Made by a program: the position numbers and the translations under genes. A stretch of 64,000 nucleotides of DNA from Sinomonas sp. R1AF57 (GTDB lineage: Bacteria > Actinomycetota > Actinomycetes > Actinomycetales > Micrococcaceae). Positions 1 to 64,000 of the stretch are shown in pieces. The stretch covers positions 876,782 through 940,781 of the forward strand of contig NZ_CP022463.1 in the NCBI RefSeq assembly GCF_002224485.1, read 5' to 3'. The number at the start of each line of letters is the position of its first letter. Within the stretch, counting starts at the first letter, position 1. The notes beneath the pieces are model-generated. The model was not told the DNA's origin. It was given only the letters and a program-made list of their open reading frames with translations, and did no database searches.

Positions 1-495
1 GATCTCGAAGGCCCGCTGCATGCCCGGAACGAACCGGCTCCACACCGCCTCCATGAGGAACAGCCCCCGAGCCGCCGCGAGGTCGACCAGTTCCTGCGCC
101 TCGTGGGCGGTGACCGTGAAGGCCTTCTCGACCAGGACATGCTTGCCCGCCTCGAGGGCGGCCTTGGCCACCTCGTGGTGCTGCCCATGCGGCGTCGCCA
201 CGTACACGACGTCCACGTCCGGGTCCTCCACGAGCCGGCGGTACCCTGGGACCCCGGCCTCGTCCCCATAGGCGTGCGCGAAGCCGAGCTCCCGGGCGAA
301 CTGCACCGCACGGTTCGCGCTGCGCGAGCTCACGGCGTGCAGGCTCGCATCCGGCAGCAGCGTGAGGTCCCGCGTGACCGTCCGGGCTATCCCGCCGGTG
401 GAGACCACGCCCCACCGCAGCGTCGCCCCGGTGGCGGCGAGCGGATCCGACGGGGTCTGCAGGGACAGCCACGGGTGCTGGATGTGACGCGTCAT
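1..495 (-). CDS. Gfo/Idh/MocA-family oxidoreductase (C-terminal part beyond window)
   Basis: The first ~165 residues of an NAD(P)-dependent sugar or polyol dehydrogenase-like protein, read leftwards and running off the window edge. A Rossmann motif GVVSTGGIAR lies at residues 29-38. It is followed by a variant of the family's EKP motif (VLVEKAFT) and the usual helix after it (AHEAQELVDLA). The substrate cannot be told. I chose the ATG at 495 over the ATG at 504 because GGAAGG lies nine bases upstream of 495 but touches the 504 start. It is divergent from the downstream metal ATPase, with under 90 bp between them. The family is secure; the precise function is unknown. Confidence 0.85.
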   Translation of the reverse strand, partial: MTRHIQHPWLSLQTPSDPLAATGATLRWGVVSTGGIARTVTRDLTLLPDASLHAVSSRSANRAVQFARELGFAHAYGDEAGVPGYRRLVEDPDVDVVYVATPHGQHHEVAKAALEAGKHVLVEKAFTVTAHEAQELVDLAAARGLFLMEAVWSRFVPGMQRAFEI

Positions 496-582
496 ACGGG
501 CCATCCTTCCACGTCCGGTACGGCTGACGAGGACAGCCTCGCCTTGCTGGACGCGCACCGGGGTCAGGGGCAGGATCGAAGC

Positions 583-2463
583 ATGGGGATCGTGGGTGTG
601 GCCCGTCAGAATCCGCTCGTCGTCGCGGCGATCGCCGTCCTCGCCCTGTCCCTGGCGCTCGCGGCCGCAGGCCAGGACGGGCCCGCGCGGATCATCGCGA
701 GCCTGTTCGCCGGGGGAGTGGCCGCGTGGACCGCCGTCGGCATGGTCCGCTCGCTCCTGAAGGGCAAGTGGGGGCTGGACATCCTCGCCGTCACCGCGAT
801 CGTCGCGACGCTCCTGGTCGGCGAGTATGTCGCCGCGATCATCGTGGTCGTCATGCTCACCGGCGGCGAGGCGCTCGAGGACTTCGCGGCGGGGCGCGCC
901 AAGCGGGAGCTGAAGGCCCTGCTGGACCGCGCTCCCCGCGTCGCGCACCGCCAGGTGGACGGCGGGCTGGTCGAAGATGTGCTGCTCGAGGAGATCCGCC
1001 CCGGCGACCTCCTCGTCGTGAGGCCCTCGGAGGTCGTCCCCGTGGACGCCGTCCTCGTCTCGGCCGCCGCGAGCTTCGACGAGTCGTCCCTCACGGGCGA
1101 GAGCCTGCCCGTGGACCGCGAGGAGGGCGAGGACGTCCTCTCCGGCTCCGTCAACGGCACGGCCGCCGCCCTCGTGAGGGCGACGACCTCGGCGGCGGAC
1201 AGCCAGTTCTCCCAGATCGTCGCCCTCGTGCGGGAGGCTTCCGAGAGCAAGGCCCCGGTGGTCCGGCTCGCCGACCGGTATGCCGTGCCGTTCACCCTCT
1301 TCTCGCTGGCCCTCGGCGTCCTCGGCTGGTGGCTCTCGGGGGACCCGCACCGCTTCGCCGAGGTCCTCGTCGTCGCCACGCCCTGCCCGCTCCTGATCGC
1401 CGCGCCGGTGGCCTTCATGGGCGGCATGAGCCGGGCCGCGAAGCACGGCGTGATCGTCAAGGGCGGGGCCGTCATCGAGGTCCTCTCACGCGTGCGCACG
1501 GTCGCGTTCGACAAGACGGGCACCCTCACGCGCGGCCGCCCCGAGCTCGTCGACGTCCGGCCGGCGGGCACGTTCGACGCCGGCACCCTCCTGGCGCTCG
1601 CGGCCTCCGCCGAGCAGTACTCGACCCACGCGCTCGCCTCGTCGGTCGTCGAGGCCGCGCTCGCCCGCGGCCTCTGGCTCGAACGGGGAGACGGAGCCGA
1701 GGAGGCGGCCACGAACGGTGTCCTCGCCCACGTCGGCGGCCACCGCGTCCTGGTCGGCAAGCGCGCCTACGTAGGCTCCGAGGTCGGCGCCGGCCTCGAC
1801 GAGCCGGACCTCGGGCCCGGCGAACTCGCCGTCTACGTTGCCGTCGACCGCGCCTTCGCCGGCGTCGTCGTGCTCCGGGACCTCCCGCGCCCCGAAGCGA
1901 AGGGGACCCTGGAGCGGCTCGCGGCGGCCGGCGTCGGGCACACGCTCATGCTCACCGGCGACTCGCCCACCACTGCGCGCAGCATCGCGGGAGAGCTGGG
2001 CGTCACGGACGTCCGGCCCGAGCTGCTGCCGCTCGACAAGGTCGAGATCGTGCGCGCAGCCGAGCTGCGCCCGGTCCTCATGGTCGGCGACGGCGTCAAC
2101 GACGCCCCGGTCCTGGCCGCCGCCGACGTCGGGATCGCCATGGGCGCGCGCGGCTCGACGGCCGCGAGCGAATCCGCGGACGCCGTGGTGCTGGTCGAGG
2201 ACATCTCGCGCACGGCGAAGGCCGTCGAGATCGCCCAGCACACCGTCCGGGTCGCACTCCAGTCGATCTGGCTGGGCATCGCGCTCAGTGTCGGGCTCAT
2301 GCTCGTCGCGCTCACCGGTGCCCTGCCCGCCGTCGTCGGAGCCCTGCTCCAGGAGCTCGTGGACCTCGCCACGATCCTCAACGCCCTCCGGGCCATCGGG
2401 AGGGTGCGCCCACGCACAGCGGCGGCCGCCCCCGGAAGGGGAGCGGCCGCCGTCGTGCGCTGA
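583..2463 (+). CDS. Heavy-metal translocating P1B-type ATPase, TPC-motif type
   Basis: A 626-residue membrane cation pump that uses ATP to move a metal ion. Visible motifs are TGES (~170, actuator domain), TPC (266-268, where copper and zinc pumps carry CPC), DKTGT with the phosphorylated Asp at ~310, and GDGVND (~503). There is no N-terminal metal-binding domain. The P1B hallmark SxHP is SxHA here (STHALA, His ~349). Hydrophobic segments flank the actuator, with a terminal pair near residues 565-610. The ATG at 583 is preferred: upstream in-frame codons have no membrane signature, and CAGGAT ends six bases before it. The metal is not predictable; TPC-type pumps are a poorly assigned group. 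Confidence 0.9.
   Translation: MGIVGVARQNPLVVAAIAVLALSLALAAAGQDGPARIIASLFAGGVAAWTAVGMVRSLLKGKWGLDILAVTAIVATLLVGEYVAAIIVVVMLTGGEALEDFAAGRAKRELKALLDRAPRVAHRQVDGGLVEDVLLEEIRPGDLLVVRPSEVVPVDAVLVSAAASFDESSLTGESLPVDREEGEDVLSGSVNGTAAALVRATTSAADSQFSQIVALVREASESKAPVVRLADRYAVPFTLFSLALGVLGWWLSGDPHRFAEVLVVATPCPLLIAAPVAFMGGMSRAAKHGVIVKGGAVIEVLSRVRTVAFDKTGTLTRGRPELVDVRPAGTFDAGTLLALAASAEQYSTHALASSVVEAALARGLWLERGDGAEEAATNGVLAHVGGHRVLVGKRAYVGSEVGAGLDEPDLGPGELAVYVAVDRAFAGVVVLRDLPRPEAKGTLERLAAAGVGHTLMLTGDSPTTARSIAGELGVTDVRPELLPLDKVEIVRAAELRPVLMVGDGVNDAPVLAAADVGIAMGARGSTAASESADAVVLVEDISRTAKAVEIAQHTVRVALQSIWLGIALSVGLMLVALTGALPAVVGALLQELVDLATILNALRAIGRVRPRTAAAAPGRGAAAVVR
2419..2453 (+). terminator. GC-rich hairpin at the end of the ATPase gene
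   Basis: Arms 2419-2433 and 2438-2453 pair over about 15 bp with one bulged A and a GGAA loop. The hairpin lies inside the last codons of the ATPase, and the convergent chvE gene ends 36 bp past the ATPase stop, so it may stop transcription from either side. There is no clear T-run. Confidence 0.5.
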
Positions 2464-2499
2464 ACGCCCAGGGGCAGGGCCCCCGGTGCCTGAGCCAGG

Positions 2500-3606
2500 C
2501 TACTGTGTGAGCTTGCTCAGGGTCGGGTCGTTCGCGTAGGCCTCCTTGGCGTTGGCCTTGGTCACGATGACCGGCGGGAGCAGGTACGCGGGGACGGTCT
2601 TGACGCCGTTGTTGTACGACTTCTCGTCGTTCACGTCGACCTTCTGGCCGGCCTGGAGCTGCTTGACCATGTCGATGGCCTTGTTCACGAGGTTCCGGGT
2701 GTCCTTGTTGATGGTCGAGTACTGCTCGCCGGCCATGATCGACTTGACCGACTCGACCTCGGAGTCCTGGCCGGTCACGATCGGGATCGCCTTGCCGGCG
2801 CCCTTGACCGAGGTGATGATCGCGCGGGCGAGCGTGTCGTTCGGCGAGAGCACGCCGTCGAGGTTCGCGGACGTGTAGTTCGCTGCGAGCAGCGTGTCCA
2901 TGCGCTTCTGCGCGTTCTCGGCCTTCCAGCCCTGCGTCACGGCCTGCTCGAAGGACTTCTGGCCCGAGAGGACCTTCAGCGTGCCGTCGTCGATCTTCGG
3001 CTGCAGGACGCTCATGGCGCCGTCGAAGAACACCTTGGCGTTGGCATCGTCGGGGGAGCCGGCGAAGAGCTCGATGTTGTACGGGCCGCTGGGCTTCTTG
3101 GCCTTCATGCCGTCGAGGAGGGCCTGGCCCTGGAGCTGGCCGACCTTGAAGTTGTCGTACGCGACGTAGTAGTCCACCGCGTCCGTGTTCTTCAGCAGAC
3201 GGTCGTAGGCGATCACCGTCGCGCCGGAGGCCTTGGCCTGCTGGACCTGGGTGCCGAGCTGCGAGCCGTCGATCGCGCCGACGATGATGACCTTCGCGCC
3301 CTTGGTCACCATGGCCGAGATCTGGTTCTGCTGCTCGGACACGCCGCCATTCGCGAACTGGACGTCGCCCTTGAAGCCGGCTCCCTTGAGACCGTCGTTG
3401 AACAGCTGCTCGGCGAGCACCCAGTTCTCCGATGTCTTCTGCGGAAGAGCGACCCCGATGAGCGCGTCTTTGGCGAAGCCGCCCGAGCCGCTGGCCCCGC
3501 CGCTCCCGCCGGAGCTGCTCGGTTCCGAGCGGCCGCAGGCCGTCAGCGCCAGTGCTGCGATGCCAACGACCGCGACGGCCCTGGCTGCCCTTGAAAACAT
3601 GCGCAT
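2500..3606 (-). CDS. chvE: Monosaccharide ABC transporter substrate-binding lipoprotein (ChvE type)
   Basis: The 368-residue extracellular sugar-binding component, tethered as a lipoprotein: a positively charged N-terminus, a hydrophobic stretch and the lipobox LTAC with Cys24. The mature protein follows ChvE/xylose-binding proteins closely, with YDRLLKN, NIELFAGSPDD, the SPND hinge region and GEQYSTINKDTR. ChvE-type proteins bind several aldoses (galactose, glucose, arabinose, xylose), so the substrate is broad or uncertain. The ATG at 3606 has GCGGAGAAC just upstream. It is the last gene of the operon gguA-gguB-chvE, 101 bp after gguB, which leaves room for a separate RNA processing or promoter signal. 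Confidence 0.93.
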   Translation of the reverse strand: MRMFSRAARAVAVVGIAALALTACGRSEPSSSGGSGGASGSGGFAKDALIGVALPQKTSENWVLAEQLFNDGLKGAGFKGDVQFANGGVSEQQNQISAMVTKGAKVIIVGAIDGSQLGTQVQQAKASGATVIAYDRLLKNTDAVDYYVAYDNFKVGQLQGQALLDGMKAKKPSGPYNIELFAGSPDDANAKVFFDGAMSVLQPKIDDGTLKVLSGQKSFEQAVTQGWKAENAQKRMDTLLAANYTSANLDGVLSPNDTLARAIITSVKGAGKAIPIVTGQDSEVESVKSIMAGEQYSTINKDTRNLVNKAIDMVKQLQAGQKVDVNDEKSYNNGVKTVPAYLLPPVIVTKANAKEAYANDPTLSKLTQ

Positions 3607-3707
3607 GTTCTCCGCTTTCTTCTGTGTGTTCGTGATGGTGTTTGGTGGGGAACTGTGGGCTGGCGCCGAGCGGGGACGCACGACGCCGTGTGGTCGGCCT
3701 GGGCGCC

Positions 3708-4991
3708 TCAGGCGTCCTTGGCCAGGACCTCGCTGGTCTTGGTGGTCTCGTCCGGCTGGAGCGGGGTGCCCCGGGTGCCCGTGCCGCCGCCACCGCCGCG
3801 GATGAGCAGGCCGATGATCGAGCGCCGGCCCTGGGTCTTGTTGTAGACGTCGAACGCGACGGCGGCCAGGAGCACGAGGCCCTTGATGATCGCGGTGAGG
3901 TCCGCGCCCACGCCGAGCAGCTGGAGGCCGTTGTTGAGGACCGCCATGACGAGGCCACCGACGATCGACCCGATGACCGTGCCGACGCCGCCGGTGACTG
4001 CCGCGCCGCCGATGAACACGGCCGCGATCGCGTCGAGCTCCCAGCCGGTGCCGTCGAACGGGCCGGACGCTGTGGAGCGGGCCACGAAGACCATGCCGGC
4101 CAGGGCCGCGAGGATGGCCATGTTCATCATGACGAGGAAGTTGACCTTCTTGGACTGCACGCCGGAGAGCTCGGCGGCGTGGCGGTTGCCGCCGACCGCA
4201 TAGATGTGGCGCCCGATCACGGTCTTGGCCGAGATGAAGCCGTAGAGCAGGACAAGGATGCCGAGGATGATGCCCGAGACGGGGAACGAGGTGCCGGGGC
4301 GGCCGGTGGCGAAGAGGTACGTCGCGTAGAGGATCGCGCCGCAGATCAGGACGAGCTTCGTGACGGTCACCCACAGCTCCGGGACCTCGGCCCCGAGCTC
4401 CTTCGCGGTGCGGCGGTTCCTGACCTCGAAGAAGACCACGGCGGCCGCGCCGAGGAGCCCGAGGAGCAGGGTGAGATTGTTGTAGCCCGTGTCCGGGCCG
4501 ACCTCCGGGAGGAAGCCCGCGCCGATGGTCTGGAAGTCGCGTGGCACCGGGATGGTGTTCGACTTGCCGATGTACTGGTTCACGCCGCGGAAGATGAGCA
4601 TGCCGGCGAGCGTGACGATGAAGGCCGGGATGCCGACGTACGCGACCCAGAACCCCTGCCACGCGCCGATCACCGCGCCGATCGCGAGTCCCAGCAGGAA
4701 GCCGACCCACGAGGGGAGGCCCCAGTCGCGGATCGCGAGGGCCACGATGATCCCCACCGCTGCCGCGACCGAGCCGACCGAGAGGTCGATGTGGCCAGCG
4801 ATGATCACCAGGACCATGCCGATGGCGAGGATCAGGATGTAGGAGTTGCCATTGAAGAGGTTGATCACGTTGTCCGGAGTCAGCGTGAGACCGCCGGTCA
4901 GGATCTGGAACAGCACGATCAGTGCCACGAGGGCGAAGATCATGCCGAACTGGCGGGTGTTCCCGCCGAAGAGCTTCTTGAGGGCGTCCAT
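3708..4991 (-). CDS. gguB: Monosaccharide ABC transporter permease (GguB/MmsB type)
   Basis: A 427-residue integral membrane permease of the BPD_transp_2 (RbsC/XylH) family that forms the channel for the ChvE-delivered sugar. About ten hydrophobic segments are visible, with family motifs GHIDLSVGS near residue 66 and AVFIGGAAVTGGVGTVIGS in the C-terminal half. The tail after residue ~395 is Gly/Thr-rich and cytoplasmic. The start ATG at 4991 has AAGGAC seven bases upstream. It is 31 bp downstream of gguA on the same strand, so the two are co-transcribed. Confidence 0.93.
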   Translation of the reverse strand: MDALKKLFGGNTRQFGMIFALVALIVLFQILTGGLTLTPDNVINLFNGNSYILILAIGMVLVIIAGHIDLSVGSVAAAVGIIVALAIRDWGLPSWVGFLLGLAIGAVIGAWQGFWVAYVGIPAFIVTLAGMLIFRGVNQYIGKSNTIPVPRDFQTIGAGFLPEVGPDTGYNNLTLLLGLLGAAAVVFFEVRNRRTAKELGAEVPELWVTVTKLVLICGAILYATYLFATGRPGTSFPVSGIILGILVLLYGFISAKTVIGRHIYAVGGNRHAAELSGVQSKKVNFLVMMNMAILAALAGMVFVARSTASGPFDGTGWELDAIAAVFIGGAAVTGGVGTVIGSIVGGLVMAVLNNGLQLLGVGADLTAIIKGLVLLAAVAFDVYNKTQGRRSIIGLLIRGGGGGTGTRGTPLQPDETTKTSEVLAKDA

Positions 4992-5022
4992 GGGGTGTCC
5001 TTCGGTCTCCTGGTTCTTCGTC

Positions 5023-6567
5023 TCAGGCCGTCTTGCGGGTCTGGGTCATGAGCTTCATGAGGCTCTCCTGCGTAGCCTCTTCCTTGGTCAGGACCCCGGT
5101 GATGGCGCCCTCGAAGATGGTGTAGATGCGGTCCGAGAGGCCGAGGAGCTCGGGCAGCTCTGACGAGATGACGATGACGCCCTTGCCCTGGCTCGCGAGC
5201 CTCTGGATGATGCCGTAGATCTCGTACTTCGCCCCGACGTCGATGCCGCGGGTCGGCTCGTCGAGGATGAGCAGCTCGGGGTCGGTGAACATCCACTTGG
5301 CGAGGACGACCTTCTGCTGGTTGCCGCCCGAGAGCTTGGCCACCCCCTCGTCGACGCTCGGGGTCTTGGTCCGCAGCGACCGCCGGTACTCCTCGGCGAC
5401 CTTGTACTCGCGGTTGCGGTCGACGACGAGGCCCCGGGTGATCTTGTTCAGTGCGGCCGAGACGGTGGTCGTCTTGATGTCGTCCAGGAGGTTCAGCCCG
5501 AGCGACTTGCGGTCCTCGGTGACGTATCCGAGGCCGGCCTCGATCGCCTGGGCGACCGTGCGCATCCTGACCTCCTTGCCGTGCATGAAGGTCTGGCCCG
5601 AGAGGACCTTGCCGTACGAGTGGCCGAAGATGCTGCGGGCGAGCTCTGTCCGCCCGGCGCCCATGAGCCCGGCGAAGCCCACGATCTCGCCCTTGCGCAC
5701 GAAGAAGCTCGAGTTCTTGCACACGAGCCGGTCGGCGACCTGGGGGTGCTGGACGGTCCAGTTCCGGACCTCGAACAGGACCTCGCCGATGGTGGGCGTG
5801 TGGTCGGGGAACCGGGACTCGAGCGTGCGGCCGACCATCCCCTTGATGATGCGGTCCTCGTCCACGCCGTCCGCCTTGACGTTGAGGGTCTCGATGGACT
5901 TCCCGTCGCGGATGATCGTGATCTCGTCCGCGATCTGCTCGATCTCGTTGAGCTTGTGGGAGATCATGATGCTCGTGACGCCGCGGCCCTTGAGGCCGAC
6001 GATGAGGTCGAGCAGGTGCTGGGAGTCCGACTCGTTCAGCGCCGCCGTCGGCTCGTCGAGGATGAGCAGCCGCACCGACTTGTTGAGGGCCTTGGCGATC
6101 TCGACGAGCTGCTGCTTGCCGACGCCGATCTCCTTGATGGGCGTGTCCGGGTCGTCGGCCAGGCCCACGCGGGCGAGCAGTTCGAGGGAGCGCTTGCGGG
6201 CTTCCTTCCAGTCGATGACGCCGCGCTTGGTCGGCTCGTTGCCGAGGAAGATGTTCTCCATGATCGAGAGCTCGGGGATGAGCGCGAGCTCCTGGTGGAT
6301 GATCACGATGCCCGCGTGCTCGCTGGCACGGATGTCCTTGAACTCCTGGACCTCGCCCTGGTAGACGATCTCGCCGGAGTAGGAGCCGTGCGGGTAGACA
6401 CCCGAGAGCACCTTCATCAGCGTGGACTTGCCGGCGCCGTTCTCCCCGCAGATGGCGTGGATCTCGCCGGCCTTCACCTTCAGGTTCACGTTCGAGAGTG
6501 CCTTGACCCCCGGGAACTCCTTCGTGATGGACCTCATCTCGAGGATCACCGCTTCGTTCGGCGCCAT
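5023..6567 (-). CDS. gguA: Monosaccharide ABC transporter ATP-binding protein, two ABC domains (GguA/MmsA)
   Basis: A 514-residue double ATPase that powers the ChvE-GguB sugar importer. The first domain has Walker [10 protein letters not shown] at 41-49. The second has the signature [14 protein letters not shown] and Walker [13 protein letters not shown]; its Walker A is the usual degenerate form for this family ([10 protein letters not shown]). The ATG at 6567 follows a strong AGGAGG nine bases upstream. The longer reading frame upstream (to 6663) overlaps the promoter and is not coding. It is the first gene of the operon and lies downstream of the co-oriented ROK regulator. Confidence 0.94.
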
Positions 6568-6629
6568 GTGCCGCTGCCTCCTGGTCGAACGTCGTTGTCC
6601 GGCGGCCTGATCGGCGGCGCCGTCTGAGT

Positions 6630-6644
6630 AGAAAGTAAACAAGC
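6630..6644. promoter_or_regulatory. Candidate ROK operator near gguA promoter
   Basis: The motif AGAAAGTAAACAAGC overlaps the -10 of the gguA promoter. A similar AGAAATAAAC sequence stands just upstream of the neighbouring ROK regulator (7954-7968). Shared AT-rich words at both promoters of a regulator-transporter pair suggest, but do not prove, a common operator. Confidence 0.3.
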
Positions 6645-6663
6645 ATGCACAGGTTGCCGTCAA
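6634..6663 (-). promoter_or_regulatory. Promoter of gguA-gguB-chvE
   Basis: On the minus strand TTGACG (6663-6658) and TTTACT (6639-6634) are separated by 18 bases, giving a near-consensus housekeeping promoter. The expected transcript starts near 6627, leaving a leader of about 60 bases before the AGGAGG site of gguA. Confidence 0.6.
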
Positions 6664-6727
6664 GCCTTTAACGCAATCGTGGTGAGGTCACCGTGCGCGG
6701 TGCGTGGCCGGCGTCGTGCGCGAGCGG

Positions 6728-7918
6728 TCAGTGGTGGGCGATGTCCGCGTTCTGGAAGACCAGCGCGGCCGCGCCGAGCACCTCCGCGCGGGCGCCGAGC
6801 GCGGACATGGTGACGGTGGTGGTCTCGCCGATGAGCGGGACCGCGTGACGGAGCAGCCCGCGCCGGATCGGCTCGAGCAGGATCTCTCCGAGGTCCGCCA
6901 GAGGCCCGCCGATGACGATCACCTCGGGGTTGATGAGGTTGGCGACGTTGCCGAGTGCGCGGCCGACGGCGAGCCCGGCGTCGTCGATGACCCGCAGCAC
7001 GGCGGGGTGGCCCGCGAGGGCGCGCCGGACGATCTCGTCCGGGGTGAGCGGCTCCGGCTGGCCGCGCGAGAGGAGCTCTGACATGGTGGTCGTCGAGGCG
7101 ACGGTCTCGAGGCATCCGCGGTTGCCGCAGCGGCACACGGCCCCGTGTTCGACGATGGTGGCGTGGCCGATCTCGCCGGTCACGCCGACCTGCCCGTAGA
7201 ACAGCAGGCCGTTGAGGATCAGCCCGGCGCCGATGCCCGAGCCGATCTTGACGAAGACGAGGTTCTCTACGCCGCTGTGCGGGCCCCATGTGACCTCGCT
7301 CAGCGCGCCCAGGTTGGCGTCGTTGTCCACGAAGACGGGCAGTCCCAGCCGTTCCTCGAGGTGCGCGAGGAGGTGGAACCCGACCCACTCCGGAAGGATG
7401 GCGCCCTGGGCGACTGTCCCCGTCCGGTGGTCGATCGGACCGGGGATGCCAGCGCCTACGCCCACGACGTCCGCGCGGCGCACGCCAGCGTCCTCGAGGA
7501 GCGAGTCCAGGAGGTCCACGGCCGCGGAGATGCTCACGTCGGCCTCATGTCCGAGCGGCAGCGTGATGTTCTGCTCGGCGAGGACCTCGTAGGCGAGGTT
7601 GGCCAGGACGACTCGCAGGTGCCGCCGTCCGAAGTCGATCCCGACCGCCACCGCCGAGTTGCTGTTCAGGCGGACGCTCAGGGCCCTCCGGCCGGAACTC
7701 GTGGTCGGCTCGGTGGCGACGACGCCGGCGTCGTGCAGCACCTTGACGATGTTGGACACGGTCGCGGTGGAGAGGCCGGTCTGCCGCGACAGCTCGGCCT
7801 GCGTGGCCGGGCCCGCCATGAGGGTTTCCACGATGCGCTGCTCGTTGAGCTTTCGCAGGGCCGATTGGGAGCCCGGGTTGTCGGTGGCGCTCGTCGTCGA
7901 ACGCAGCGTGGAGACCAT
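6728..7918 (-). CDS. ROK-family transcriptional regulator
   Basis: A 396-residue sugar-responsive repressor of the NagC/XylR (ROK) type. Residues ~20-85 form a winged helix-turn-helix (TQAELSRQTGLSTATVSNIV). The rest is a ROK sugar-kinase fold with VDNDAN, GEIGHATI and the zinc motif CRCGNRGCLE. Upstream in-frame starts exist at 7939 (ATG) and 7954 (TTG). I prefer the ATG at 7918 because GGGGAAG lies about nine bases before it and the other two lack a ribosome site. Its place directly before gguA in the same direction suggests it controls that sugar importer. The presence of the DNA-binding domain argues against a plain glucokinase. Confidence 0.88.
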   Translation of the reverse strand: MVSTLRSTTSATDNPGSQSALRKLNEQRIVETLMAGPATQAELSRQTGLSTATVSNIVKVLHDAGVVATEPTTSSGRRALSVRLNSNSAVAVGIDFGRRHLRVVLANLAYEVLAEQNITLPLGHEADVSISAAVDLLDSLLEDAGVRRADVVGVGAGIPGPIDHRTGTVAQGAILPEWVGFHLLAHLEERLGLPVFVDNDANLGALSEVTWGPHSGVENLVFVKIGSGIGAGLILNGLLFYGQVGVTGEIGHATIVEHGAVCRCGNRGCLETVASTTTMSELLSRGQPEPLTPDEIVRRALAGHPAVLRVIDDAGLAVGRALGNVANLINPEVIVIGGPLADLGEILLEPIRRGLLRHAVPLIGETTTVTMSALGARAEVLGAAALVFQNADIAHH

Positions 7919-7953
7919 GCGGTACAGCTTCCCCTTCATCCGGCTTGTCGTCA

Positions 7954-7968
7954 AGAAATAAACGCAAC
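7954..7968. promoter_or_regulatory. Candidate ROK operator upstream of its own gene
   Basis: AGAAATAAACGCAAC is an AT-rich island in GC-rich DNA about 36 bp upstream of the ROK start. It matches the sequence at 6630-6644 in the AGAAA(G)TAAAC core. Autoregulation is inferred only. Confidence 0.25.
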
Positions 7969-8046
7969 AGGTGCGCCATGCGTTCCAGTCTTGCGGAGTC
8001 GGCGGCCTGCCGGGCGCAGCCGGCCAGGCGCAACTACGCTGAGGGC

Positions 8047-8574
8047 ATGAGCCCAGTCATCGAATTCGGCGGCGCTGCCCCCGACATCCATCCCAGTGCG
8101 TTCGTCGCACCGACGGCGAGCATCATCGGCGACGCGCACCTCGCAGAGCACTCGAGCGCGTTCTACGGCGTCTCCGTCCGCGGCGACAGCGCCACCATTT
8201 CTGTCGGCGCGGGGAGCAACCTCCAGGACAACGTCGTCCTCCATGCGGACGCCGGCTTTCCCTGCACGGTCGGCGCCGGCGTTTCGGTGGGGCACAACGC
8301 CGTCGTGCACGGGTGCACCGTGGAGGACAACGTCCTGGTCGGGATGGGCGCGACCATCATGAACGGCGCCGTCATCGGATCTGGCTCGCTCGTGGCTGCA
8401 GGCGCCGTCGTGCTCGAGGGCACCGTGGTGCCGCCGCGCTCGCTCGTGGCCGGCGTGCCTGCGAAGGTCCGTCGCGAGCTGTCCGACGAGGAGGTCGAGT
8501 CGGTGCGCCGCAACGCCACGCACTACGTCGACCTGGCCCGCGCCCACCGGCAGGCCAACGGCCACCACTCCTGA
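8047..8574 (+). CDS. Gamma-carbonic anhydrase family protein
   Basis: A 175-residue left-handed beta-helix protein built from hexapeptide repeats (for example IIGDAHL, VSVGHNAVVHG, GAVIGSG). The sequence resembles the YrdA/CaiE group. The His ligands of the trimeric gamma-class metal site are present (HADAGF, GHNAVVHG). Such proteins bind a metal and may hydrate CO2, but many have no proven activity. The start is the ATG at 8047: a -10 hexamer TACGCT (8035-8040) ends six bases before it, so the mRNA may be leaderless. It is divergent from the ROK gene. Confidence 0.88.
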   Translation: MSPVIEFGGAAPDIHPSAFVAPTASIIGDAHLAEHSSAFYGVSVRGDSATISVGAGSNLQDNVVLHADAGFPCTVGAGVSVGHNAVVHGCTVEDNVLVGMGATIMNGAVIGSGSLVAAGAVVLEGTVVPPRSLVAGVPAKVRRELSDEEVESVRRNATHYVDLARAHRQANGHHS

Positions 8575-8580
8575 CCGGCC

Positions 8581-8714
8581 CGCCGAGGTCACCCCCTCTG
8601 GCGCCGAGGTCACCCCGTGTGCCGCCGTAAAGGGTGATTTCGGGCCCACAGGGGGTGACGTCGCGCGCACAGGGGGTGACTTCGCGCCCACAGGCGGTGA
8701 CCTCGGCGAAGAGG
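8581..8714. repeat. 21-bp tandem repeat array, inverted arrangement
   Basis: Two leftward units (8581-8601, 8602-8622) are followed by four rightward units (8631-8651, 8652-8672, 8673-8693, 8694-8714), all sharing the core GGGGTGACTTCGCGC. The two halves are inverted, so the RNA would fold into a long hairpin. The array fills the space between two convergent genes (gamma-carbonic anhydrase and purU). It could act as a terminator, but it has no T-run and its unit recurs elsewhere in this window. Confidence 0.85.
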
Positions 8715-8727
8715 GCGGGGGCAGGGG

Positions 8728-9576
8728 TCAGGCGAAGACGACCGTCCGGTGCCCGTCGAGGAGCACGCGGTGCTCTGCGTGCCACTGCACGGCCCTGGAC
8801 AGGGTGCGGCCCTCGACGTCCCGGCCCAGCTGGACCAGCTGTTCGGCGGTCTTCGAGTGGTCCACCCGGATGACCTCCTGCTCGATGATCGGCCCCTCGT
8901 CGAGGTCGGCGGTCACATAGTGCGCCGTGGCGCCGATGATCTTCACGCCCCGCGCGTGCGCCTGGTGGTAGGGCCGGGCGCCCTTGAACGAGGGCAGGAA
9001 CGAGTGGTGGATGTTGATCGCCCGGCCCTCGAGGGCGCGGCACAGGTCATCGGAGAGGATCTGCATGTACCGGGCCAGCACGACAAGCTCGACCCGGTGC
9101 TCCTCGACGAGGGCGAGCAGCTTCGCCTCGGCGTCCGCCTTGGTCGCGGAGGTCACGGGCAGGTGCGCGAAGGGGACCCCGTAGAACTCGGCCATCGGCG
9201 CCAGGTCGGTGTGGTTCGAGACGACGGCGGGAACCTCGATCGGCAGTGTCCCGGTCCGCTGCTGGAACAGCAGGTCGTTGAGGGTGCGCCCGTCCTTGGA
9301 GCACATGATGAGCGTGCGGACGGGCTCGCCGCCGTTGAAGATCCCGAGCTTCATCGCGAAGGCGTCCGCCACCGGCGCGAGCGAGGCCTCGAGCGCGGCC
9401 CGCTCCGAGCCAGTCTCGACCGTGACCCTCATGAAGAACGTCCCTGTGTCCGGACTCTCGTACTGGCGGGACTCGGTGATGTTGCACCCCGCGTCGAGCA
9501 GCGCGCCCGAGACGGCGTGGACGATGCCGGGCCGGTCCGGGCACGAGAGGGTCACGATGAAGGTGTTGCGTTCCAC
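8728..9576 (-). CDS. purU: Formyltetrahydrofolate deformylase
   Basis: A 282-residue enzyme that hydrolyses 10-formyl-THF to THF and formate, balancing one-carbon pools and supplying formate. An N-terminal ACT domain (FIVTLSCPDRPGIVHAVSG) occupies residues 5-80. The formyltransferase-like catalytic domain carries the Asn-His-Asp triad in INIHHSFLPSF, HYVTADLDEGPI. Length matches the family. The start is GTG at 9576. On the minus strand TACCCT (9589-9584) ends seven bases before it, suggesting a leaderless transcript. It lies next to the one-carbon genes glyA and folD, with one unrelated gene in between. Confidence 0.95.
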   Translation of the reverse strand: MERNTFIVTLSCPDRPGIVHAVSGALLDAGCNITESRQYESPDTGTFFMRVTVETGSERAALEASLAPVADAFAMKLGIFNGGEPVRTLIMCSKDGRTLNDLLFQQRTGTLPIEVPAVVSNHTDLAPMAEFYGVPFAHLPVTSATKADAEAKLLALVEEHRVELVVLARYMQILSDDLCRALEGRAINIHHSFLPSFKGARPYHQAHARGVKIIGATAHYVTADLDEGPIIEQEVIRVDHSKTAEQLVQLGRDVEGRTLSRAVQWHAEHRVLLDGHRTVVFA

Positions 9577-9581
9577 GCGTC

Positions 9582-10709
9582 CTAGGGTACCGACGCGAGC
9601 GCGTCCTCCCGCGGCGCCCGGGCGGACGACGCCGCCGCCCCGCCGCCGTCTGAGAGGAACCGCACGGCGGCCAGGGCCGCGGAGCGCCCCGCCCGGGTGG
9701 CCCCCACGGTCGAGGCGCTCGCCCCGTACCCCACGAGGAACAGCCGGGGCTCGCGCACGACCCGCACGCCGTCGTCCGCCATGAGGACGCCGCCGCCCGG
9801 CTCGCGCACGTGGAGGGTCGCGAGGTGTCCGAGGGATGCCCGGAACCCCGTCGCCCAGAGGATGGCGTCGAGCTCGAGCTCGGTCCCGTCGGCGAGGACG
9901 GCACCCGAGCGGGTGATCCGTGCGAGCGGCCCCCGCGAGACCAGCACGCCCGCGTCGATCCCGGCGCGGTACTGCTCCGTGAGGGGGAGCCCGGTCGCGG
10001 CCACGACTGACAGCGGCGGCAGGCCGGCGCGCGTGCGCTCGCCCACTCGGCGTTCGACGGCGACGCCCCAGTCGGCGTCGAAGGGCACCTCGGTCCACTG
10101 CGGCGGCCGTCGGGTCGACCAGAAGGTCCGGGCGCCGGCGGCGTCGAGCTGGAGCAGGAACTGCGCCGCGCTCGTCCCGCCGCCCACCACGAGGACCCGC
10201 TGCCCGCGGAACTCCTCTGCCGAGACGAAGTCGTGCGTGTGCAGCTGCCTGCCCTGGAAGGCTTCGCGCCCCGGGTAGTGGGGCCAGTAGGGGCTGTCCC
10301 AGGTCCCGGTGGCGTTGATGACCGTCTCCGTCCGCCATTCGCGTCCGTCGGCGGCGCGCACGAGGAGCGCGCCGCCGTCGTGCGCCCGCTCCACCCAGGC
10401 GACCCGCACGGGCCGGATCACCGGCAGCGCGAAGGCGCGCTCGTAGTCCCCGTAGTAGCGGCTCACGACGGCGGAGGCCGGCTCGTGCGGGTCGGGCGCC
10501 TCGAGCGGGAGGCCGGGGAGCGGGTGGAGGCCGTGCGCGGCGTCGAACGTGAGGGAGTCCCACCGGTGGCGCCATGCTCCGCCGGGCCCCTCGTTGGCGT
10601 CGAGGACGACGAAGTCCTCCCAAGCCCGGAGCCCGCGGCGGCCGAGCCAGTACGCGGCGCTCAGGCCCACCTGGCCGGCCCCGATGACGACTGCCTTCAT
10701 CCTGTCCAC
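9582..10709 (-). CDS. Flavin-containing monooxygenase-like NAD(P)-binding oxidoreductase
   Basis: A 375-residue two-dinucleotide-binding flavoprotein. The FAD site is GAGQVGLSAAYW at ~10-21 and the NADPH site is VVGGGTSAAQF near residue 170. ATGFRASL marks the third conserved region. It resembles the CzcO/YpaA group of putative monooxygenases; the substrate is unknown. The GTG at 10709 is favoured because GGGAGG lies five bases upstream; the ATG at 10700 is an alternative. It ends five bases before the purU start on the same strand, so purU could also be read from this transcript. Confidence 0.85.
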   Translation of the reverse strand: MDRMKAVVIGAGQVGLSAAYWLGRRGLRAWEDFVVLDANEGPGGAWRHRWDSLTFDAAHGLHPLPGLPLEAPDPHEPASAVVSRYYGDYERAFALPVIRPVRVAWVERAHDGGALLVRAADGREWRTETVINATGTWDSPYWPHYPGREAFQGRQLHTHDFVSAEEFRGQRVLVVGGGTSAAQFLLQLDAAGARTFWSTRRPPQWTEVPFDADWGVAVERRVGERTRAGLPPLSVVAATGLPLTEQYRAGIDAGVLVSRGPLARITRSGAVLADGTELELDAILWATGFRASLGHLATLHVREPGGGVLMADDGVRVVREPRLFLVGYGASASTVGATRAGRSAALAAVRFLSDGGGAAASSARAPREDALASVP

Positions 10710-10796
10710 CCGGACCTCCCTGAGACGCTCACTGACATGTCAACTATCTGTTCCAACCGCCGAACGCCTCTTCCTGTTCCGGCCGTGCGGATATGC

Positions 10797-10882
10797 TGGA
10801 CTGGTCGCGACTGGCGTTGGGTGGGTCACCACCGGGGAGCGGCATGCTGTTGGGACACCGCGGATCGTACGCCTGGGCCGGG
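10797..10882 (+). promoter_or_regulatory. ZTP/ZMP riboswitch (pfl motif) upstream of glyA-folD
   Basis: The leader shows the diagnostic pfl-motif blocks in order: GCGACTGGCG near 10807, GGGTGGGTCACCACC followed by CGGGGAGCG near 10820-10842, a variable hairpin, and the distal element CGCCTGGGC at 10870-10878, which forms the pseudoknot. This RNA binds the purine intermediate ZMP/ZTP, which builds up when 10-formyl-THF is short, and typically turns on glyA, folD and purH. A -10-like TATGCT lies just upstream (~10793-10798). About 100 bases remain before the glyA start for an expression platform. The match is from memory of the consensus, not a covariance search. Confidence 0.87.
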
Positions 10883-10985
10883 GGTCGAGAAGCCGCGCCT
10901 TCATGCTCCGCCATCCAGTACCGGGCGGCGGGCAGGGCCGGTAGCCTGACCAGTAGCCTCCCGCAACCTTCGACCAGGAGATCCC

Positions 10986-12284
10986 GTGAGCCCCACCACT
11001 CCTACCGTGTCCACCGTCAGCAATCTCCCGCTGAGCGAAGTCGACCCCGAGATCGCGGCCGTCCTCGACCAGGAGCTCGGCCGCCAGCGCAATACCCTCG
11101 AGATGATCGCGTCGGAGAACTTCGCGCCGCGCGCCGTCATGGAGGCCCAGGGCTCGGTCCTGACCAACAAGTACGCCGAGGGCTACCCGGGCAAGCGCTA
11201 CTACGGCGGCTGCGAGTACGTCGACGTGGCCGAGAGCCTCGCGATCGAGCGCGTCAAGGCGCTCTTCGGCGCGGAGTACGCGAACGTCCAGCCGCACTCG
11301 GGTGCCCAGGCCAACGCCGCGGCACTGTCCGCCATGATCAACCCGGGCGACAAGATCCTGGGACTCTCCCTCGCCCATGGCGGCCACCTCACGCACGGCA
11401 TGAAGCTGAACTTCTCGGGCAAGCTCTACCAGGTCGCCGCGTACCAGGTCGAAGAGGACACGTTCCGGGTCGACATGGACAAGCTGCGCGAGCAGGCCCT
11501 CGCCGAGCGCCCGAACGTCATCATCGCCGGCTGGTCCGCCTACCCGCGCCACCTCGACTTCGCGGCGTTCCGCTCGATTGCCGACGAGGTCGGCGCGCTC
11601 CTGTGGACCGACATGGCGCACTTCGCCGGCCTCGTGGCCGCGGGCCTGCACCCGAGCCCCGTTCCGCACTCCCACGTGGTGACCTCGACCGTCCACAAGA
11701 CCCTCGCAGGCCCGCGCTCCGGCGTGATCCTCGCGAAGGAGGAGTTCGGCAAGAAGCTCAACTCCAACGTGTTCCCGGGGCAGCAGGGCGGCCCGCTCAT
11801 GCACGTCATCGCGGCCAAGGCGGTCGCCTTCAAGATCGCCGGCTCCGATGAGTTCAAGGAGCGCCAGGAGCGCGTCCTCGAGGGCGCGAAGATCATCGCG
11901 GACCGCCTCAACCAGAAGGACGTGGCCGACGCAGGAGTCTCCGTCCTCACCGGCGGCACTGATGTGCACCTGGTCCTGGTCGACCTGCGCAACTCGGAGC
12001 TCGACGGCCAGCAGGCCGAGGACCTCCTCCACGAGGTCGGCATCACCGTGAACCGCAACGCCGTCCCGTTCGACCCGCGCCCGCCGATGGTCACCTCGGG
12101 CCTGCGCATCGGCACGCCGGCTCTCGCCACCCGTGGGTTCGGCGCGACCGAGTTCACCGAGGTCGCGGACATCATCGCGACCGCGCTCAAGGGCGGCGCC
12201 GGGTCCGGCCTGGAGGCCCTCCGCGCGCGCGTCGACAAGCTCGCGAATGACTTCCCGCTCTACCCGGGGCACGAGGAGTGGTGA
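10986..12284 (+). CDS. glyA: Serine hydroxymethyltransferase
   Basis: A 432-residue PLP enzyme that converts serine and THF to glycine and 5,10-methylene-THF. The PLP-lysine motif [14 protein letters not shown] is intact, and the N-terminal [11 protein letters not shown] and [18 protein letters not shown] blocks are canonical. The GTG start at 10986 has AGGAG seven bases upstream. It is the first gene of a glyA-folD operon under a ZTP riboswitch, so expression should rise when formyl-THF runs low. The stop codon overlaps the folD start. Confidence 0.98.
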
Positions 12285-13198
12285 GCGAGACGATGGCGCC
12301 GCAGACAGAGAACAGGGCCGTCGTCCTCGACGGCCGCGCAGCCGCCGCGGAGATCAAGGCAGAGCTCTCCGATCGCGTCGCTGCGCTCAAGGCCAAGGGC
12401 ATCACCCCTGGCATCGCCACGGTGCTCGTTGGTGCCGATCCCGCCTCCCAGCTGTACGTGGGCATGAAGCACAAGCAGTCCAAGGCGATCGGGATGAACT
12501 CGATCCAGAAGGAGCTGCCGGCGGACGCCACGCAGGCCGAGGTCGAAGCCCTCATCGACGAGCTCAACGCCGATCCCGGGTGCCACGGGTACATCGTGCA
12601 GCTCCCGCTGCCCAAGCATCTGGACACGGACGCGATCCTCGAGCGGATCGATCCAGCGAAGGACGCGGACGGACTCCACCCGACGAACCTCGGGCGCCTT
12701 GTGCTCAACGTCAACGGGAAGATCGACACGCCGCTGCCCTGCACGCCGCGCGGCGTCATCGAGCTCCTGGTCCGCAACGGCTACGACCTCAAGGGCAAGC
12801 ACGTGGTCGTTGTCGGGCGCGGAGTCACGATCGGCCGCCCGATCCCGCTGCTGCTCACGCGCCGGGAGATCAACGCCACGGTCACGATCACCCATACGGG
12901 CACTGAGGATCTGGGCAGGCACCTGCGCGAGGCGGACGTCATCGTCGCCGGCGCGGGCGTGAAGCACATCGTCAAGGCCGAGGACGTGAAGCCCGGTGCA
13001 GCCGTGCTGGATGTCGGCGTGACCCGCGAGGACGACCCCGAGGGCGGCAAGCCGAAGGTGTTCGGCGACGTGCACCCTGACGTCGCCCAGGTCGCGGGAT
13101 ACCTCTCGCCCAACCCGGGCGGTGTGGGGCCGATGACCGTGGCCCTGCTCATGACCAACGTCGTCGAAGCCGCCGAGCGCACCGCAGGCCTCGCCTGA
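12281..13198 (+). CDS. folD: Bifunctional methylene-THF dehydrogenase/cyclohydrolase
   Basis: About 305 residues. The enzyme oxidises 5,10-methylene-THF (NADP-linked) and hydrolyses methenyl-THF to 10-formyl-THF, using the product of GlyA. Conserved features are [13 protein letters not shown] with the catalytic Lys, [20 protein letters not shown], the nucleotide-binding [12 protein letters not shown] and [14 protein letters not shown]. The GTG at 12281 overlaps the glyA stop as GTGA. GTG at 12278 and ATG at 12293 are also possible; GAGGAG at 12273-12278 is close to the first two. Translational coupling to glyA is likely. Confidence 0.96.
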
Positions 13199-13209
13199 CT
13201 CCACCCGTC

Positions 13210-13303
13210 TGGGGGTCACCCTCTGGGGGTCACTTCCTGGGAGTCACATCGCGTGACCCCCAGAAGGTGACCCCCAGAGTGCTGTCGGACCCCCAGAGCG
13301 CTG
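13210..13303. repeat. CTGGGGGTCAC repeats forming nested hairpins
   Basis: Arms 13221-13233 (CTCTGGGGGTCAC) and 13267-13279 are perfect 13-bp inverted repeats. Inside them 13237-13247 pairs with 13253-13263 with one mismatch. Further direct copies of CCCCCAGAG follow, to about 13298. The element begins a dozen bases after the folD stop and probably ends its transcript. It is the same family as 15645-15770. Confidence 0.8.
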
Positions 13304-13396
13304 TCGGGCGCCTACTCCGCGGGGAGTACGCGCCCGCCGCCCCCGTTCCGCCGGGCGGACGACGACGCCGCCCCCACGCGCGCGTAGGCTCGGCCT

Positions 13397-14545
13397 ATGC
13401 GTGGGTGGACTGAGGCGGGGCCGCGGGCCGCGTGGGCAGGCCGCCGCCCGCCGTGGCCGTTCCGCGTGGCGGGCGTCGCCGTGCTCGCCCTCGTGCAGGT
13501 GCTCGGCACGCACGGCGCGGCGGTGCGCCAGCCGGATGCCCGCGCCGTCGACCTCCTCGCGGTCCTGCTCCTCGTCGCCGGGCCGGCGCTCCTGCTCGTC
13601 CTCCCGCGCTGGCCGGGGCCGGCCGCCGCCGCAGCGGTGGCGGTGACCATCGCCTACTTCGCCCTCGGCTACCCGTGGGGCCCGGTCCTCGCGGCGCCCG
13701 CCATCGCCCTTGTCCTGGCGACGGCCGCCGGTGCCCGCCTCTGGGCGTGGTCCGCCGGCGTGGTCTTCGTGGCGGCGGCAGCGGCTTGGGCCGCGCCCAC
13801 TGGGGAGTGGCTCAGGGTCGCGGCGGTGGGCGCGTGGGCTGCCGTCGTGCTCCTGCTCGGTGAGGGGCTGCGGGTCCGGCGGGAGCGGTTCGCCGCCCGG
13901 CGCCGCGAGTGGGAGGCCCATCGGCGCCAGGCGCGCGACCAGGAGCGCCTCGAGCTCGCGCGGGACATCCACGACGTGGTCGCGCACTCGCTCTCCCTCA
14001 TCAACGTCCGCGCGAGCGTCGCGCTGCATCTGGCCGACCGGCGGCCCGAGGAGCTCCTCCCGGCCCTCGAGGCGATCAAGAACGCGAGCCACGAGGCGCT
14101 CGGCGAGGTCCGCGAACTCCTCGGGGTCCTCCGGCAGGACGCCCCCGTCGGCCGGGACGAGCCCCTGGACCGGGTGCCCGCGCTCGTCGAGGATGCCCGG
14201 GGGACGGGCCTCGAGGTGACCCTGACGGCCCAGCTGGACCCGCCGCCGTCGCCCGCGATCCAGCGGATCGTGCACTGGGTGGTGCAGGAGGCGCTCACCA
14301 ACACCGTGCGGCACGCCGGTGCGCGCACCGCCGGGGTGAGGATCGCGCGCGAGGGCGGCGCCGTCGTCGTGGAGGTGCACGACGACGGCTCGGGCCTGCG
14401 CGGCGCCGCGCCCGGGTCGGGGCTGACCGGGATGCGCGAGCGGGTCGAGGCGGCGGGCGGCTCCCTCACCCTGGCGGACGACGCCGGGCTGCTCCTCCGC
14501 GCGGAGCTCCCCGAGGCGGGGGTCGGGGGAGGGGGGCGCCGGTGA
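13397..14545 (+). CDS. Two-component sensor histidine kinase (HisKA_3 type)
   Basis: A 382-residue membrane sensor of the NarL/DesK-like class. Four to five hydrophobic segments fill residues ~20-155, with almost no extracellular loop. A coiled linker leads to the phospho-acceptor helix LARDIHDVVAHSLS (His192), then the ATPase domain with QEALTNTVRHA (N box) and DDGSGLRG...GLTGMRERV (G boxes). The stimulus is unknown. The start is the ATG at 13397: TAGGCT (13385-13390) ends six bases before it, suggesting a leaderless mRNA. It overlaps its response regulator by four bases. Confidence 0.93.
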   Translation: MRGWTEAGPRAAWAGRRPPWPFRVAGVAVLALVQVLGTHGAAVRQPDARAVDLLAVLLLVAGPALLLVLPRWPGPAAAAAVAVTIAYFALGYPWGPVLAAPAIALVLATAAGARLWAWSAGVVFVAAAAAWAAPTGEWLRVAAVGAWAAVVLLLGEGLRVRRERFAARRREWEAHRRQARDQERLELARDIHDVVAHSLSLINVRASVALHLADRRPEELLPALEAIKNASHEALGEVRELLGVLRQDAPVGRDEPLDRVPALVEDARGTGLEVTLTAQLDPPPSPAIQRIVHWVVQEALTNTVRHAGARTAGVRIAREGGAVVVEVHDDGSGLRGAAPGSGLTGMRERVEAAGGSLTLADDAGLLLRAELPEAGVGGGGRR

Positions 14546-15207
14546 TCCGGATCCTCGTCGTAGACGACCAGGCCCTCATCCGCGCCGGATTCCGTGCGCT
14601 GCTGGACGCTGAGCCGGACATGGAGGTGGTCGGGGAGGCGGGGAGTGGATCGGCAGCCGTGGCCGAGGCGGAGCGGCTCTCGCCCGACGTCGTCCTCATG
14701 GACATCCGCATGGCCGGCGGCGATGGCCTCGAGGCCACCCGGATCATCCTCGGCGCCCATCGCGAGGGCCTCAAGGTCATCATCCTGACCACGTTCGAGC
14801 TGGACGAGTATGTCACCGGCGCGATCCGCGCCGGGGCGAGCGGCTTCCTGGTCAAGGACACCGAGCCTGAGGATCTTGTCCGCGCAGTGCGGGCCGTGCA
14901 CGACGGCGACGCGATGCTCTCGCCGTCGGTGACCCGTAGGCTCCTCACCCGGCTCGCAGCGGAGGGGCCGGCCGAGCGGGCCCAGCCGCTCGACGTCGGC
15001 CTGCTCACCGAGCGCGAACGGGAAGTGGTGGCACTGGTCGGTCAGGGGCTCAACAATGCCGAGATCGCCGAGCGGCTCTTCATCACGCCCCTGACCGCGA
15101 AGACGCATGTCTCCCGGGCGATGACGAAGCTGGGTCTCCGGGACCGGGCGCAGCTCGTGGTCCTCGCCTACGAGTCGGGGCTGGTACGGCCGGGGTGGCT
15201 GGGGTGA
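14542..15207 (+). CDS. Two-component response regulator, LuxR/NarL family
   Basis: A 221-residue regulator paired with the preceding kinase. The receiver domain has acidic residues in VVDDQ, the phospho-acceptor Asp54 in VLMDIRM, and the Thr/Lys pair in ILTTF and FLVKD. The C-terminal LuxR-type HTH is LTEREREVVALVGQGLNNAEIAERLFI...KTHVSRAMTKLG. The GTG start at 14542 overlaps the kinase stop (GTGA). The target may include the small SHOCT gene just downstream; this is guessed from position only. Confidence 0.95.
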   Translation: MIRILVVDDQALIRAGFRALLDAEPDMEVVGEAGSGSAAVAEAERLSPDVVLMDIRMAGGDGLEATRIILGAHREGLKVIILTTFELDEYVTGAIRAGASGFLVKDTEPEDLVRAVRAVHDGDAMLSPSVTRRLLTRLAAEGPAERAQPLDVGLLTEREREVVALVGQGLNNAEIAERLFITPLTAKTHVSRAMTKLGLRDRAQLVVLAYESGLVRPGWLG

Positions 15208-15360
15208 GGGCTGGGACGTGTGTGCTCCCGGCGGTGCTCCCGCGGGAGTAGGCGTCCGGCTGAAGTGTCTCCCGGCGGCCGACGCGCCCTGCGGCCGCGG
15301 CGCGAAGACTGGAGTCAGCGGCTGAAGGACAGCCGATGTCTAGTCAAGGAGACGTGCGCC

Positions 15361-15636
15361 ATGAACGCAGCACTCATCGCCACCCAGAACGCCGCGGACC
15401 ACTGGGGAGGGCCCTGGTTCCCCTGGTTCCTGCTCTTCCCGCTGTTCTGGTTCCTCGTCCTGATCCTCTTCTTCGTGTTCGCGCGTCGCTTCTGGTGGCG
15501 GCGGCACTGGCAGGAGGCCTCAGGGGCCGGGGCCGAGTCGGTGCTCCGCGAGCGGTACGCGCGCGGCGAGATCGACGAGACGGAGTACCGGCAGCGGCTC
15601 GAGGTCCTGAGGGCAGACCGCGGAAAGTCCCGCTGA
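15361..15636 (+). CDS. Small SHOCT-domain membrane protein
   Basis: A 91-residue protein with a Trp/Phe-rich membrane segment (GGPWFPWFLLFPLFWFLVL) at residues ~16-45. A short basic WRRHW stretch and a C-terminal SHOCT motif (VLRERYARGEIDETEYRQRL) follow. SHOCT tails are thought to help oligomerise membrane or secreted proteins; no activity is known. AAGGAG lies ten bases before the ATG. It follows the two-component genes by 153 bp, in the same direction. The palindrome CTCCCGCGGGAG lies in that gap. Confidence 0.85.
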   Translation: MNAALIATQNAADHWGGPWFPWFLLFPLFWFLVLILFFVFARRFWWRRHWQEASGAGAESVLRERYARGEIDETEYRQRLEVLRADRGKSR

Positions 15637-15644
15637 CCCCAGCC

Positions 15645-15770
15645 CTCTGGGGGTCACATTCTGGGGGTCACATTCTGGGGGTCACATTCTGAAGGTCAGA
15701 CTCTGAAGGTCAGGTTCTGGAGGTCACGTGAAGTGACTTCCAGAACCTGACCTTCAGGACGTGACCCTCA
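15645..15770. repeat. 14-bp tandem repeats ending in a 25-bp hairpin
   Basis: Six tandem 14-bp units start at about 15647, 15661, 15675, 15689, 15703 and 15717, drifting from CTGGGGGTCACATT to CTGAAGGTCAGACT. The last two units (15703-15727) form a hairpin with 15733-15757: 25 bp with one G-T pair and a five-base loop. It lies between the convergent SHOCT and MFS genes, about eight bases after the first stop, so a two-way terminator role is plausible. Confidence 0.85.
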
Positions 15771-15788
15771 GACGAGGGGGTACGGGTG

Positions 15789-17180
15789 TCAGGCCTTCGC
15801 GGCCTCGGGGGCGGCGGCCGCGGTGTGGGGGCCGAAGACCGTGGCGCCCGTGGCCTGCTCCGCCTCGTGGTCCGGGCCGAGCGGAATGCCCCGCCGGTCA
15901 CGGAGCATCAGGACCGCGGCGATGGAGATGACGGTCATCACGAGGAGGTAGGCCGAGACGGCTGCGGTGGTGCCGGTCTCCTGGAGGAGGGCCTGGGCGA
16001 TGGTGGGTGCGAAGGCGCCCCCGAGGATGGCGCCGATCGCGTACGAGATCGAGACGCCGGAGAACCGGACCGAGGCGGGGAAGATCTCGGAGTACCCGGC
16101 CGCCTGCGGGCCGTAGGTGAGCCCGAGTCCGATGGAGAACAGGACCAGGCCAGCGTAGAGGCCGCCGAGGTTGCCGATGTTGACGAACCAGAACAGCGGG
16201 AAGACCATGAGCGCCTGGAACACGAACCCGATGAGGTAGGTGGCCTTGCGGCCGATCCTGTCGGCGAGGATCCCGGCGACGAGCGTCGAGATGAACCACA
16301 TGGCGGACGCGACGGTCGCGGCGAGCAGCACGGCGGTGGAGTCCATCTTGAGCCGGCCGGTGGCGTAGCCCTGGATGAAGCCGCCGGTGGTCATGTAGCC
16401 CGCGGCGTTGTTGCCGACGAAGACGAGCGAGGCGAGGACCACGAGATGCCAGTGCTTGCGGAACAGGGCCACGATCGGCACCTTGGTCTGCTGGCCGCGC
16501 TCGGCGATCTCAGCGAAGACGGGGCTCTCCTCGACCGCACGCCGCACGAAGTAGCCGACAACGATCAGCACGACGCTGAGCAGGAACGGCACGCGCCAGC
16601 CCCACTCGAGGAACGCCCTGCCGGGGGAGACGAGCCCCGTCATGATCGCCATGACGCCGGAGGCGAGGAGCATGCCGAGCGGGACGCCGAGCTGCGGGAA
16701 CGCGCCGGCGAGGCCGCGGCGGTGGTTGGGGGCGTGTTCGACGGCCATGAGGACTGCCCCGCCCCACTCGCCGCCGGCGGAGACGCCCTGGAGGATGCGC
16801 AGGAGCAGCAGCAGGATGGGCGCGGCCATGCCGACCTGGGAGAACGTCGGCAGCACGCCGATGAGGGTCGTCGCAGCGCCCATGAGGATCAGGGTGATGA
16901 CGAGCATCGCGCGCCGGCCGATCACGTCGCCGAAGTGGCCGGCGAGGAAGGCCCCGAGCGGGCGGAAGAGGAAGCTGATGCCCACGGTGGCGAACGAGAG
17001 CAGGAGGGCGATGTCGTTGCCCGCCGGCTTGAAGAAGAGCTCGGCGAACACGAGGGCCGCGCCCGTGGCGTAGATGAAGAAGTCGTACCACTCGATGGTG
17101 GTCCCGATGATCGTGGCGAACGCTACGCGTCGCTGGTTCGCTGCGGAGGATGGGGCTGAGGCTGCGCCGGGTGTGGTCAT
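15789..17180 (-). CDS. MFS transporter, metabolite:H+ symporter (MHS) family
   Basis: A 463-residue 12-helix permease. IEWYDFFIYATGAALVF in helix 1, LFRPLGAFLAGHFGDVIGRR in the loop 2-3 region and LRILQGVSAGGEWGGAVLMAVEH are typical of the MHS group (ShiA, ProP, CitA, KgtP relatives). These import carboxylates, shikimate or betaines by proton symport; the substrate here is unknown. The ATG at 17180 has AAGGAC about nine bases upstream. The reading frame continues upstream to 17324, but without membrane or conserved sequence. It is divergent from a LysR regulator that likely controls it. Confidence 0.92.
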   Translation of the reverse strand: MTTPGAASAPSSAANQRRVAFATIIGTTIEWYDFFIYATGAALVFAELFFKPAGNDIALLLSFATVGISFLFRPLGAFLAGHFGDVIGRRAMLVITLILMGAATTLIGVLPTFSQVGMAAPILLLLLRILQGVSAGGEWGGAVLMAVEHAPNHRRGLAGAFPQLGVPLGMLLASGVMAIMTGLVSPGRAFLEWGWRVPFLLSVVLIVVGYFVRRAVEESPVFAEIAERGQQTKVPIVALFRKHWHLVVLASLVFVGNNAAGYMTTGGFIQGYATGRLKMDSTAVLLAATVASAMWFISTLVAGILADRIGRKATYLIGFVFQALMVFPLFWFVNIGNLGGLYAGLVLFSIGLGLTYGPQAAGYSEIFPASVRFSGVSISYAIGAILGGAFAPTIAQALLQETGTTAAVSAYLLVMTVISIAAVLMLRDRRGIPLGPDHEAEQATGATVFGPHTAAAAPEAAKA

Positions 17181-17310
17181 TGCGTGTCTGTCCTTGGGGT
17201 GCCGGCATCGTCGGTGATGCCACTCGGATGCGGTCTCGCCGCAGGGTGCGAAGGGTGGTGTCAGCGGAGCCCTCATGGGGCGGACTGAGGAAAGGACGGT
17301 AAGACCCATC

Positions 17311-17324
17311 GTGGCGTATGCCAC
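17311..17324. promoter_or_regulatory. Palindrome in the MFS-LysR divergent promoter region
   Basis: GTGGC-GTAT-GCCAC is a 5-bp inverted repeat with a 4-base centre, midway between the divergent starts (17180 and 17431). The region around it (17330-17385) is the most AT-rich in this part of the window. A LysR site would be expected here, but no clean promoter hexamers were found. Confidence 0.35.
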
Positions 17325-17430
17325 TTCCTCGTGTAAACTTCAGAGCATTGGCAAAGTAATTCGGTCTAACTTAACTTGGCTGCTCGACTCAACGTGGTGC
17401 GGCGTCGCTACTTCCCCTCTCGAGGTCCTC

Positions 17431-18405
17431 ATGGCAGACGTGACGCTCAGGCAGCTCGAGCTCTTCGCGGCACTGCCGGACTACGAGACGCTCAGCGCCG
17501 CCGCGGTCGACCTGCACATCTCGGAGTCCGCGCTGTCGCAGGCCATCACCGGGTTGGAGAGGACGGTGGGCGAGCAGCTGTGCGTGCGCCGCAAGGCACG
17601 CGGCTTCGCGCTGACTCCCGCCGGACAGCACTTCGCCACCCAGGCGCGCCGGATCCTCGCGGACACCCGTGAGCTCGTCCTGGACACCCAGAGCGGGGGG
17701 AAGCTGCGCGGCCCCGTCAAGCTGGGCTGCTTCGCGAGCTTCGCGACGAGCATCGTGCCCGCCGTCGTGGACGGCTTCCCCCGCCGGCATCCCGGGATCG
17801 ACCTCGAGATCACCGTCGGGACCCACGAAGACCTCCTGCCGGACCTCGAGGCAGGCAAGCTCGACGTCGCGATCGTCTACGACCTCTTCCTCCCGGCCGG
17901 CTACCGGCACCGGGAGATCTATGCGACGGAGCTCGAGGCGCACCTGCACCCCGACCACCCGCTCGCGGCGAGGGACGCCGTCGACCTCGCCGACCTCGCC
18001 GACGAGCCGCTCGTCATGTACGAGGCGCGCCCCAGCATCGAGAACACGCTGCAGGCGTTCGCGGCGCGCGGGCTCACGCCGCGGGTGGCGGCGCGGGTGC
18101 CGCAGATCATCCTCGTACAGGCGCTCGTGGGCCGCGGAGTGGGCTATGGGCTGCTCATGTCCCGCCCGAACACGACCGCGACCTCCGTTGAAGGCCGTCC
18201 GATCGCGGTGCGCCCCATCGAGCCTTCGGCGACGCGCACGAACGTCGTGGCCATCTGGCCCGAGGACATGGACCTCACGCCGCGCGCCGCGGCCCTCCTG
18301 GACTACGCGGTCGAGATCCTGGGCTGCTACGGTCGCCAGGCAGGGCACGACGGCGCCGGGTCGCCCGCCGCGGCGGCCGGCAGCCCGCGTGACACGCGGG
18401 GGTGA
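17431..18405 (+). CDS. LysR-family transcriptional regulator
   Basis: A 324-residue regulator. The N-terminal winged HTH (TLRQLELFAALPDYETLSAAA...SESALSQAITGLERTVG) is at residues ~5-65, followed by a LysR substrate-binding domain (PVKLGCFASFATSIVPAVV, GKLDVAIVYD). The ATG at 17431 has GAGG six bases upstream and opens directly into the HTH. The longer frame to 17275 runs through the promoter region. It probably regulates the divergent MHS transporter in response to that transporter's substrate. The Ala/Pro-rich C-terminus after ~300 is likely disordered. Confidence 0.92.
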   Translation: MADVTLRQLELFAALPDYETLSAAAVDLHISESALSQAITGLERTVGEQLCVRRKARGFALTPAGQHFATQARRILADTRELVLDTQSGGKLRGPVKLGCFASFATSIVPAVVDGFPRRHPGIDLEITVGTHEDLLPDLEAGKLDVAIVYDLFLPAGYRHREIYATELEAHLHPDHPLAARDAVDLADLADEPLVMYEARPSIENTLQAFAARGLTPRVAARVPQIILVQALVGRGVGYGLLMSRPNTTATSVEGRPIAVRPIEPSATRTNVVAIWPEDMDLTPRAAALLDYAVEILGCYGRQAGHDGAGSPAAAAGSPRDTRG

Positions 18406-18488
18406 AACGTTCGTTGTGAGACCTGCCGCGCGGCACTAGAGTGCGAGAGATGTCACGCTGTGGTGCCATGCAACTCGGGGGGAGTGCA

Positions 18489-19427
18489 GTGGGAGAGGCG
18501 ACGAGCAATGCCGTCATCTCGGCACGCCACCTGACGAAGTCCTTCGGCGAGGTCACAGCGGTCGACGGCATCTCCTTCGACGTCGCTGCCGGCGAATCCT
18601 TCGGGCTGCTCGGACCCAACGGCGCTGGCAAGTCCACGACGATGCGCATGATCGGCGGAGTGAGCCAGCGGACCTCGGGGCAGCTCACCATCATGGGCAT
18701 GGACCCCGAGCTGCAGGGCCCCGAGGTGCGCGCCCATCTCGGCGTCGTGCCCCAGCAGGACAACCTCGACGAGGAACTCCGCGTCCGCGACAACCTCATC
18801 ATCTACGGCCGCTACTTCGGACTCCCCACCGCGTACCTCAAGCGCCGGGCCGACGAACTCCTCGCCTTCGCCCAGCTCGAGGACAAGGCCGCGGCTCGCG
18901 TCGACTCGCTGTCCGGGGGCATGAAGCGGCGCCTGACGATCGCCCGTTCGCTCGTGAACGAGCCGACGATCCTCCTCCTCGACGAGCCCACCACAGGCCT
19001 CGACCCCCAGGCCCGGCATATCCTGTGGGACCGGCTGTTCCGCCTCAAGGAGCAGGGGGTCACCCTCGTCCTCACGACCCACTACATGGACGAGGCCGAG
19101 CAGCTGTGCGACCGCCTCATCGTCGTGGACAAGGGCCGGATCATGGCGGAGGGGTCGCCGCCCGCGCTCATCCGCGAGCATTCGAGCCGCGAGGTCCTCG
19201 AGCTGCGGTTCGGCGCGGAGCGCAACGCCGCGGTCCTCGGTGAACTCGAGGGGGTGGGGGAACGCACCGAGCTGCTCCCGGACCGCGTCCTGGTCTACAC
19301 GCACGACGGCGAGTGGTCCCTCGAGCAGGCCCGGGCGCGGGGGCTGCGGCCGCTCACCTCGCTCGTGCGCCGCGCATCGCTCGAGGACGTGTTCCTCCGG
19401 CTGACGGGCCGGTCGCTCGTTGACTGA
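18489..19427 (+). CDS. ABC transporter ATP-binding protein (DrrA/NodI type)
   Basis: A 312-residue single ABC ATPase for the two following permeases. It has Walker A GPNGAGKST, signature LSGGMKRRLTIARSL, Walker B ILLLDEPTTGLDPQ and the H-loop TTHYMDEAEQL, all typical of drug- or nodulation-factor-type exporters. The GTG at 18489 has GGGGGAG just upstream. An ATG at 18450 is a real alternative: TAGAGT (18437-18442) ends seven bases before it, the leaderless spacing seen at other genes here. The exported substrate is unknown. Confidence 0.92.
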   Translation: MGEATSNAVISARHLTKSFGEVTAVDGISFDVAAGESFGLLGPNGAGKSTTMRMIGGVSQRTSGQLTIMGMDPELQGPEVRAHLGVVPQQDNLDEELRVRDNLIIYGRYFGLPTAYLKRRADELLAFAQLEDKAAARVDSLSGGMKRRLTIARSLVNEPTILLLDEPTTGLDPQARHILWDRLFRLKEQGVTLVLTTHYMDEAEQLCDRLIVVDKGRIMAEGSPPALIREHSSREVLELRFGAERNAAVLGELEGVGERTELLPDRVLVYTHDGEWSLEQARARGLRPLTSLVRRASLEDVFLRLTGRSLVD

Positions 19428-20319
19428 CCAGCGCGCACGGGCCGGAGGGCGTCCAGCCGCGCGGGACGCCCGCGCCCGGCACCGCTCCAGCCCCGTGCAC
19501 GCGCACGGCCCCGGCGTCTCGGCCGCCAAAGCCAGGCGCTGGGGCGCCCTGTACTTCGCCGAGCACATGCTCCGCAGGATGCGCGCCTACCTCGTCACCA
19601 TCGTCGTGACCAGCGTGGGCAACCCGCTCCTGTACCTCTTCTCGATGGGCGTGGGGCTGGCCACGATCGTGGACCGGTCCGGCACCGGCTCCGCGGCGTT
19701 CGACGGCGTCGGGTACCTCGCGTACGCCGCCCCCGCACTGCTGGTGTCCAGCGCCGTCCTGACGTGCGCCAACGAGATGATGTACCCGGTGATGGACGGC
19801 TTCAAGTGGCGCCGCGTCTACTACGGGCCGCACGTGACTCCGCTGGCCCCGGGCCAGCTCGCGACGGGCCACATCCTCGCGGTGGGCGTCCGCCTGCTGG
19901 TCCAGTGCATCGTGTTCTTCCTCATCATGCTCGCGTTCGGCGCGGCACCCGGCCCGTGGGCGTTCCTGCTCGTGCCGCTCGGCGTCCTCACCGGGATGGC
20001 GTTCGGCGCCCCGGTCATGGCCTACTCCGCCTACATCGAGAAGGAGAACTTCCAGTTCTCCATGATCCAGCGCTTCGTCATCATGCCGCTGTTCCTGTTC
20101 TCCGGCACGTTCTATCCGCTCGAGACCATGCCTGCGGGAATGCAGTGGATCGGCTGGATCTCGCCCTTGTGGCATGGGAACCAGCTCGCGCGCATCGTCT
20201 CGTATGGCCTCAGCCTCCCCGTCTGGCTCGTTGGCGTGCACCTCGGCTATCTGGCCGCGCTCGGGGTCCTGGGGATCTGGTGGGCGCGCCGGAACTACAC
20301 GAGGAGGATGAGCACGTGA
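19420..20319 (+). CDS. ABC-2 type transporter permease (first of two)
   Basis: A 299-residue membrane protein of the NodJ/DrrB (ABC2_membrane) family. Six hydrophobic segments follow a charged N-terminus of ~40 residues. The conserved end LFLFSGTFYPLETMPAGMQWIGWISPLWHG is characteristic. The TTG start at 19420 overlaps the ATPase stop by eight bases and lacks a good ribosome site; GTG at 19495 is possible, which would drop the basic tail. It works with the next gene as a heterodimeric membrane channel. Confidence 0.87.
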   Translation: MTDQRARAGGRPAARDARARHRSSPVHAHGPGVSAAKARRWGALYFAEHMLRRMRAYLVTIVVTSVGNPLLYLFSMGVGLATIVDRSGTGSAAFDGVGYLAYAAPALLVSSAVLTCANEMMYPVMDGFKWRRVYYGPHVTPLAPGQLATGHILAVGVRLLVQCIVFFLIMLAFGAAPGPWAFLLVPLGVLTGMAFGAPVMAYSAYIEKENFQFSMIQRFVIMPLFLFSGTFYPLETMPAGMQWIGWISPLWHGNQLARIVSYGLSLPVWLVGVHLGYLAALGVLGIWWARRNYTRRMST

Positions 20320-21146
20320 TCCTCATGGCCAACCGCTCCGGCGCCACTGCTACAGGGCGGGGTCCGCTCGCGGGACTGTACGCGGGGAACGCGCGCGCCG
20401 TCGTCGAACGCGGATTCCGCGTCATCAAGAGCCAGAACTGGATCATCCTCGTCTCCGGGTTCTTCGAGCCGGTGTTCTACCTGCTGTCCATGGGGGTCGG
20501 CCTGGGCTCCCTGGTCGGCACAGTCGAGGGGCCGGGAGGGACGCCCATCTCGTACGCCGCGTACATCGCGCCGGCCCTGCTCGCAGTCTCGGCAATGAAC
20601 GGCGCCATCTACGACTCGACATGGAATGTGTTCTTCAAGATGCACTTCGGCAAGCTCTACCAGGGCATGCTCTACACGTCGCTGGGGCCGCTCGACATCG
20701 CCATGGGGGAGATCCTCATGGCGCTCTTCCGCGGCTTCCTGTATGCGCTGGGCTTCACCGGCGTCATGGCGGTCATGGGGCTGATCACGACCCCGTCGGC
20801 CCTCCTGCTCGTGCCGGCGTCGGTCATGGTGGCGTTCGGGTTCGCCTCGTTCGGGATGGCGGTGACCAGCTACATGAAGACCTTCCAGCACATGGATCTG
20901 ATCACCTTCGTCATGCTGCCGATGTTCCTCTTCTCGGCAACCTTCTATCCGCTCTCCGTGTACCCGAAGCCGATCCAGTGGATCGTCGAGGCGTTCCCCC
21001 TCTGGCACGGCGTGGAGCTGATGCGGCAGATCAGCATCGGCGTCTTCACGGGCTCGACCTGGGTCCACCTGCTCTACTACGCAGGCATGATCCTCTGCGG
21101 ACTCGCCTTCACGACTCTCCGGCTCCGGGCGCTCTTCCTCCGCTGA
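20316..21146 (+). CDS. ABC-2 type transporter permease (second of two)
   Basis: A 276-residue paralogue of the previous permease, sharing LPMFLFSATFYPLSVYPKPIQWI and FPLWHGVELMRQ near its C-terminus, with six membrane segments. GTG at 20316 overlaps the upstream stop (GTGA) and has GAGGAGG nine bases before it; the ATG at 20325 is less well placed. Two unequal permeases plus one ATPase suggest an exporter with a heterodimeric channel. Its stop codon is the first base triplet of the 21-bp repeat array that follows. Confidence 0.9.
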   Translation: MILMANRSGATATGRGPLAGLYAGNARAVVERGFRVIKSQNWIILVSGFFEPVFYLLSMGVGLGSLVGTVEGPGGTPISYAAYIAPALLAVSAMNGAIYDSTWNVFFKMHFGKLYQGMLYTSLGPLDIAMGEILMALFRGFLYALGFTGVMAVMGLITTPSALLLVPASVMVAFGFASFGMAVTSYMKTFQHMDLITFVMLPMFLFSATFYPLSVYPKPIQWIVEAFPLWHGVELMRQISIGVFTGSTWVHLLYYAGMILCGLAFTTLRLRALFLR

Positions 21147-21275
21147 CGTCACCCGGTGTGGCGCCGAGGTCACCCGGTGTGGCGCCGAGGTCACCCCGTG
21201 TCGCTGTCAGCGGGGGTGACTTCGCGCTCACAGGGGGTGACTTCGGGCGCACACGGGGTGACCTCGGCGTACGGG
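21144..21275. repeat. 21-bp tandem repeat array, inverted arrangement
   Basis: Three leftward units (from 21144, 21164 and 21185) and three rightward units (21213-21233, 21234-21254, 21255-21275) carry the core GGGGTGACTTCGSGC and flank a short centre (21206-21212). The array starts at the stop codon of the second permease and ends just before the next gene. One reading frame stays open through the rightward units into that gene (GVTSR, GVTSG, GVTSA peptides). Confidence 0.85.
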
Positions 21276-21302
21276 ACGGGGGCGCCTATCGTGTCTGGAA
21301 GA

Positions 21303-21845
21303 ATGGGGGGCATGCAGAGTCTCGGCCCCCAGAACCCGTCCATCCAGTCCGGCGCCGGCGCCCAAGCCCGCCGTGGAGGAGGCTTCAGGATCGGTGCGCT
21401 GGGCCTGTCGGTCCTCGTCCTGGCCTTCCTCGTCGCCGTGATCTTCGCCGCCAACCAGAACGATGTCATCGGCTGGATCGTGGTCATCGTGTCCTTCGGC
21501 TGGCTCGCCTTCGCGACGTTCGTGTTCCTGACGGTCCGGAGCGCGGGGCGCCGCGCCCAGGAGCGCTTCGAGCGCGCGGCCGAGAAGCTCACGGGCCGGG
21601 CGCCGTCGCTCGCCGGGACTGCAGGGGAGGCGCGCTCGGTCGACGACGTCCGCGACCTCAAGCTCGACCATTCGTTCAAGATCATCCAGGTCCAGGAGCG
21701 TGTGATCCGGGAGAACCTCGGGGGCGACCCCGAGATGGTGGCGCGTGCCCTCGAGACCATCCAGATCACGGCGTCGAACGCCCGTGACATGCTCCGTCCC
21801 GACGATGACACGCCCGTCTCCGGGACCGTCGTCGACGAGGGGTAG
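21303..21845 (+). CDS. Hypothetical membrane protein with two transmembrane segments
   Basis: 180 residues, family not recognised. After ~30 polar residues there are two hydrophobic helices (IGALGLSVLVLAFLVAVIF and VIGWIVVIVSFGWLAFATFVF). A charged cytoplasmic tail follows, with a helical region (SFKIIQVQERVIRENLGGDPEMVARALETIQITA) that ends in an acidic tail. Starts at 21303 and 21312 are both possible; GGAAG lies about ten bases before 21312. It could be co-transcribed with exonuclease III nine bases downstream, although that gene has its own -10. Confidence 0.75.
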   Translation: MGGMQSLGPQNPSIQSGAGAQARRGGGFRIGALGLSVLVLAFLVAVIFAANQNDVIGWIVVIVSFGWLAFATFVFLTVRSAGRRAQERFERAAEKLTGRAPSLAGTAGEARSVDDVRDLKLDHSFKIIQVQERVIRENLGGDPEMVARALETIQITASNARDMLRPDDDTPVSGTVVDEG

Positions 21846-21854
21846 AGTGGCTAG

Positions 21855-23749
<1,895 letters not shown>

Positions 23750-23753
23750 GGCC

Positions 23754-24350
23754 ATGCCGGACTTCGAGGAAGGCACCGAGCCCGACGGCGTCGCCCCCGC
23801 CGGCCCGACGAGTCCCCTCGTGGGGGTCATTCTTGGCTTCCCTGACAGGGTCACCGCCGAGCTGCGCGCGTGGCGTGCCTCCTTCGGGGACCCCATGGCG
23901 GAGCTCATCCCCGCCCATATCACGCTCGTCACCACCACCGAGACGGACGACTGGGACGCGGCTGTCCGCCACGTCCGGTCGGTGGCACGGCGTGCCCGCC
24001 CGTTCACCGTGGGCCTGAAGGGGACCGGCTCGTTCCGCCCCGTCTCTCCCGTGGTGTACCTGAACGTGCTCGACGGCTTCGACCAATGCGTGCGGCTTCA
24101 CGAAGAGCTTCAGCAGGGACCGCTCCAGCGGGACCTCCCGTTCCCCTACCACCCGCACGTGACCGTGGCCCACGACGTGCCCGCGGAACGCCTGGACGAG
24201 GCAGAAGCCGCCCTCGAGTCCTATTCCGAATCCTTCACCGTGGCTAGCATGGGCCTGTACGAGCACGACGCCGACGGATTCTGGCAGCTGAGGGAAGAGC
24301 TTGACTTTGGCACAGGAGCAGCGAAGACCCAGGGGCCGGACGCCGGCTGA
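23754..24350 (+). CDS. 2'-5' RNA ligase/cyclic phosphodiesterase family protein
   Basis: A 198-residue member of the 2H phosphoesterase superfamily. Two His-x-Thr motifs are visible, PAHITLVTT (~57-63) and YHPHVTVAH (~137-145), which form the catalytic pair acting on 2'-phosphate or cyclic phosphate ends of RNA. The biological substrate in actinobacteria is unclear. The first ~20 residues are acidic and probably disordered. It lies directly behind trpS, and its last 50 bases overlap the start of the next gene. Confidence 0.85.
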   Translation: MPDFEEGTEPDGVAPAGPTSPLVGVILGFPDRVTAELRAWRASFGDPMAELIPAHITLVTTTETDDWDAAVRHVRSVARRARPFTVGLKGTGSFRPVSPVVYLNVLDGFDQCVRLHEELQQGPLQRDLPFPYHPHVTVAHDVPAERLDEAEAALESYSESFTVASMGLYEHDADGFWQLREELDFGTGAAKTQGPDAG

Positions 24351-25440
24351 CGATCCCCTCCCGACCGAACGGGCCAAGCTCCTTCTGGACGTGCTGCACA
24401 AGCGGCAGGACGTCGGACGGGCCCGGCGCGGGGGAGGCCTCCCGAAGCAGGCACTGGCGGTCGTGATGTGGACCGTGGCGAGGATCAAGGCACTGCTGCC
24501 CGTGAGGGCCTTCCAGCAGTACTCGCTCCAGCACGGCCCCCTCATGAGTGCCGGCATCGGCTTCAACATGTTCTTCTCGATCTTCGGCCTCCTCGCCACT
24601 GGGTTCTCCTTCGCCGCCCTCGTCCTGGCAGGAAACCCGGGGCTGCTCGACATGGTCGTCCAGAACGTGGCGAAGGCGGCGCCGGGCCTTTTGAAGGTCG
24701 ACGGCGGCGACGGCCTCGTCGATCCCCAGCAGCTCCTCAACCCCACGGGCCTGAGCGTCACCGCGATCATCGCGACCGTCGTCACCGTCTTCTCGTCGCT
24801 GGGCTGGATTACAGGACTGCGCGACGGCCTCCGGGGCGTCCTGGGCTTCGGCCCCATCAGGGCGAACCCGATCCTCGTGAAGCTGCGTGACATCGGCACG
24901 CTCCTGCTCCTGGGCGTCCTCCTCGTGCTGACCTCGGCCGTGAGCGTGGTGTTCACGGCGGCACTGGATTACATTGCCGAGCAGCTGAAGATCGACGGCG
25001 TGTTCGTGCGGCCGGTCGGGTGGGCGGTGGGACTCGCGGTGCCGCTCGCGCTCAACATCCTGACGGCGTTCATCCTGTTCCGCTTCGCAGGCTGGCTCCA
25101 GATCTCCCGCAGGGCACTCATCGAGGGGACCATCCTCGCGGGCGTCGGGACGTCGATCCTCCAGGCCTTCAGCACTCAGCTGCTGGCCCGGGCAGGGTCC
25201 AACCCGCTGCTTGCGCCGTTCGCGATCGTGGTGGGCCTCCTCATCTGGTTCAACCTCGTGAGCCAGGTGTATCTGGTCTCGGCGGCGTGGAGCGCGGTCC
25301 GGGAGGCCGACTTCACCGCGGCCACCCGCCACGCCGAACGGCATCCGGAGGCGTTCGGTTCCGGCCGCCCGGGGCGCCACGCCTCGGCGGCGTGGATCGC
25401 CTCACTCAGGGGAGGCAGGCGGAGGGCCGCGGCGCGCTGA
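24301..25440 (+). CDS. YihY/BrkB-family inner membrane protein
   Basis: A 379-residue protein with about six membrane helices between residues ~75 and 335. Conserved YihY sequences include SAGIGFNMFFSIFGLL, GLRDGLRGVLG and FRFAGWLQISRRALIEG. The role is not established (once named ribonuclease BN, later shown wrong). The start is TTG at 24301, directly after GAGGGAAGAGC; this makes a 50-bp overlap with the previous gene, unusually long for this window. Later in-frame starts would cut into the conserved N-terminal helix region only after ~40 residues, so a shorter form is possible. Confidence 0.88.
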   Translation: MTLAQEQRRPRGRTPADDPLPTERAKLLLDVLHKRQDVGRARRGGGLPKQALAVVMWTVARIKALLPVRAFQQYSLQHGPLMSAGIGFNMFFSIFGLLATGFSFAALVLAGNPGLLDMVVQNVAKAAPGLLKVDGGDGLVDPQQLLNPTGLSVTAIIATVVTVFSSLGWITGLRDGLRGVLGFGPIRANPILVKLRDIGTLLLLGVLLVLTSAVSVVFTAALDYIAEQLKIDGVFVRPVGWAVGLAVPLALNILTAFILFRFAGWLQISRRALIEGTILAGVGTSILQAFSTQLLARAGSNPLLAPFAIVVGLLIWFNLVSQVYLVSAAWSAVREADFTAATRHAERHPEAFGSGRPGRHASAAWIASLRGGRRRAAAR

Positions 25441-25467
25441 GCCGCGGCGCGGCTGTGCCCGAAATGC

Positions 25468-25505
25468 GCGAGGGGCGCCGCTTCGTCGGAAGCGGCGCCC
25501 CTCGC
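25468..25505. terminator. 17-bp hairpin between convergent yihY and sdhB
   Basis: Perfect arms 25468-25484 and 25489-25505 with a GTCG loop, in the 84-bp gap between two convergent genes. It is GC-rich without a long T-run, as is common in actinobacteria, and can serve both transcripts. Confidence 0.75.
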
Positions 25506-25524
25506 ACGTGGGAGAGCTGGAACC

Positions 25525-26304
25525 TCAGAACTGGCGGGCCAGGATGGCCTGCTTGACCTCGGCGATCGCCTGCGTCACCTGGATGCCGCGCGGGCACGCC
25601 TCGGTGCAGTTGAAGGTCGTGCGGCAGCGCCACACGCCCTCCTTGTCGTTGAGGATCTCGAGGCGCATGTCGCCGGCGTCGTCACGCGAGTCGAAGATGA
25701 ACCGGTGCGCGTTGACGATGGCGGCGGGGCCGAAGTACTGCCCGTCCGTCCAGAACACCGGGCAGGACGACGTGCACGCGGCGCAGAGGATGCACTTGGT
25801 GGTGTCGTCGAACCGCTCGCGGTCCTCGATCGACTGGATGCGCTCCTTCGTGGGCTCGTGGCCCTTGGAGATGAGGAACGGCATGATCTCGCGGTAGGAC
25901 TGGAAGAACGGCTCCATGTCCACGATGAGGTCCTTCTCGACCGGAAGGCCCTTGATGGGCTCGACCGTGATCGGCTTGGACGTATCGAGGTCCTTCAGGA
26001 GCGTCTTGCACGCGAGGCGGTTGCGGCCGTTGATGCGCATGGCATCGGAGCCGCACACGCCGTGCGCGCAGGAGCGGCGGAACGAGACCGAGCCGTCGTG
26101 CTCCCACTTCGCCTTGTGAAGGGCGTCGAGCACGCGGTCCGTGCCGTACATGGTCAGCTTGAAGTCGTCCCAGCGGACCTCGTCGGAGACCTCCGGGTCG
26201 TACCGCCGCACGCGGAGCGTGACGTCGAAGCTCGGAACCGAGCCGCCACTGGCCCCTTCGGGGAGTTCGACCTTGGATGCGGGTTCGGCAGGTGCAGCAG
26301 TCAT
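25525..26304 (-). CDS. sdhB: Succinate dehydrogenase iron-sulfur subunit
   Basis: A 259-residue subunit that carries electrons from the flavin to quinone. The [2Fe-2S] site is in SCAHGVCGSDAMRINGRN with a later LACK Cys, the [4Fe-4S] in CILCAACTSSCP and the [3Fe-4S] in CRTTFNCTEACPRG. The ATG at 26304 shares one base with the sdhA stop codon (TGATG). It is the last gene of sdhCDAB, and a strong hairpin follows. Confidence 0.98.
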   Translation of the reverse strand: MTAAPAEPASKVELPEGASGGSVPSFDVTLRVRRYDPEVSDEVRWDDFKLTMYGTDRVLDALHKAKWEHDGSVSFRRSCAHGVCGSDAMRINGRNRLACKTLLKDLDTSKPITVEPIKGLPVEKDLIVDMEPFFQSYREIMPFLISKGHEPTKERIQSIEDRERFDDTTKCILCAACTSSCPVFWTDGQYFGPAAIVNAHRFIFDSRDDAGDMRLEILNDKEGVWRCRTTFNCTEACPRGIQVTQAIAEVKQAILARQF

Positions 26305-28103
26305 CAGTACTTACGCTCCATGGGCTCGTAGCGGGTGAAGATGACGGGCTTGGTCTCGAGCCGGATACCAGCCACGCCGTCGGGTGAGGACTGCGCCGTG
26401 ACGGACGGGTCCTTGTACGCCATCGAGTGCTTCATGAAGTTCACGTCGTCGCGCTCGGGGAAGTCCTCGCGGTAGTGGCCGCCGCGGGACTCCTTGCGGT
26501 GCAGGGCGCCGACCGTCATGACCTTGGCGATCTCGAGCAGGAAGCCGAGCTCCACCGCCTCGAGGAGGTCGAGGTTGAAGCGCTTGCCCTTGTCGCCTAC
26601 CGAGATGTTCCGGTAGCGCTCCTCGAGCACGGCGATGTCGCTGAGGACCCGCTCGAGGGAGTCCTTGTCGCGGAACACCTGCATGTTCGCGTCCATGGTC
26701 TCCTGCAGGTCGCGGCGGATGTACGCGACGCGCTCGGTGCCGTTGGAGTTCCGCATGCCCTCGAGGAGGGCCTCGGTGTAGCCCGCCGGGTTCTCCGGGA
26801 GCTCGACGTAGTCGGCCGTCTTCGCGTACTCGGCGGCGTTGATGCCGGAGCGCTTCCCGAAGACGTTGATGTCCAGGAGCGAGTTTGTGCCGAGGCGGTT
26901 CGACCCGTGGACGGACACGCACGCGACCTCACCCGCGGCGTACAGGCCGGGGATGACGGTGTCGTTGTCCTGGAGCACTTCGCCCTTGATGTTGGTCGGG
27001 ATGCCACCCATCGCGTAGTGCGCGGTGGGGTAGACCGGGACCGGGTCGGTGAAGGGCTCGACGCCGAGGTACGTGCGGGCGAACTCGGTGATGTCCGGGA
27101 GCTTCGCCTCGATGTGCTCGGGCTCGAGGTGCGTCAGGTCGAGGTAGACGTAGTCCTTGTTCGGGCCGGCGCCGCGGCCCTCGCGCACCTCGTTGGCCAT
27201 GGCGCGGGCGACGATGTCGCGGGGCGCGAGGTCCTTGATGGTCGGCGCGTAGCGCTCCATGAAGCGCTCGCCCTCGGAGTTGCGCAGGATCGCGCCCTCA
27301 CCGCGGGCACCCTCGGTGAGGAGGATGCCGAGGCCGGCGAGGCCGGTCGGGTGGAACTGGAAGAACTCCATGTCCTCGAGCGGGATGCCGCGGCGGAACG
27401 CGATGCCCATGCCGTCGCCCGTGAGGGTGTGGGCGTTCGAGGTGGTCTTGAAGACCTTCCCGGCGCCACCGGAGGCGAAGACGACCGACTTGGCCTGGAA
27501 GATGTGGAGCTCGCCCGAGGCGAGGTCGTAGCTCACGACGCCGGCCACGCGCTTCTGCTTGTACGGCGTGCCGTCCTCGCGGGTCGCGTCCTCCTCGGTC
27601 AGGAGGAGGTCGAGCACGTAGTACTCGTTGTAGAACTCGACGTTGTGCTTGACGCAGTTCTGGTAGAGCGTCTGGAGGATCATGTGGCCCGTGCGGTCGG
27701 CGGCGTAGCATGCGCGGCGGACCGGTGCCTTGCCGTGGTCGCGGGTGTGGCCGCCGAAGCGGCGCTGGTCGATCCGGCCCTCGGGGGTGCGGTTGAAGGG
27801 CAGGCCCATCTTCTCGAGGTCGAGGACCGCGTCGATGGCCTCCTTGGCCATGACCTCGGCAGCATCCTGGTCGACGAGGTAGTCGCCGCCCTTGATGGTG
27901 TCGAAGGTGTGCCACTCCCAGTTGTCTTCCTCGACGTTCGCGAGGGCTGCGCACATGCCGCCCTGGGCGGCTCCCGTGTGCGAACGGGTGGGGTACAGCT
28001 TGGTCAGCACGGCGGTGCGCGCGCGCTGGCCGGACTCGATGGCTGCCCGCATGCCGGCGCCGCCGGCGCCGACGATCACCACGTCGTATTTGTGGACCTG
28101 CAT
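26304..28103 (-). CDS. sdhA: Succinate dehydrogenase flavoprotein subunit
   Basis: A 599-residue catalytic subunit that oxidises succinate to fumarate. The FAD motif [14 protein letters not shown] lies at 8-21. His42 in SHTGAAQGG is the expected covalent flavin attachment site. HPTGLAGLG and [13 protein letters not shown] line the active site. The ATG at 28103 is 26 bp after the sdhD stop; the extended frame upstream covers sdhD sequence and is not used. It is the third gene of the operon. Confidence 0.98.
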
Positions 28104-28129
28104 GCTTTGATGCTCTCTTTCCGGGGGAC

Positions 28130-28612
28130 TTACGAGGCGGGGCAGTAGTCGGCGACGTGGCGGACGCCGTCGATCACCGGGCACGGGTCGAACGTGAAGA
28201 TCACGAGGGTGCCGAGGATGATGATGAGCGCGGACGCCGCGTAGAGGACCACCTTGAGCCAGAAGCGCACCGCGTCACGCTCGGCGTAGTCGTTGATGAT
28301 CGTGCGGACGCCGTTGGTGCCGTGGAGCATCGCGAGCCAGAGCATCGCGAGGTCCCAGAACTGCCAGAACGGGTCGGCCCACTTGCCCGCGACGAAGCCG
28401 AAGTCGATCGCGTGGATGCCCTCGCCGACGAGGAGGTTGACCGTGAGGTGGCCGAAGATGAGGACCACCAGGACGATCCCCGAGAGGCGCATGAACAGCC
28501 ACGCGAGCATCTCGAACTGGGTCCTGGGGCTGCGTGAGCGCTTGTACTGCGGCGCGATGCGTCCGCTGACGGACGTGCTGCGGGGCTCGGGGATGACAGG
28601 CAGGGCGCTCAT
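28130..28612 (-). CDS. sdhD: Succinate dehydrogenase hydrophobic membrane anchor subunit
   Basis: A 160-residue protein with three membrane helices (around residues 38-62, 85-105 and 117-143). It anchors the SdhAB dimer and helps form the quinone/heme site. [19 protein letters not shown] and [14 protein letters not shown] carry the expected conserved Arg, His and Asp. The N-terminal ~30 residues are polar and basic. It begins two bases after the sdhC stop region. Confidence 0.93.
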
Positions 28613-28613
28613 A

Positions 28614-28994
28614 TCAGTGGCCTCCCAGCGCGAGCGAGAGATGGCGGATGGCGAAGCCGGCGAAGGCGATCACCCAGATCACGAGGACGGCCCACAGCAT
28701 CTGACGCTGGTACTTGGGGCCGCTCTTCCAGAAGTCCACGAGGATGACTCGCAGGCCGTTGAAGGCGTGGAAGAGGATGGCGGCGACGAGGCCGGTCTCG
28801 CCGAGGGCCATGAGCGGGTTCTTGTAGGCACCGATGACGGCCGTGTACGTCTCGGGGGACACGCGCACCAATGAGGTGTCCAGGACGTGCACCAACAAGA
28901 AGAAGAAGATGACGACGCCGGTGACCCGGTGTCCGACCCAGGACCACATGCCTTCACGGCCGCGGTACAGGGTGCCAGCTGGTTTTGTCGGCAC
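28614..28994 (-). CDS. sdhC: Succinate dehydrogenase cytochrome b556 subunit
   Basis: A 126-residue three-helix subunit. SWVGHRVTGVVIFFFLLVHVLD supplies a conserved His/Arg pair and a likely heme ligand, and LFHAFNGLRVIL holds another. The start is GTG at 28994 with GGGAGG nine bases upstream. It is the first gene of the operon, with a clear promoter about 115 bp upstream. Confidence 0.93.
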   Translation of the reverse strand: MPTKPAGTLYRGREGMWSWVGHRVTGVVIFFFLLVHVLDTSLVRVSPETYTAVIGAYKNPLMALGETGLVAAILFHAFNGLRVILVDFWKSGPKYQRQMLWAVLVIWVIAFAGFAIRHLSLALGGH

Positions 28995-29108
28995 TGAATA
29001 AACCTCCCTGCGGGCACCGGTGCCCGCATGGGGCCCATGCGGAGGGGGCTACCGGTGCGCCAGCTGCCCTGCAGGACGCAGGGCGCGCTCTTCTCGAGCT
29101 CCAGCCTA

Positions 29109-29137
29109 AATCTAGACTTCGCCCACAGCTTACTCAA
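29109..29137 (-). promoter_or_regulatory. Promoter of the sdhCDAB operon
   Basis: On the minus strand TTGAGT (29137-29132) and TAGATT (29114-29109) are exactly 17 bases apart. This lies in an AT-rich patch between the divergent sdhC and mannose-1-phosphate guanylyltransferase genes. The leader to the sdhC start would be about 105 bases; no known riboswitch was recognised in it. Confidence 0.7.
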
Positions 29138-29243
29138 TTTGGGTATTTGGTCCTGTGCAGAGGCGTGGTAATGGTCACAGTCGGCCGGGCTCCCTGCCGT
29201 CCGGGTCGTCGGCGCCGGGAGCGACTGACTTAGAGTTAGGGCG

Positions 29244-30383
29244 ATGAAACTCTCTTCTGCTGCGCCCGGATCGGTCCTCGACCGCTTCGTGGCCGTGATC
29301 CCCGCGGGCGGTGTGGGGACGAGGCTCTGGCCGCTGTCCCGTGCCGCCGCCCCGAAGTTCCTCCACGACCTGACAGGCTCCGGCAGCACCCTGATCCGCG
29401 CGACGTACGACAGGCTCGCCCCGCTGGCCAACGGCCGGTTCCTCGTGGTGACCGGTCTGGCCCACGAGGCCGCCGTCTGCCGGCAGATCCCCGAGCTCGA
29501 CCCGTCCGATGTCGTGCTCGAGAGCGAGCCGAAGGACTCCGGGGCGGCCATCGGACTGGCCGCGGCGATCCTGCACCGCAGGAGCCCGGACATCATCATG
29601 GGCTCGTTCGCGGCGGACCAGGTCATCAGCCCCGACGACGTGTTCCAGGCGGCCGTGCGCGAGGCGGTGTACACGGCGGCCTCGGGCGAGCGCGGGAAGA
29701 TCGTCACCATCGGCATCGAGCCCACCCACCCTTCGACCGGCTTCGGGTACATCCGGGGCGGCGAGGCGCTGGACGTCGAGGGCGCGCCGAGCGCCCGCGC
29801 GGTCGCGGAGTTCGTCGAGAAGCCCAACCGTGAGGTTGCCGAGAAGTACCTCGCCTCGGGGGAGTACCTCTGGAACGCGGGAATGTTCGTCGCCCCCGTG
29901 AAGCTCATGCTCGAGCACCTCGCGGCCAACCAGCCGGTCCTGTTCGAGGGGCTCACCGAGATCGCGGCCGCGTGGGACACCCCTGACCGGGACGAGGTCA
30001 CTGCACGCGTGTGGCCCACGCTGCCGAAGATCGCGATCGACTACGCGGTCGCCGAGCCCGCAGCGGCGGCCGGGGACGTCGCCGTCGTGCCCGGCGCATT
30101 CCGCTGGGACGACGTGGGCGACTTCGCCGCGATCGGCCGGCTCAACAGCGCGCGCGAGGAGGACGCCGTCACAGTCCTCGGCGAGGGTGCCCGCGTCTTC
30201 ACGGAGGACGCGAGCGGGATCGTGGTCTCGGACACGAAGCGCGTCATCGCGCTCATCGGCATCGAGGATGTCGTCATCGTCGACACGCCGGACGCGCTGC
30301 TCGTGACAACCAAGGAGCACGCGCAGAAGGTGAAGAACGCGGTCGCCGGGCTCAAGGCCAGCGGCGACACCGACGTGCTGTAG
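29244..30383 (+). CDS. manC: Mannose-1-phosphate guanylyltransferase
   Basis: A 379-residue nucleotidyltransferase making GDP-mannose from GTP and mannose-1-phosphate, for glycans and lipoglycans. The N-terminal PAGGVGTRLWPLSRAAAPKFL is the pyrophosphorylase signature. FVEKPNREVAEKYL and WNAGMFVAP are sugar-nucleotide binding blocks. The enzyme is the short monofunctional type without an isomerase domain. TAGAGT (29231-29236) ends seven bases before the ATG at 29244, suggesting a leaderless mRNA. It is divergent from sdhC. Confidence 0.93.
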   Translation: MKLSSAAPGSVLDRFVAVIPAGGVGTRLWPLSRAAAPKFLHDLTGSGSTLIRATYDRLAPLANGRFLVVTGLAHEAAVCRQIPELDPSDVVLESEPKDSGAAIGLAAAILHRRSPDIIMGSFAADQVISPDDVFQAAVREAVYTAASGERGKIVTIGIEPTHPSTGFGYIRGGEALDVEGAPSARAVAEFVEKPNREVAEKYLASGEYLWNAGMFVAPVKLMLEHLAANQPVLFEGLTEIAAAWDTPDRDEVTARVWPTLPKIAIDYAVAEPAAAAGDVAVVPGAFRWDDVGDFAAIGRLNSAREEDAVTVLGEGARVFTEDASGIVVSDTKRVIALIGIEDVVIVDTPDALLVTTKEHAQKVKNAVAGLKASGDTDVL

Positions 30384-30443
30384 AAGCGGGCCGTCGCCGG
30401 CAACAATCACTGGCGCACAGCACGGTGACGCTAGAGTGAACGG

Positions 30444-31643
30444 GTGCGAAACTACACGACAGAGGCGGAGCCGACCCCCCTCGTGGGCCCCCGGCTCGAG
30501 AGGTTCCTGGACGAGCTGATCGCGTTCCGCCGGGATCTGCACGCCCATCCCGAGCTGTCGTTCCATGAGTACCGCACCACCGACCGCCTTGTAGCGCGGC
30601 TCGAGGCGGCAGGGCTCGCCCCGAAGCGGCTCGAGGGCACCGGCGTCGTGGTGGACATCGGGACCGGGCCCATCGCCACGGCCATCCGGGGCGACATCGA
30701 CGCGCTTCCGATCATCGAGGAGTCGGGGCTGCCGTTCGCGTCGCGAAACCACGGCGTGACCCATGCCTGCGGACACGATGTGCACACGACGGCGGCGCTC
30801 GGCGCCGCGCTCATGCTCGCCGAGCTGGACCGCGAGCGGCCCCTCCGGGCCACGGTCCGTGTCCTGTTCCAGCCGGCGGAGGAGACCATGCCCGGCGGCG
30901 CGCTCGCGTGCATCGACCAGGGCGTCCTCTCAGGGGTCCCGCGGATCGTCGCGCTGCACTGCGACCCGCGCATCGAGGTCGGCAGGATCGGCACGCGTAT
31001 CGGGCCGATCACGTCGGCTTCGGACACGATCAGGATCGAGCTGACCGGCCGCGGGGGCCACACCTCGCGCCCCCACCTGACAGAAGACCTCGTCTTCGCC
31101 CTCTCCCAGATCGCGATCAATGTCCCTGCCGTCCTCTCCCGCAGGGTCGACGTGCGCAGTGGCGTGTCGATGGTGTGGGGCCAGATCTCCGCCGGTTCGG
31201 CCCCCAACGCGATCCCGGCGTCGGGCTCGATGGCCGGCACCATGCGCTGCCTGGACCGGGAGGCATGGCACAGCGCCGGCGAGCTCCTCGACGAGGTGGT
31301 CCAGCAGGTCGCGGCCCCCTACGGCGTGGACGTGACCCTTGAGCACACCCGTGGCGTGCCCCCGGTGGTGAACTCCGAGCACGAGACCGCGCTCATCGAG
31401 GCCGCCGCTCGCGCCGAGCTGGGGGAGGACGCCGTCGTGCTCACTCCCCAGTCGATGGGCGGGGAGGACTTCGCGTGGTTCCTCGCGGAGGTCCCGGGCT
31501 CGATGTTCCGCCTCGGGACCCACACCCCTGGGGGGGAGGAGTACGACCTCCACCGCGGGGACCTCGTGGTCGACGAGCGGGCCATCGGCTACGGCGTGCA
31601 GGTCCTCACGGCGACGGCGCTGCGGAGCGTCCGCGACCTCTGA
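30444..31643 (+). CDS. M20-family amidohydrolase/metallopeptidase
   Basis: A 399-residue zinc hydrolase of the M20D (IAA-amino acid hydrolase, N-acyl amino acid amidohydrolase) group. FRRDLHAHPELSFHEY, HACGHDVHTTAALGAAL, FQPAEETMPGGAL and the GEDFAWF region hold the metal ligands and the catalytic Glu. The dimerisation lid lies at ~185-290. The substrate is uncertain (N-acyl amino acids or hippurate-like amides). GTG at 30444 is preceded by TAGAGT (30432-30437) with a six-base gap. It stands alone between manC and the nucleoside operon. Confidence 0.9.
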   Translation: MRNYTTEAEPTPLVGPRLERFLDELIAFRRDLHAHPELSFHEYRTTDRLVARLEAAGLAPKRLEGTGVVVDIGTGPIATAIRGDIDALPIIEESGLPFASRNHGVTHACGHDVHTTAALGAALMLAELDRERPLRATVRVLFQPAEETMPGGALACIDQGVLSGVPRIVALHCDPRIEVGRIGTRIGPITSASDTIRIELTGRGGHTSRPHLTEDLVFALSQIAINVPAVLSRRVDVRSGVSMVWGQISAGSAPNAIPASGSMAGTMRCLDREAWHSAGELLDEVVQQVAAPYGVDVTLEHTRGVPPVVNSEHETALIEAAARAELGEDAVVLTPQSMGGEDFAWFLAEVPGSMFRLGTHTPGGEEYDLHRGDLVVDERAIGYGVQVLTATALRSVRDL

Positions 31644-31797
31644 AACGGGCACAGCCCGCCACCGGCGCAGGCCCTGTGCCGCCGAGGTAACGAATCGCCA
31701 ACGATTGCCCGCCCGCTGGCGCCGCCGCCTATGTGAAGGATTCGTTTGGCGAGTAGGTTGTGAGTCGTACCACGCGCCCGCGTCTCTGGAGGACTCC

Positions 31798-32910
31798 ATG
31801 AACCCCACACGTTTCCGTCTGCCCAAGGCCGGATTCGCCGGCGTCGCCGCTGCCGGTGCTGCCGCGCTCGTGCTTGCCGGATGTGGTCAAGCCCCCTCGA
31901 GCGGGGGATCCTCGGGCAGCGCCTCGGCCTCGAACTACCTCGGCTGCATGGTGTCCGACTCCGGGGGCTTCGACGACAAGTCCTTCAACCAGTCCGGGTA
32001 CGAGGGCCTCCAGAAGGCGGCCAAGGACCTCGGCATCCAGGAGAAGCACGTCCAGTCCAAGGCGGACACCGACTACGACCCGAACCTGCGCTCGATGGTC
32101 CAGGCGGGCTGCAAGCTCACCGTGACGGTCGGCTTCCTGCTCGGCGACGCGACGAAGAACATCGCCACCGCCAACCCGAACAGCCACTTCGCCATCATCG
32201 ACTTCTCGGACCCGTCGTTCCCGAAGAACGTCAAGCCGATCGTCTACGACACGGCCCAGGCCGCCTTCCTCGCGGGCTACCTCGCAGCGGGCACCTCGAA
32301 GACGGGGAAGGTCGCGACCTTCGGCGGCCTCAACATCCCCACCGTGACGATCTTCATGGACGGATTCGCGGACGGGGTCAAGTACTACAACCAGAAGAAG
32401 AACAAGAACGTCCAGGTCCTCGGCTGGGACAAGGACAAGCAGGACGGCACGTTCGTGGGCGACTTCAAGTCCATCGACAAGGGCAAGGTCCTCACGCAGG
32501 GCTTCCTCCAGCAGGGCGCGGACATCATCCTCCCCGTGGCCGGCCCGGTCGGCGCCGGAGCAGGCTCCGCGGTCCTCGACGCGAAGAAGGCCGGGACCGA
32601 CGCGAAGCTCATCTGGGTCGACTCGGACGGCTATCTCACGGCCCCCGACTACAAGTCGGTGCTCCTCACCTCGGTCCAGAAGACCATGGCCAACGCGGTC
32701 GAGTCGGTGATCAAGGACGACAAGGACGGCAAGTTCGACTCCACCCCGTACGTGGGCACCCTCGAGAACGGGGGAGTGGCACTCGCGCCGTACCACGACC
32801 TGGACTCGACGGTCCCCTCCGACCTCAAGAGCGAAGTCGACCAGCTCAAGAAGGACATCATCTCGGGTTCTGTCAAGGTGACCTCGAAGTCCAGCCCGGT
32901 CTCCAAGTAG
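31798..32910 (+). CDS. BMP-family nucleoside-binding lipoprotein
   Basis: A 370-residue substrate-binding lipoprotein of the Bmp/PnrA family, which binds purine or other nucleosides. The signal peptide ends in LVLAGC with Cys29 as the lipidated residue. Conserved blocks include SDSGGFDDKSFNQSGYEG, DYDPNLRSMVQAGCKL and IWVDSDGYL. The ATG at 31798 has GGAGG six bases upstream. It begins an operon with an ATPase, two permeases, cdd and a nucleoside phosphorylase, which supports nucleoside uptake. An imperfect inverted repeat (31695-31706 and 31739-31752) lies in its promoter region. Confidence 0.92.
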   Translation: MNPTRFRLPKAGFAGVAAAGAAALVLAGCGQAPSSGGSSGSASASNYLGCMVSDSGGFDDKSFNQSGYEGLQKAAKDLGIQEKHVQSKADTDYDPNLRSMVQAGCKLTVTVGFLLGDATKNIATANPNSHFAIIDFSDPSFPKNVKPIVYDTAQAAFLAGYLAAGTSKTGKVATFGGLNIPTVTIFMDGFADGVKYYNQKKNKNVQVLGWDKDKQDGTFVGDFKSIDKGKVLTQGFLQQGADIILPVAGPVGAGAGSAVLDAKKAGTDAKLIWVDSDGYLTAPDYKSVLLTSVQKTMANAVESVIKDDKDGKFDSTPYVGTLENGGVALAPYHDLDSTVPSDLKSEVDQLKKDIISGSVKVTSKSSPVSK

Positions 32911-32948
32911 CCGCAGGGCTGCGTCCGTCAGCATCCAGCATGAGCGCC

Positions 32949-32978
32949 GCGCCGTCCGCCCTCACGGGCGGGCGGCGC
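32949..32978 (+). terminator. Hairpin between the binding protein and ATPase genes
   Basis: Arms 32949-32961 and 32966-32978 pair over 13 bp with one G-T and a four-base loop, just upstream of the ATPase start. It probably ends part of the transcription or stabilises the upstream mRNA, giving more binding protein than transporter. Confidence 0.65.
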
Positions 32979-33033
32979 TGGCATGATGGGCAGTGACGCT
33001 GGCCCCACCCACGCGAAGGGGATGGTTCCACCC

Positions 33034-34606
<1,573 letters not shown>

Positions 34607-34614
<8 letters not shown>

Positions 34615-35887
34615 GACCCGAAACGCCCCGGAGTCGGCGCAGGGCCCGCAGCCGGTCCCCGCGCCCGAGGCTCCTGGCCGGCACGACGAGGAGTCTGTCT
34701 TCCGGCGGATCGTCACGGGGACGCCGATGGTCTCGCTGCTCTCCGTGGTCCTGGCGATCGTGATCGGCGGCGTGCTCATGGCGGTGACGAACCCGAAGGT
34801 CGCCGCGGCGGCGGGCTACTTCTTCGCCCGGCCGTCCGACACCCTCTCCGAGGTCCTCCGGCCCTACGCGGCACTCGTTCAGGGGTCGATCTTCAACTGG
34901 GAGGGCACCGACGCTGCGGCGATGTTCTATCCTCTCGCCGAGACCCTCACCGTGTCGGCGCCGCTCATCTTCGCGGGCCTCGGCGTCGCCATCGCGTTCC
35001 GCGCCGGCCTCTTCAACATCGGCGCCCAGGGCCAGCTCATCTTCGGCGCGATGTTCGGGGCCTATGTGGGATTCACGTGGCATCTGCCGGTCGCTGTGCA
35101 CCTGCCGCTCGTGGTGCTCGCAGGCATCGTCGGCGGCGGCCTCTGGGGCGGCCTCGTCGGCTTCCTCAAGGCGCGCACCGGCGCCCACGAAGTCATCGTC
35201 ACGATCATGTTCAACTACATCGCGAGTTTCCTCCTGCTGTTCCTCCTGACGCAGCCAGGCTTCCAGCGCTCCGGCTCGACGAACCCGATCTCCCCGTTCC
35301 TGGATGAGACAGCCCTCTTCCCCGCGCTCCTCGGACCACAGTTCCGGCTGCACGCGGGGTTCATCCTCGCCATCCTCGTCACGTGGGGCGTGTGGTGGAT
35401 CCTGTCCCGCTCCACGACCGGCTTCGAGTTCCGCGCCGTAGGCGCCAACCCGAACGCCGCGCGGACCGCCGGGATCAATGTGAACCGGGCCACGGTGCTC
35501 GTCATGGCCCTCGCCGGCGCCCTGGCCGGACTCGCCGGGATTGCCCAGGTCTCGGGCACCGAGAAGTACCTCTCCGCAGGTGTCGCGGCGTCCATCGGCT
35601 TCGATGCCATCACCGTGGCGCTCCTGGGACGTTCGACGCCGTGGGGCACCTTCTTCGCGGGCCTCCTGTTCGGCGCCTTCCGGGCCGGCGGCGTCTCGAT
35701 GCAGGCCGTCACCCAGACGCCGATCGACATCGTCCTCGTCATCCAGTCGCTCATCGTCCTGTTCATCGCGGCCCCTCCGCTCGTGCGCGCCATCTTCGGC
35801 CTCAACCGGCGCCGGAAGAAGCGAGACGACGCGCCGTCCCCCACCCCCACGCCGGCCGCATCGGGCCAGAGCGGAGCCGCGTCATGA
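34607..35887 (+). CDS. Nucleoside ABC transporter permease 1
   Basis: A 426-residue membrane protein of the BPD_transp_2 family (NupB/YufP-like) with eight to ten hydrophobic segments after a ~45-residue polar N-terminus. AFRAGLFNIGAQGQLIFGA and the AVGANPNAARTAGINV loop are family signatures. The basic, Pro-rich C-terminus is cytoplasmic. The ATG at 34607 follows GGAGAGACGC and overlaps the ATPase end, so the genes are translationally coupled. Confidence 0.93.
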
Positions 35888-37347
35888 CCGCGACCACGTC
35901 AGCGCCACGGCCCGCGGGGGCAACCGTGCCGGCGGTGGGCAGGGCGCTCGTGAGCTGGAAGACCGCTGTGGGCCTGACCATCCTCGCAGTGGCGGGCACG
36001 CTCATGTTCGGCGTCCTCTCGGGCAGCAAGAACGCCGCCTTCGGCCTCGTCGACACCGGGGGAGAGGCCTCGATGGTCGCGGCGTGGCTAGCGTTCGCTG
36101 TCGCCCTCGCCGGCGCCGGCTGGTTCGGCTACCTGTGGTACCGCCAGCGCCGCACCCCGGCGCGCTGGGTTCCCGGGGCCTTCGCGGCGGCCGTCGTCGT
36201 CTTCGTCCTGTCCATCCTCGGCGTCGCCAACGTCACGCTGATCACGCTCAGCGCACCCGTAGTCGGGTGGCTCACCGCGGTGATCATGCTCTCGGTGGCC
36301 GGGTACTCCGTGTGGCTCACGGTCCGGTCGCGCACGACGCCGCGCTGGGCCACCGCCGTCTTCGCCGTCGCCTTCCTGGTGGGCTTCCTGACCTGGATCG
36401 TGGCCGGCGGCGCGGCCGAGACGCCCTACATCTCGCTTGCCGGCCTGCTCGCCGGTGCGGTGACGCTCGCCGTCCCGCTCGTTTTCGGGTCCCTCTCCGG
36501 CGTCCTGTGCGAGCGCTCCGGGATCGTGAACATCGCGATCGAGGGACAGCTCCTCATGGGCGCATTCAGCGCCGCCGTCGGGGCGACGATCGCCCAGAAC
36601 GTCTACGTGGGCCTCGTCTCCGCGGCGGTCGCGGGAGCTCTCGTCTCCCTCGTTCTGGCCCTTGTGAGCATCAAGTACCTCGTGAACCAGATCATCGTCG
36701 GCGTCGTGCTGAACGTCCTGGTGGTGGGGCTGACCAACTTCCTCTTCTCGACGCTCCTGACCGAGAACCCCGAGGGGCTCAACAAGCCACCGCATCTGGG
36801 CAGCATCGCGATCCCGGTCCTCGCCGACGTCCCCCTCATCGGGCCCATCCTGTTCCGCCAGTCCCTCGTCGGGTATCTGATGTATGTCGCCGTGATCGTG
36901 GTCTACGTGGGCCTGTTCCACACGAGGTGGGGCCTGCGGGTCAGGGCTGTCGGTGAGCACCCCCAGGCTGCGGACACGCTCGGCGTCAACGTCAACCGGA
37001 CCAGATTCTGGAACACCATCCTCGGTGGCGCCGTGGCAGGGATCGGCGGATCGTTCTTCACGCTCGTGGCTGTGGACGCCTTCAGCAAGGAGATGTCCGC
37101 CGGCCGCGGCTACATCGCCCTGGCCGCGCTCATCTTCGGGCGCTGGAACCCGATCGGCGCGTTCCTGGCCTCGCTGCTGTTCGGCTTCGCGGACAACCTG
37201 CAGAGCGTCATCACCATCATCGGCTCGCCGGTGCCGAGCCAGTTCATGGCGATGCTCCCGTACGTCGTCACGGTCTTCGCCGTGGCCGGCCTCGTGGGCC
37301 GCTCGCGCCCGCCGGCCATGGAAGGCATCCCCTATGTCAAGCAGTGA
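35884..37347 (+). CDS. Nucleoside ABC transporter permease 2
   Basis: A 487-residue second permease (NupC/YufQ-like). The conserved core (residues ~190-480) has ERSGIVNIAIEGQLLMGAF and VGEHPQAADTLGVNVNRTRF. About 180 extra N-terminal residues contain four or five additional helices that the standard ~310-residue protein lacks; extended forms are seen in actinobacteria. The start overlaps the previous stop as ATGA at 35884. It pairs with permease 1 as a heterodimer. Confidence 0.92.
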   Translation: MTATTSAPRPAGATVPAVGRALVSWKTAVGLTILAVAGTLMFGVLSGSKNAAFGLVDTGGEASMVAAWLAFAVALAGAGWFGYLWYRQRRTPARWVPGAFAAAVVVFVLSILGVANVTLITLSAPVVGWLTAVIMLSVAGYSVWLTVRSRTTPRWATAVFAVAFLVGFLTWIVAGGAAETPYISLAGLLAGAVTLAVPLVFGSLSGVLCERSGIVNIAIEGQLLMGAFSAAVGATIAQNVYVGLVSAAVAGALVSLVLALVSIKYLVNQIIVGVVLNVLVVGLTNFLFSTLLTENPEGLNKPPHLGSIAIPVLADVPLIGPILFRQSLVGYLMYVAVIVVYVGLFHTRWGLRVRAVGEHPQAADTLGVNVNRTRFWNTILGGAVAGIGGSFFTLVAVDAFSKEMSAGRGYIALAALIFGRWNPIGAFLASLLFGFADNLQSVITIIGSPVPSQFMAMLPYVVTVFAVAGLVGRSRPPAMEGIPYVKQ

Positions 37348-37771
37348 GCCCCGCGCGGCCGGCCCCGAGATCGACTGGGATGCCCTCACGGCCGCGGCCA
37401 CCGAGGCGATGGCCGCGGCCTACGCCCCCTACTCGAGGTTCCCTGTCGGCGCCGCGGCGCTCGTGGACGACGGGCGCACCATCACGGGCTGCAACGTCGA
37501 GAACGCCTCCTACGGCCTGACACTCTGCGCCGAGTGCACGCTCGTGGGCCAGCTTCAGCTCGGTGGCGGCGGACGCCTTGTGGCCTTCGTGTGCGTCGAC
37601 GCCGAGGGCACGGTCATCATGCCCTGCGGGCGCTGCCGGCAGCTCCTCTACGAGTTCCGCGCGCCCGGCATGCGCCTGCTGACGGTGAGCGGGGAACGCT
37701 CCATGGACGAGGTCCTCCCGGACGCCTTCGGGCCCCAGGACCTCCCCGACGACCGGAAGGACACCACGTGA
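37334..37771 (+). CDS. cdd: Cytidine deaminase
   Basis: A 145-residue zinc enzyme deaminating cytidine and deoxycytidine to uridines. NVENASYGLTLCAECTL (zinc Cys and catalytic Glu) and PCGRCRQLLYEF (two zinc Cys) are intact, the tetrameric short type. The ATG at 37334 has GGAAGG eight bases upstream and overlaps the permease by 14 bases. Placement right after the transporter indicates salvage of imported nucleosides. It overlaps the next gene as GTGA. Confidence 0.96.
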   Translation: MSSSEPRAAGPEIDWDALTAAATEAMAAAYAPYSRFPVGAAALVDDGRTITGCNVENASYGLTLCAECTLVGQLQLGGGGRLVAFVCVDAEGTVIMPCGRCRQLLYEFRAPGMRLLTVSGERSMDEVLPDAFGPQDLPDDRKDTT

Positions 37772-39102
37772 CCCTGCCAGAAGCCGCAGCCGAGGCACAC
37801 GAGCCGCACGACGCCGTCGACGTCATCCGCGCCAAGCGCGACCGGGGCGAGCTCACCGACTCCCAGATCGACTGGGTCATCGACGCGTACACACGCGGCG
37901 CGGTCGCCGACGAGCAGATGTCCGCCCTCGCCATGGCGATCCTCCTGAACGGGATGACCCACCGCGAGACGGCCCGATGGACGACGGCGATGATCGCCTC
38001 AGGCGAGCGCCTCGACTTCTCCTCGCTGCGGACACCCTCCGGCGGACAGCGCCCCACGGCGGACAAGCATTCCACCGGGGGAGTGGGTGACAAGATCACG
38101 CTCCCGCTCGCCCCGCTCGTCGCCGCCTTCGGTGTGGCGGTGCCCCAGCTGTCCGGCCGAGGCCTGGGCCACACGGGCGGGACGCTGGACAAGCTCGAGT
38201 CGGTCCCGGGCTGGCGCGCCTCTCTCACGAACGCCGAGATGATGGCCCAGCTCGACGGGGTTGGCGCCGTCATCTGCGCCGCGGGCGCGGGGCTCGCGCC
38301 GGCCGACAGGAAGCTCTACGCCCTCCGGGACGTGACCGGGACGGTCGAGGCCATCCCGCTCATCGCCTCCTCGATCATGAGCAAGAAGATCGCCGAGGGA
38401 ACCGGCGCGCTCGTCCTCGACGTCAAGGTGGGCTCCGGCGCGTTCATGAAGGACGAACAGTCCGCCCGCGAGCTTGCCCAGACCATGGTCGCCCTGGGCC
38501 AGGACGCGGGGGTGAACACGGTGGCGCTCCTGACTGACATGGGCACACCCCTCGGTCTCACGGCAGGCAACGCCATCGAGGTCGAGGAGTCCGTGGAGGT
38601 GCTCGCGGGCGGCGGCCCCGAGGACGTCGTCGAGCTCACCGTCCGGCTCGCCGAGGAGATGCTCGCCGCGGCGGGGGTGCGCGACGCCGATCCCGCCGCC
38701 GCGCTCAAGGACGGCCGCGCGATGGACGTGTGGCGCCGCATGATCTCAGCCCAGGGCGGCGACCCCGACGCGCCCCTGCCACGGGCCAAGGAATCGGAGA
38801 CCGTCTACGCGCCCGCCGACGGGACGCTGGTGGGGCTCGACGCCCTCGCGGTGGGCGTCGCCGCGTGGCGGCTCGGAGCCGGCCGGGCGCGGAAGGAGGA
38901 CGCCGTCCAGGCGGGAGCGGGAGTGCGGCTGCATGCCAAGCCCGGCGCGTCGGTCCGCGCCGGCGAGCCGCTGATGACCCTCCTGACCGACACCCCCGAG
39001 CGCTTCGAGCGCGCCAAGGAGGCCCTCGAAGGTGCCGTGACGATCGCCCCGGAGGGGGCGCGGCCGGGACGGAGGCTCATCATCGACCGCATCGCCGGCT
39101 GA
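37768..39102 (+). CDS. deoA: Thymidine/pyrimidine-nucleoside phosphorylase
   Basis: A 444-residue phosphorylase splitting thymidine or uridine into base and (deoxy)ribose-1-phosphate. The signature SGRGLGHTGGTLDKLESVPG and the phosphate-binding KHSTGGVGDK are present, with the C-terminal lever domain from ~350. It takes the uridine made by Cdd. GTG at 37768 overlaps the cdd stop and has GGAAGG upstream. Whether it prefers thymidine or accepts both pyrimidines cannot be read from sequence. Confidence 0.94.
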   Translation: MTLPEAAAEAHEPHDAVDVIRAKRDRGELTDSQIDWVIDAYTRGAVADEQMSALAMAILLNGMTHRETARWTTAMIASGERLDFSSLRTPSGGQRPTADKHSTGGVGDKITLPLAPLVAAFGVAVPQLSGRGLGHTGGTLDKLESVPGWRASLTNAEMMAQLDGVGAVICAAGAGLAPADRKLYALRDVTGTVEAIPLIASSIMSKKIAEGTGALVLDVKVGSGAFMKDEQSARELAQTMVALGQDAGVNTVALLTDMGTPLGLTAGNAIEVEESVEVLAGGGPEDVVELTVRLAEEMLAAAGVRDADPAAALKDGRAMDVWRRMISAQGGDPDAPLPRAKESETVYAPADGTLVGLDALAVGVAAWRLGAGRARKEDAVQAGAGVRLHAKPGASVRAGEPLMTLLTDTPERFERAKEALEGAVTIAPEGARPGRRLIIDRIAG

Positions 39103-39194
39103 GCTGCGCCCCTCGCCTACGCCTCAGGACGGGTGACGGCGCGCCGGACCGCGTGCGACACTGGACTGACCGATATTCGCGAGGAGTCCCCGGC

Positions 39195-39932
39195 ATGCTG
39201 GAAAGCATCAATGAAGTGATTCTCCATGCCGCCGGGCAATGGTGGATCTACCCCATCCTGCTCGTCTTCTTCTTCATAGACGGCTTCGCGATGGTGGCTC
39301 CGAGCGAGACGCTGATCGTGGCGCTCGCGGCCTACTGGCGCCACAGCGGCGAGCCCAACCTCTGGATCCTCGGCCTCACGGCGCTCGTCGGCGCGATCGC
39401 CGGCGACAACATGGCGTATATGCTCGGCCGGAAGATCGGCACGGAGCGGTGGAAGTGGATGCGCCGGCCCAAGGTGCAGAAGGTCTTCGGCTGGGCGCGC
39501 CACGAGCTCGACAAGCGCGGCGCGGTGCTGATCTTCACCGCGCGCTACATCCCGTGGGGCAGGGTCGCGGTCAACTACGTGTCCGGCAGCACCGGGTTTC
39601 GGCACCGCACCTTCTTCTGGCTCGATGCGTTCGCCTGCCTGACCTGGGTCGGCTACTCGCTCGGCGTCGGCCTGCTGGCGAGCTCCTTCCCCTGGCTGCA
39701 CCACAACCCGCTGCTCAGCGTCGTCGTGGCGGTCGTCTTCGCGCTCGTCCTCGGCGTGGCCCTCGACCACTCAATCACGCTGTTCCACCGCTGGCGCGAC
39801 ACCGTCGATGCTCGGAAGGCGGCAACCCGCGCCGCCGCGGACCACGAGCGGGAGCTGCGCGAGCACCCGCACCCCCACGCCGACGACTACGCTCCGCGGG
39901 AGCACGAGAGTTCCACCACGCCGCGCGAGTAG
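39195..39932 (+). CDS. DedA-family membrane protein
   Basis: A 245-residue protein of the SNARE-associated/DedA family, linked in other bacteria to lipid carrier flipping and membrane homeostasis. FFFIDGFAMVAPSETLIVALAAY and GDNMAYMLGRKIG precede the conserved RYIPWGRVAVNYVSGSTGF. Four to five membrane segments; the C-terminal 45 residues are His/Glu-rich and cytoplasmic. GAGGAG lies nine bases before the ATG. It is probably its own unit, 92 bp after deoA. Confidence 0.9.
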   Translation: MLESINEVILHAAGQWWIYPILLVFFFIDGFAMVAPSETLIVALAAYWRHSGEPNLWILGLTALVGAIAGDNMAYMLGRKIGTERWKWMRRPKVQKVFGWARHELDKRGAVLIFTARYIPWGRVAVNYVSGSTGFRHRTFFWLDAFACLTWVGYSLGVGLLASSFPWLHHNPLLSVVVAVVFALVLGVALDHSITLFHRWRDTVDARKAATRAAADHERELREHPHPHADDYAPREHESSTTPRE

Positions 39933-39977
39933 CGCGCCGTCTGGAACGCGGGTCGGGGCTTCTCTAGAGTTGAGCCC

Positions 39978-41120
39978 GTGACTGAGCCGAACATCGACGC
40001 CGCCCCGGACCTGACCTTCGACCTGCGGAACCTCCCGAAGGTCTCCCTGCACGACCACCTCGACGGCGGCCTCCGCCCCGCCACGATCATCGAACTGGCT
40101 GCCGAGGTCGGCCACGAGCTGCCGTCCACGGACGCGGTCGCCCTGGGCGCATGGTTCCGCGAGGCCGCCGATTCGGGCTCCCTCCCGCGGTACCTCGAGA
40201 CCTTCGACCACACCGTTGCCGTCATGCAGACCGCGTCCGCGCTCCGCCGGGTGGCACGCGAGTTCGTGGAGGACCTCGCGGACGACGGCGTGGTGTACGG
40301 CGAGGTGCGCTGGGCGCCCGAGCAGCACCTCGCGAGGGGACTCACGCTCGACGAGGCTGTCGAAGCCGTCCAGGCCGGCCTCGAGGAGGGCGTCGCCGCG
40401 GTCGAGGAGACCGGGCGCGTCATCGCCGTCGGACAGCTCATCACCGCCATGCGCCATGCGGACCGCGGGATGGAGATCGCCGAGCTCGCCGTGCGCCACC
40501 GGGACCGAGGCGCGGTGGGCTTCGACATCGCGGGCGCCGAGGACGGGTTCCCGCCGTCGCGCTTCGCGGAGGCCTTCAGGTACCTCGCGCAGAACAACTT
40601 CCCCGCCACGGTCCACGCCGGCGAGGCCGCCGGGCCCGACAGCATCCAGTCCGCGCTCGTGGACGGGCGCGCGGTGCGGCTGGGCCACGGCGTCCGGATC
40701 GCCGAGGACATCGCCGTCGAGGCGACCGACGAGGTCGACGAGGATGGCGTGCCGATCCTCGACGTGACGCTCGGGCAGCTCGCCGCCTGGGTCCGCGACC
40801 GTGGCATCCCGCTCGAGCTGTGCCCGTCCTCGAACCTCCAGACCGGGGCCATCTCCCAGTGGGGAGAGGACATCCTCGACCACCCCTTCGACATGCTGTA
40901 CGAGCTGGGCTTCAACGTGACCGTCAGCCCCGACAACCGGCTCATGAGCGGGGTGAGCCTCACGGACGAGTTCCAGCTCCTCGTCGAGGCCTACGACTAC
41001 GACCTCGACGACCTCCTCGAGCTCACGCTCAATGCGGCCGAGGCGGCCTTCCTGCCCCTCGAGGACCGCGAGGACCTCGTGGAGTACATCAACGAGGCCT
41101 ACTCGAACCTCTCCAGCTAG
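39978..41120 (+). CDS. add: Adenosine deaminase
   Basis: A 380-residue zinc hydrolase converting adenosine to inosine. The metal and catalytic motifs are VSLHDHLDGGL, PATVHAGEAAGP (catalytic Glu), RLGHGVRI and TVSPDNRLMSG (metal Asp). Family length. GTG at 39978 is preceded by TAGAGT (39965-39970) with a seven-base gap, suggesting leaderless expression apart from the nucleoside operon. It extends the salvage theme of the preceding genes. Confidence 0.95.
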   Translation: MTEPNIDAAPDLTFDLRNLPKVSLHDHLDGGLRPATIIELAAEVGHELPSTDAVALGAWFREAADSGSLPRYLETFDHTVAVMQTASALRRVAREFVEDLADDGVVYGEVRWAPEQHLARGLTLDEAVEAVQAGLEEGVAAVEETGRVIAVGQLITAMRHADRGMEIAELAVRHRDRGAVGFDIAGAEDGFPPSRFAEAFRYLAQNNFPATVHAGEAAGPDSIQSALVDGRAVRLGHGVRIAEDIAVEATDEVDEDGVPILDVTLGQLAAWVRDRGIPLELCPSSNLQTGAISQWGEDILDHPFDMLYELGFNVTVSPDNRLMSGVSLTDEFQLLVEAYDYDLDDLLELTLNAAEAAFLPLEDREDLVEYINEAYSNLSS

Positions 41121-41149
41121 CGCGCCCCTGGCGAGGGAATGAGCCAACC

Positions 41150-41872
41150 GTGAGCGCCGCCGTCGACCGTCTCGTCGAGGTGATCCGCCTCCTCCGCGAG
41201 CACTGCCTCTGGACGGCGGCGCTCACGCATGCCTCCCTGGTGACGTACCTCGTGGAGGAGTCGTACGAGCTCGTGGAGGCTATCGAGGATGAGCATCCCG
41301 AGGAAGACCTCAAGGGAGAGCTCGCCGACGTCCTGCTCCAGGTCGTGCTGCACGCCGAGATCGCGCGGGAGCGCGGCGCCTTCGACCTCGACGCGGTGGC
41401 GGAGGCGCTCACGGAGAAGATGGTGCGCCGCAACCGGCACGTCTTCACGCCTGACGGCGGCCTGCAGCCGAGCTTCCCGGCCACGGTCGAGGAGATCATC
41501 TCCTCGTGGGACGAGGCGAAGCGCGCGGAGAAGGCGGCACTCGCCGAGGGAACCGCGGACGACGGCGACGCCTCGCCGCACCTTGTCGGCCCCACCGCGC
41601 TCGAGGGGCTTCCGCGGCACCTTCCGGCGCTCGCCCTCGCGGACAAGGCGCTCGGGCGGGCGGAGCGGCGTCGTGCGCTCGACGGGGTGACTTCGGCGTC
41701 AGAGGGGGTGACCTCGGCCCCACACGGGGTGACTTCGGCGTCAGAGGGGGTGACTTCGGCGTTCGGGACGGAGGAGGAACTCGGGGACTTCCTGCTCGGC
41801 GTCGTCCGGGCGGCCCGGGCGCGGGGGCTCGACTCCGAGCGGGCGCTGCGCACCGCCGTCGGGCGTCTCTGA
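41150..41872 (+). CDS. mazG: MazG-family nucleotide pyrophosphohydrolase with repeat insertion
   Basis: A 240-residue enzyme that hydrolyses (d)NTPs to monophosphates. The metal-binding EESYELVEAIEDE and ELADVLLQVVLHAE helices are at residues ~35-75. Two thirds along, four 7-residue repeats (GVTSASE, GVTSAPH, GVTSASE, GVTSAFG; ~179-206) interrupt the protein before a final helical segment (ELGDFLLGVVRAARARG). The DNA of these repeats is the same 21-bp unit found between genes elsewhere in the window. Canonical CPWD is replaced by CLWT at ~25. GTG at 41150 lacks a strong ribosome site. Confidence 0.88.
   Translation: MSAAVDRLVEVIRLLREHCLWTAALTHASLVTYLVEESYELVEAIEDEHPEEDLKGELADVLLQVVLHAEIARERGAFDLDAVAEALTEKMVRRNRHVFTPDGGLQPSFPATVEEIISSWDEAKRAEKAALAEGTADDGDASPHLVGPTALEGLPRHLPALALADKALGRAERRRALDGVTSASEGVTSAPHGVTSASEGVTSAFGTEEELGDFLLGVVRAARARGLDSERALRTAVGRL
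41684..41766 (+). repeat. 21-bp repeat array inside mazG
   Basis: Four direct units start at 41684, 41705, 41726 and 41747, with core GGGGTGACTTCGGCG. Units 1 and 3 are identical over 21 bases. All run in one direction, unlike the inverted arrays at 8.6 and 21.2 kb. A 21-bp period keeps the reading frame and adds seven residues per unit. Confidence 0.9.
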
Positions 41873-41948
41873 GCGGGCCGGCTGCCGGCCCGAGCCGCCC
41901 GCGGAGGGCAGGCGTCACATGGTCGCGGGCCAGCTGGGGGCCGACTAG

Positions 41949-43304
<1,356 letters not shown>

Positions 43305-43387
43305 GCCACCCTCGGCGGCCGAGCCCTCGGCCAGCTGAACGGAACCTAGGAGTCCGGCACCCGCCCGGGGGCCTGCACGGATTCGCC

Positions 43388-43430
43388 GGCCGCGGCGGCT
43401 ATGGTGGAAGACACCATGGCCGCCGCGGCC
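43388..43430 (+). terminator. 19-bp hairpin after eno
   Basis: Arms 43388-43406 and 43412-43430 pair fully (one G-T) around GAAGA and are followed by GTTTGTG. The hairpin is 83 bp past the eno stop and about 40 bp before the divIC start, so it separates their transcripts. Confidence 0.8.
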
Positions 43431-43471
43431 GTTTGTGCATCCAGCGGCCCCGTCCCACGTGAGGAGCGCAC

Positions 43472-44065
43472 ATGGCCACGCGTCGACCGGCGGTGCCCCG
43501 CACCCCCGGCACGAAGCGCAGGCCGCCCGCGCCCGCGACCGGCGGCCCCGCCGGCGGTCCCGCCCCCAAGGACGCCGCCCGCCCGAGCGCAGCCGCGCCG
43601 AAGACGGCCTCAGGGTCGTTGGCGTCGTCGTCCCGCGCTGCGGCGCCGTCGGGACGCGCCGCGACCCCGGCCGCGGAGGCGCCCGTCCCGGCCCGGGCGT
43701 TCTCAGGCCGGATCCTCGCACTCGCGGTCGTGCTCGTCGCGATCACGGTCATGCTCGCCCCGACGGTGCGGGTGTTCCTGAGCCAGCGTGCCGAGATCAG
43801 CTCGCTCGAGCAGGACATCGCGGCGAGGAAGACCGAGCAGGACGGGCTCCGCCAGTCGATCTCGCGGTGGGAAGACCCCAACTACGTCAAGCAGCAGGCC
43901 CGCGACCGCATTAACATGGTCATGCCCGGCGAGACGTCCTACTGGGTGTTCGGCGACGTCGGCTCCACGTCGCCGGCAGCCGGGAGCCCGGCATCCCAGA
44001 GCGGGGGAGACCGTCCGTGGGCCGAGGGCTTCTGGGACTCGTTCGTCCGTGCCGCCACGGAGTGA
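43472..44065 (+). CDS. Septum formation initiator protein (FtsB/DivIC family)
   Basis: A 197-residue bitopic cell-division protein. A ~75-residue Ala/Pro-rich basic cytoplasmic tail precedes one membrane helix (ILALAVVLVAITVMLAPTV, ~81-99). A short coiled coil (SQRAEISSLEQDIAARKTEQDGL) and the conserved WEDPNYVKQQARDRINMVMPGE block follow. It should pair with FtsL/FtsQ-type partners at the septum. The long cytoplasmic tail is common in actinobacteria. GAGGAGCGCAC precedes the ATG. Confidence 0.9.
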   Translation: MATRRPAVPRTPGTKRRPPAPATGGPAGGPAPKDAARPSAAAPKTASGSLASSSRAAAPSGRAATPAAEAPVPARAFSGRILALAVVLVAITVMLAPTVRVFLSQRAEISSLEQDIAARKTEQDGLRQSISRWEDPNYVKQQARDRINMVMPGETSYWVFGDVGSTSPAAGSPASQSGGDRPWAEGFWDSFVRAATE

Positions 44066-44113
44066 GCAGCTCCCGCGGCTGAGCCGCCCCTGACCGACCA
44101 AGCAAGGACCATC

Positions 44114-44806
44114 GTGACCGAGAACTCCACGGCGCCCAGCGACGCGCCCACGCCCGCCGACCTCGAGGTGCTGAGCCGGCAGCTCGGCCGGCCGGTGCGC
44201 GACGTCGTCGCCATCCCGGCCCGCTGCGTCTGCGGCAACCCCCTCGTGGCGGCCACGGCGCCGCGGCTGGGCAACGGCACGCCGTTCCCGACCACCTTCT
44301 ACCTCACGCACCCCGTGATCACGTCTGCCGTCTCGCGGCTCGAAGCCGCCGGCGTCATGGCCGAGATGAACGCGCGCCTCGAGGCGGACCCAGAGCTCGC
44401 CGCGTATTACCGGGCGGCGCACGAGGCCTACCTCGCCGCCCGCGAGGAGATAGGGCGGCGGGCCGGGACCGGTCCCGTCCCCGAGATCGACGGCGTCTCC
44501 GCCGGCGGCATGCCCTCCCGGGTCAAGTGCCTGCACGTCCTCGTCGGGCAGTCGCTCGCGATGGGGCCCGGCGTCAACCCCCTCGGGGACGAGGCGATCG
44601 AGCGCATCGCCGAATGGTGGACACGGGACCGGTGCTGGTGCGAAGGAGCGTGGGACACGGAGGGCGCGGCGCCCAGCCGGGACCTCTCGCGCCACGGGCC
44701 GCAGGGCCTGCCGTCGATGACCGGCCGGCCGGCGCCCGCCAGGCGGTCCGGCGCCGGAGACTCCGCCACCGAAGCTGAGCGCAGCGAGGGCGGCGAAGAG
44801 GCGTGA
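44114..44806 (+). CDS. DUF501 domain-containing protein
   Basis: A 230-residue protein of unknown function, conserved next to eno and ppx in actinobacteria. It has four possible metal or redox cysteines (ARCVCGNPLV, RVKCLHVL, RCWCEGAW). The conserved FPTTFYLTHP and PSRVKCLHVLVGQSLAMGPGVNP segments are present. The last ~35 residues are disordered. GTG at 44114 follows AAGGACC. The stop overlaps the ppx start. Confidence 0.88.
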   Translation: MTENSTAPSDAPTPADLEVLSRQLGRPVRDVVAIPARCVCGNPLVAATAPRLGNGTPFPTTFYLTHPVITSAVSRLEAAGVMAEMNARLEADPELAAYYRAAHEAYLAAREEIGRRAGTGPVPEIDGVSAGGMPSRVKCLHVLVGQSLAMGPGVNPLGDEAIERIAEWWTRDRCWCEGAWDTEGAAPSRDLSRHGPQGLPSMTGRPAPARRSGAGDSATEAERSEGGEEA

Positions 44807-45795
44807 GGGTCGCGGGGATCGACTGCGGGACCAACTCGATCCGCCTCCTGGTCGCCGATGCGGGTGCGGACGGGCCCAAGGCGCACGACGGCGGTGGGGC
44901 GGCAGAGCGGCCACCCCGCCTGGCCGACGTTCACCGCGAGATGCGGATCGTGAGGCTCGGGCAGGGCGTCGACGCGACCGGCGAGCTCGCCCCGGAGGCG
45001 CTCGAGCGGACCTTCGCGGCCGCGGACGACTACGCCGCGACGATCCGTTCCCTCGGGGCGGAGCGCATCCGCTTCGTCGCGACGTCCGCGACCCGCGATG
45101 CCCGCAACCGCAGCGTCTTCGTCGACGGCATCAGGGCCCGGCTCGGCGTCGAGCCCGAGGTCGTGAGCGGAGACGAGGAGGCGGCCCTGAGCTTCGCGGG
45201 AGCGGCCAGCGTCCTCGCCCTCGAGCCGGGCGTCCCCGTCCTCGTCGTCGACCTCGGCGGCGGGAGCACCGAATTCGTCCTCGGAGACGCCGAGGGCGTG
45301 CGCGCAGCGCGCTCGGTCGACATCGGCTGCGTGCGCCTCACCGAGCGGCACCTCCGGTCCGACCCTCCGACTCCCGAGCAGATCGCAGCCGCCGAGGCGG
45401 ACGTCGACGCGGGCATCGAACAGGCCCTCGCCGCCGTGCCCCTGGCCGAGGCCAGGGCGGTGATCGGGGTCGCCGGCTCGGTCACTACCGTGACGGCGCA
45501 CGCCCTTCAGCTGCCGTCGTACCTGCCCGAGCGCATCCACGGCACCGAGCTCCCGACAGCGCAGATCGCGGCCGCGTGCACGTCGCTGCTGGAGATGAGC
45601 CACGCCGAGCGGGCCGCCCTGCCCTACATGCATCCCGGACGCGTGGACGTGATCGGTGCCGGCGCCCTCGTGTGGCGCCGCATCCTCACGCGGATGGGAG
45701 AGCTCAGCGAAGGCCGGATCACCACTGCCGTGACGAGCGAGCACGACATCCTCGACGGCATTGCCCTGAGCACCCTGGCCCCCGAGTCGCCGTGA
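44803..45795 (+). CDS. ppx: Ppx/GppA family exopolyphosphatase
   Basis: A 330-residue phosphatase of the ASKHA fold that degrades polyphosphate or pppGpp. AGIDCGTNSIRLLVAD is the phosphate-1 motif, VATSATRDARN and VDLGGGSTEF the next, and GVAGSVTTVTAH the adenosine-site motif. It is the short actinobacterial form without C-terminal HD-like domains. GTG at 44803 overlaps DUF501 and the stop overlaps the subtilisin start, forming a coupled three-gene unit. Confidence 0.92.
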   Translation: MRVAGIDCGTNSIRLLVADAGADGPKAHDGGGAAERPPRLADVHREMRIVRLGQGVDATGELAPEALERTFAAADDYAATIRSLGAERIRFVATSATRDARNRSVFVDGIRARLGVEPEVVSGDEEAALSFAGAASVLALEPGVPVLVVDLGGGSTEFVLGDAEGVRAARSVDIGCVRLTERHLRSDPPTPEQIAAAEADVDAGIEQALAAVPLAEARAVIGVAGSVTTVTAHALQLPSYLPERIHGTELPTAQIAAACTSLLEMSHAERAALPYMHPGRVDVIGAGALVWRRILTRMGELSEGRITTAVTSEHDILDGIALSTLAPESP

Positions 45796-47114
45796 CGCGG
45801 AACCGAGCAGGGGCCCGAGCGGCCGCGGCCCTCTTCGCGGTGCTGGTCGCGGTGGCGGCAGTCCTGCCCGCCGCGGTCGCCGCCTTCCTGGTCCCGGCGG
45901 CACCGGCTAGAGCGGACAGCATCCGTGACCGCGAGTACTGGATCGCCGAGTACGGAATCGACAAGGCCTGGCAGGTCTCGAAGGGCGCCGGGGTCAAGGT
46001 CGCTGTGATCGACAGCGGAATCGACGGCCGGCACCCGGACCTCCGCGGCGTCGTCGTCGGCGGCCACGACGCCTCGGGTGCAGGCGCGCCGGACGGCCAG
46101 AAGCCCCTCGGCGCCAAGCCCGAGCACGGCACGCTCGTCGCCACGATGCTCGCCGGCCGCGGACACGCGACCCAGGCCAAGGACACCGACCCGGCCGGCG
46201 GCCCCGACGGCGTCGTCGGTGTCGCGCCGGAGGCCTCCCTCCTGACCGTCTCGACCTGGCTCGGCTCGGTGAATCCGTCGGGCCGGTCCGACCAGGACCA
46301 GATTCCCGACGCGGTGCGCTGGGCCGTGGACCAGGGCGCGAAGGTCATCAACATCTCCCTCGGCAGCTCCTCGCCGGCGTGGCCCCAGAGCTGGGACGAG
46401 GCGTTCCTGTACGCCGAGCAGAAGGACGTCGTGATCGTGGCCGCCGCCGGGAACCGGGGCGGAGGCAACGTCCAGGTGGGCGCACCCGCGACCATCCCGG
46501 GCGTTCTCACGGTCGCCGGCCTGGACAGGGCCCGCACGGCGAGCGTCGACTCCTCGGCGCAGGGCATCAGCATCGGCGTGGCCGCGCCCGCCGAAGGCCT
46601 CGTGGGCGGCATGCCCGGGGGCCAGTACGCCGAATGGGCCGGCACCTCCGGCGCGGCGCCGATCGTCTCGGGGGTCGCGGCGCTGATCCGCGCGAAATGG
46701 CCCGCGATGAGCGCCTCGCAGGTCATCAACCGGATTCTCTCGACCGCCAAAGACGCCGGGCCGGCTGGCCAGGACCCGATCTACGGATTCGGGATCCTCG
46801 ACGCCGAGGCCGCCCTGAAGGCCGACGTCCCGGATGCAGCGGCCAACCCGCTCGGGTCGATCGCGGACTGGATCCGCGTGCACCGGAAGGGCACGCCCGC
46901 GACCGCCGCCCCGGGCGCGGCCGCTGCCTCCTCGGCCCCGGCGGCAGCGCTACCGGAGCCGGCCGCGCCCGTGCCCCATGAGCCGTCCCCCGCGGACAAC
47001 CCGTGGCCGCCGATCGTCGTCGTCGGGTGCTCGTCGCTCATCGTCGGGATCGCCATCACGGGAGCGCTCCACATGCGCCGCGTTGCATCGAGGACGCGCC
47101 CCACGGACCGCTAG
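45792..47114 (+). CDS. Membrane-anchored S8 subtilisin-like serine protease
   Basis: A 440-residue secreted protease. The N-terminal signal peptide is Ala/Val-rich, ending near ARA (~40). The catalytic triad is Asp74 (AVIDSGIDG), His112 (PEHGTLVATML) and Ser286 (AGTSGAAPIVSG), with the oxyanion Asn in AAAGNRGG. An Ala/Pro-rich stalk leads to a C-terminal helix (IVVVGCSSLIVGIAITGAL) and a basic tail, the plan of mycosins. No ESX secretion genes are nearby, so a mycosin role is not supported. The start overlaps ppx (GTGA). Confidence 0.92.
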   Translation: MTRNRAGARAAAALFAVLVAVAAVLPAAVAAFLVPAAPARADSIRDREYWIAEYGIDKAWQVSKGAGVKVAVIDSGIDGRHPDLRGVVVGGHDASGAGAPDGQKPLGAKPEHGTLVATMLAGRGHATQAKDTDPAGGPDGVVGVAPEASLLTVSTWLGSVNPSGRSDQDQIPDAVRWAVDQGAKVINISLGSSSPAWPQSWDEAFLYAEQKDVVIVAAAGNRGGGNVQVGAPATIPGVLTVAGLDRARTASVDSSAQGISIGVAAPAEGLVGGMPGGQYAEWAGTSGAAPIVSGVAALIRAKWPAMSASQVINRILSTAKDAGPAGQDPIYGFGILDAEAALKADVPDAAANPLGSIADWIRVHRKGTPATAAPGAAAASSAPAAALPEPAAPVPHEPSPADNPWPPIVVVGCSSLIVGIAITGALHMRRVASRTRPTDR

Positions 47115-47146
47115 TGAATATTTTCACAAGCTGCTACGCTGGTCCC

Positions 47147-48577
47147 ATGCCTTCCTCCTCCCTGCAGCTTGTCGAGCGCCCCCGCGTCCTCGTCGTCGGC
47201 GGCGGCTACGTCGGCCTCTACGTCGCCCTCAACCTCCAGAAGAAGATCGCCGAGGCCGGTGGCATCGTCACCGTCGTCGATCCGCTTCCCTACATGACCT
47301 ACCAGCCGTTCCTGCCCGAGGTGGCCGGCGGCAACATCGAGGCGCGCCACGCCGTCGTCTCCCTCCGCGAGCACCTGAAGAAGACCGAGGTCATCCAGGG
47401 CTCCGTGACGGCCATCGACCACGAGAACCGCAAGGCCGTCGTCGCCCTTCCGGGCGATCAGGGCACCGTCGAGGTCCCGTACGTCGACGTCGTCCTCGCC
47501 GCGGGCGCGATCACCCGCACGTTCCCGATCCCCGGCCTCGCCGACAAGGGCATCGGCAACAAGACCATCGAGGAGGCCGTGGCGCTGCGCAACCAGGTCC
47601 TGGAGCGCATCGAGTTCGCCTCGACCGCGACCGACCCGGCGGAGCGCAAGCGCGCCCTGACCTTCGTGGTCGTCGGCGGCGGTTTCGCCGGCATCGAGAC
47701 GATCGCCGAGCTCGAGGACCTCGCCCGTGAGGCCGTCCGGAACAATGGCCGCCTGCACCAGGACGAGGTCCGGTTCGTGCTCGTCGAGGCCATGGGCCGC
47801 ATCATGCCCGAGGTCACGGCCGAGCAGGCCGACTGGGTCGTGGAGCACCTCAAGAGCCGTGGCGTCGAGGTCCTCCTCAACACGTCCCTCGCCAGCGCCG
47901 AGGGGCCGCTCAAGCTCATCACCATGCCGGACAAGGCCCCCGCAGACGAGTTCGAGGCGGACACCCTGATCTGGACCGCCGGCGTCCAGGCCAACCCCAT
48001 GGTCCGCTCGACCGACTTCCCGCTCGAGCCGCGCGGCCGCGTGCGCGTCCTGCCCGACCTGCGCATCGCAGGTGACGAGGGCATCATCGAGAACGCCTGG
48101 GCCGCTGGCGACATCGCCGCGGTGCCCGACCTCACCGGCAAGGGCCTCCCGGACGGAACGTGTGTTCCGAACGCCCAGCACGCCCTGCGCCAGGCCAAGG
48201 TCCTCGCGAAGAACCTGTGGGCCAGCCGCTGGGACAAGCCGCTGACCGACTACAAGCACAAGAACCTCGGCGCCGTTGCCGGCTTCGGTGCCTGGAAGGG
48301 CGTCGCGAACATCAACCTGTTCGGCCGGATCGGCCTCAAGGGCCCGCTCGCCTGGCTCGCCCACCGCGGCTACCACGGTATGGCGATCCCCACGGCCGAG
48401 CGCAAGTTCCGGGTCATCCTCGACTGGTTCTCGTCGCTGTTCGCCGGGCGCGACACCACCCCGATCCAGGGGCTCGACAACCCGCGCGCCGCGTTCGAGG
48501 CGGCCGCCCGTCCCGCCCCGAAGCCCGCTGCCCCCGCCGCGCCCGCCGCGGAGAAGGTTCCCGCCGGAACCAAGTAG
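47147..48577 (+). CDS. ndh: NADH dehydrogenase, type II
   Basis: A 476-residue peripheral membrane flavoenzyme passing electrons from NADH to quinone without proton pumping. The FAD motif VLVVGGGYVGLYVA is at 15-28 and the NAD motif VVVGGGFAGIETIAEL near 173. ENAWAAGDIAAVPD binds FAD, and a C-terminal amphipathic region (LDWFSSLF) likely docks on the membrane. TACGCT (47135-47140) ends six bases before the ATG, with no ribosome site, so a leaderless mRNA is likely. A stable hairpin follows. Confidence 0.95.
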   Translation: MPSSSLQLVERPRVLVVGGGYVGLYVALNLQKKIAEAGGIVTVVDPLPYMTYQPFLPEVAGGNIEARHAVVSLREHLKKTEVIQGSVTAIDHENRKAVVALPGDQGTVEVPYVDVVLAAGAITRTFPIPGLADKGIGNKTIEEAVALRNQVLERIEFASTATDPAERKRALTFVVVGGGFAGIETIAELEDLAREAVRNNGRLHQDEVRFVLVEAMGRIMPEVTAEQADWVVEHLKSRGVEVLLNTSLASAEGPLKLITMPDKAPADEFEADTLIWTAGVQANPMVRSTDFPLEPRGRVRVLPDLRIAGDEGIIENAWAAGDIAAVPDLTGKGLPDGTCVPNAQHALRQAKVLAKNLWASRWDKPLTDYKHKNLGAVAGFGAWKGVANINLFGRIGLKGPLAWLAHRGYHGMAIPTAERKFRVILDWFSSLFAGRDTTPIQGLDNPRAAFEAAARPAPKPAAPAAPAAEKVPAGTK

Positions 48578-48605
48578 TCGGGCGTCCGGCCGCTACGGCA
48601 GTCAT

Positions 48606-48649
48606 GACGGCGGCGGCGCGCCTCCTGCGGGAGGCGCGGCGCCGCCGTC
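48606..48649 (+). terminator. 20-bp hairpin after ndh
   Basis: Arms 48606-48625 and 48630-48649 pair with one mismatch around TGCG, 28 bp after the ndh stop and before the tRNA gene. Confidence 0.75.
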
Positions 48650-48684
48650 GTGCGTCGGCCCGGATTCGCTAGGCTGGTGTGCAC

Positions 48685-48758
48685 GCCCCAGTAGCCCAAT
48701 CGGCAGAGGCAGCGGACTTAAAATCCGCTCAGTCAGGGTTCGAGTCCCTGCTGGGGCA
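48685..48758 (+). tRNA. tRNA with UAA anticodon (Leu), short variable loop
   Basis: A 74-base cloverleaf. The acceptor pairs 48685-48691 with 48751-48757 and the discriminator is A. The D stem is GCC/GGC. The anticodon arm is GCGGA-CTTAAAA-TCCGC, with anticodon TAA. The T arm is CAGGG-TTCGAGT-CCCTG. CCA is not encoded. The anticodon reads leucine UUA, yet the variable loop is only TCAGT, whereas bacterial tRNA-Leu normally has a long arm. The fold is clear; the amino acid is assigned from the anticodon only. Confidence 0.85.
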
Positions 48759-48817
48759 CGTCTTGCATGTGGTCTCCATCCGTTACCAGCATGTGACCTG
48801 AAACACTGTATTCAGGG

Positions 48818-48846
48818 TTAAGCGTTGAATTAGCCTGTCTTCTAAT
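48818..48846 (+). promoter_or_regulatory. Promoter of the Liv binding-protein gene
   Basis: TTAAGC (48818-48823) and TCTAAT (48841-48846) are 17 bases apart in an AT-rich stretch 60 bp before the start codon. TCTAAT matches the -10 consensus at five of six bases. Confidence 0.6.
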
Positions 48847-48905
48847 CAGGAACACCTGGTTGTTCGCATCAGGGTGCCCGGCACCTTCGATGGAGGAGAT
48901 TACGC

Positions 48906-50267
48906 ATGATTCAGCGCCTTCAGGCTACGCCCCGGGCGGCGAAACTCGCCGCGCTCGGTGTCGGCGTCGCCCTTCTCGCCACCGCATGCGGTGGAGGCTC
49001 GAGTACGTCCTCTGGCAGCAGCTCCGCCAGCGCGGCGCCGCAGGGCGTTGCGTGTCCCGCGCCCCAGAGCGGAAGCGGCGGCGCGACGGCGGCCGCCACC
49101 GGCGCGTCCGGATCGGTTCCCCCTGCCACGAGCACGACAGACACTCCGCTCAAGCTCGGCTCGCTGCTTCCGACGACCGGGTCCCTCGCGTTCCTCGGGC
49201 CGCCGGAGATCGCCGGCGTCAACCTCGCCGTCAAGCAGGTCAACGACGCAGGCGGTGTGCTCGGGAAGCCGATCGAGGTCATCCACCGGGACTCCGGTGA
49301 CACGAAGACCGACATTGCGACCCAGTCCGTCACGAACCTTCTCGGCCAGAACGTGAGCGCCATCATCGGCGCGGCGTCCTCCGGCGTGTCGAAGACGGTC
49401 ATCAACCAGATCACGGGCGCGGGCGTCGTGCAGTTCTCTCCCGCCAACACCTCGCCCGACTTCACGACCTGGGACGACAAGGGGCTCTACTGGCGCACGG
49501 CTCCCTCGGATGTCCTCCAGGGCCGCGTGCTCGGCAACTACATCGCCAGCTGTGGGGCCCAGACGCTCGGGATGATCGTCCTCAATGACGCCTACGGCAC
49601 GGGCCTGCAGAAGAACATCAAGGACGCGTTCCAGTCTGCCGGCGGCAAGGTCGTGGCCGAAGAGCTGTTCAACGAGGGCGACTCGCAGTTCAGCACCCAG
49701 GTCGACAAGGTCCTCGCGGCCAAGCCGGATGCCATTGCGCTCATCACCTTCGACCAGGCCAAGCAGATTGTCCCGCTGCTGACGGGCAAGGGCGTCAAGC
49801 CGACGTCGATGTTCATGGTGGACGGCAACACCTCCGACTACAGCAAGGACTTCCAGGCCGGCACCCTCAAGGGTGCGCAGGGCACGATCCCGGGCACGTT
49901 CGCGAAGGACGACTTCAAGAAGCAGCTCCTCGCGATCGACCCGTCCCTGAAGGACTACTCCTACGCCGGCGAGTCCTGGGATGCGGTGAACCTCATTGCC
50001 CTCGCGGCCGAGGAGGCCAAGAGCACCAAGGGCGTCGACATCGCCAAGCACCTCAAGGACGTCTCCGAGGGCGGCGAGAAGTGCGGCGACTTCGCGTCCT
50101 GCGTCACCCTCCTGCGCCAGGGCAAGGACATCGACTACGACGGCAAGTCGGGGCCGGTGACCTTCTCCGACGCGGGCGATCCGACCGAGGCCTACATCGG
50201 CATCTACCAGTTCGACGACAAGAACGTCCCCCAGCCGATCAAGGAGGAGTACGGCAAGCTCAGCTGA
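48906..50267 (+). CDS. Branched-chain amino acid ABC transporter substrate-binding lipoprotein
   Basis: A 453-residue Leu/Ile/Val-type binding protein (Peripla_BP_6). The lipobox LATAC puts Cys28 at the mature end, followed by a Ser/Gly linker to ~residue 78. LKLGSLLPTTGSLAFLGPPEIAGVNLAVKQVN is the conserved lobe start, then IIGAASSGVSKTV and the TSPDFTTW region. GGAGGAG lies eight bases before the ATG. Its gene faces the livFGMH-like transporter genes tail to tail across a shared terminator, so it has its own promoter. The substrate could also be an amide or urea. Confidence 0.92.
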   Translation: MIQRLQATPRAAKLAALGVGVALLATACGGGSSTSSGSSSASAAPQGVACPAPQSGSGGATAAATGASGSVPPATSTTDTPLKLGSLLPTTGSLAFLGPPEIAGVNLAVKQVNDAGGVLGKPIEVIHRDSGDTKTDIATQSVTNLLGQNVSAIIGAASSGVSKTVINQITGAGVVQFSPANTSPDFTTWDDKGLYWRTAPSDVLQGRVLGNYIASCGAQTLGMIVLNDAYGTGLQKNIKDAFQSAGGKVVAEELFNEGDSQFSTQVDKVLAAKPDAIALITFDQAKQIVPLLTGKGVKPTSMFMVDGNTSDYSKDFQAGTLKGAQGTIPGTFAKDDFKKQLLAIDPSLKDYSYAGESWDAVNLIALAAEEAKSTKGVDIAKHLKDVSEGGEKCGDFASCVTLLRQGKDIDYDGKSGPVTFSDAGDPTEAYIGIYQFDDKNVPQPIKEEYGKLS

Positions 50268-50290
50268 GCCCGCCTCCTCCGACGCACATG

Positions 50291-50332
50291 ACGGGAGGGC
50301 CCCGGTTCCTTCAGGAACCGGGGCCCTCCCGT
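50291..50332. terminator. 19-bp perfect hairpin between convergent Liv genes
   Basis: Arms 50291-50309 and 50314-50332 are exact complements with a TTCA loop. The hairpin separates the binding-protein gene (+) from livF (-) and can stop both. Confidence 0.85.
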
Positions 50333-50354
50333 GTGGTGTGCGGCAGCGGACGCC

Positions 50355-51140
50355 CTACCTGTCCTCGCCCTCCACGGTGTCGGCAAGGGTGCCCAGATAG
50401 AGCTGGATGACCTTCGGGTCGTTCAGGAGCTCGCGTCCGGTGCCCGTGTAGGCGTCGCGGCCCTGGTCCAGCACGTAGCCCCGATCGCAGATCTGGAGGC
50501 AGCGGCGGGCGTTCTGCTCCACCATGATGACCGAGACGCCCGCACGGTTGATCTCGTGGACGCGGAGGAACGTCTCGTCCTGCTTGACGGGGGACAGGCC
50601 CGCCGAGGGCTCGTCGAGGAGCAGGACGGCCGGCTCCATCATGAGGGCACGCCCCATGGCGACCATCTGGCGCTCGCCGCCGGAGAGGGAGCCCGCCCGC
50701 TGTGCCCGCCGCCGGCCGAGCTCGGGGAACAGCTCCACCACGAAGTCCCAGCGCTCCTTGAAGACCTTGGGCCGCTGGAAGAGGCCCATCTGCATGTTCT
50801 CCTCGATCGTGAGGGACGTGAAGACGTTGTTGGTCTGCGGGACGAATCCGATGCCGCGGCTCACGAGCCGGTTCGCCTTGAGCCCAGTAAGGTCCTGTCC
50901 CCGCACGACGACGGAGCCCGAGTGGACCTTCACGAGGCCGAACATGGCCTTCAGCAGCGTCGACTTCCCGGCGCCGTTGGGTCCGATGATGCCGATGAGC
51001 TCTCCCTTGCGGGCCTCGATGCTGCAGCCATTGAGGATGTTGACGCCCGGGATGTACCCGGCCACGAGGTTCGTGACTGCCACGACGCGCTCGTCCGTCA
51101 CGGTGCCGGCCCCCTGGCTGCTGGTGCTGCTCTCGCTCAC
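50355..51140 (-). CDS. livF: Branched-chain amino acid ABC transporter ATP-binding protein LivF
   Basis: A 261-residue ATPase. It has Walker A GPNGAGKST, the Q-loop region GIGFVPQTNNVFTSLTIEENM, the signature LSGGERQMVAMGRAL and Walker B VLLLDEPSAGLSP. GTG at 51140 follows GGAGGAGGGGAA and overlaps the livG stop by four bases. It is the last gene of the livH-livM-livG-livF operon. The 20-residue N-terminal tail is Ser/Thr-rich. Confidence 0.94.
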   Translation of the reverse strand: MSESSTSSQGAGTVTDERVVAVTNLVAGYIPGVNILNGCSIEARKGELIGIIGPNGAGKSTLLKAMFGLVKVHSGSVVVRGQDLTGLKANRLVSRGIGFVPQTNNVFTSLTIEENMQMGLFQRPKVFKERWDFVVELFPELGRRRAQRAGSLSGGERQMVAMGRALMMEPAVLLLDEPSAGLSPVKQDETFLRVHEINRAGVSVIMVEQNARRCLQICDRGYVLDQGRDAYTGTGRELLNDPKVIQLYLGTLADTVEGEDR

Positions 51141-52210
51141 TTCCCCTCCTCCTTCCCGGTGTCGGCGCCGCGCTCGGGCTTCGGAGCGTCCACCCTGAGC
51201 GTCTCGGCCTCCCCGAGGACGCTCTCGGGTGCGATGATGCCGGCGTCCTGGGTCCCCACGATCGACTCCTCGTCCTGCGCGAGCTCCTGCTCGAGGGCCT
51301 CGACGCCGCCGCTCGTGCCCAGGTCCACGTCATGGTGCGCGCCGAGATACGCGTCGATGACGGCCTGGTCCTTCATGACCTCGGCGGGTGGGCCCTCGGC
51401 CACGATCTTGCCCTCGGCCATGACCACCACCCAGTCCGCGATGTGGCGGACCATGTGCATGTCGTGCTCGACGAAGAGCACCGTCATGCCCTCGGCTTTG
51501 AGGTTCTTGATGTGGTCGAGGAGGCTCTGGGTCAGTGCCGGGTTGACGCCGGCCATGGGCTCGTCGAGCATGACGAGCTTCGGGTTGACCATGAGGGAGC
51601 GGGCCATCTCGAGGAGCTTGCGCTGGCCCCCCGAGAGCGATGCCGCGTAGTCGTCCCGCTTCGTGTCCAGCTTGAACTTGGTCAGGAGCGACTCGGCCTG
51701 GGAGGTGATCTCCTTCTCGCGCCTGCCCCAGATGCCTTGGAAGAGCGCGTTCCGGAGCCGCTCCCCGGGCTGCGCGGAGGCGCCGAGGCGCATGTTCTCC
51801 ATCACGGTGAGCTTGCCCATGACCTTCGTCAGCTGGAACGTGCGGACCATGCCCATCCGCGCGACCTTGTAGGAGGAGACGCCCGCGAGGTCCCTGCCCT
51901 CGAACTGCCACTTGCCCGAATTGGGCGTGTCGAAGCCGGTGAGCAGGTTGAACAGCGTCGTCTTGCCCGCACCGTTGGGGCCGATGAGCGCGGTGATCTT
52001 GTGCCGGGGGATTTCGAGGTGCTCGACGTCGACCGCGTTGATGCCGCCGAAGCTCCGGCTGACATTGTCTGCGATGACGATCGGGTCCCTCTTCCGGCAG
52101 CCGGGCCCGGGCTCGCCCTCGGCGATGGGCCTGGAGTCGGTCATGTACTCGTTGCCGGACAGGCCCGGCTCGCGGGCCGGGCCCTGGGGTGAGGATGCAG
52201 CATGGCTCAT
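51137..52210 (-). CDS. livG: Branched-chain amino acid ABC transporter ATP-binding protein LivG
   Basis: A 357-residue ATPase. It has Walker A GPNGAGKTT, RTFQLTKVMGKLTVMENM, signature LSGGQRKLLEMARSL and Walker B LVMLDEPMAGVNP. The usual LivG is ~255 residues; here about 45 extra residues precede the domain, and an acidic ~65-residue tail follows it. The ATG at 52210 overlaps the livM stop as ATGA. An internal ATG (MTDSRP, ~34 residues in) is an alternative start. Confidence 0.92.
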   Translation of the reverse strand: MSHAASSPQGPAREPGLSGNEYMTDSRPIAEGEPGPGCRKRDPIVIADNVSRSFGGINAVDVEHLEIPRHKITALIGPNGAGKTTLFNLLTGFDTPNSGKWQFEGRDLAGVSSYKVARMGMVRTFQLTKVMGKLTVMENMRLGASAQPGERLRNALFQGIWGRREKEITSQAESLLTKFKLDTKRDDYAASLSGGQRKLLEMARSLMVNPKLVMLDEPMAGVNPALTQSLLDHIKNLKAEGMTVLFVEHDMHMVRHIADWVVVMAEGKIVAEGPPAEVMKDQAVIDAYLGAHHDVDLGTSGGVEALEQELAQDEESIVGTQDAGIIAPESVLGEAETLRVDAPKPERGADTGKEEGK

Positions 52211-53175
52211 GTGAATGCCAGTTCCTTCTTGTTGCCGAACACGCCCTGCGGCCGGAAGATCATGAGCAGCATCAGCGCCACCCCGACAAGGATGTAGCGG
52301 AGCTGCCCAGCCTGCGTGGTCGTGAGCCAGGTGATGGCCCCGGACTCGATGAGGCCGTAGAGGACGCCCTGCGTGAGGGAGAGGACCACCCAGAAGATCA
52401 TCGCGCCCACCACCGGGCCGAGCACCGTGGACATGCCCCCGAGGAGGAGGCACGTCCACAGGAAGAACGTCAGCTCCGTCCCGTAGTTCGAGGGCTGGAC
52501 GACGTCACGGGGGAGGGTGAAGACCATGCCTGCGAGTGCTCCGAGGATGCCCCCGATGATCAGAGCCTGCATCTTGTAGGCGTAGACGTTCTTCCCGAGC
52601 GAGCGGACGGCCATCTCGTCCTCGCGGATGCCCTTGAGGACGCGGCCCCACGGACTGCGCATGAGCAGCCAGACGAGCACGCCCGCGATGATCACGATGC
52701 CCCAGCCGAAGAACCGGTAGAAGAAGTCCGGGCTGCTGTAGCCGAAGTAGTTCCCTTCGGGGAACGGGTTCAGCCGGAGGAAGTCCTGCCGGAAGGCTGC
52801 CAGGCCGTTCGCCGAGCCAGTCACCGAGGTGAGGCTGTTGGTGGTCACGACGTAGCGGACGATCTCGGCCGCGGCGATCGTGACGATGGCGAGGTAGTCG
52901 GCCCGGAGCCGCAGCGTCGGGACGCCGAGGAGGAGTGCGAAGACCACCGACGCGACGACGGCGATGAGGAGGCCGACCCAGAAGGGGGTGCCCAGATGGA
53001 TGGCCGACATGGCGAACCCGTAGGCTCCGACCGCCATGAAGCCGGCCTGGCCGAAGTTGAGCAGACCGGAGTAGCCGAAGTGCACGGCGAGGCCGAGCGC
53101 CGCGAGCGCGTAGGCCGCCGTCGTGGGGCTGACGAGCTCGCCGAGCGCGTTGGTGAGAATGAATCCGAAGTCCAT
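52207..53175 (-). CDS. livM: Branched-chain amino acid ABC transporter permease LivM
   Basis: A 322-residue permease with about eight membrane helices. LAVHFGYSGLLNFGQAGFMAVGAY and PWGRVLKGIREDEMAVRSLGKN (the ATPase-contact loop) are family signatures. The start ATG at 53175 has GGGAGAG upstream and is 13 bp after the livH stop. It forms a heterodimer with LivH. Confidence 0.94.
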   Translation of the reverse strand: MDFGFILTNALGELVSPTTAAYALAALGLAVHFGYSGLLNFGQAGFMAVGAYGFAMSAIHLGTPFWVGLLIAVVASVVFALLLGVPTLRLRADYLAIVTIAAAEIVRYVVTTNSLTSVTGSANGLAAFRQDFLRLNPFPEGNYFGYSSPDFFYRFFGWGIVIIAGVLVWLLMRSPWGRVLKGIREDEMAVRSLGKNVYAYKMQALIIGGILGALAGMVFTLPRDVVQPSNYGTELTFFLWTCLLLGGMSTVLGPVVGAMIFWVVLSLTQGVLYGLIESGAITWLTTTQAGQLRYILVGVALMLLMIFRPQGVFGNKKELAFT

Positions 53176-53188
53176 GAGGGTCTCTCCC

Positions 53189-54520
53189 TTAGCCCACTCG
53201 CTCGCGGCGGCCCAGGATGCCCTGTGGCCGGAACAGGAGGACGGCGATCATGATCGCCAGGGCTCCCACGTACTTGAGGTCGCTCGAGACACCGAAGACG
53301 GTCGTCAGCTCGACGAAGACGCCGACCACGACCGATCCGACGAGGGCGCCGAAGACTGTCCCGAGGCCGCCGAGGGTCACCCCGGCGAAGATCATCAGCA
53401 GGATCTGCTGGCCCATGTCGAAGGTGACCCCGGGCCGGTAGTAGGCCCAGAGGATGCCGCCGAGGCCGGCGAGGAGGCCGCCCGTGACCCACACGATCCG
53501 GATCACCCGGTCCACGTCGATGCCGGAGGCGGCGGCGAGCGCGGGGTTGTCGGCGACCGCGCGGGTCGCCTTGCCCAGCCGGGTCCTCAGCAGCACGAGG
53601 CCCACGGCTGCGATCACCACGGCGGAGATGAGCAGGGACCACAGGTTGTTCGGCGAGATCGAGACGGGGCCGAGCTGGATGTCCGGGCTCTGCGCGTAGG
53701 GGAGCTGCTGGGTGGCACCGCCGAAGAAGAAGAGGATGACGTACCGGACCGCGAGGGCGAGGCCGATGCTCACGATCATCATCGGAACGAGGCCGGTGCC
53801 CCTGCGCCTCAGGGGCCTCCAGAGTGCGGCGTCCTGCACCCAGCCGAACGCCGCGCTCGCCACGAGGGCGAGGAGCACCGCGAGCCAGAACGGCAGTCCC
53901 GCCGCCGCCAGCCCGAACACCGTCACGGCGCCGAGCGTGACCATCTCGCCGTGGGCGAAGTTGGTGAGGCCCGTGGTTCCGAAGATGAGCGACAGGCCGA
54001 CCGCCGAGAGTGCGAGCAGCAGGCCGAAGCTCAAGCCCGCGACCAGCCGGTTGATGATCTCCTGGCCCAGGTTGGCCTGGGCGACCTGGATGCCTTTGCC
54101 GAAGGCGAAGATCGCGCTGACGTTGGAGGTCTGATTGAACGTGACGTTGCGCGGGTTCTCCTGCCCGTCCGCGAGCTTGACCCCCTCGGGGAGCGTCGAG
54201 GTGTTGACCTCGACCTGATACGTGCCCTGACTCGGCACGCCGACCGACCAGGCGCCGTTGGCTCCCGAGCGGGTGCTGCCCTCGAAGCCGTTGCCCTTCA
54301 CCTTGATCTCGACATTCTGCAGCGGCTGGCCCTCATTCCTCAGGAAGCCGCTGATCGTATTCTGGTACACCGTCTGCGAGGGGTTGGGCGACGGGCTCGG
54401 CGAGCTGGTCGCCTCGGCCGCGGGCGCCAAGGCCAGCAGCACGGCGAGGACGGCGCCGATCAGGGCACCTGCGACCGCCAGCACCCTGGGCGGGTGGGCG
54501 GCCTGGGCTGCGCTTTTCAC
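53189..54520 (-). CDS. livH: LivH-type permease with extra extracellular N-terminal domain
   Basis: 443 residues. The C-terminal ~295 residues are a normal LivH permease (LSAVGLSLIFGTTGLTNFAHGEMVTLGA; LGKATRAVADNPALAAASGI). In front stands a signal-like helix (residues ~10-35), a Ser/Pro linker and a ~85-residue beta-rich domain (TISGFLRNEGQPLQNVEIKV..., YQVEVNTSTLPEGV), like a carboxypeptidase regulatory or SdrD-B-type fold. This puts a small extracellular domain on the transporter. I chose GTG at 54520 because GGAGG sits eight bases upstream; starts at 54601-54595 lack one. Confidence 0.9.
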   Translation of the reverse strand: MKSAAQAAHPPRVLAVAGALIGAVLAVLLALAPAAEATSSPSPSPNPSQTVYQNTISGFLRNEGQPLQNVEIKVKGNGFEGSTRSGANGAWSVGVPSQGTYQVEVNTSTLPEGVKLADGQENPRNVTFNQTSNVSAIFAFGKGIQVAQANLGQEIINRLVAGLSFGLLLALSAVGLSLIFGTTGLTNFAHGEMVTLGAVTVFGLAAAGLPFWLAVLLALVASAAFGWVQDAALWRPLRRRGTGLVPMMIVSIGLALAVRYVILFFFGGATQQLPYAQSPDIQLGPVSISPNNLWSLLISAVVIAAVGLVLLRTRLGKATRAVADNPALAAASGIDVDRVIRIVWVTGGLLAGLGGILWAYYRPGVTFDMGQQILLMIFAGVTLGGLGTVFGALVGSVVVGVFVELTTVFGVSSDLKYVGALAIMIAVLLFRPQGILGRRERVG

Positions 54521-54858
54521 GTAGGGGGCCTCCGTAGGTCCGGGCGCCGGCCAGCCTGTGGGCAAGGCCGGGCAGTGGGTCCGGCGGGCGTGCATCATCA
54601 CGACGAGCTGTGACGTTGATCACCCGTTGGAACGCCATCGTACCTGTGCGCCATGGCCCCGAAGCCGGGTCGGCAGCCCGCCGAACGTCGCGATCCGGTA
54701 ACAACTGTGAAGAGACGCGTCAGCGGCCCGAGTCTCCAGCTTCACGATGGCTGCACCGTCGTTGCCGGACATGACGAAAGCCCCCGGACGACGCAGGCCC
54801 CCGAACCGTGTGGTCCGAGGGCCTTCTGGAGCGGCGGCGGCAGATCCGCCGTCGCGCG
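54521..54858. other. 338-bp intergenic region: livH promoter side and Bax-inhibitor gene 3' end
   Basis: No gene is seen here. It holds a -10-like TACGAT on the minus strand (54642-54637), without a convincing -35, likely for the livHMGF operon, and the hairpin at 54796-54823. The rest shows no recognisable signal. Confidence 0.6.
54796..54823 (-). terminator. Hairpin after the Bax-inhibitor family gene
   Basis: Arms 54796-54807 and 54812-54823 pair over 12 bp with two G-T pairs and a GTGT loop, 35 bp past the gene's stop on the minus strand. Confidence 0.6.
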
Positions 54859-55791
54859 TCAGTCGTTGCTGTTGAAGATCGCGAGCAGGCGGAGGATCTC
54901 CGTGTAGAGCCAGACGAGCGTCACCGTGAGGCCGAACGCCGCGGTCCAGGCGAAGCGCCGCGGAGCCCCTGCGCGCACACCCTGCTCGATGCTGTTGAAG
55001 TCCAGGATCAGGGAGATCGCGGCGAGGACGACGGCGATGAGTCCGACGATCACGCCGAGGGGGATGCCCATGATCGTCATGCCCCGGAGGCCCCACGGGC
55101 TCGAGACGACCCCGAACATCACGAGCCCGAGGTTGATGAGGCTGAAAGCCAGGTAGCCGACGATCGCGATGAGGAAGAACCTCATGAGGCCCGGAGTCGC
55201 GCGCACCTTGCCGCTCTTGTAGAGGGCGAGGGTGACGCCCGCGACCGCGACGGTGCCCAGGACGGCCTGGAAGCCCACGCCGGGGGCAATGCCGTCGATC
55301 ACGCGGGTGATCCCCCCCAGGAACAGCCCCTCGAGGGCCGCGTAGGCGAGGATCAGGCCAGCGACGGGTTCGCGCTTGAACGAGTTGACGAGGGCGAGGA
55401 CGAAGCCGCCGATGGCGCCCAGGACCATGAGGCCCATCGCCGCGCCGGCGGGGACGAACAGCGTGACGGCTGCGCCGACGACGACGAAGCCGAGGCACGC
55501 GAGCGTCTTCATGATGACGTCGTCGTAGGTCATGCGGCCCGTCTCGACCGGACCGGCCGACGGCGCCTTGTACATCTGGTCGAGCTGCTCCGGGCTCATC
55601 TGGCCGTACGGAGCCTGCTGGCCGTATGGAGCCTGCTGGCCGTAGGGCTGACCGTACGGGTTCTGCTGCCCATACGGAGCCTGCTGGCCGTAGGGCTGCT
55701 GCCCGTGGGGTGCGTGCGGGACAGGCGGTGCGGTCGTGACGGCGCTTCTGAAGTTCTTCCCCCGGAAGACCGGGTTCCCCCCGAATGCCAT
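54859..55791 (-). CDS. Bax inhibitor-1/YccA-family membrane protein with YGQQ repeats
   Basis: A 310-residue protein. Residues ~30-65 are low-complexity repeats of PYGQQAPYGQQ type. Seven membrane helices of the BI-1-like YccA/TMBIM family then follow (from ~95), with the conserved FFLIAIVGYLAFSLINL and the final DFNSIEQGVRAGAPRRFAWTAAFGLTVTLVWLYTEILRLL. The YccA group is tied to FtsH regulation in E. coli and TMBIM proteins to Ca2+ leak; the role here is unknown. The ATG at 55791 follows AAGGAG by eight bases. Confidence 0.9.
   Translation of the reverse strand: MAFGGNPVFRGKNFRSAVTTAPPVPHAPHGQQPYGQQAPYGQQNPYGQPYGQQAPYGQQAPYGQMSPEQLDQMYKAPSAGPVETGRMTYDDVIMKTLACLGFVVVGAAVTLFVPAGAAMGLMVLGAIGGFVLALVNSFKREPVAGLILAYAALEGLFLGGITRVIDGIAPGVGFQAVLGTVAVAGVTLALYKSGKVRATPGLMRFFLIAIVGYLAFSLINLGLVMFGVVSSPWGLRGMTIMGIPLGVIVGLIAVVLAAISLILDFNSIEQGVRAGAPRRFAWTAAFGLTVTLVWLYTEILRLLAIFNSND
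55600..55707 (-). repeat. YGQQ-coding tandem repeats in the Bax-inhibitor family gene
   Basis: About seven copies of a 15- to 18-base unit encode PYGQQ(A/N). Synonymous changes between copies (TAC/TAT, CCG/CCA-type variation) show they have been held for the peptide, not as exact DNA copies. Confidence 0.75.
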
Positions 55792-55964
55792 GTGTCGGCT
55801 CCTTGTCGACGGCCCGCTGCGGTGGCGGGCGATGGTGGTCGGCTGGTGTGGTGCCAGTCGATTGTCCCGGTCCGCGGCTTCAGTAGTCCGCGTGAGGACG
55901 CTGTCCGTTCCACGAACGGCGCCGGGAAAGAGTTCCCCGGACGTCGCTCGCCTAGAATGATGCG

Positions 55965-56339
55965 GTGCCACACCGAGACCCCGACGCCGCCGCCGCGACC
56001 GCCCCCAAACCTCCTGCAGCCCCGAGCCGGCTCCCGCTGCGCATGCTCCACGACAGGGTCCTGGTCGCGCTCGACAAGGACGCGAGCGAGCGTCGCTCGG
56101 CTTCCGGCATCGTCATCCCGGCGACCGCCATGCTGGGGAAGCGCCTCGCATGGGCCGAGGTCGTGGCCGCGGGACCGACGGTGCGCCAGGTCGCCGTCGG
56201 CGACCGTGTTCTCTTCGACCCCGAGGACCGGGCCGAAGTCGAGGTCTCGGCCCACGACTACATCCTCCTGCGCGAGCGCGACCTCCACGCCGTCGCCGAG
56301 CGCGACGAGCCCGCGAGCGACGTGGGCCTCTACCTCTGA
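55965..56339 (+). CDS. GroES-like co-chaperonin (stand-alone)
   Basis: A 124-residue protein with the cpn10 fold: PLRMLHDRVLVALDKD at the N-terminus, the mobile-loop-like SASGIVIPATAMLGK, GDRVLFDPEDRAEVEVSAHDYILLRERDLHAV. No groEL is adjacent, so this is probably a second GroES-like protein besides the groESL copy expected elsewhere. GTG at 55965 is preceded by TAGAAT (55953-55958) with a six-base gap: a leaderless candidate. The first ~22 residues are Ala/Pro-rich and extra. Confidence 0.88.
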   Translation: MPHRDPDAAAATAPKPPAAPSRLPLRMLHDRVLVALDKDASERRSASGIVIPATAMLGKRLAWAEVVAAGPTVRQVAVGDRVLFDPEDRAEVEVSAHDYILLRERDLHAVAERDEPASDVGLYL

Positions 56340-56381
56340 GGCTTCCGCTGCTGGTTCCGAGGCTCCTGCCTACCTCCAGCG

Positions 56382-57548
56382 CTACAGGAGCCGGCGCGCC
56401 CCGTCTGCGGGCGAGACGCTGAAGACCTCGGGCTCGCGGTAGCCAGCCCGGGCGAAGGCCGCGGCGACGTCGTCACGGACGGCGCGTTCCGCCGTCGTCG
56501 GCACGAGGGCGATCGCCGAGCCGCCGAACCCGCCCCCGGTCATGCGGGCGCCCACGGCGCCGCTCGCCCGGGCGGTCTCGACGGCGAGATCGAGCTCGGG
56601 GCACGAGATCTCGAAGTCGTCCCGCATCGATGCGTGGCTCTCGTCGAGGAGGGGGCCGATCGCGGCCGGTCCCTCCGAGCGAAGCACCTCGACGGTGCGG
56701 AGCACGCGCTCGTCCTCGGTGACGACGTGGCGCACGCGCCGGAACGTCACCTCGTCGAGCAGGCCCCGCGCCTCCGCCAGGTCAGCCGAGGCGACGTCGC
56801 GGAGCGCGTCCACCCCGAGCACCTCCGCCCCGAGCTCGCACGCCGCCCGCCTGTTCGCATAGCCGCCGTCGGCGTGCGAGTGCGCGACCTTCGTGTCGAC
56901 GACGAGCACGGTCAGCCCTGTGGCGGGGGCGTCGAATGGGATGAGTTCGGCGTGCTGGTTCCGGCAGTCGAGGAACACCGCGTGGCCAGCGGTGCCGCGC
57001 AGGGACGCCGACTGGTCCATGATGCCCGTGGGTGCACCCACGAAGTCGTTCTCGGCCCGCCGCGTGAGCAGCACGAGCTCTTCCGTGGAGAGCTGGGCGC
57101 CGCTGAGCTCGGAGAGTGCGATGGCGACGGCGCACTCGATCGCGTGTGACGACGACAGCCCTGACCCCAGCGGCACGTTCGAGTCGAGCACGAGGTCGAA
57201 GCCGGGGACCTCGACACCGCGCTGCCGCAGCGCCCACACGACGCCGGCCGGGTAGACCGTCCAGCCGCGCGCAGCCTCGCGGGTGATCCCGTCGGGGCCG
57301 AGGTCGACGACGCCCTCCCGCCCGTAGGTCGAGGCCAGCCGGATGCGCCGGTCGGGACGGGCGCGGACGGCGACGCGGGCGGAGCGGTCGATGGCGAAGG
57401 GAAGCACGAACCCCTCGTTGTAGTCCGTGTGTTCGCCGATGAGGTTCACGCGTCCGGGGGCCTGCCACACGCCGTCGGGCATGTCGCCATAGGCTCCCGC
57501 GAAGGCCTCGAGGACGGGGCCGGCCTGGTCGGGGATCGGGGAGCTCAC
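56382..57548 (-). CDS. galK: Galactokinase
   Basis: A 388-residue GHMP kinase phosphorylating galactose at C1. The galactose signature GRVNLIGEHTDYNEGFVLPFAID, the ATP loop PLGSGLSSSHAIECA and GARMTGGGFGGSAIAL are all present. GTG at 57548 overlaps the galT stop as GTGA. It is the last gene of deoR-galT-galK and converges with the GroES-like gene 42 bp away. Inverted GGCTCCTG arms near 56361-56392 may help end both. Confidence 0.96.
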   Translation of the reverse strand: MSSPIPDQAGPVLEAFAGAYGDMPDGVWQAPGRVNLIGEHTDYNEGFVLPFAIDRSARVAVRARPDRRIRLASTYGREGVVDLGPDGITREAARGWTVYPAGVVWALRQRGVEVPGFDLVLDSNVPLGSGLSSSHAIECAVAIALSELSGAQLSTEELVLLTRRAENDFVGAPTGIMDQSASLRGTAGHAVFLDCRNQHAELIPFDAPATGLTVLVVDTKVAHSHADGGYANRRAACELGAEVLGVDALRDVASADLAEARGLLDEVTFRRVRHVVTEDERVLRTVEVLRSEGPAAIGPLLDESHASMRDDFEISCPELDLAVETARASGAVGARMTGGGFGGSAIALVPTTAERAVRDDVAAAFARAGYREPEVFSVSPADGARRLL

Positions 57549-58699
57549 GCGCGCGCCTTTCGTCCTGTGCTGGGTTCGGCCGCCGGGGCAGTGATCCCGG
57601 CGAGCGCCGAGCGGAGGCGCCCGGCGACCTGCTCGGGCGTGGTGTCGGTGATGAAGGCGCCCATCGCGGCCTCCGAGCCCGCGAGGAACTTGAGCTTGTC
57701 CGCCGCCCTGCGCGGGGACGTGAGCTGGAGGTGGAACCTGCCCGCGGGCCGCAGGGCGGTGTCGAGCGGCGCCTGGTGCCAGGCGGCGATGTAGGGGGTG
57801 GGGGTGTCGTACAGCGCGTCCACTGCCTGCAGGAGCCGCAGGTAGACCTCGGCGAGCTCGTCCTTCTCCTCGCCCGTGAGGTCCGCGAAGTCCGCGGCGT
57901 GCCGGTGGGGGACGAGGTGGACCTCGAGCGGCCAGCGTGCGGCGAAGGGCACGTAGGCGCTGAAGTGCGTGCCCTCGAGGACCATGCGCTCGCCCGCCGT
58001 GCGCTCGCGGTCCAGAAGCGCCCCGAGGAGCGTCGCACGGCCGCCGGCCTCGTCGTAGAAGCGCCGCGCGCGGGCACCGAGCTGCGCGGCCCTGGGCGTC
58101 ACGTAGGGGTAGGCGTAGATCTGGCCGTGGGGGTGGTGCAGCGTGACGCCGATGTCCGCGCCGCGGTTCTCGAAGGGGAAGACCTGGCGGATGCCGGGGA
58201 GCGCGTTGAGAGCGGTGGTGCGGTGGGCCCATGCCTCGACGACGGTCCGCGCACGCCCGTACGGCAGCCCGCCGAAGGACCCGGTGTGGGAGGAGGTGAA
58301 GGAGACCACCTCGCACCGTCCGGCGGCGGGGGCGCTCTGACCCCACGGCAGGGAGTCCGGGAGCTCCGCGAGCGCGGGTCCCAGGGACGGGAAGCGGTTC
58401 TCGAACACGACGACGTCGTAGTCCTCCGCGGGGATTTCCGAGAGGTTTCCCGGGGTGCTCGGGCACAGCGGGCACGCCTCCGCCGGCGGGAGGTGGGTCC
58501 GGGACTGGCGGTGGGCCGCCACGGCGATCCAGTCGCCCGAGAGCTCGTCGTACCGCACCTCGCCGGGCTCCACGCGCCCGGGAAGGCCCCGTGCATCGGC
58601 CGGCGGCGTGCGGGGCGGCCTGCCGGGGTCGTCGAAGTAGATCAGCTCGCGTCCGTCGGAGAGCCGCGTGCTGGTGGCCGCGGGGGAGTGCGCGCTCAT
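57545..58699 (-). CDS. galT: Galactose-1-phosphate uridylyltransferase
   Basis: A 384-residue HIT-superfamily enzyme exchanging UMP between UDP-glucose and galactose-1-phosphate. The active-site nucleophile is in HHPHGQIYAYPYV. A zinc CxxC (ACPLCPSTPGN) and VFENRFPSL are typical. The ATG at 58699 follows GGAGG by about five bases. The gap to deoR (58700-58743) holds two short GACACCGGGG direct repeats. galE is not in the window. Confidence 0.95.
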   Translation of the reverse strand: MSAHSPAATSTRLSDGRELIYFDDPGRPPRTPPADARGLPGRVEPGEVRYDELSGDWIAVAAHRQSRTHLPPAEACPLCPSTPGNLSEIPAEDYDVVVFENRFPSLGPALAELPDSLPWGQSAPAAGRCEVVSFTSSHTGSFGGLPYGRARTVVEAWAHRTTALNALPGIRQVFPFENRGADIGVTLHHPHGQIYAYPYVTPRAAQLGARARRFYDEAGGRATLLGALLDRERTAGERMVLEGTHFSAYVPFAARWPLEVHLVPHRHAADFADLTGEEKDELAEVYLRLLQAVDALYDTPTPYIAAWHQAPLDTALRPAGRFHLQLTSPRRAADKLKFLAGSEAAMGAFITDTTPEQVAGRLRSALAGITAPAAEPSTGRKARA

Positions 58700-58743
58700 G
58701 GTTCCTCCGAGGGTCGGGACACCGGGGGTCGGGGACACCGGGG

Positions 58744-59520
58744 TCAGGCGATGGGGGCGACGACGAGGTCCGGCACGCTCTGCCTGAGCTCGTCGAGGGC
58801 GGCCTCGGAGAGGCCGTCGTCCGTGATGAGGGTATCGATCGCATCGAGCGGGAGGATCTTTGCGAGGCTCACGAGGCCGTACTTGCTGTGGTCGGCCAGC
58901 ACGACAAGCCTGGCGGCCGCCTCCGCGGCTGCGCGGTTGACCTCCGCCTCGAGCATGTTGGGCGTCGTCAGGCCGGCCCGGGGATGGAGCCCGTGCACCC
59001 CCATGAAGCACGTCTCCACGTGCAGCTCCGCCAGCGTCGCGGTGGCCAGCGGTCCGACGAGCGCTTCCGACGCCGTCCGCTCGCCGCCCGTGAGGATCGT
59101 GCGCACGCCTCCCTGGGAGGGAGTGCCCAGCGCCTCCGCAACCTTGATCGAGTTGGTCGCGACGGTCAGGTCCGGCACCGAGCCGAGAAGGTGGGCGAAG
59201 GCGAAGGTCGTGGTGCCCGCCGTGACGAAGATGGTCGCGCCCGGCCGCACGAGCTCGAGGGCGCGCTGGGAGATCGCGCTCTTCGCGTCGGGCCTCTGCT
59301 CGCTCTTGACGGCGAAGCCCGGGTCGGCGAAGCCGACGTCCGCCGGGCGTGCGGCGCCCCCGTGGACCCGCCGTGCGAGCCCCTGCGCCTCGAGGTGTTC
59401 GATGTCCCGCCTGATCGTCATCTCGGACACTCCCAGGGTGGCGGCGAGTTCGGCGACCCGCACCGCTTCCCGCCGTTCGAGCTCCGCGACGATCCGCGCG
59501 TGCCGCTCTGCTGCGAGCAT
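58744..59520 (-). CDS. DeoR-family transcriptional regulator of the gal cluster
   Basis: A 258-residue sugar-phosphate-sensing repressor. The N-terminal HTH (RHARIVAELERREAVRVAELAATLGVSEMTIRRDIEHLE) is at ~6-45, followed by the DeoRC effector domain with TAGTTTFAFAHLL and TNSIKVAEAL. The ATG at 59520 has GGGGGGCGGG upstream; GTG at 59538 would add six residues. It heads the galT-galK operon and is divergent from galM, so control of galactose use is likely. AACAAAA repeats in its promoter are probable operator half-sites. Confidence 0.9.
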   Translation of the reverse strand: MLAAERHARIVAELERREAVRVAELAATLGVSEMTIRRDIEHLEAQGLARRVHGGAARPADVGFADPGFAVKSEQRPDAKSAISQRALELVRPGATIFVTAGTTTFAFAHLLGSVPDLTVATNSIKVAEALGTPSQGGVRTILTGGERTASEALVGPLATATLAELHVETCFMGVHGLHPRAGLTTPNMLEAEVNRAAAEAAARLVVLADHSKYGLVSLAKILPLDAIDTLITDDGLSEAALDELRQSVPDLVVAPIA

Positions 59521-59541
59521 TCGCCCGCCCCCCTTCACACG

Positions 59542-59562
59542 AACAAAATGTTTCTAACAAAA
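59542..59562. promoter_or_regulatory. Probable DeoR operator between deoR and galM
   Basis: AACAAAA at 59542-59548 and 59556-59562 are direct repeats 14 bp apart in a short AT-rich stretch between the divergent genes. On the other strand they read TTTTGTT, the type of word bound by GlpR/FruR-like DeoR regulators. Confidence 0.5.
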
Positions 59563-59607
59563 GATAACATCTGGAGTGGCCGGAGGGAAGACCGCTAGCG
59601 TGACTCC

Positions 59608-60522
59608 ATGACCTCTCCCAGCATCCCTGCCACCGGGCGCCAGTACGAGCTCCGCTCGGGTGGGGCCGTCGCCCTGGTGACCGAGCTCGCCGCGACGCTG
59701 CGCTCCTACTCGCGCGACGGCGTCGTGCTCACCGAGACGTTCGGCGACGACCAGATCCCGCCCGGCGCGACCGGCATCACCCTCGCGCCCTGGGCCAACC
59801 GGATCGAGGACGGCAGGTGGACGCTCGAGGGCCGGCCGCAGCAGCTGGACCTCACCGAACCGTCTCGCGGCCACGCGAGCCACGGCCTCCTCCGCAACAC
59901 CGGGTACGCGCTCATCGGTCGCTCGGAGTCCTCCGCGGTCCTCGAGGCGAGCGTCTTCCCGCAGCACGGCTACCCGTTCCTCGTGCGCCACCGGGTCGAG
60001 TACACGCTCGACGGCGCCGGCGCCCTGAGCGTGACGCAGAGCCTCACGAACCACTCGCCCGGGCGCGCGCCATGGGTGCTCGGCGCCCACCCCTACCTGC
60101 GCATCGGCGACGTGCCCACCGAGGACCTGGTCCTCACGGTCCCGGCAGCCACCAGACTGGTCGCGGACGAGCGCCTCATCCCGCGCTCGCACGAGCCGGC
60201 CGCAGGGGAGGACGACCTGCGCCGGGGCCGCCGCGTGTCGGAGCTCGCGCTCGATGCGGCCTTCACGGACCTCGAGTTCCAGGACGGGCGTGCGCGCAGC
60301 ACGCTCACGGCGCCCGACGGCCGCTCGGTCTGGCTGTGGCAGGAGGCGGCGTGCCGGTACGTCCACGTCTTCGTGAGCGTGACCTTCCCCGGGCGGACGA
60401 AGGCCGTGGCCCTCGAGCCCATGACCGGGCCCGCCAACGCCTTCAACTCGGGGGAGGGGCTCGGGTGGCTCGACCCGGGAGAGACGGCGTCCATGCGATG
60501 GGGCATCGGCTCGAGCCTCTGA
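59608..60522 (+). CDS. galM: Aldose 1-epimerase (galactose mutarotase) family protein
   Basis: A 304-residue beta-sandwich enzyme interconverting alpha and beta sugar anomers. GITLAPWANRIEDGRW, RGHASHGLLRN and VLGAHPYLRIGD carry the conserved Arg and His residues, and the C-terminal ALEPMTGPANAFN the catalytic Glu. It resembles the actinobacterial aldose-1-epimerase group. TAGCGT (59596-59601) ends six bases before the ATG, so it may be leaderless. It is divergent from deoR-galTK. Confidence 0.92.
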   Translation: MTSPSIPATGRQYELRSGGAVALVTELAATLRSYSRDGVVLTETFGDDQIPPGATGITLAPWANRIEDGRWTLEGRPQQLDLTEPSRGHASHGLLRNTGYALIGRSESSAVLEASVFPQHGYPFLVRHRVEYTLDGAGALSVTQSLTNHSPGRAPWVLGAHPYLRIGDVPTEDLVLTVPAATRLVADERLIPRSHEPAAGEDDLRRGRRVSELALDAAFTDLEFQDGRARSTLTAPDGRSVWLWQEAACRYVHVFVSVTFPGRTKAVALEPMTGPANAFNSGEGLGWLDPGETASMRWGIGSSL

Positions 60523-60579
60523 GCGCCCGGGCGTCTGAGCGCTCGGGCCTCCGAGTGCTCGGGCCGCTGAGCGCTCTGG
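60516..60579. repeat. 16-bp tandem repeat, four units
   Basis: Units at 60516-60531, 60532-60547, 60548-60563 and 60564-60579 share the form CNNCTGAGCGCTCGGG. The first covers the galM stop codon. Each contains the near-palindrome GAGCGCTC, so several alternative hairpins can form. Confidence 0.8.
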
Positions 60580-60591
60580 CAGGATGGGCCC

Positions 60592-61746
60592 ATGGAGCCG
60601 ACCAGCCCGCGCCGCCTGCCCCCACGCCCCGTCACCGACGCCGACCTCCCCTTCGGGCTGCGCATCGCCGCGGCGTGGTCGTGGCGGCTCGCGATCATCC
60701 TCGTCGTCGCGTCCGCCGTCGCCTGGGGGCTCGCCCAGCTGAGCTTCCTCGTCATCCCAGTCCTCGTCGCGGCCCTCCTCGCAGGGCTCCTGGCCCCGGC
60801 CGTGGGCTGGCTCATGAGGGCCGGGATGCCGCGCGGGCTGGCCGTGGCCATCACCGAGATCGGATTCGTGGCCGTCGTCGCCGGCCTCCTGACGCTCGTG
60901 GGCCGGCAGATCTCGGCAGGCTTCGCCCAGCTGTGGGACGAGGCGCTCGCGGGCCTGTCCGAGATCCAGCGCTGGCTCGCCGAGGGCCCTCTGCAGATCA
61001 CCGCAGCCCAGATGGACACGTACATCGCGGACGCCCGCAACATCGTGCAGAACAACCAGGGCAGCCTCGTGAGCGGCGTGCTCTCCGTCGGCTCCTCGGC
61101 GGGGCACATCCTCACGGGAGCCCTCATCGCCCTCTTCGTCCTCGCGTTCTTCCTGCTCGAGGGCGAGCGGATCTGGCGGTTCCTCGTGGGCCTGCTGCCG
61201 CGCGCCGCGCGCCCCGCCACCGACGGCGCCGGACGCGTCGGCTGGACCTCGCTCGTGCACTACGTCCGCATCCAGGTCGTCGTCGCGGCGGTGGACGCCA
61301 TCGGCATCGGCGTGGGCGCCGCGATCCTGGGGGTCCCCTTGGCGCTCCCGCTCGGGATCCTCGTGTTCGTGTTCTCGTTCATCCCCGTGGTCGGCGCGCT
61401 GGTGAGCGGCGTCGTCGCCGTCCTCCTCGCGCTCGTGGCGAACGGCCTGGTCAACGCGGTGATCATGCTCGTCATCGTCCTGGCCGTGCAGCAGCTCGAG
61501 AGCCACATCCTCCAGCCGCTCATCATGGGCCGGGCGGTCTCGCTCCATCCGGTCGCCGTGATCCTCTCCGTGGCGGCCGGTTCGTTCCTGGCCGGCATCC
61601 CGGGCGCCCTCTTCGCGGTGCCCACGCTCGCGGTCGCAAATTCAGCTGTGCGCTACATCGCCTCGCGGGCGTGGGAAACTGGAGACGTGCCTGTTGCAGA
61701 GCCCGACGCCGGTGCGGCGCCGGAGCCGCCCCGGGCCGCCGACTGA
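60592..61746 (+). CDS. AI-2E family transporter (PerM/TqsA-like)
   Basis: A 384-residue membrane protein with about eight helices. The family signature FIPVVGALVSGVVAVLLALVANGL and ESHILQPLIMGRAVSLHPVAVILSV near the C-terminus are clear. Members export small molecules or act as Na+/H+ antiporters; AI-2 export is proved only for TqsA. CAGGAT ends six bases before the ATG at 60592. It lies just after the 16-bp repeats. Confidence 0.9.
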   Translation: MEPTSPRRLPPRPVTDADLPFGLRIAAAWSWRLAIILVVASAVAWGLAQLSFLVIPVLVAALLAGLLAPAVGWLMRAGMPRGLAVAITEIGFVAVVAGLLTLVGRQISAGFAQLWDEALAGLSEIQRWLAEGPLQITAAQMDTYIADARNIVQNNQGSLVSGVLSVGSSAGHILTGALIALFVLAFFLLEGERIWRFLVGLLPRAARPATDGAGRVGWTSLVHYVRIQVVVAAVDAIGIGVGAAILGVPLALPLGILVFVFSFIPVVGALVSGVVAVLLALVANGLVNAVIMLVIVLAVQQLESHILQPLIMGRAVSLHPVAVILSVAAGSFLAGIPGALFAVPTLAVANSAVRYIASRAWETGDVPVAEPDAGAAPEPPRAAD

Positions 61747-61772
61747 CTGCCACTGCTGAGGAGCACACGCGC

Positions 61773-63026
61773 ATGGAAACTCTCTCGACTCTCGCTGTGA
61801 CGCTGGACGACGTCCTGAGCGCGCAGGAGCTGCTCGAGGGGATTATTGCGAAGACTCCCATCGAAACCTCCCGGGCGCTGGGAGCGCAGGTCGGCACCGA
61901 GGTCTACTTCAAGTGCGAGAACCTCCAGCGGGCCGGCTCCTTCAAGGTCCGCGGGGCCTACGTGCGCATGGCGCGCCTGAGCGACGAGGAGCGGGCGCGC
62001 GGCGTCGTCGCGGCCTCGGCCGGCAACCACGCACAGGGCGTCGCCGTCGCCGCGAAGCGCCTCGGGATCCGCGCCCGGATCTACATGCCGCTCGGGGTCG
62101 CCCTCCCCAAGCTGCAGGCCACGCGCTCGCACGGCGCCGAGGTCGTCCTGCACGGGCACAACGTGGACGAGGCGCTCGCCGAGGCCAAGCGCTACGCGGA
62201 CGAGACCGGCGCGGTCTTCGTCCACCCCTTCGACAACCCGGACGTGGTCGCCGGGCAGGGCACGCTGGGCCTCGAGATCCTCGAGCAGGTGCCCGACGTC
62301 GACACGATCATCATGGGCGTCGGCGGCGGGGGCCTCCTCGCTGGGGTCGCCGTCGCAGTGAAGGCCAAGGCCAAGGAGCTCGGGCGGGACATCAAGGTGA
62401 TCGGAGTCCAGGCTGAGAACGCGGCCGCCTACCCGCCGTCCCTCGCCGCCGACGCGCTCGTCCCCCTCCAGAGCACCTCGACCATGGCGGACGGCATCGC
62501 GGTGGGCCTCCCGGGCCAGCTTCCGTTCAGCATCATCCGCGAACTCGTCGACGACTTCGTGACCGTGAGCGAGGAGTCGCTCGCCCGGGCCCTCGTCTTC
62601 CTCCTGGAACGGGCCAAGCTCGTGGTCGAGCCTGCCGGCGCCGTTGGCGTCGCGGCCCTCATGGACGGCAAGCTCGCCGAGCTGGGGATCAACGCGAAGA
62701 AGACTGCCGTGATCCTCTCCGGCGGCAACATCGACCCGATGCTCATGCTCAAGGTCATCCAGCGAGGCCTCGCCGCCGCGGGGCGCTTCTTCACCGTCCG
62801 GATGATGCTCGACGACCGGCCCGGATCGCTCGCGACGATCTCCCGCATCATCGCGGAGAACGACGCCAACGTCACCGGCGTGGACCACACGCGCGTGGGC
62901 GGCTCGATCAGCATGGGCGACGTCGCGATCACCATCGACATGGAGACCCGCGGCCACGAGCACTGCGAGCAGGTGCTCCGCGCCCTGCGGGCAGAGGGCT
63001 TCCAGCCGATCGTCATCCACGTCTGA
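61773..63026 (+). CDS. ilvA: Threonine ammonia-lyase (threonine dehydratase)
   Basis: A 417-residue PLP enzyme deaminating threonine to 2-oxobutanoate. Lys58 in GSFKVRGAY binds PLP; VGGGGLLAG is the phosphate-binding loop and SGGNIDP the C-terminal cofactor contact. A single ACT-like domain (~335-417, TVRMMLDDRPGSLATISRII) follows. This one-ACT form is shorter than the isoleucine-inhibited IlvA of E. coli, and a catabolic or biosynthetic role cannot be separated. GAGGAG lies ten bases before the ATG. Confidence 0.93.
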   Translation: METLSTLAVTLDDVLSAQELLEGIIAKTPIETSRALGAQVGTEVYFKCENLQRAGSFKVRGAYVRMARLSDEERARGVVAASAGNHAQGVAVAAKRLGIRARIYMPLGVALPKLQATRSHGAEVVLHGHNVDEALAEAKRYADETGAVFVHPFDNPDVVAGQGTLGLEILEQVPDVDTIIMGVGGGGLLAGVAVAVKAKAKELGRDIKVIGVQAENAAAYPPSLAADALVPLQSTSTMADGIAVGLPGQLPFSIIRELVDDFVTVSEESLARALVFLLERAKLVVEPAGAVGVAALMDGKLAELGINAKKTAVILSGGNIDPMLMLKVIQRGLAAAGRFFTVRMMLDDRPGSLATISRIIAENDANVTGVDHTRVGGSISMGDVAITIDMETRGHEHCEQVLRALRAEGFQPIVIHV

Positions 63027-63037
63027 GCGGGAAGCGC

Positions 63038-63661
63038 ATGGTCCGGAGGGCGTCAGCGGGACAGGCGGAGCTCGCCAGCCGGGCCCGGGCCGGCATTGCC
63101 ACCATGGCCGGGATCATCGCGGTCCTCTATGCGATCCAAGTGGCCAACATGCTCACGTTCGGCTGGCTCTCGCTGACGTTCGGCATCCGGCCACGGGACG
63201 TGACGAGCCTTCCGGACATCCTCACCTCGCCGCTCGTCCACGACGCGTCGAGCTGGAACCACCTCGCGGCCAACACGCTGCCCCTCGTGGTCTTCGGCTT
63301 CCTCGCGTTCCTCGCAGGCCTGCGGCAGTTCCTCACAGCCGTCGCTCTCTCGTGGCTCGCCTCCGGCGTGGGGGTGTGGCTGTTCGGCGGCAGCCTCTTC
63401 GGCCACTCGGTCACGGTCGGGGCCTCGGGGGTGATCTTCGGGCTGTTCGGCTTCCTGCTCGTGCGCGGATTCTTCAATCGCTCGTGGTGGCAGATCCTGC
63501 TCGCCATCGGGCTCCTTCTCGCCTACGGCAGCGTCCTGCTCGGGGTGCTTCCGACGGTCGGGCGCGGGATCTCCTGGCAGGCCCACCTGTTCGGCCTCGC
63601 GGGCGGGGTCGTCGCGGCCCTGGTCATGCGCCCGCATCGGCCCCGCCGGGCCATCTCCTAG
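63038..63661 (+). CDS. Rhomboid-family intramembrane serine protease
   Basis: A 207-residue six-helix protein. HLAANTLPLVVFG gives the conserved His/Asn, TVGASGVIFGLFGFLLVR the catalytic Ser (GASG) and ISWQAHLFGLAGGVVAAL the catalytic His. It starts 12 bp after ilvA, preceded by GGGAAG, so it may share that transcript. Substrates are unknown. Confidence 0.9.
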   Translation: MVRRASAGQAELASRARAGIATMAGIIAVLYAIQVANMLTFGWLSLTFGIRPRDVTSLPDILTSPLVHDASSWNHLAANTLPLVVFGFLAFLAGLRQFLTAVALSWLASGVGVWLFGGSLFGHSVTVGASGVIFGLFGFLLVRGFFNRSWWQILLAIGLLLAYGSVLLGVLPTVGRGISWQAHLFGLAGGVVAALVMRPHRPRRAIS

Positions 63662-63703
63662 CTGATCGGGCCCTCCCACCAGGACGTGCGGACCAGCAAC
63701 GGC

Positions 63704-63738
63704 GACGGCGCCGCTCCCCGAGCGGGGGCGGCGCCGTC
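63704..63738. terminator. Hairpin between convergent rhomboid and greA
   Basis: Arms 63704-63714 and 63728-63738 pair over 11 bp, and C and G runs extend the stem inward. It lies midway in the 110-bp gap between the two convergent genes. Confidence 0.7.
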
Positions 63739-63771
63739 GTGTGTGCAGTGCTTGCTGGGCTGTGGCGAGGC

Positions 63772-64000
63772 TCAGCCGTTGTACGGCGTGGCCGAGATGA
63801 TCTCGACCGCGATCTCCTTGCCGTTCGGCGCGGTGTAGGAGAGCTTGTCGCCCTGCTTGTGGCCGACGATCGCGGCGCCGAGCGGAGACTTCTCGCTGAA
63901 GACATCGACGTCGCTGCCGCCGTCGGCGATCTCGCGCGAGCCCAGGAGGAACCGCTCCTCCTCGCCCGCGATCTTCGCGACCACGAGCATGCCGGGCTCG
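63772..64000 (-). CDS. greA: Transcription elongation factor GreA, C-terminal part
   Basis: The last ~75 residues of GreA; the N-terminal coiled coil lies beyond the window. SPLGAAIVGHKQGDKLSYTAPNGKEIAVEIISA matches the GreA/GreB C-terminal FKBP-like domain that docks on RNA polymerase and lets backtracked complexes resume. The end at Tyr-Asn-Gly is normal length. Confidence 0.9.
   Translation of the reverse strand, partial: EPGMLVVAKIAGEEERFLLGSREIADGGSDVDVFSEKSPLGAAIVGHKQGDKLSYTAPNGKEIAVEIISATPYNG

What the first reader, a model, noticed from the sequence alone, without database searches (positions are those of the whole stretch)
8581..21275. Dispersed 21-bp repeat family in inverted arrays behind genes
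A 21-bp unit with core GGGGTGACTTCGSGC occurs as two leftward and four rightward copies at 8581-8714, and three plus three at 21144-21275. Both arrays begin at or within ten bases of a stop codon and are organised as head-to-head halves that would fold into long stems. The same unit appears again inside mazG. The copies differ at few positions, which suggests recent spread or active conservation. They lack T-runs and unique spacers, so neither a simple terminator nor CRISPR explains them. They may be a lineage-specific mobile or structural element: a 3' RNA end structure, a protein-binding array, or a REP-like sequence.
Basis: seen in the sequence. Interest (0 to 1): 0.75.

Follow-up and report, generated by a model that had tools for sequence, protein, structure and literature searches.

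The report
Outward tandem-repeat arrays at gene ends
A soil bacterium (Sinomonas) carries dozens of short tandem-repeat arrays, pointing outward in pairs, at the ends of genes and inside proteins; related species carry differently spelled arrays at the same spots, and what makes or reads them is unknown.

Summary
The window lies in a Sinomonas genome with 292 copies of a 21-bp unit (GGGGTGACCTCGGCGCCACAC) in 72 half arrays at 48 loci found; 20 halves lie inside genes, and of the other 52, 26 have the outer end within 40 bp of a facing stop codon (inner end: 8). Paired halves point outward (21 pairs). The window also holds two outward 14-bp arrays. At the same orthologous sites, relatives carry arrays of other units, or none.

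The stem reading is weakened. Elements can fold, but halves close enough to form a hairpin are less complementary than permuted ones (12 pairs, 0.370 vs 0.519, 0 of 3000), while distant halves show no effect. Single halves are not palindromic. Positions 3-8 and 10-12 are nearly fixed, others vary, which suggests a site recognised as DNA. No RAYT transposase domain was found in 15 Sinomonas genomes. The arrays resemble REP/BIME repeats in location but fail REP-defining tests. Binding protein, function and spreading mechanism are inferred or unknown.

The parts
8581..8616 (-). left half array, 2 class I (21-bp) units, 6 bp after the stop of the + gene 8047-8574
8631..8708 (+). right half array, 4 class I units (the innermost diverged, the outermost partial), before the stop of the - gene 8728-9576
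21141..21197 (-). left half array, 3 class I units; the outermost overlaps the stop codon of the + gene 20316-21146
21213..21269 (+). right half array, 3 class I units, upstream of the + gene 21303-21845
41684..41761 (+). in-frame array of 4 class I units (GVTSASE...) in the C-terminal part of the MazG-domain protein 41150-41872, outside the Pfam match
13206..13280 (.). class II outward element, 14-bp units TGACYYYCAG, after the stop of the + gene 12281-13198 (approximate ends)
15644..15774 (.). class II outward element, 14-bp units, between the convergent genes 15361-15636 and 15789-17180 (approximate ends)

Best explanation
These are dispersed, clade-specific iteron-like arrays. SHOWN: strict 21-bp (two helical turns) head-to-tail units; a nearly fixed core (GGTGAC-N-TCG; in the own genome also a CA); a distinct outermost unit (CTCGGCG); outward-facing paired halves; frequent placement at gene 3' ends and, inside genes, mostly outside known domains; copy-number differences between two close strains at two sites; other unit spellings at the same sites in related species; halves close to each other diverged so that they no longer form a perfect palindrome. 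INFERRED: each unit is a DNA recognition site for a sequence-specific protein, not identified, that fills the array cooperatively on one face of the helix and makes a nucleoprotein block at gene ends (insulating neighbouring transcription, or holding supercoils as gyrase-binding BIMEs may). Units multiply by slippage or unequal exchange and reach new places by recombination or an unknown enzyme. Perfect palindromes are purged because long cruciforms are unstable.
For: In 148 internal units, positions 3-8, 10-12 and 17-18 have entropy 0-0.25 bit, positions 1-2 about 0.7, and 9, 13-16 and 19-21 have 0.8-1.6. In 136 internal units from relatives, 4-7 and 10 are at most 0.11 and 3, 8 and 11 about 0.3. 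The core matches the consensus at 0.990 in 70 coding and 0.977 in 150 non-coding units, in both strand senses and more than one reading phase, so the constraint looks like one on DNA rather than on protein or one RNA strand. Outward pairs: 21 in the own genome, 15 in relatives, 9 distinct class II pairs; no inward pair forms an element. Nearby halves are less complementary than permuted ones, distant ones are not. Half arrays have no self-folding signal on average, mean z -0.03, n = 59. Orthologous sites carry other unit types or nothing. BIME-2 binding of gyrase: passage in PMC2817692.
Against: No binding protein was identified; no protein-DNA or transcript data exist here. Twenty of 72 halves lie inside open genes, so a strong transcription block is unlikely there. 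The 14-bp period of class II is not a whole number of helical turns. In relatives the CA is loose (position 17: 0.56 bit, 18: 1.06) and position 12 is 0.52. The core could look conserved partly because decayed units are missed: arrays were seeded at 14 bits and extended at 4 bits or more. The avoidance result rests on 12 pairs from one genome, with a 60-bp cut set after seeing the gaps (break between 48 and 114); relatives have no pair that close, and three pairs under 130 bp were inconclusive. Half of the intergenic halves lack a facing stop within 40 bp of the outer end.
Confidence: 0.42

Rival explanations
1. Purely selfish repeats: a non-autonomous element family moved by an unknown, non-RAYT enzyme or by ectopic recombination, with no host role; the fixed core is what that machinery needs.
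For: Patchy presence: 5 of 15 Sinomonas genomes match the strict two-unit class I pattern; class II triplets in 5 of 197 family genomes, 5 of the 11 Sinomonas among them. In-frame intragenic copies; copy-number differences between close strains; empty or other-type orthologous sites.
Against: No transposase was identified, and target-site duplications were not looked for systematically; no Y1 transposase domain in any of 15 genomes; no blastn match of one array in plasmids or phages.
Confidence: 0.33
2. A 3' RNA hairpin or bidirectional terminator: the inverted halves pair in the transcript and end or stabilise mRNAs.
For: Three whole elements tested fold far better than shuffles, z -5.2 to -8.0; 26 of 52 intergenic halves lie in convergent spaces, against 44 of 219 intergenic spaces in the fetched DNA.
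Against: Halves with gaps of 60 bp or less are less complementary than permuted halves (0 of 3000 as low), and fold with about 58% of the energy of a perfect stem. Of the 53 elements called, 32 have no partner within 1300 bp (two of these are single weak units). A hairpin does not require that orientation be outward. No U-tract terminator at the two intergenic class I arrays of the window.
Confidence: 0.14
3. An uptake-signal-like sequence that accumulates through biased natural transformation, as DUS dialects do in Neisseriaceae.
For: Species-specific spellings, gene-end and tolerated coding positions and no transposase resemble DUS; the dialect paper PMC3630211 was seen only as a search listing with the start of its abstract, the rest is recalled.
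Against: Tandem arrays of strict period and outward order are not expected from point-by-point accumulation; 48 loci is few for an uptake signal (recalled comparison).
Confidence: 0.06

Closest known systems
REP / BIME elements (GTAG-REPs with RAYT transposases)
   Same: Dispersed, in opposite-orientation pairs, mostly downstream of genes and between convergent or same-direction genes, sometimes inside genes, several types in one organism, uneven between species (PMC3733652, abstract and passages seen).
   Different: Half arrays here are not palindromic, show no GTAG tag in the consensus (by eye), are iterated at exactly 21 or 14 bp, and no Y1 transposase domain was found in 15 Sinomonas genomes.
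CGTC-REPs (REPs without a dedicated transposase)
   Same: No associated transposase, head-to-head dimers predominant; heterodimers preferred in most GTAG and CGTC families, and the authors suggest heterodimers may be protected from SbcCD-type cleavage (PMC3733652, passages), which parallels the avoidance found here.
   Different: CGTC-REPs have 8-9 bp stems and rarely cluster; these units lack a stem and are normally tandem.
Plasmid-type iterons (recalled)
   Same: Head-to-tail sites of about two helical turns with a fixed core.
   Different: Dispersed over 48 chromosomal loci, often in inverted pairs; no initiator protein identified.

Membership tests
REP | Each unit is an imperfect palindrome able to form a stem-loop | tested here: not met
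   59 half arrays of at least 3 units folded as DNA (up to 84 nt each): mean z -0.03, 7% below -2, lowest -4.0; five single-orientation stretches z +0.4 to +1.0
REP (RAYT-mobilised) | RAYT tyrosine transposase (Y1_Tnp, PF01797) in the genome | tested here: not met
   0 of 15 Sinomonas genomes; the search rang in 5 of 14 control genomes
REP | Terminal GTAG or CGTC tag | tested here: not met
   Read by eye from unit consensus and end units
REP | Opposite-orientation dimers, mostly downstream of genes | tested here: met
   21 outward pairs; outer end within 40 bp of a facing stop in 26 of 52 intergenic halves
CRISPR array | Repeats separated by unique spacers | tested here: not met
   Units abut at 21 bp with no spacer
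Intrinsic terminator | GC stem followed by a T-tract | tested here: not met
   Three terminator-like sites in window 8000-22000 (shuffles 2.4), none at the arrays
Known structured RNA (Rfam 15) | Match above gathering score | tested here: not met
   Only TPP, tRNA and ZMP-ZTP in six sources, none on arrays
Protein-bound iteron array | A cognate DNA-binding protein | not testable with these tools
   No binding data

The most novel reading that the evidence does not exclude
A genus-level class of self-renewing DNA-recognition arrays: a fixed architecture (outward iterons of 21, 14 or 32 bp) whose unit spelling is replaced between species at the same chromosomal sites, implying a fast-evolving recognition protein or copying enzyme of an undescribed type.
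Probability: 0.25. Interest if true: 0.78.

Novelty: new variant of a known kind. Interest (0 to 1): 0.55.

Why it matters
It shows a REP-like way of colonising gene ends and protein linkers without palindromic units and without the RAYT transposase thought to drive REPs. It also gives distance-dependent statistical support, in one genome, to a suggested reason why inverted repeats are built of unlike halves. The species-specific spellings at shared sites make the search for the trans-acting protein directly testable by comparing Sinomonas genomes.

Tried and rejected
Chance: rejected. CRISPR, Rfam RNA, U-tract terminator: rejected. RAYT: rejected. Plasmid or phage carriage: no blastn match of array 2. 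A shared inner motif CGCACGACGGCG was suspected as the element's centre: it is central in some elements but occurs far more widely, so it was not made a defining part. Inward pairs within 30 bp: none by exact pattern. Uneven distribution over the genome: KS p 0.07, not claimed. Dropped before the count of 72: two single-unit halves (262399 and 2931086); the first lies in what looks like a zinc alcohol dehydrogenase (motif recalled). The count of 72 includes two halves that my script split in two at register slips (346557/346600 and 3114037/3114078). A four-protein tree gave relations but no dated gains and losses. Literature searches listed no paper on these arrays; only PMC3733652 and PMC2817692 were opened, as passages.

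Full report
What is there. The finding's two arrays are real, and the mazG copy is a third, four-unit array. The window lies in a 3.94-Mb single-contig genome. The exact hits of a two-unit pattern in the genome collection were 14 loci in those two organisms; the window's own genome may be left out there. In register the repeat is far beyond chance: 237 two-unit matches against 1 for the reversed control. A profile scan of fetched stretches found 72 half arrays of at least two units, 292 units, 48 loci. Listings were capped at about 100 rows, so loci were gathered from several patterns and from stray hits; a few loci may be missing.

Anatomy. Units repeat at 21 bp, with rare one-base register slips. 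In 148 internal units, positions 3-8, 10-12 and 17-18 are nearly invariant (entropy 0-0.25 bit), 1-2 intermediate (0.7), and 9, 13-16 and 19-21 vary (0.8-1.6). The outermost unit keeps CTCGGCG and then loses similarity. In relatives (50 distinct half arrays, 236 units, 136 internal) positions 4-7 and 10 are at most 0.11 bit, 3, 8 and 11 about 0.3, but 12 is 0.52, 17 is 0.56 and 18 is 1.06, so the CA is not a general feature. Paired halves point outward: 21 pairs in the own genome with gaps of 4-1123 bp. Two inward neighbours within 1300 bp also exist: by position one joins two adjacent elements (641843, 642850) and the other involves a single weak unit (2930806, 2931086). Relatives give 15 outward, 0 inward and 4 same-direction neighbours. 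Class II gives 20 outward, 0 inward and 2 same-direction neighbours with duplicate loci counted, 9 distinct outward pairs.

Place. Twenty halves lie inside genes and 52 between genes. The outer end is within 40 bp of a facing stop codon in 26 of 52 (a start in 4), the inner end in 8 (a start in 1). By gene orientation the 52 are 26 convergent, 21 same-direction and 5 divergent, against 44, 129 and 46 of all 219 intergenic spaces in the fetched DNA, which includes the array sites. Genes were called by a simple codon-usage script of mine. Intragenic arrays keep the frame and are read in both strand senses. Eight array-bearing proteins were scanned with Pfam. By coordinates, 10 of their 11 arrays lie outside the matched domains, among them linkers of a 2-oxoacid dehydrogenase acyltransferase and of LigD; the MoeA array lies inside the matched N-terminal region. 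In PabB the arrays sit in two loops that range from no array to about eight units across 15 genomes.

Stem or site? Three whole elements fold better than shuffles (z -5.2 to -8.0). But in the 12 pairs with gaps of 60 bp or less the two halves agree at variable positions in only 0.370 of comparisons, against 0.519 +/- 0.047 for permuted partners (0 of 3000 as low); in the 9 pairs with longer gaps it is 0.534 against 0.540. The cut follows a natural break in the gaps (48 to 114) but was set after seeing them. A second in-register statistic on the same 12 pairs agrees: 0.442 against 0.566. The real elements fold with 58% of the energy of perfect stems; the longest uninterrupted in-register stem is 11 bp at the median and 20 at most. 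So the halves seem selected, or filtered, not to be a palindrome. Relatives have no pair with a gap of 60 bp or less, so this could not be replicated; three pairs up to 130 bp were inconclusive (0.299 against 0.452 +/- 0.120). Half arrays alone do not fold on average (mean z -0.03, n = 59). I read the constraint as DNA-site recognition; the 21-bp period fits one helix face, the 14-bp period of class II does not.

Dialects. At the site of array 1, relatives G003, G010 and G011 carry the same kind of unit, G008 a different 21-bp unit (CCCCATCTCGGCG...), G002 two decayed units, and G001, G004, G005 and G009 only 13-31 bp; G006 has 257 bp without such arrays by eye. G012 has 32-bp units at a contig start. 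G013 and G014 were not resolved and G007 was not fetched. At the site of array 2, G002, G003 and G004 carry 32-bp units (GTACCCGAGACGGGG...), G008 its own 21-bp unit, G010 and G011 the class I unit, G007 another longer repeat, and G001, G005, G006, G009, G012, G013 and G014 short spacers. The window itself has two outward arrays of a 14-bp unit, TGACYYYCAG. Class II triplets matched 5 of 197 family genomes: 5 of 11 Sinomonas drawn and 0 of 186 others, control 0. The class I tail pattern is less clean: it matched 114 of 197 genomes. Sinomonas genomes have 1-79 matches (five of the 11 have 18 or more), other genera 0-10, and those listed are mostly scattered single hits. Two strains 97-99% identical over matching stretches differ in copy number at both sites.

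What moves it. No Y1 transposase domain in any of 15 genomes; no plasmid or phage match of one array. The spreading mechanism is unknown.

Comparison. REPs share location, pairing and intragenic copies, and heterodimers are often preferred in REPs too (PMC3733652, passages). Palindromic units, tag and RAYT were tested and not met, so I do not file these as REPs; they work like REPs in where they live. 'Not in print' rests only.

Noticed in passing
own genome; e.g. L039 around record position 1998294, window 19303: A separate, very abundant 12-mer CGCACGACGGCG (65 exact in 354 kb of fetched own DNA), sometimes as inverted pairs forming a stem; its 11-mer core occurs in 17 of 20 stretches of 20 kb from relatives. 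Could be a REP-like or uptake-signal-like family.
   Followed up: partly
window 13206-13280 and 15644-15774: Outward arrays of a 14-bp unit TGACYYYCAG at gene ends; triplets of it in 5 of 197 family genomes, all Sinomonas.
   Followed up: partly
L155 (G002), L156 (G003), L157 (G004): 32-bp units GTACCCGAGACGGGG... arranged outward round a central stem, at the orthologous site of array 2.
   Followed up: partly
L199 (G006) 9345-9813: 21-bp arrays that mix two unit spellings (GGGGTGAT... and GGGACCCGA...) with a common TCGGCGTC tail.
   Followed up: no
window 10797-10885: ZMP/ZTP riboswitch above gathering score.
   Followed up: no
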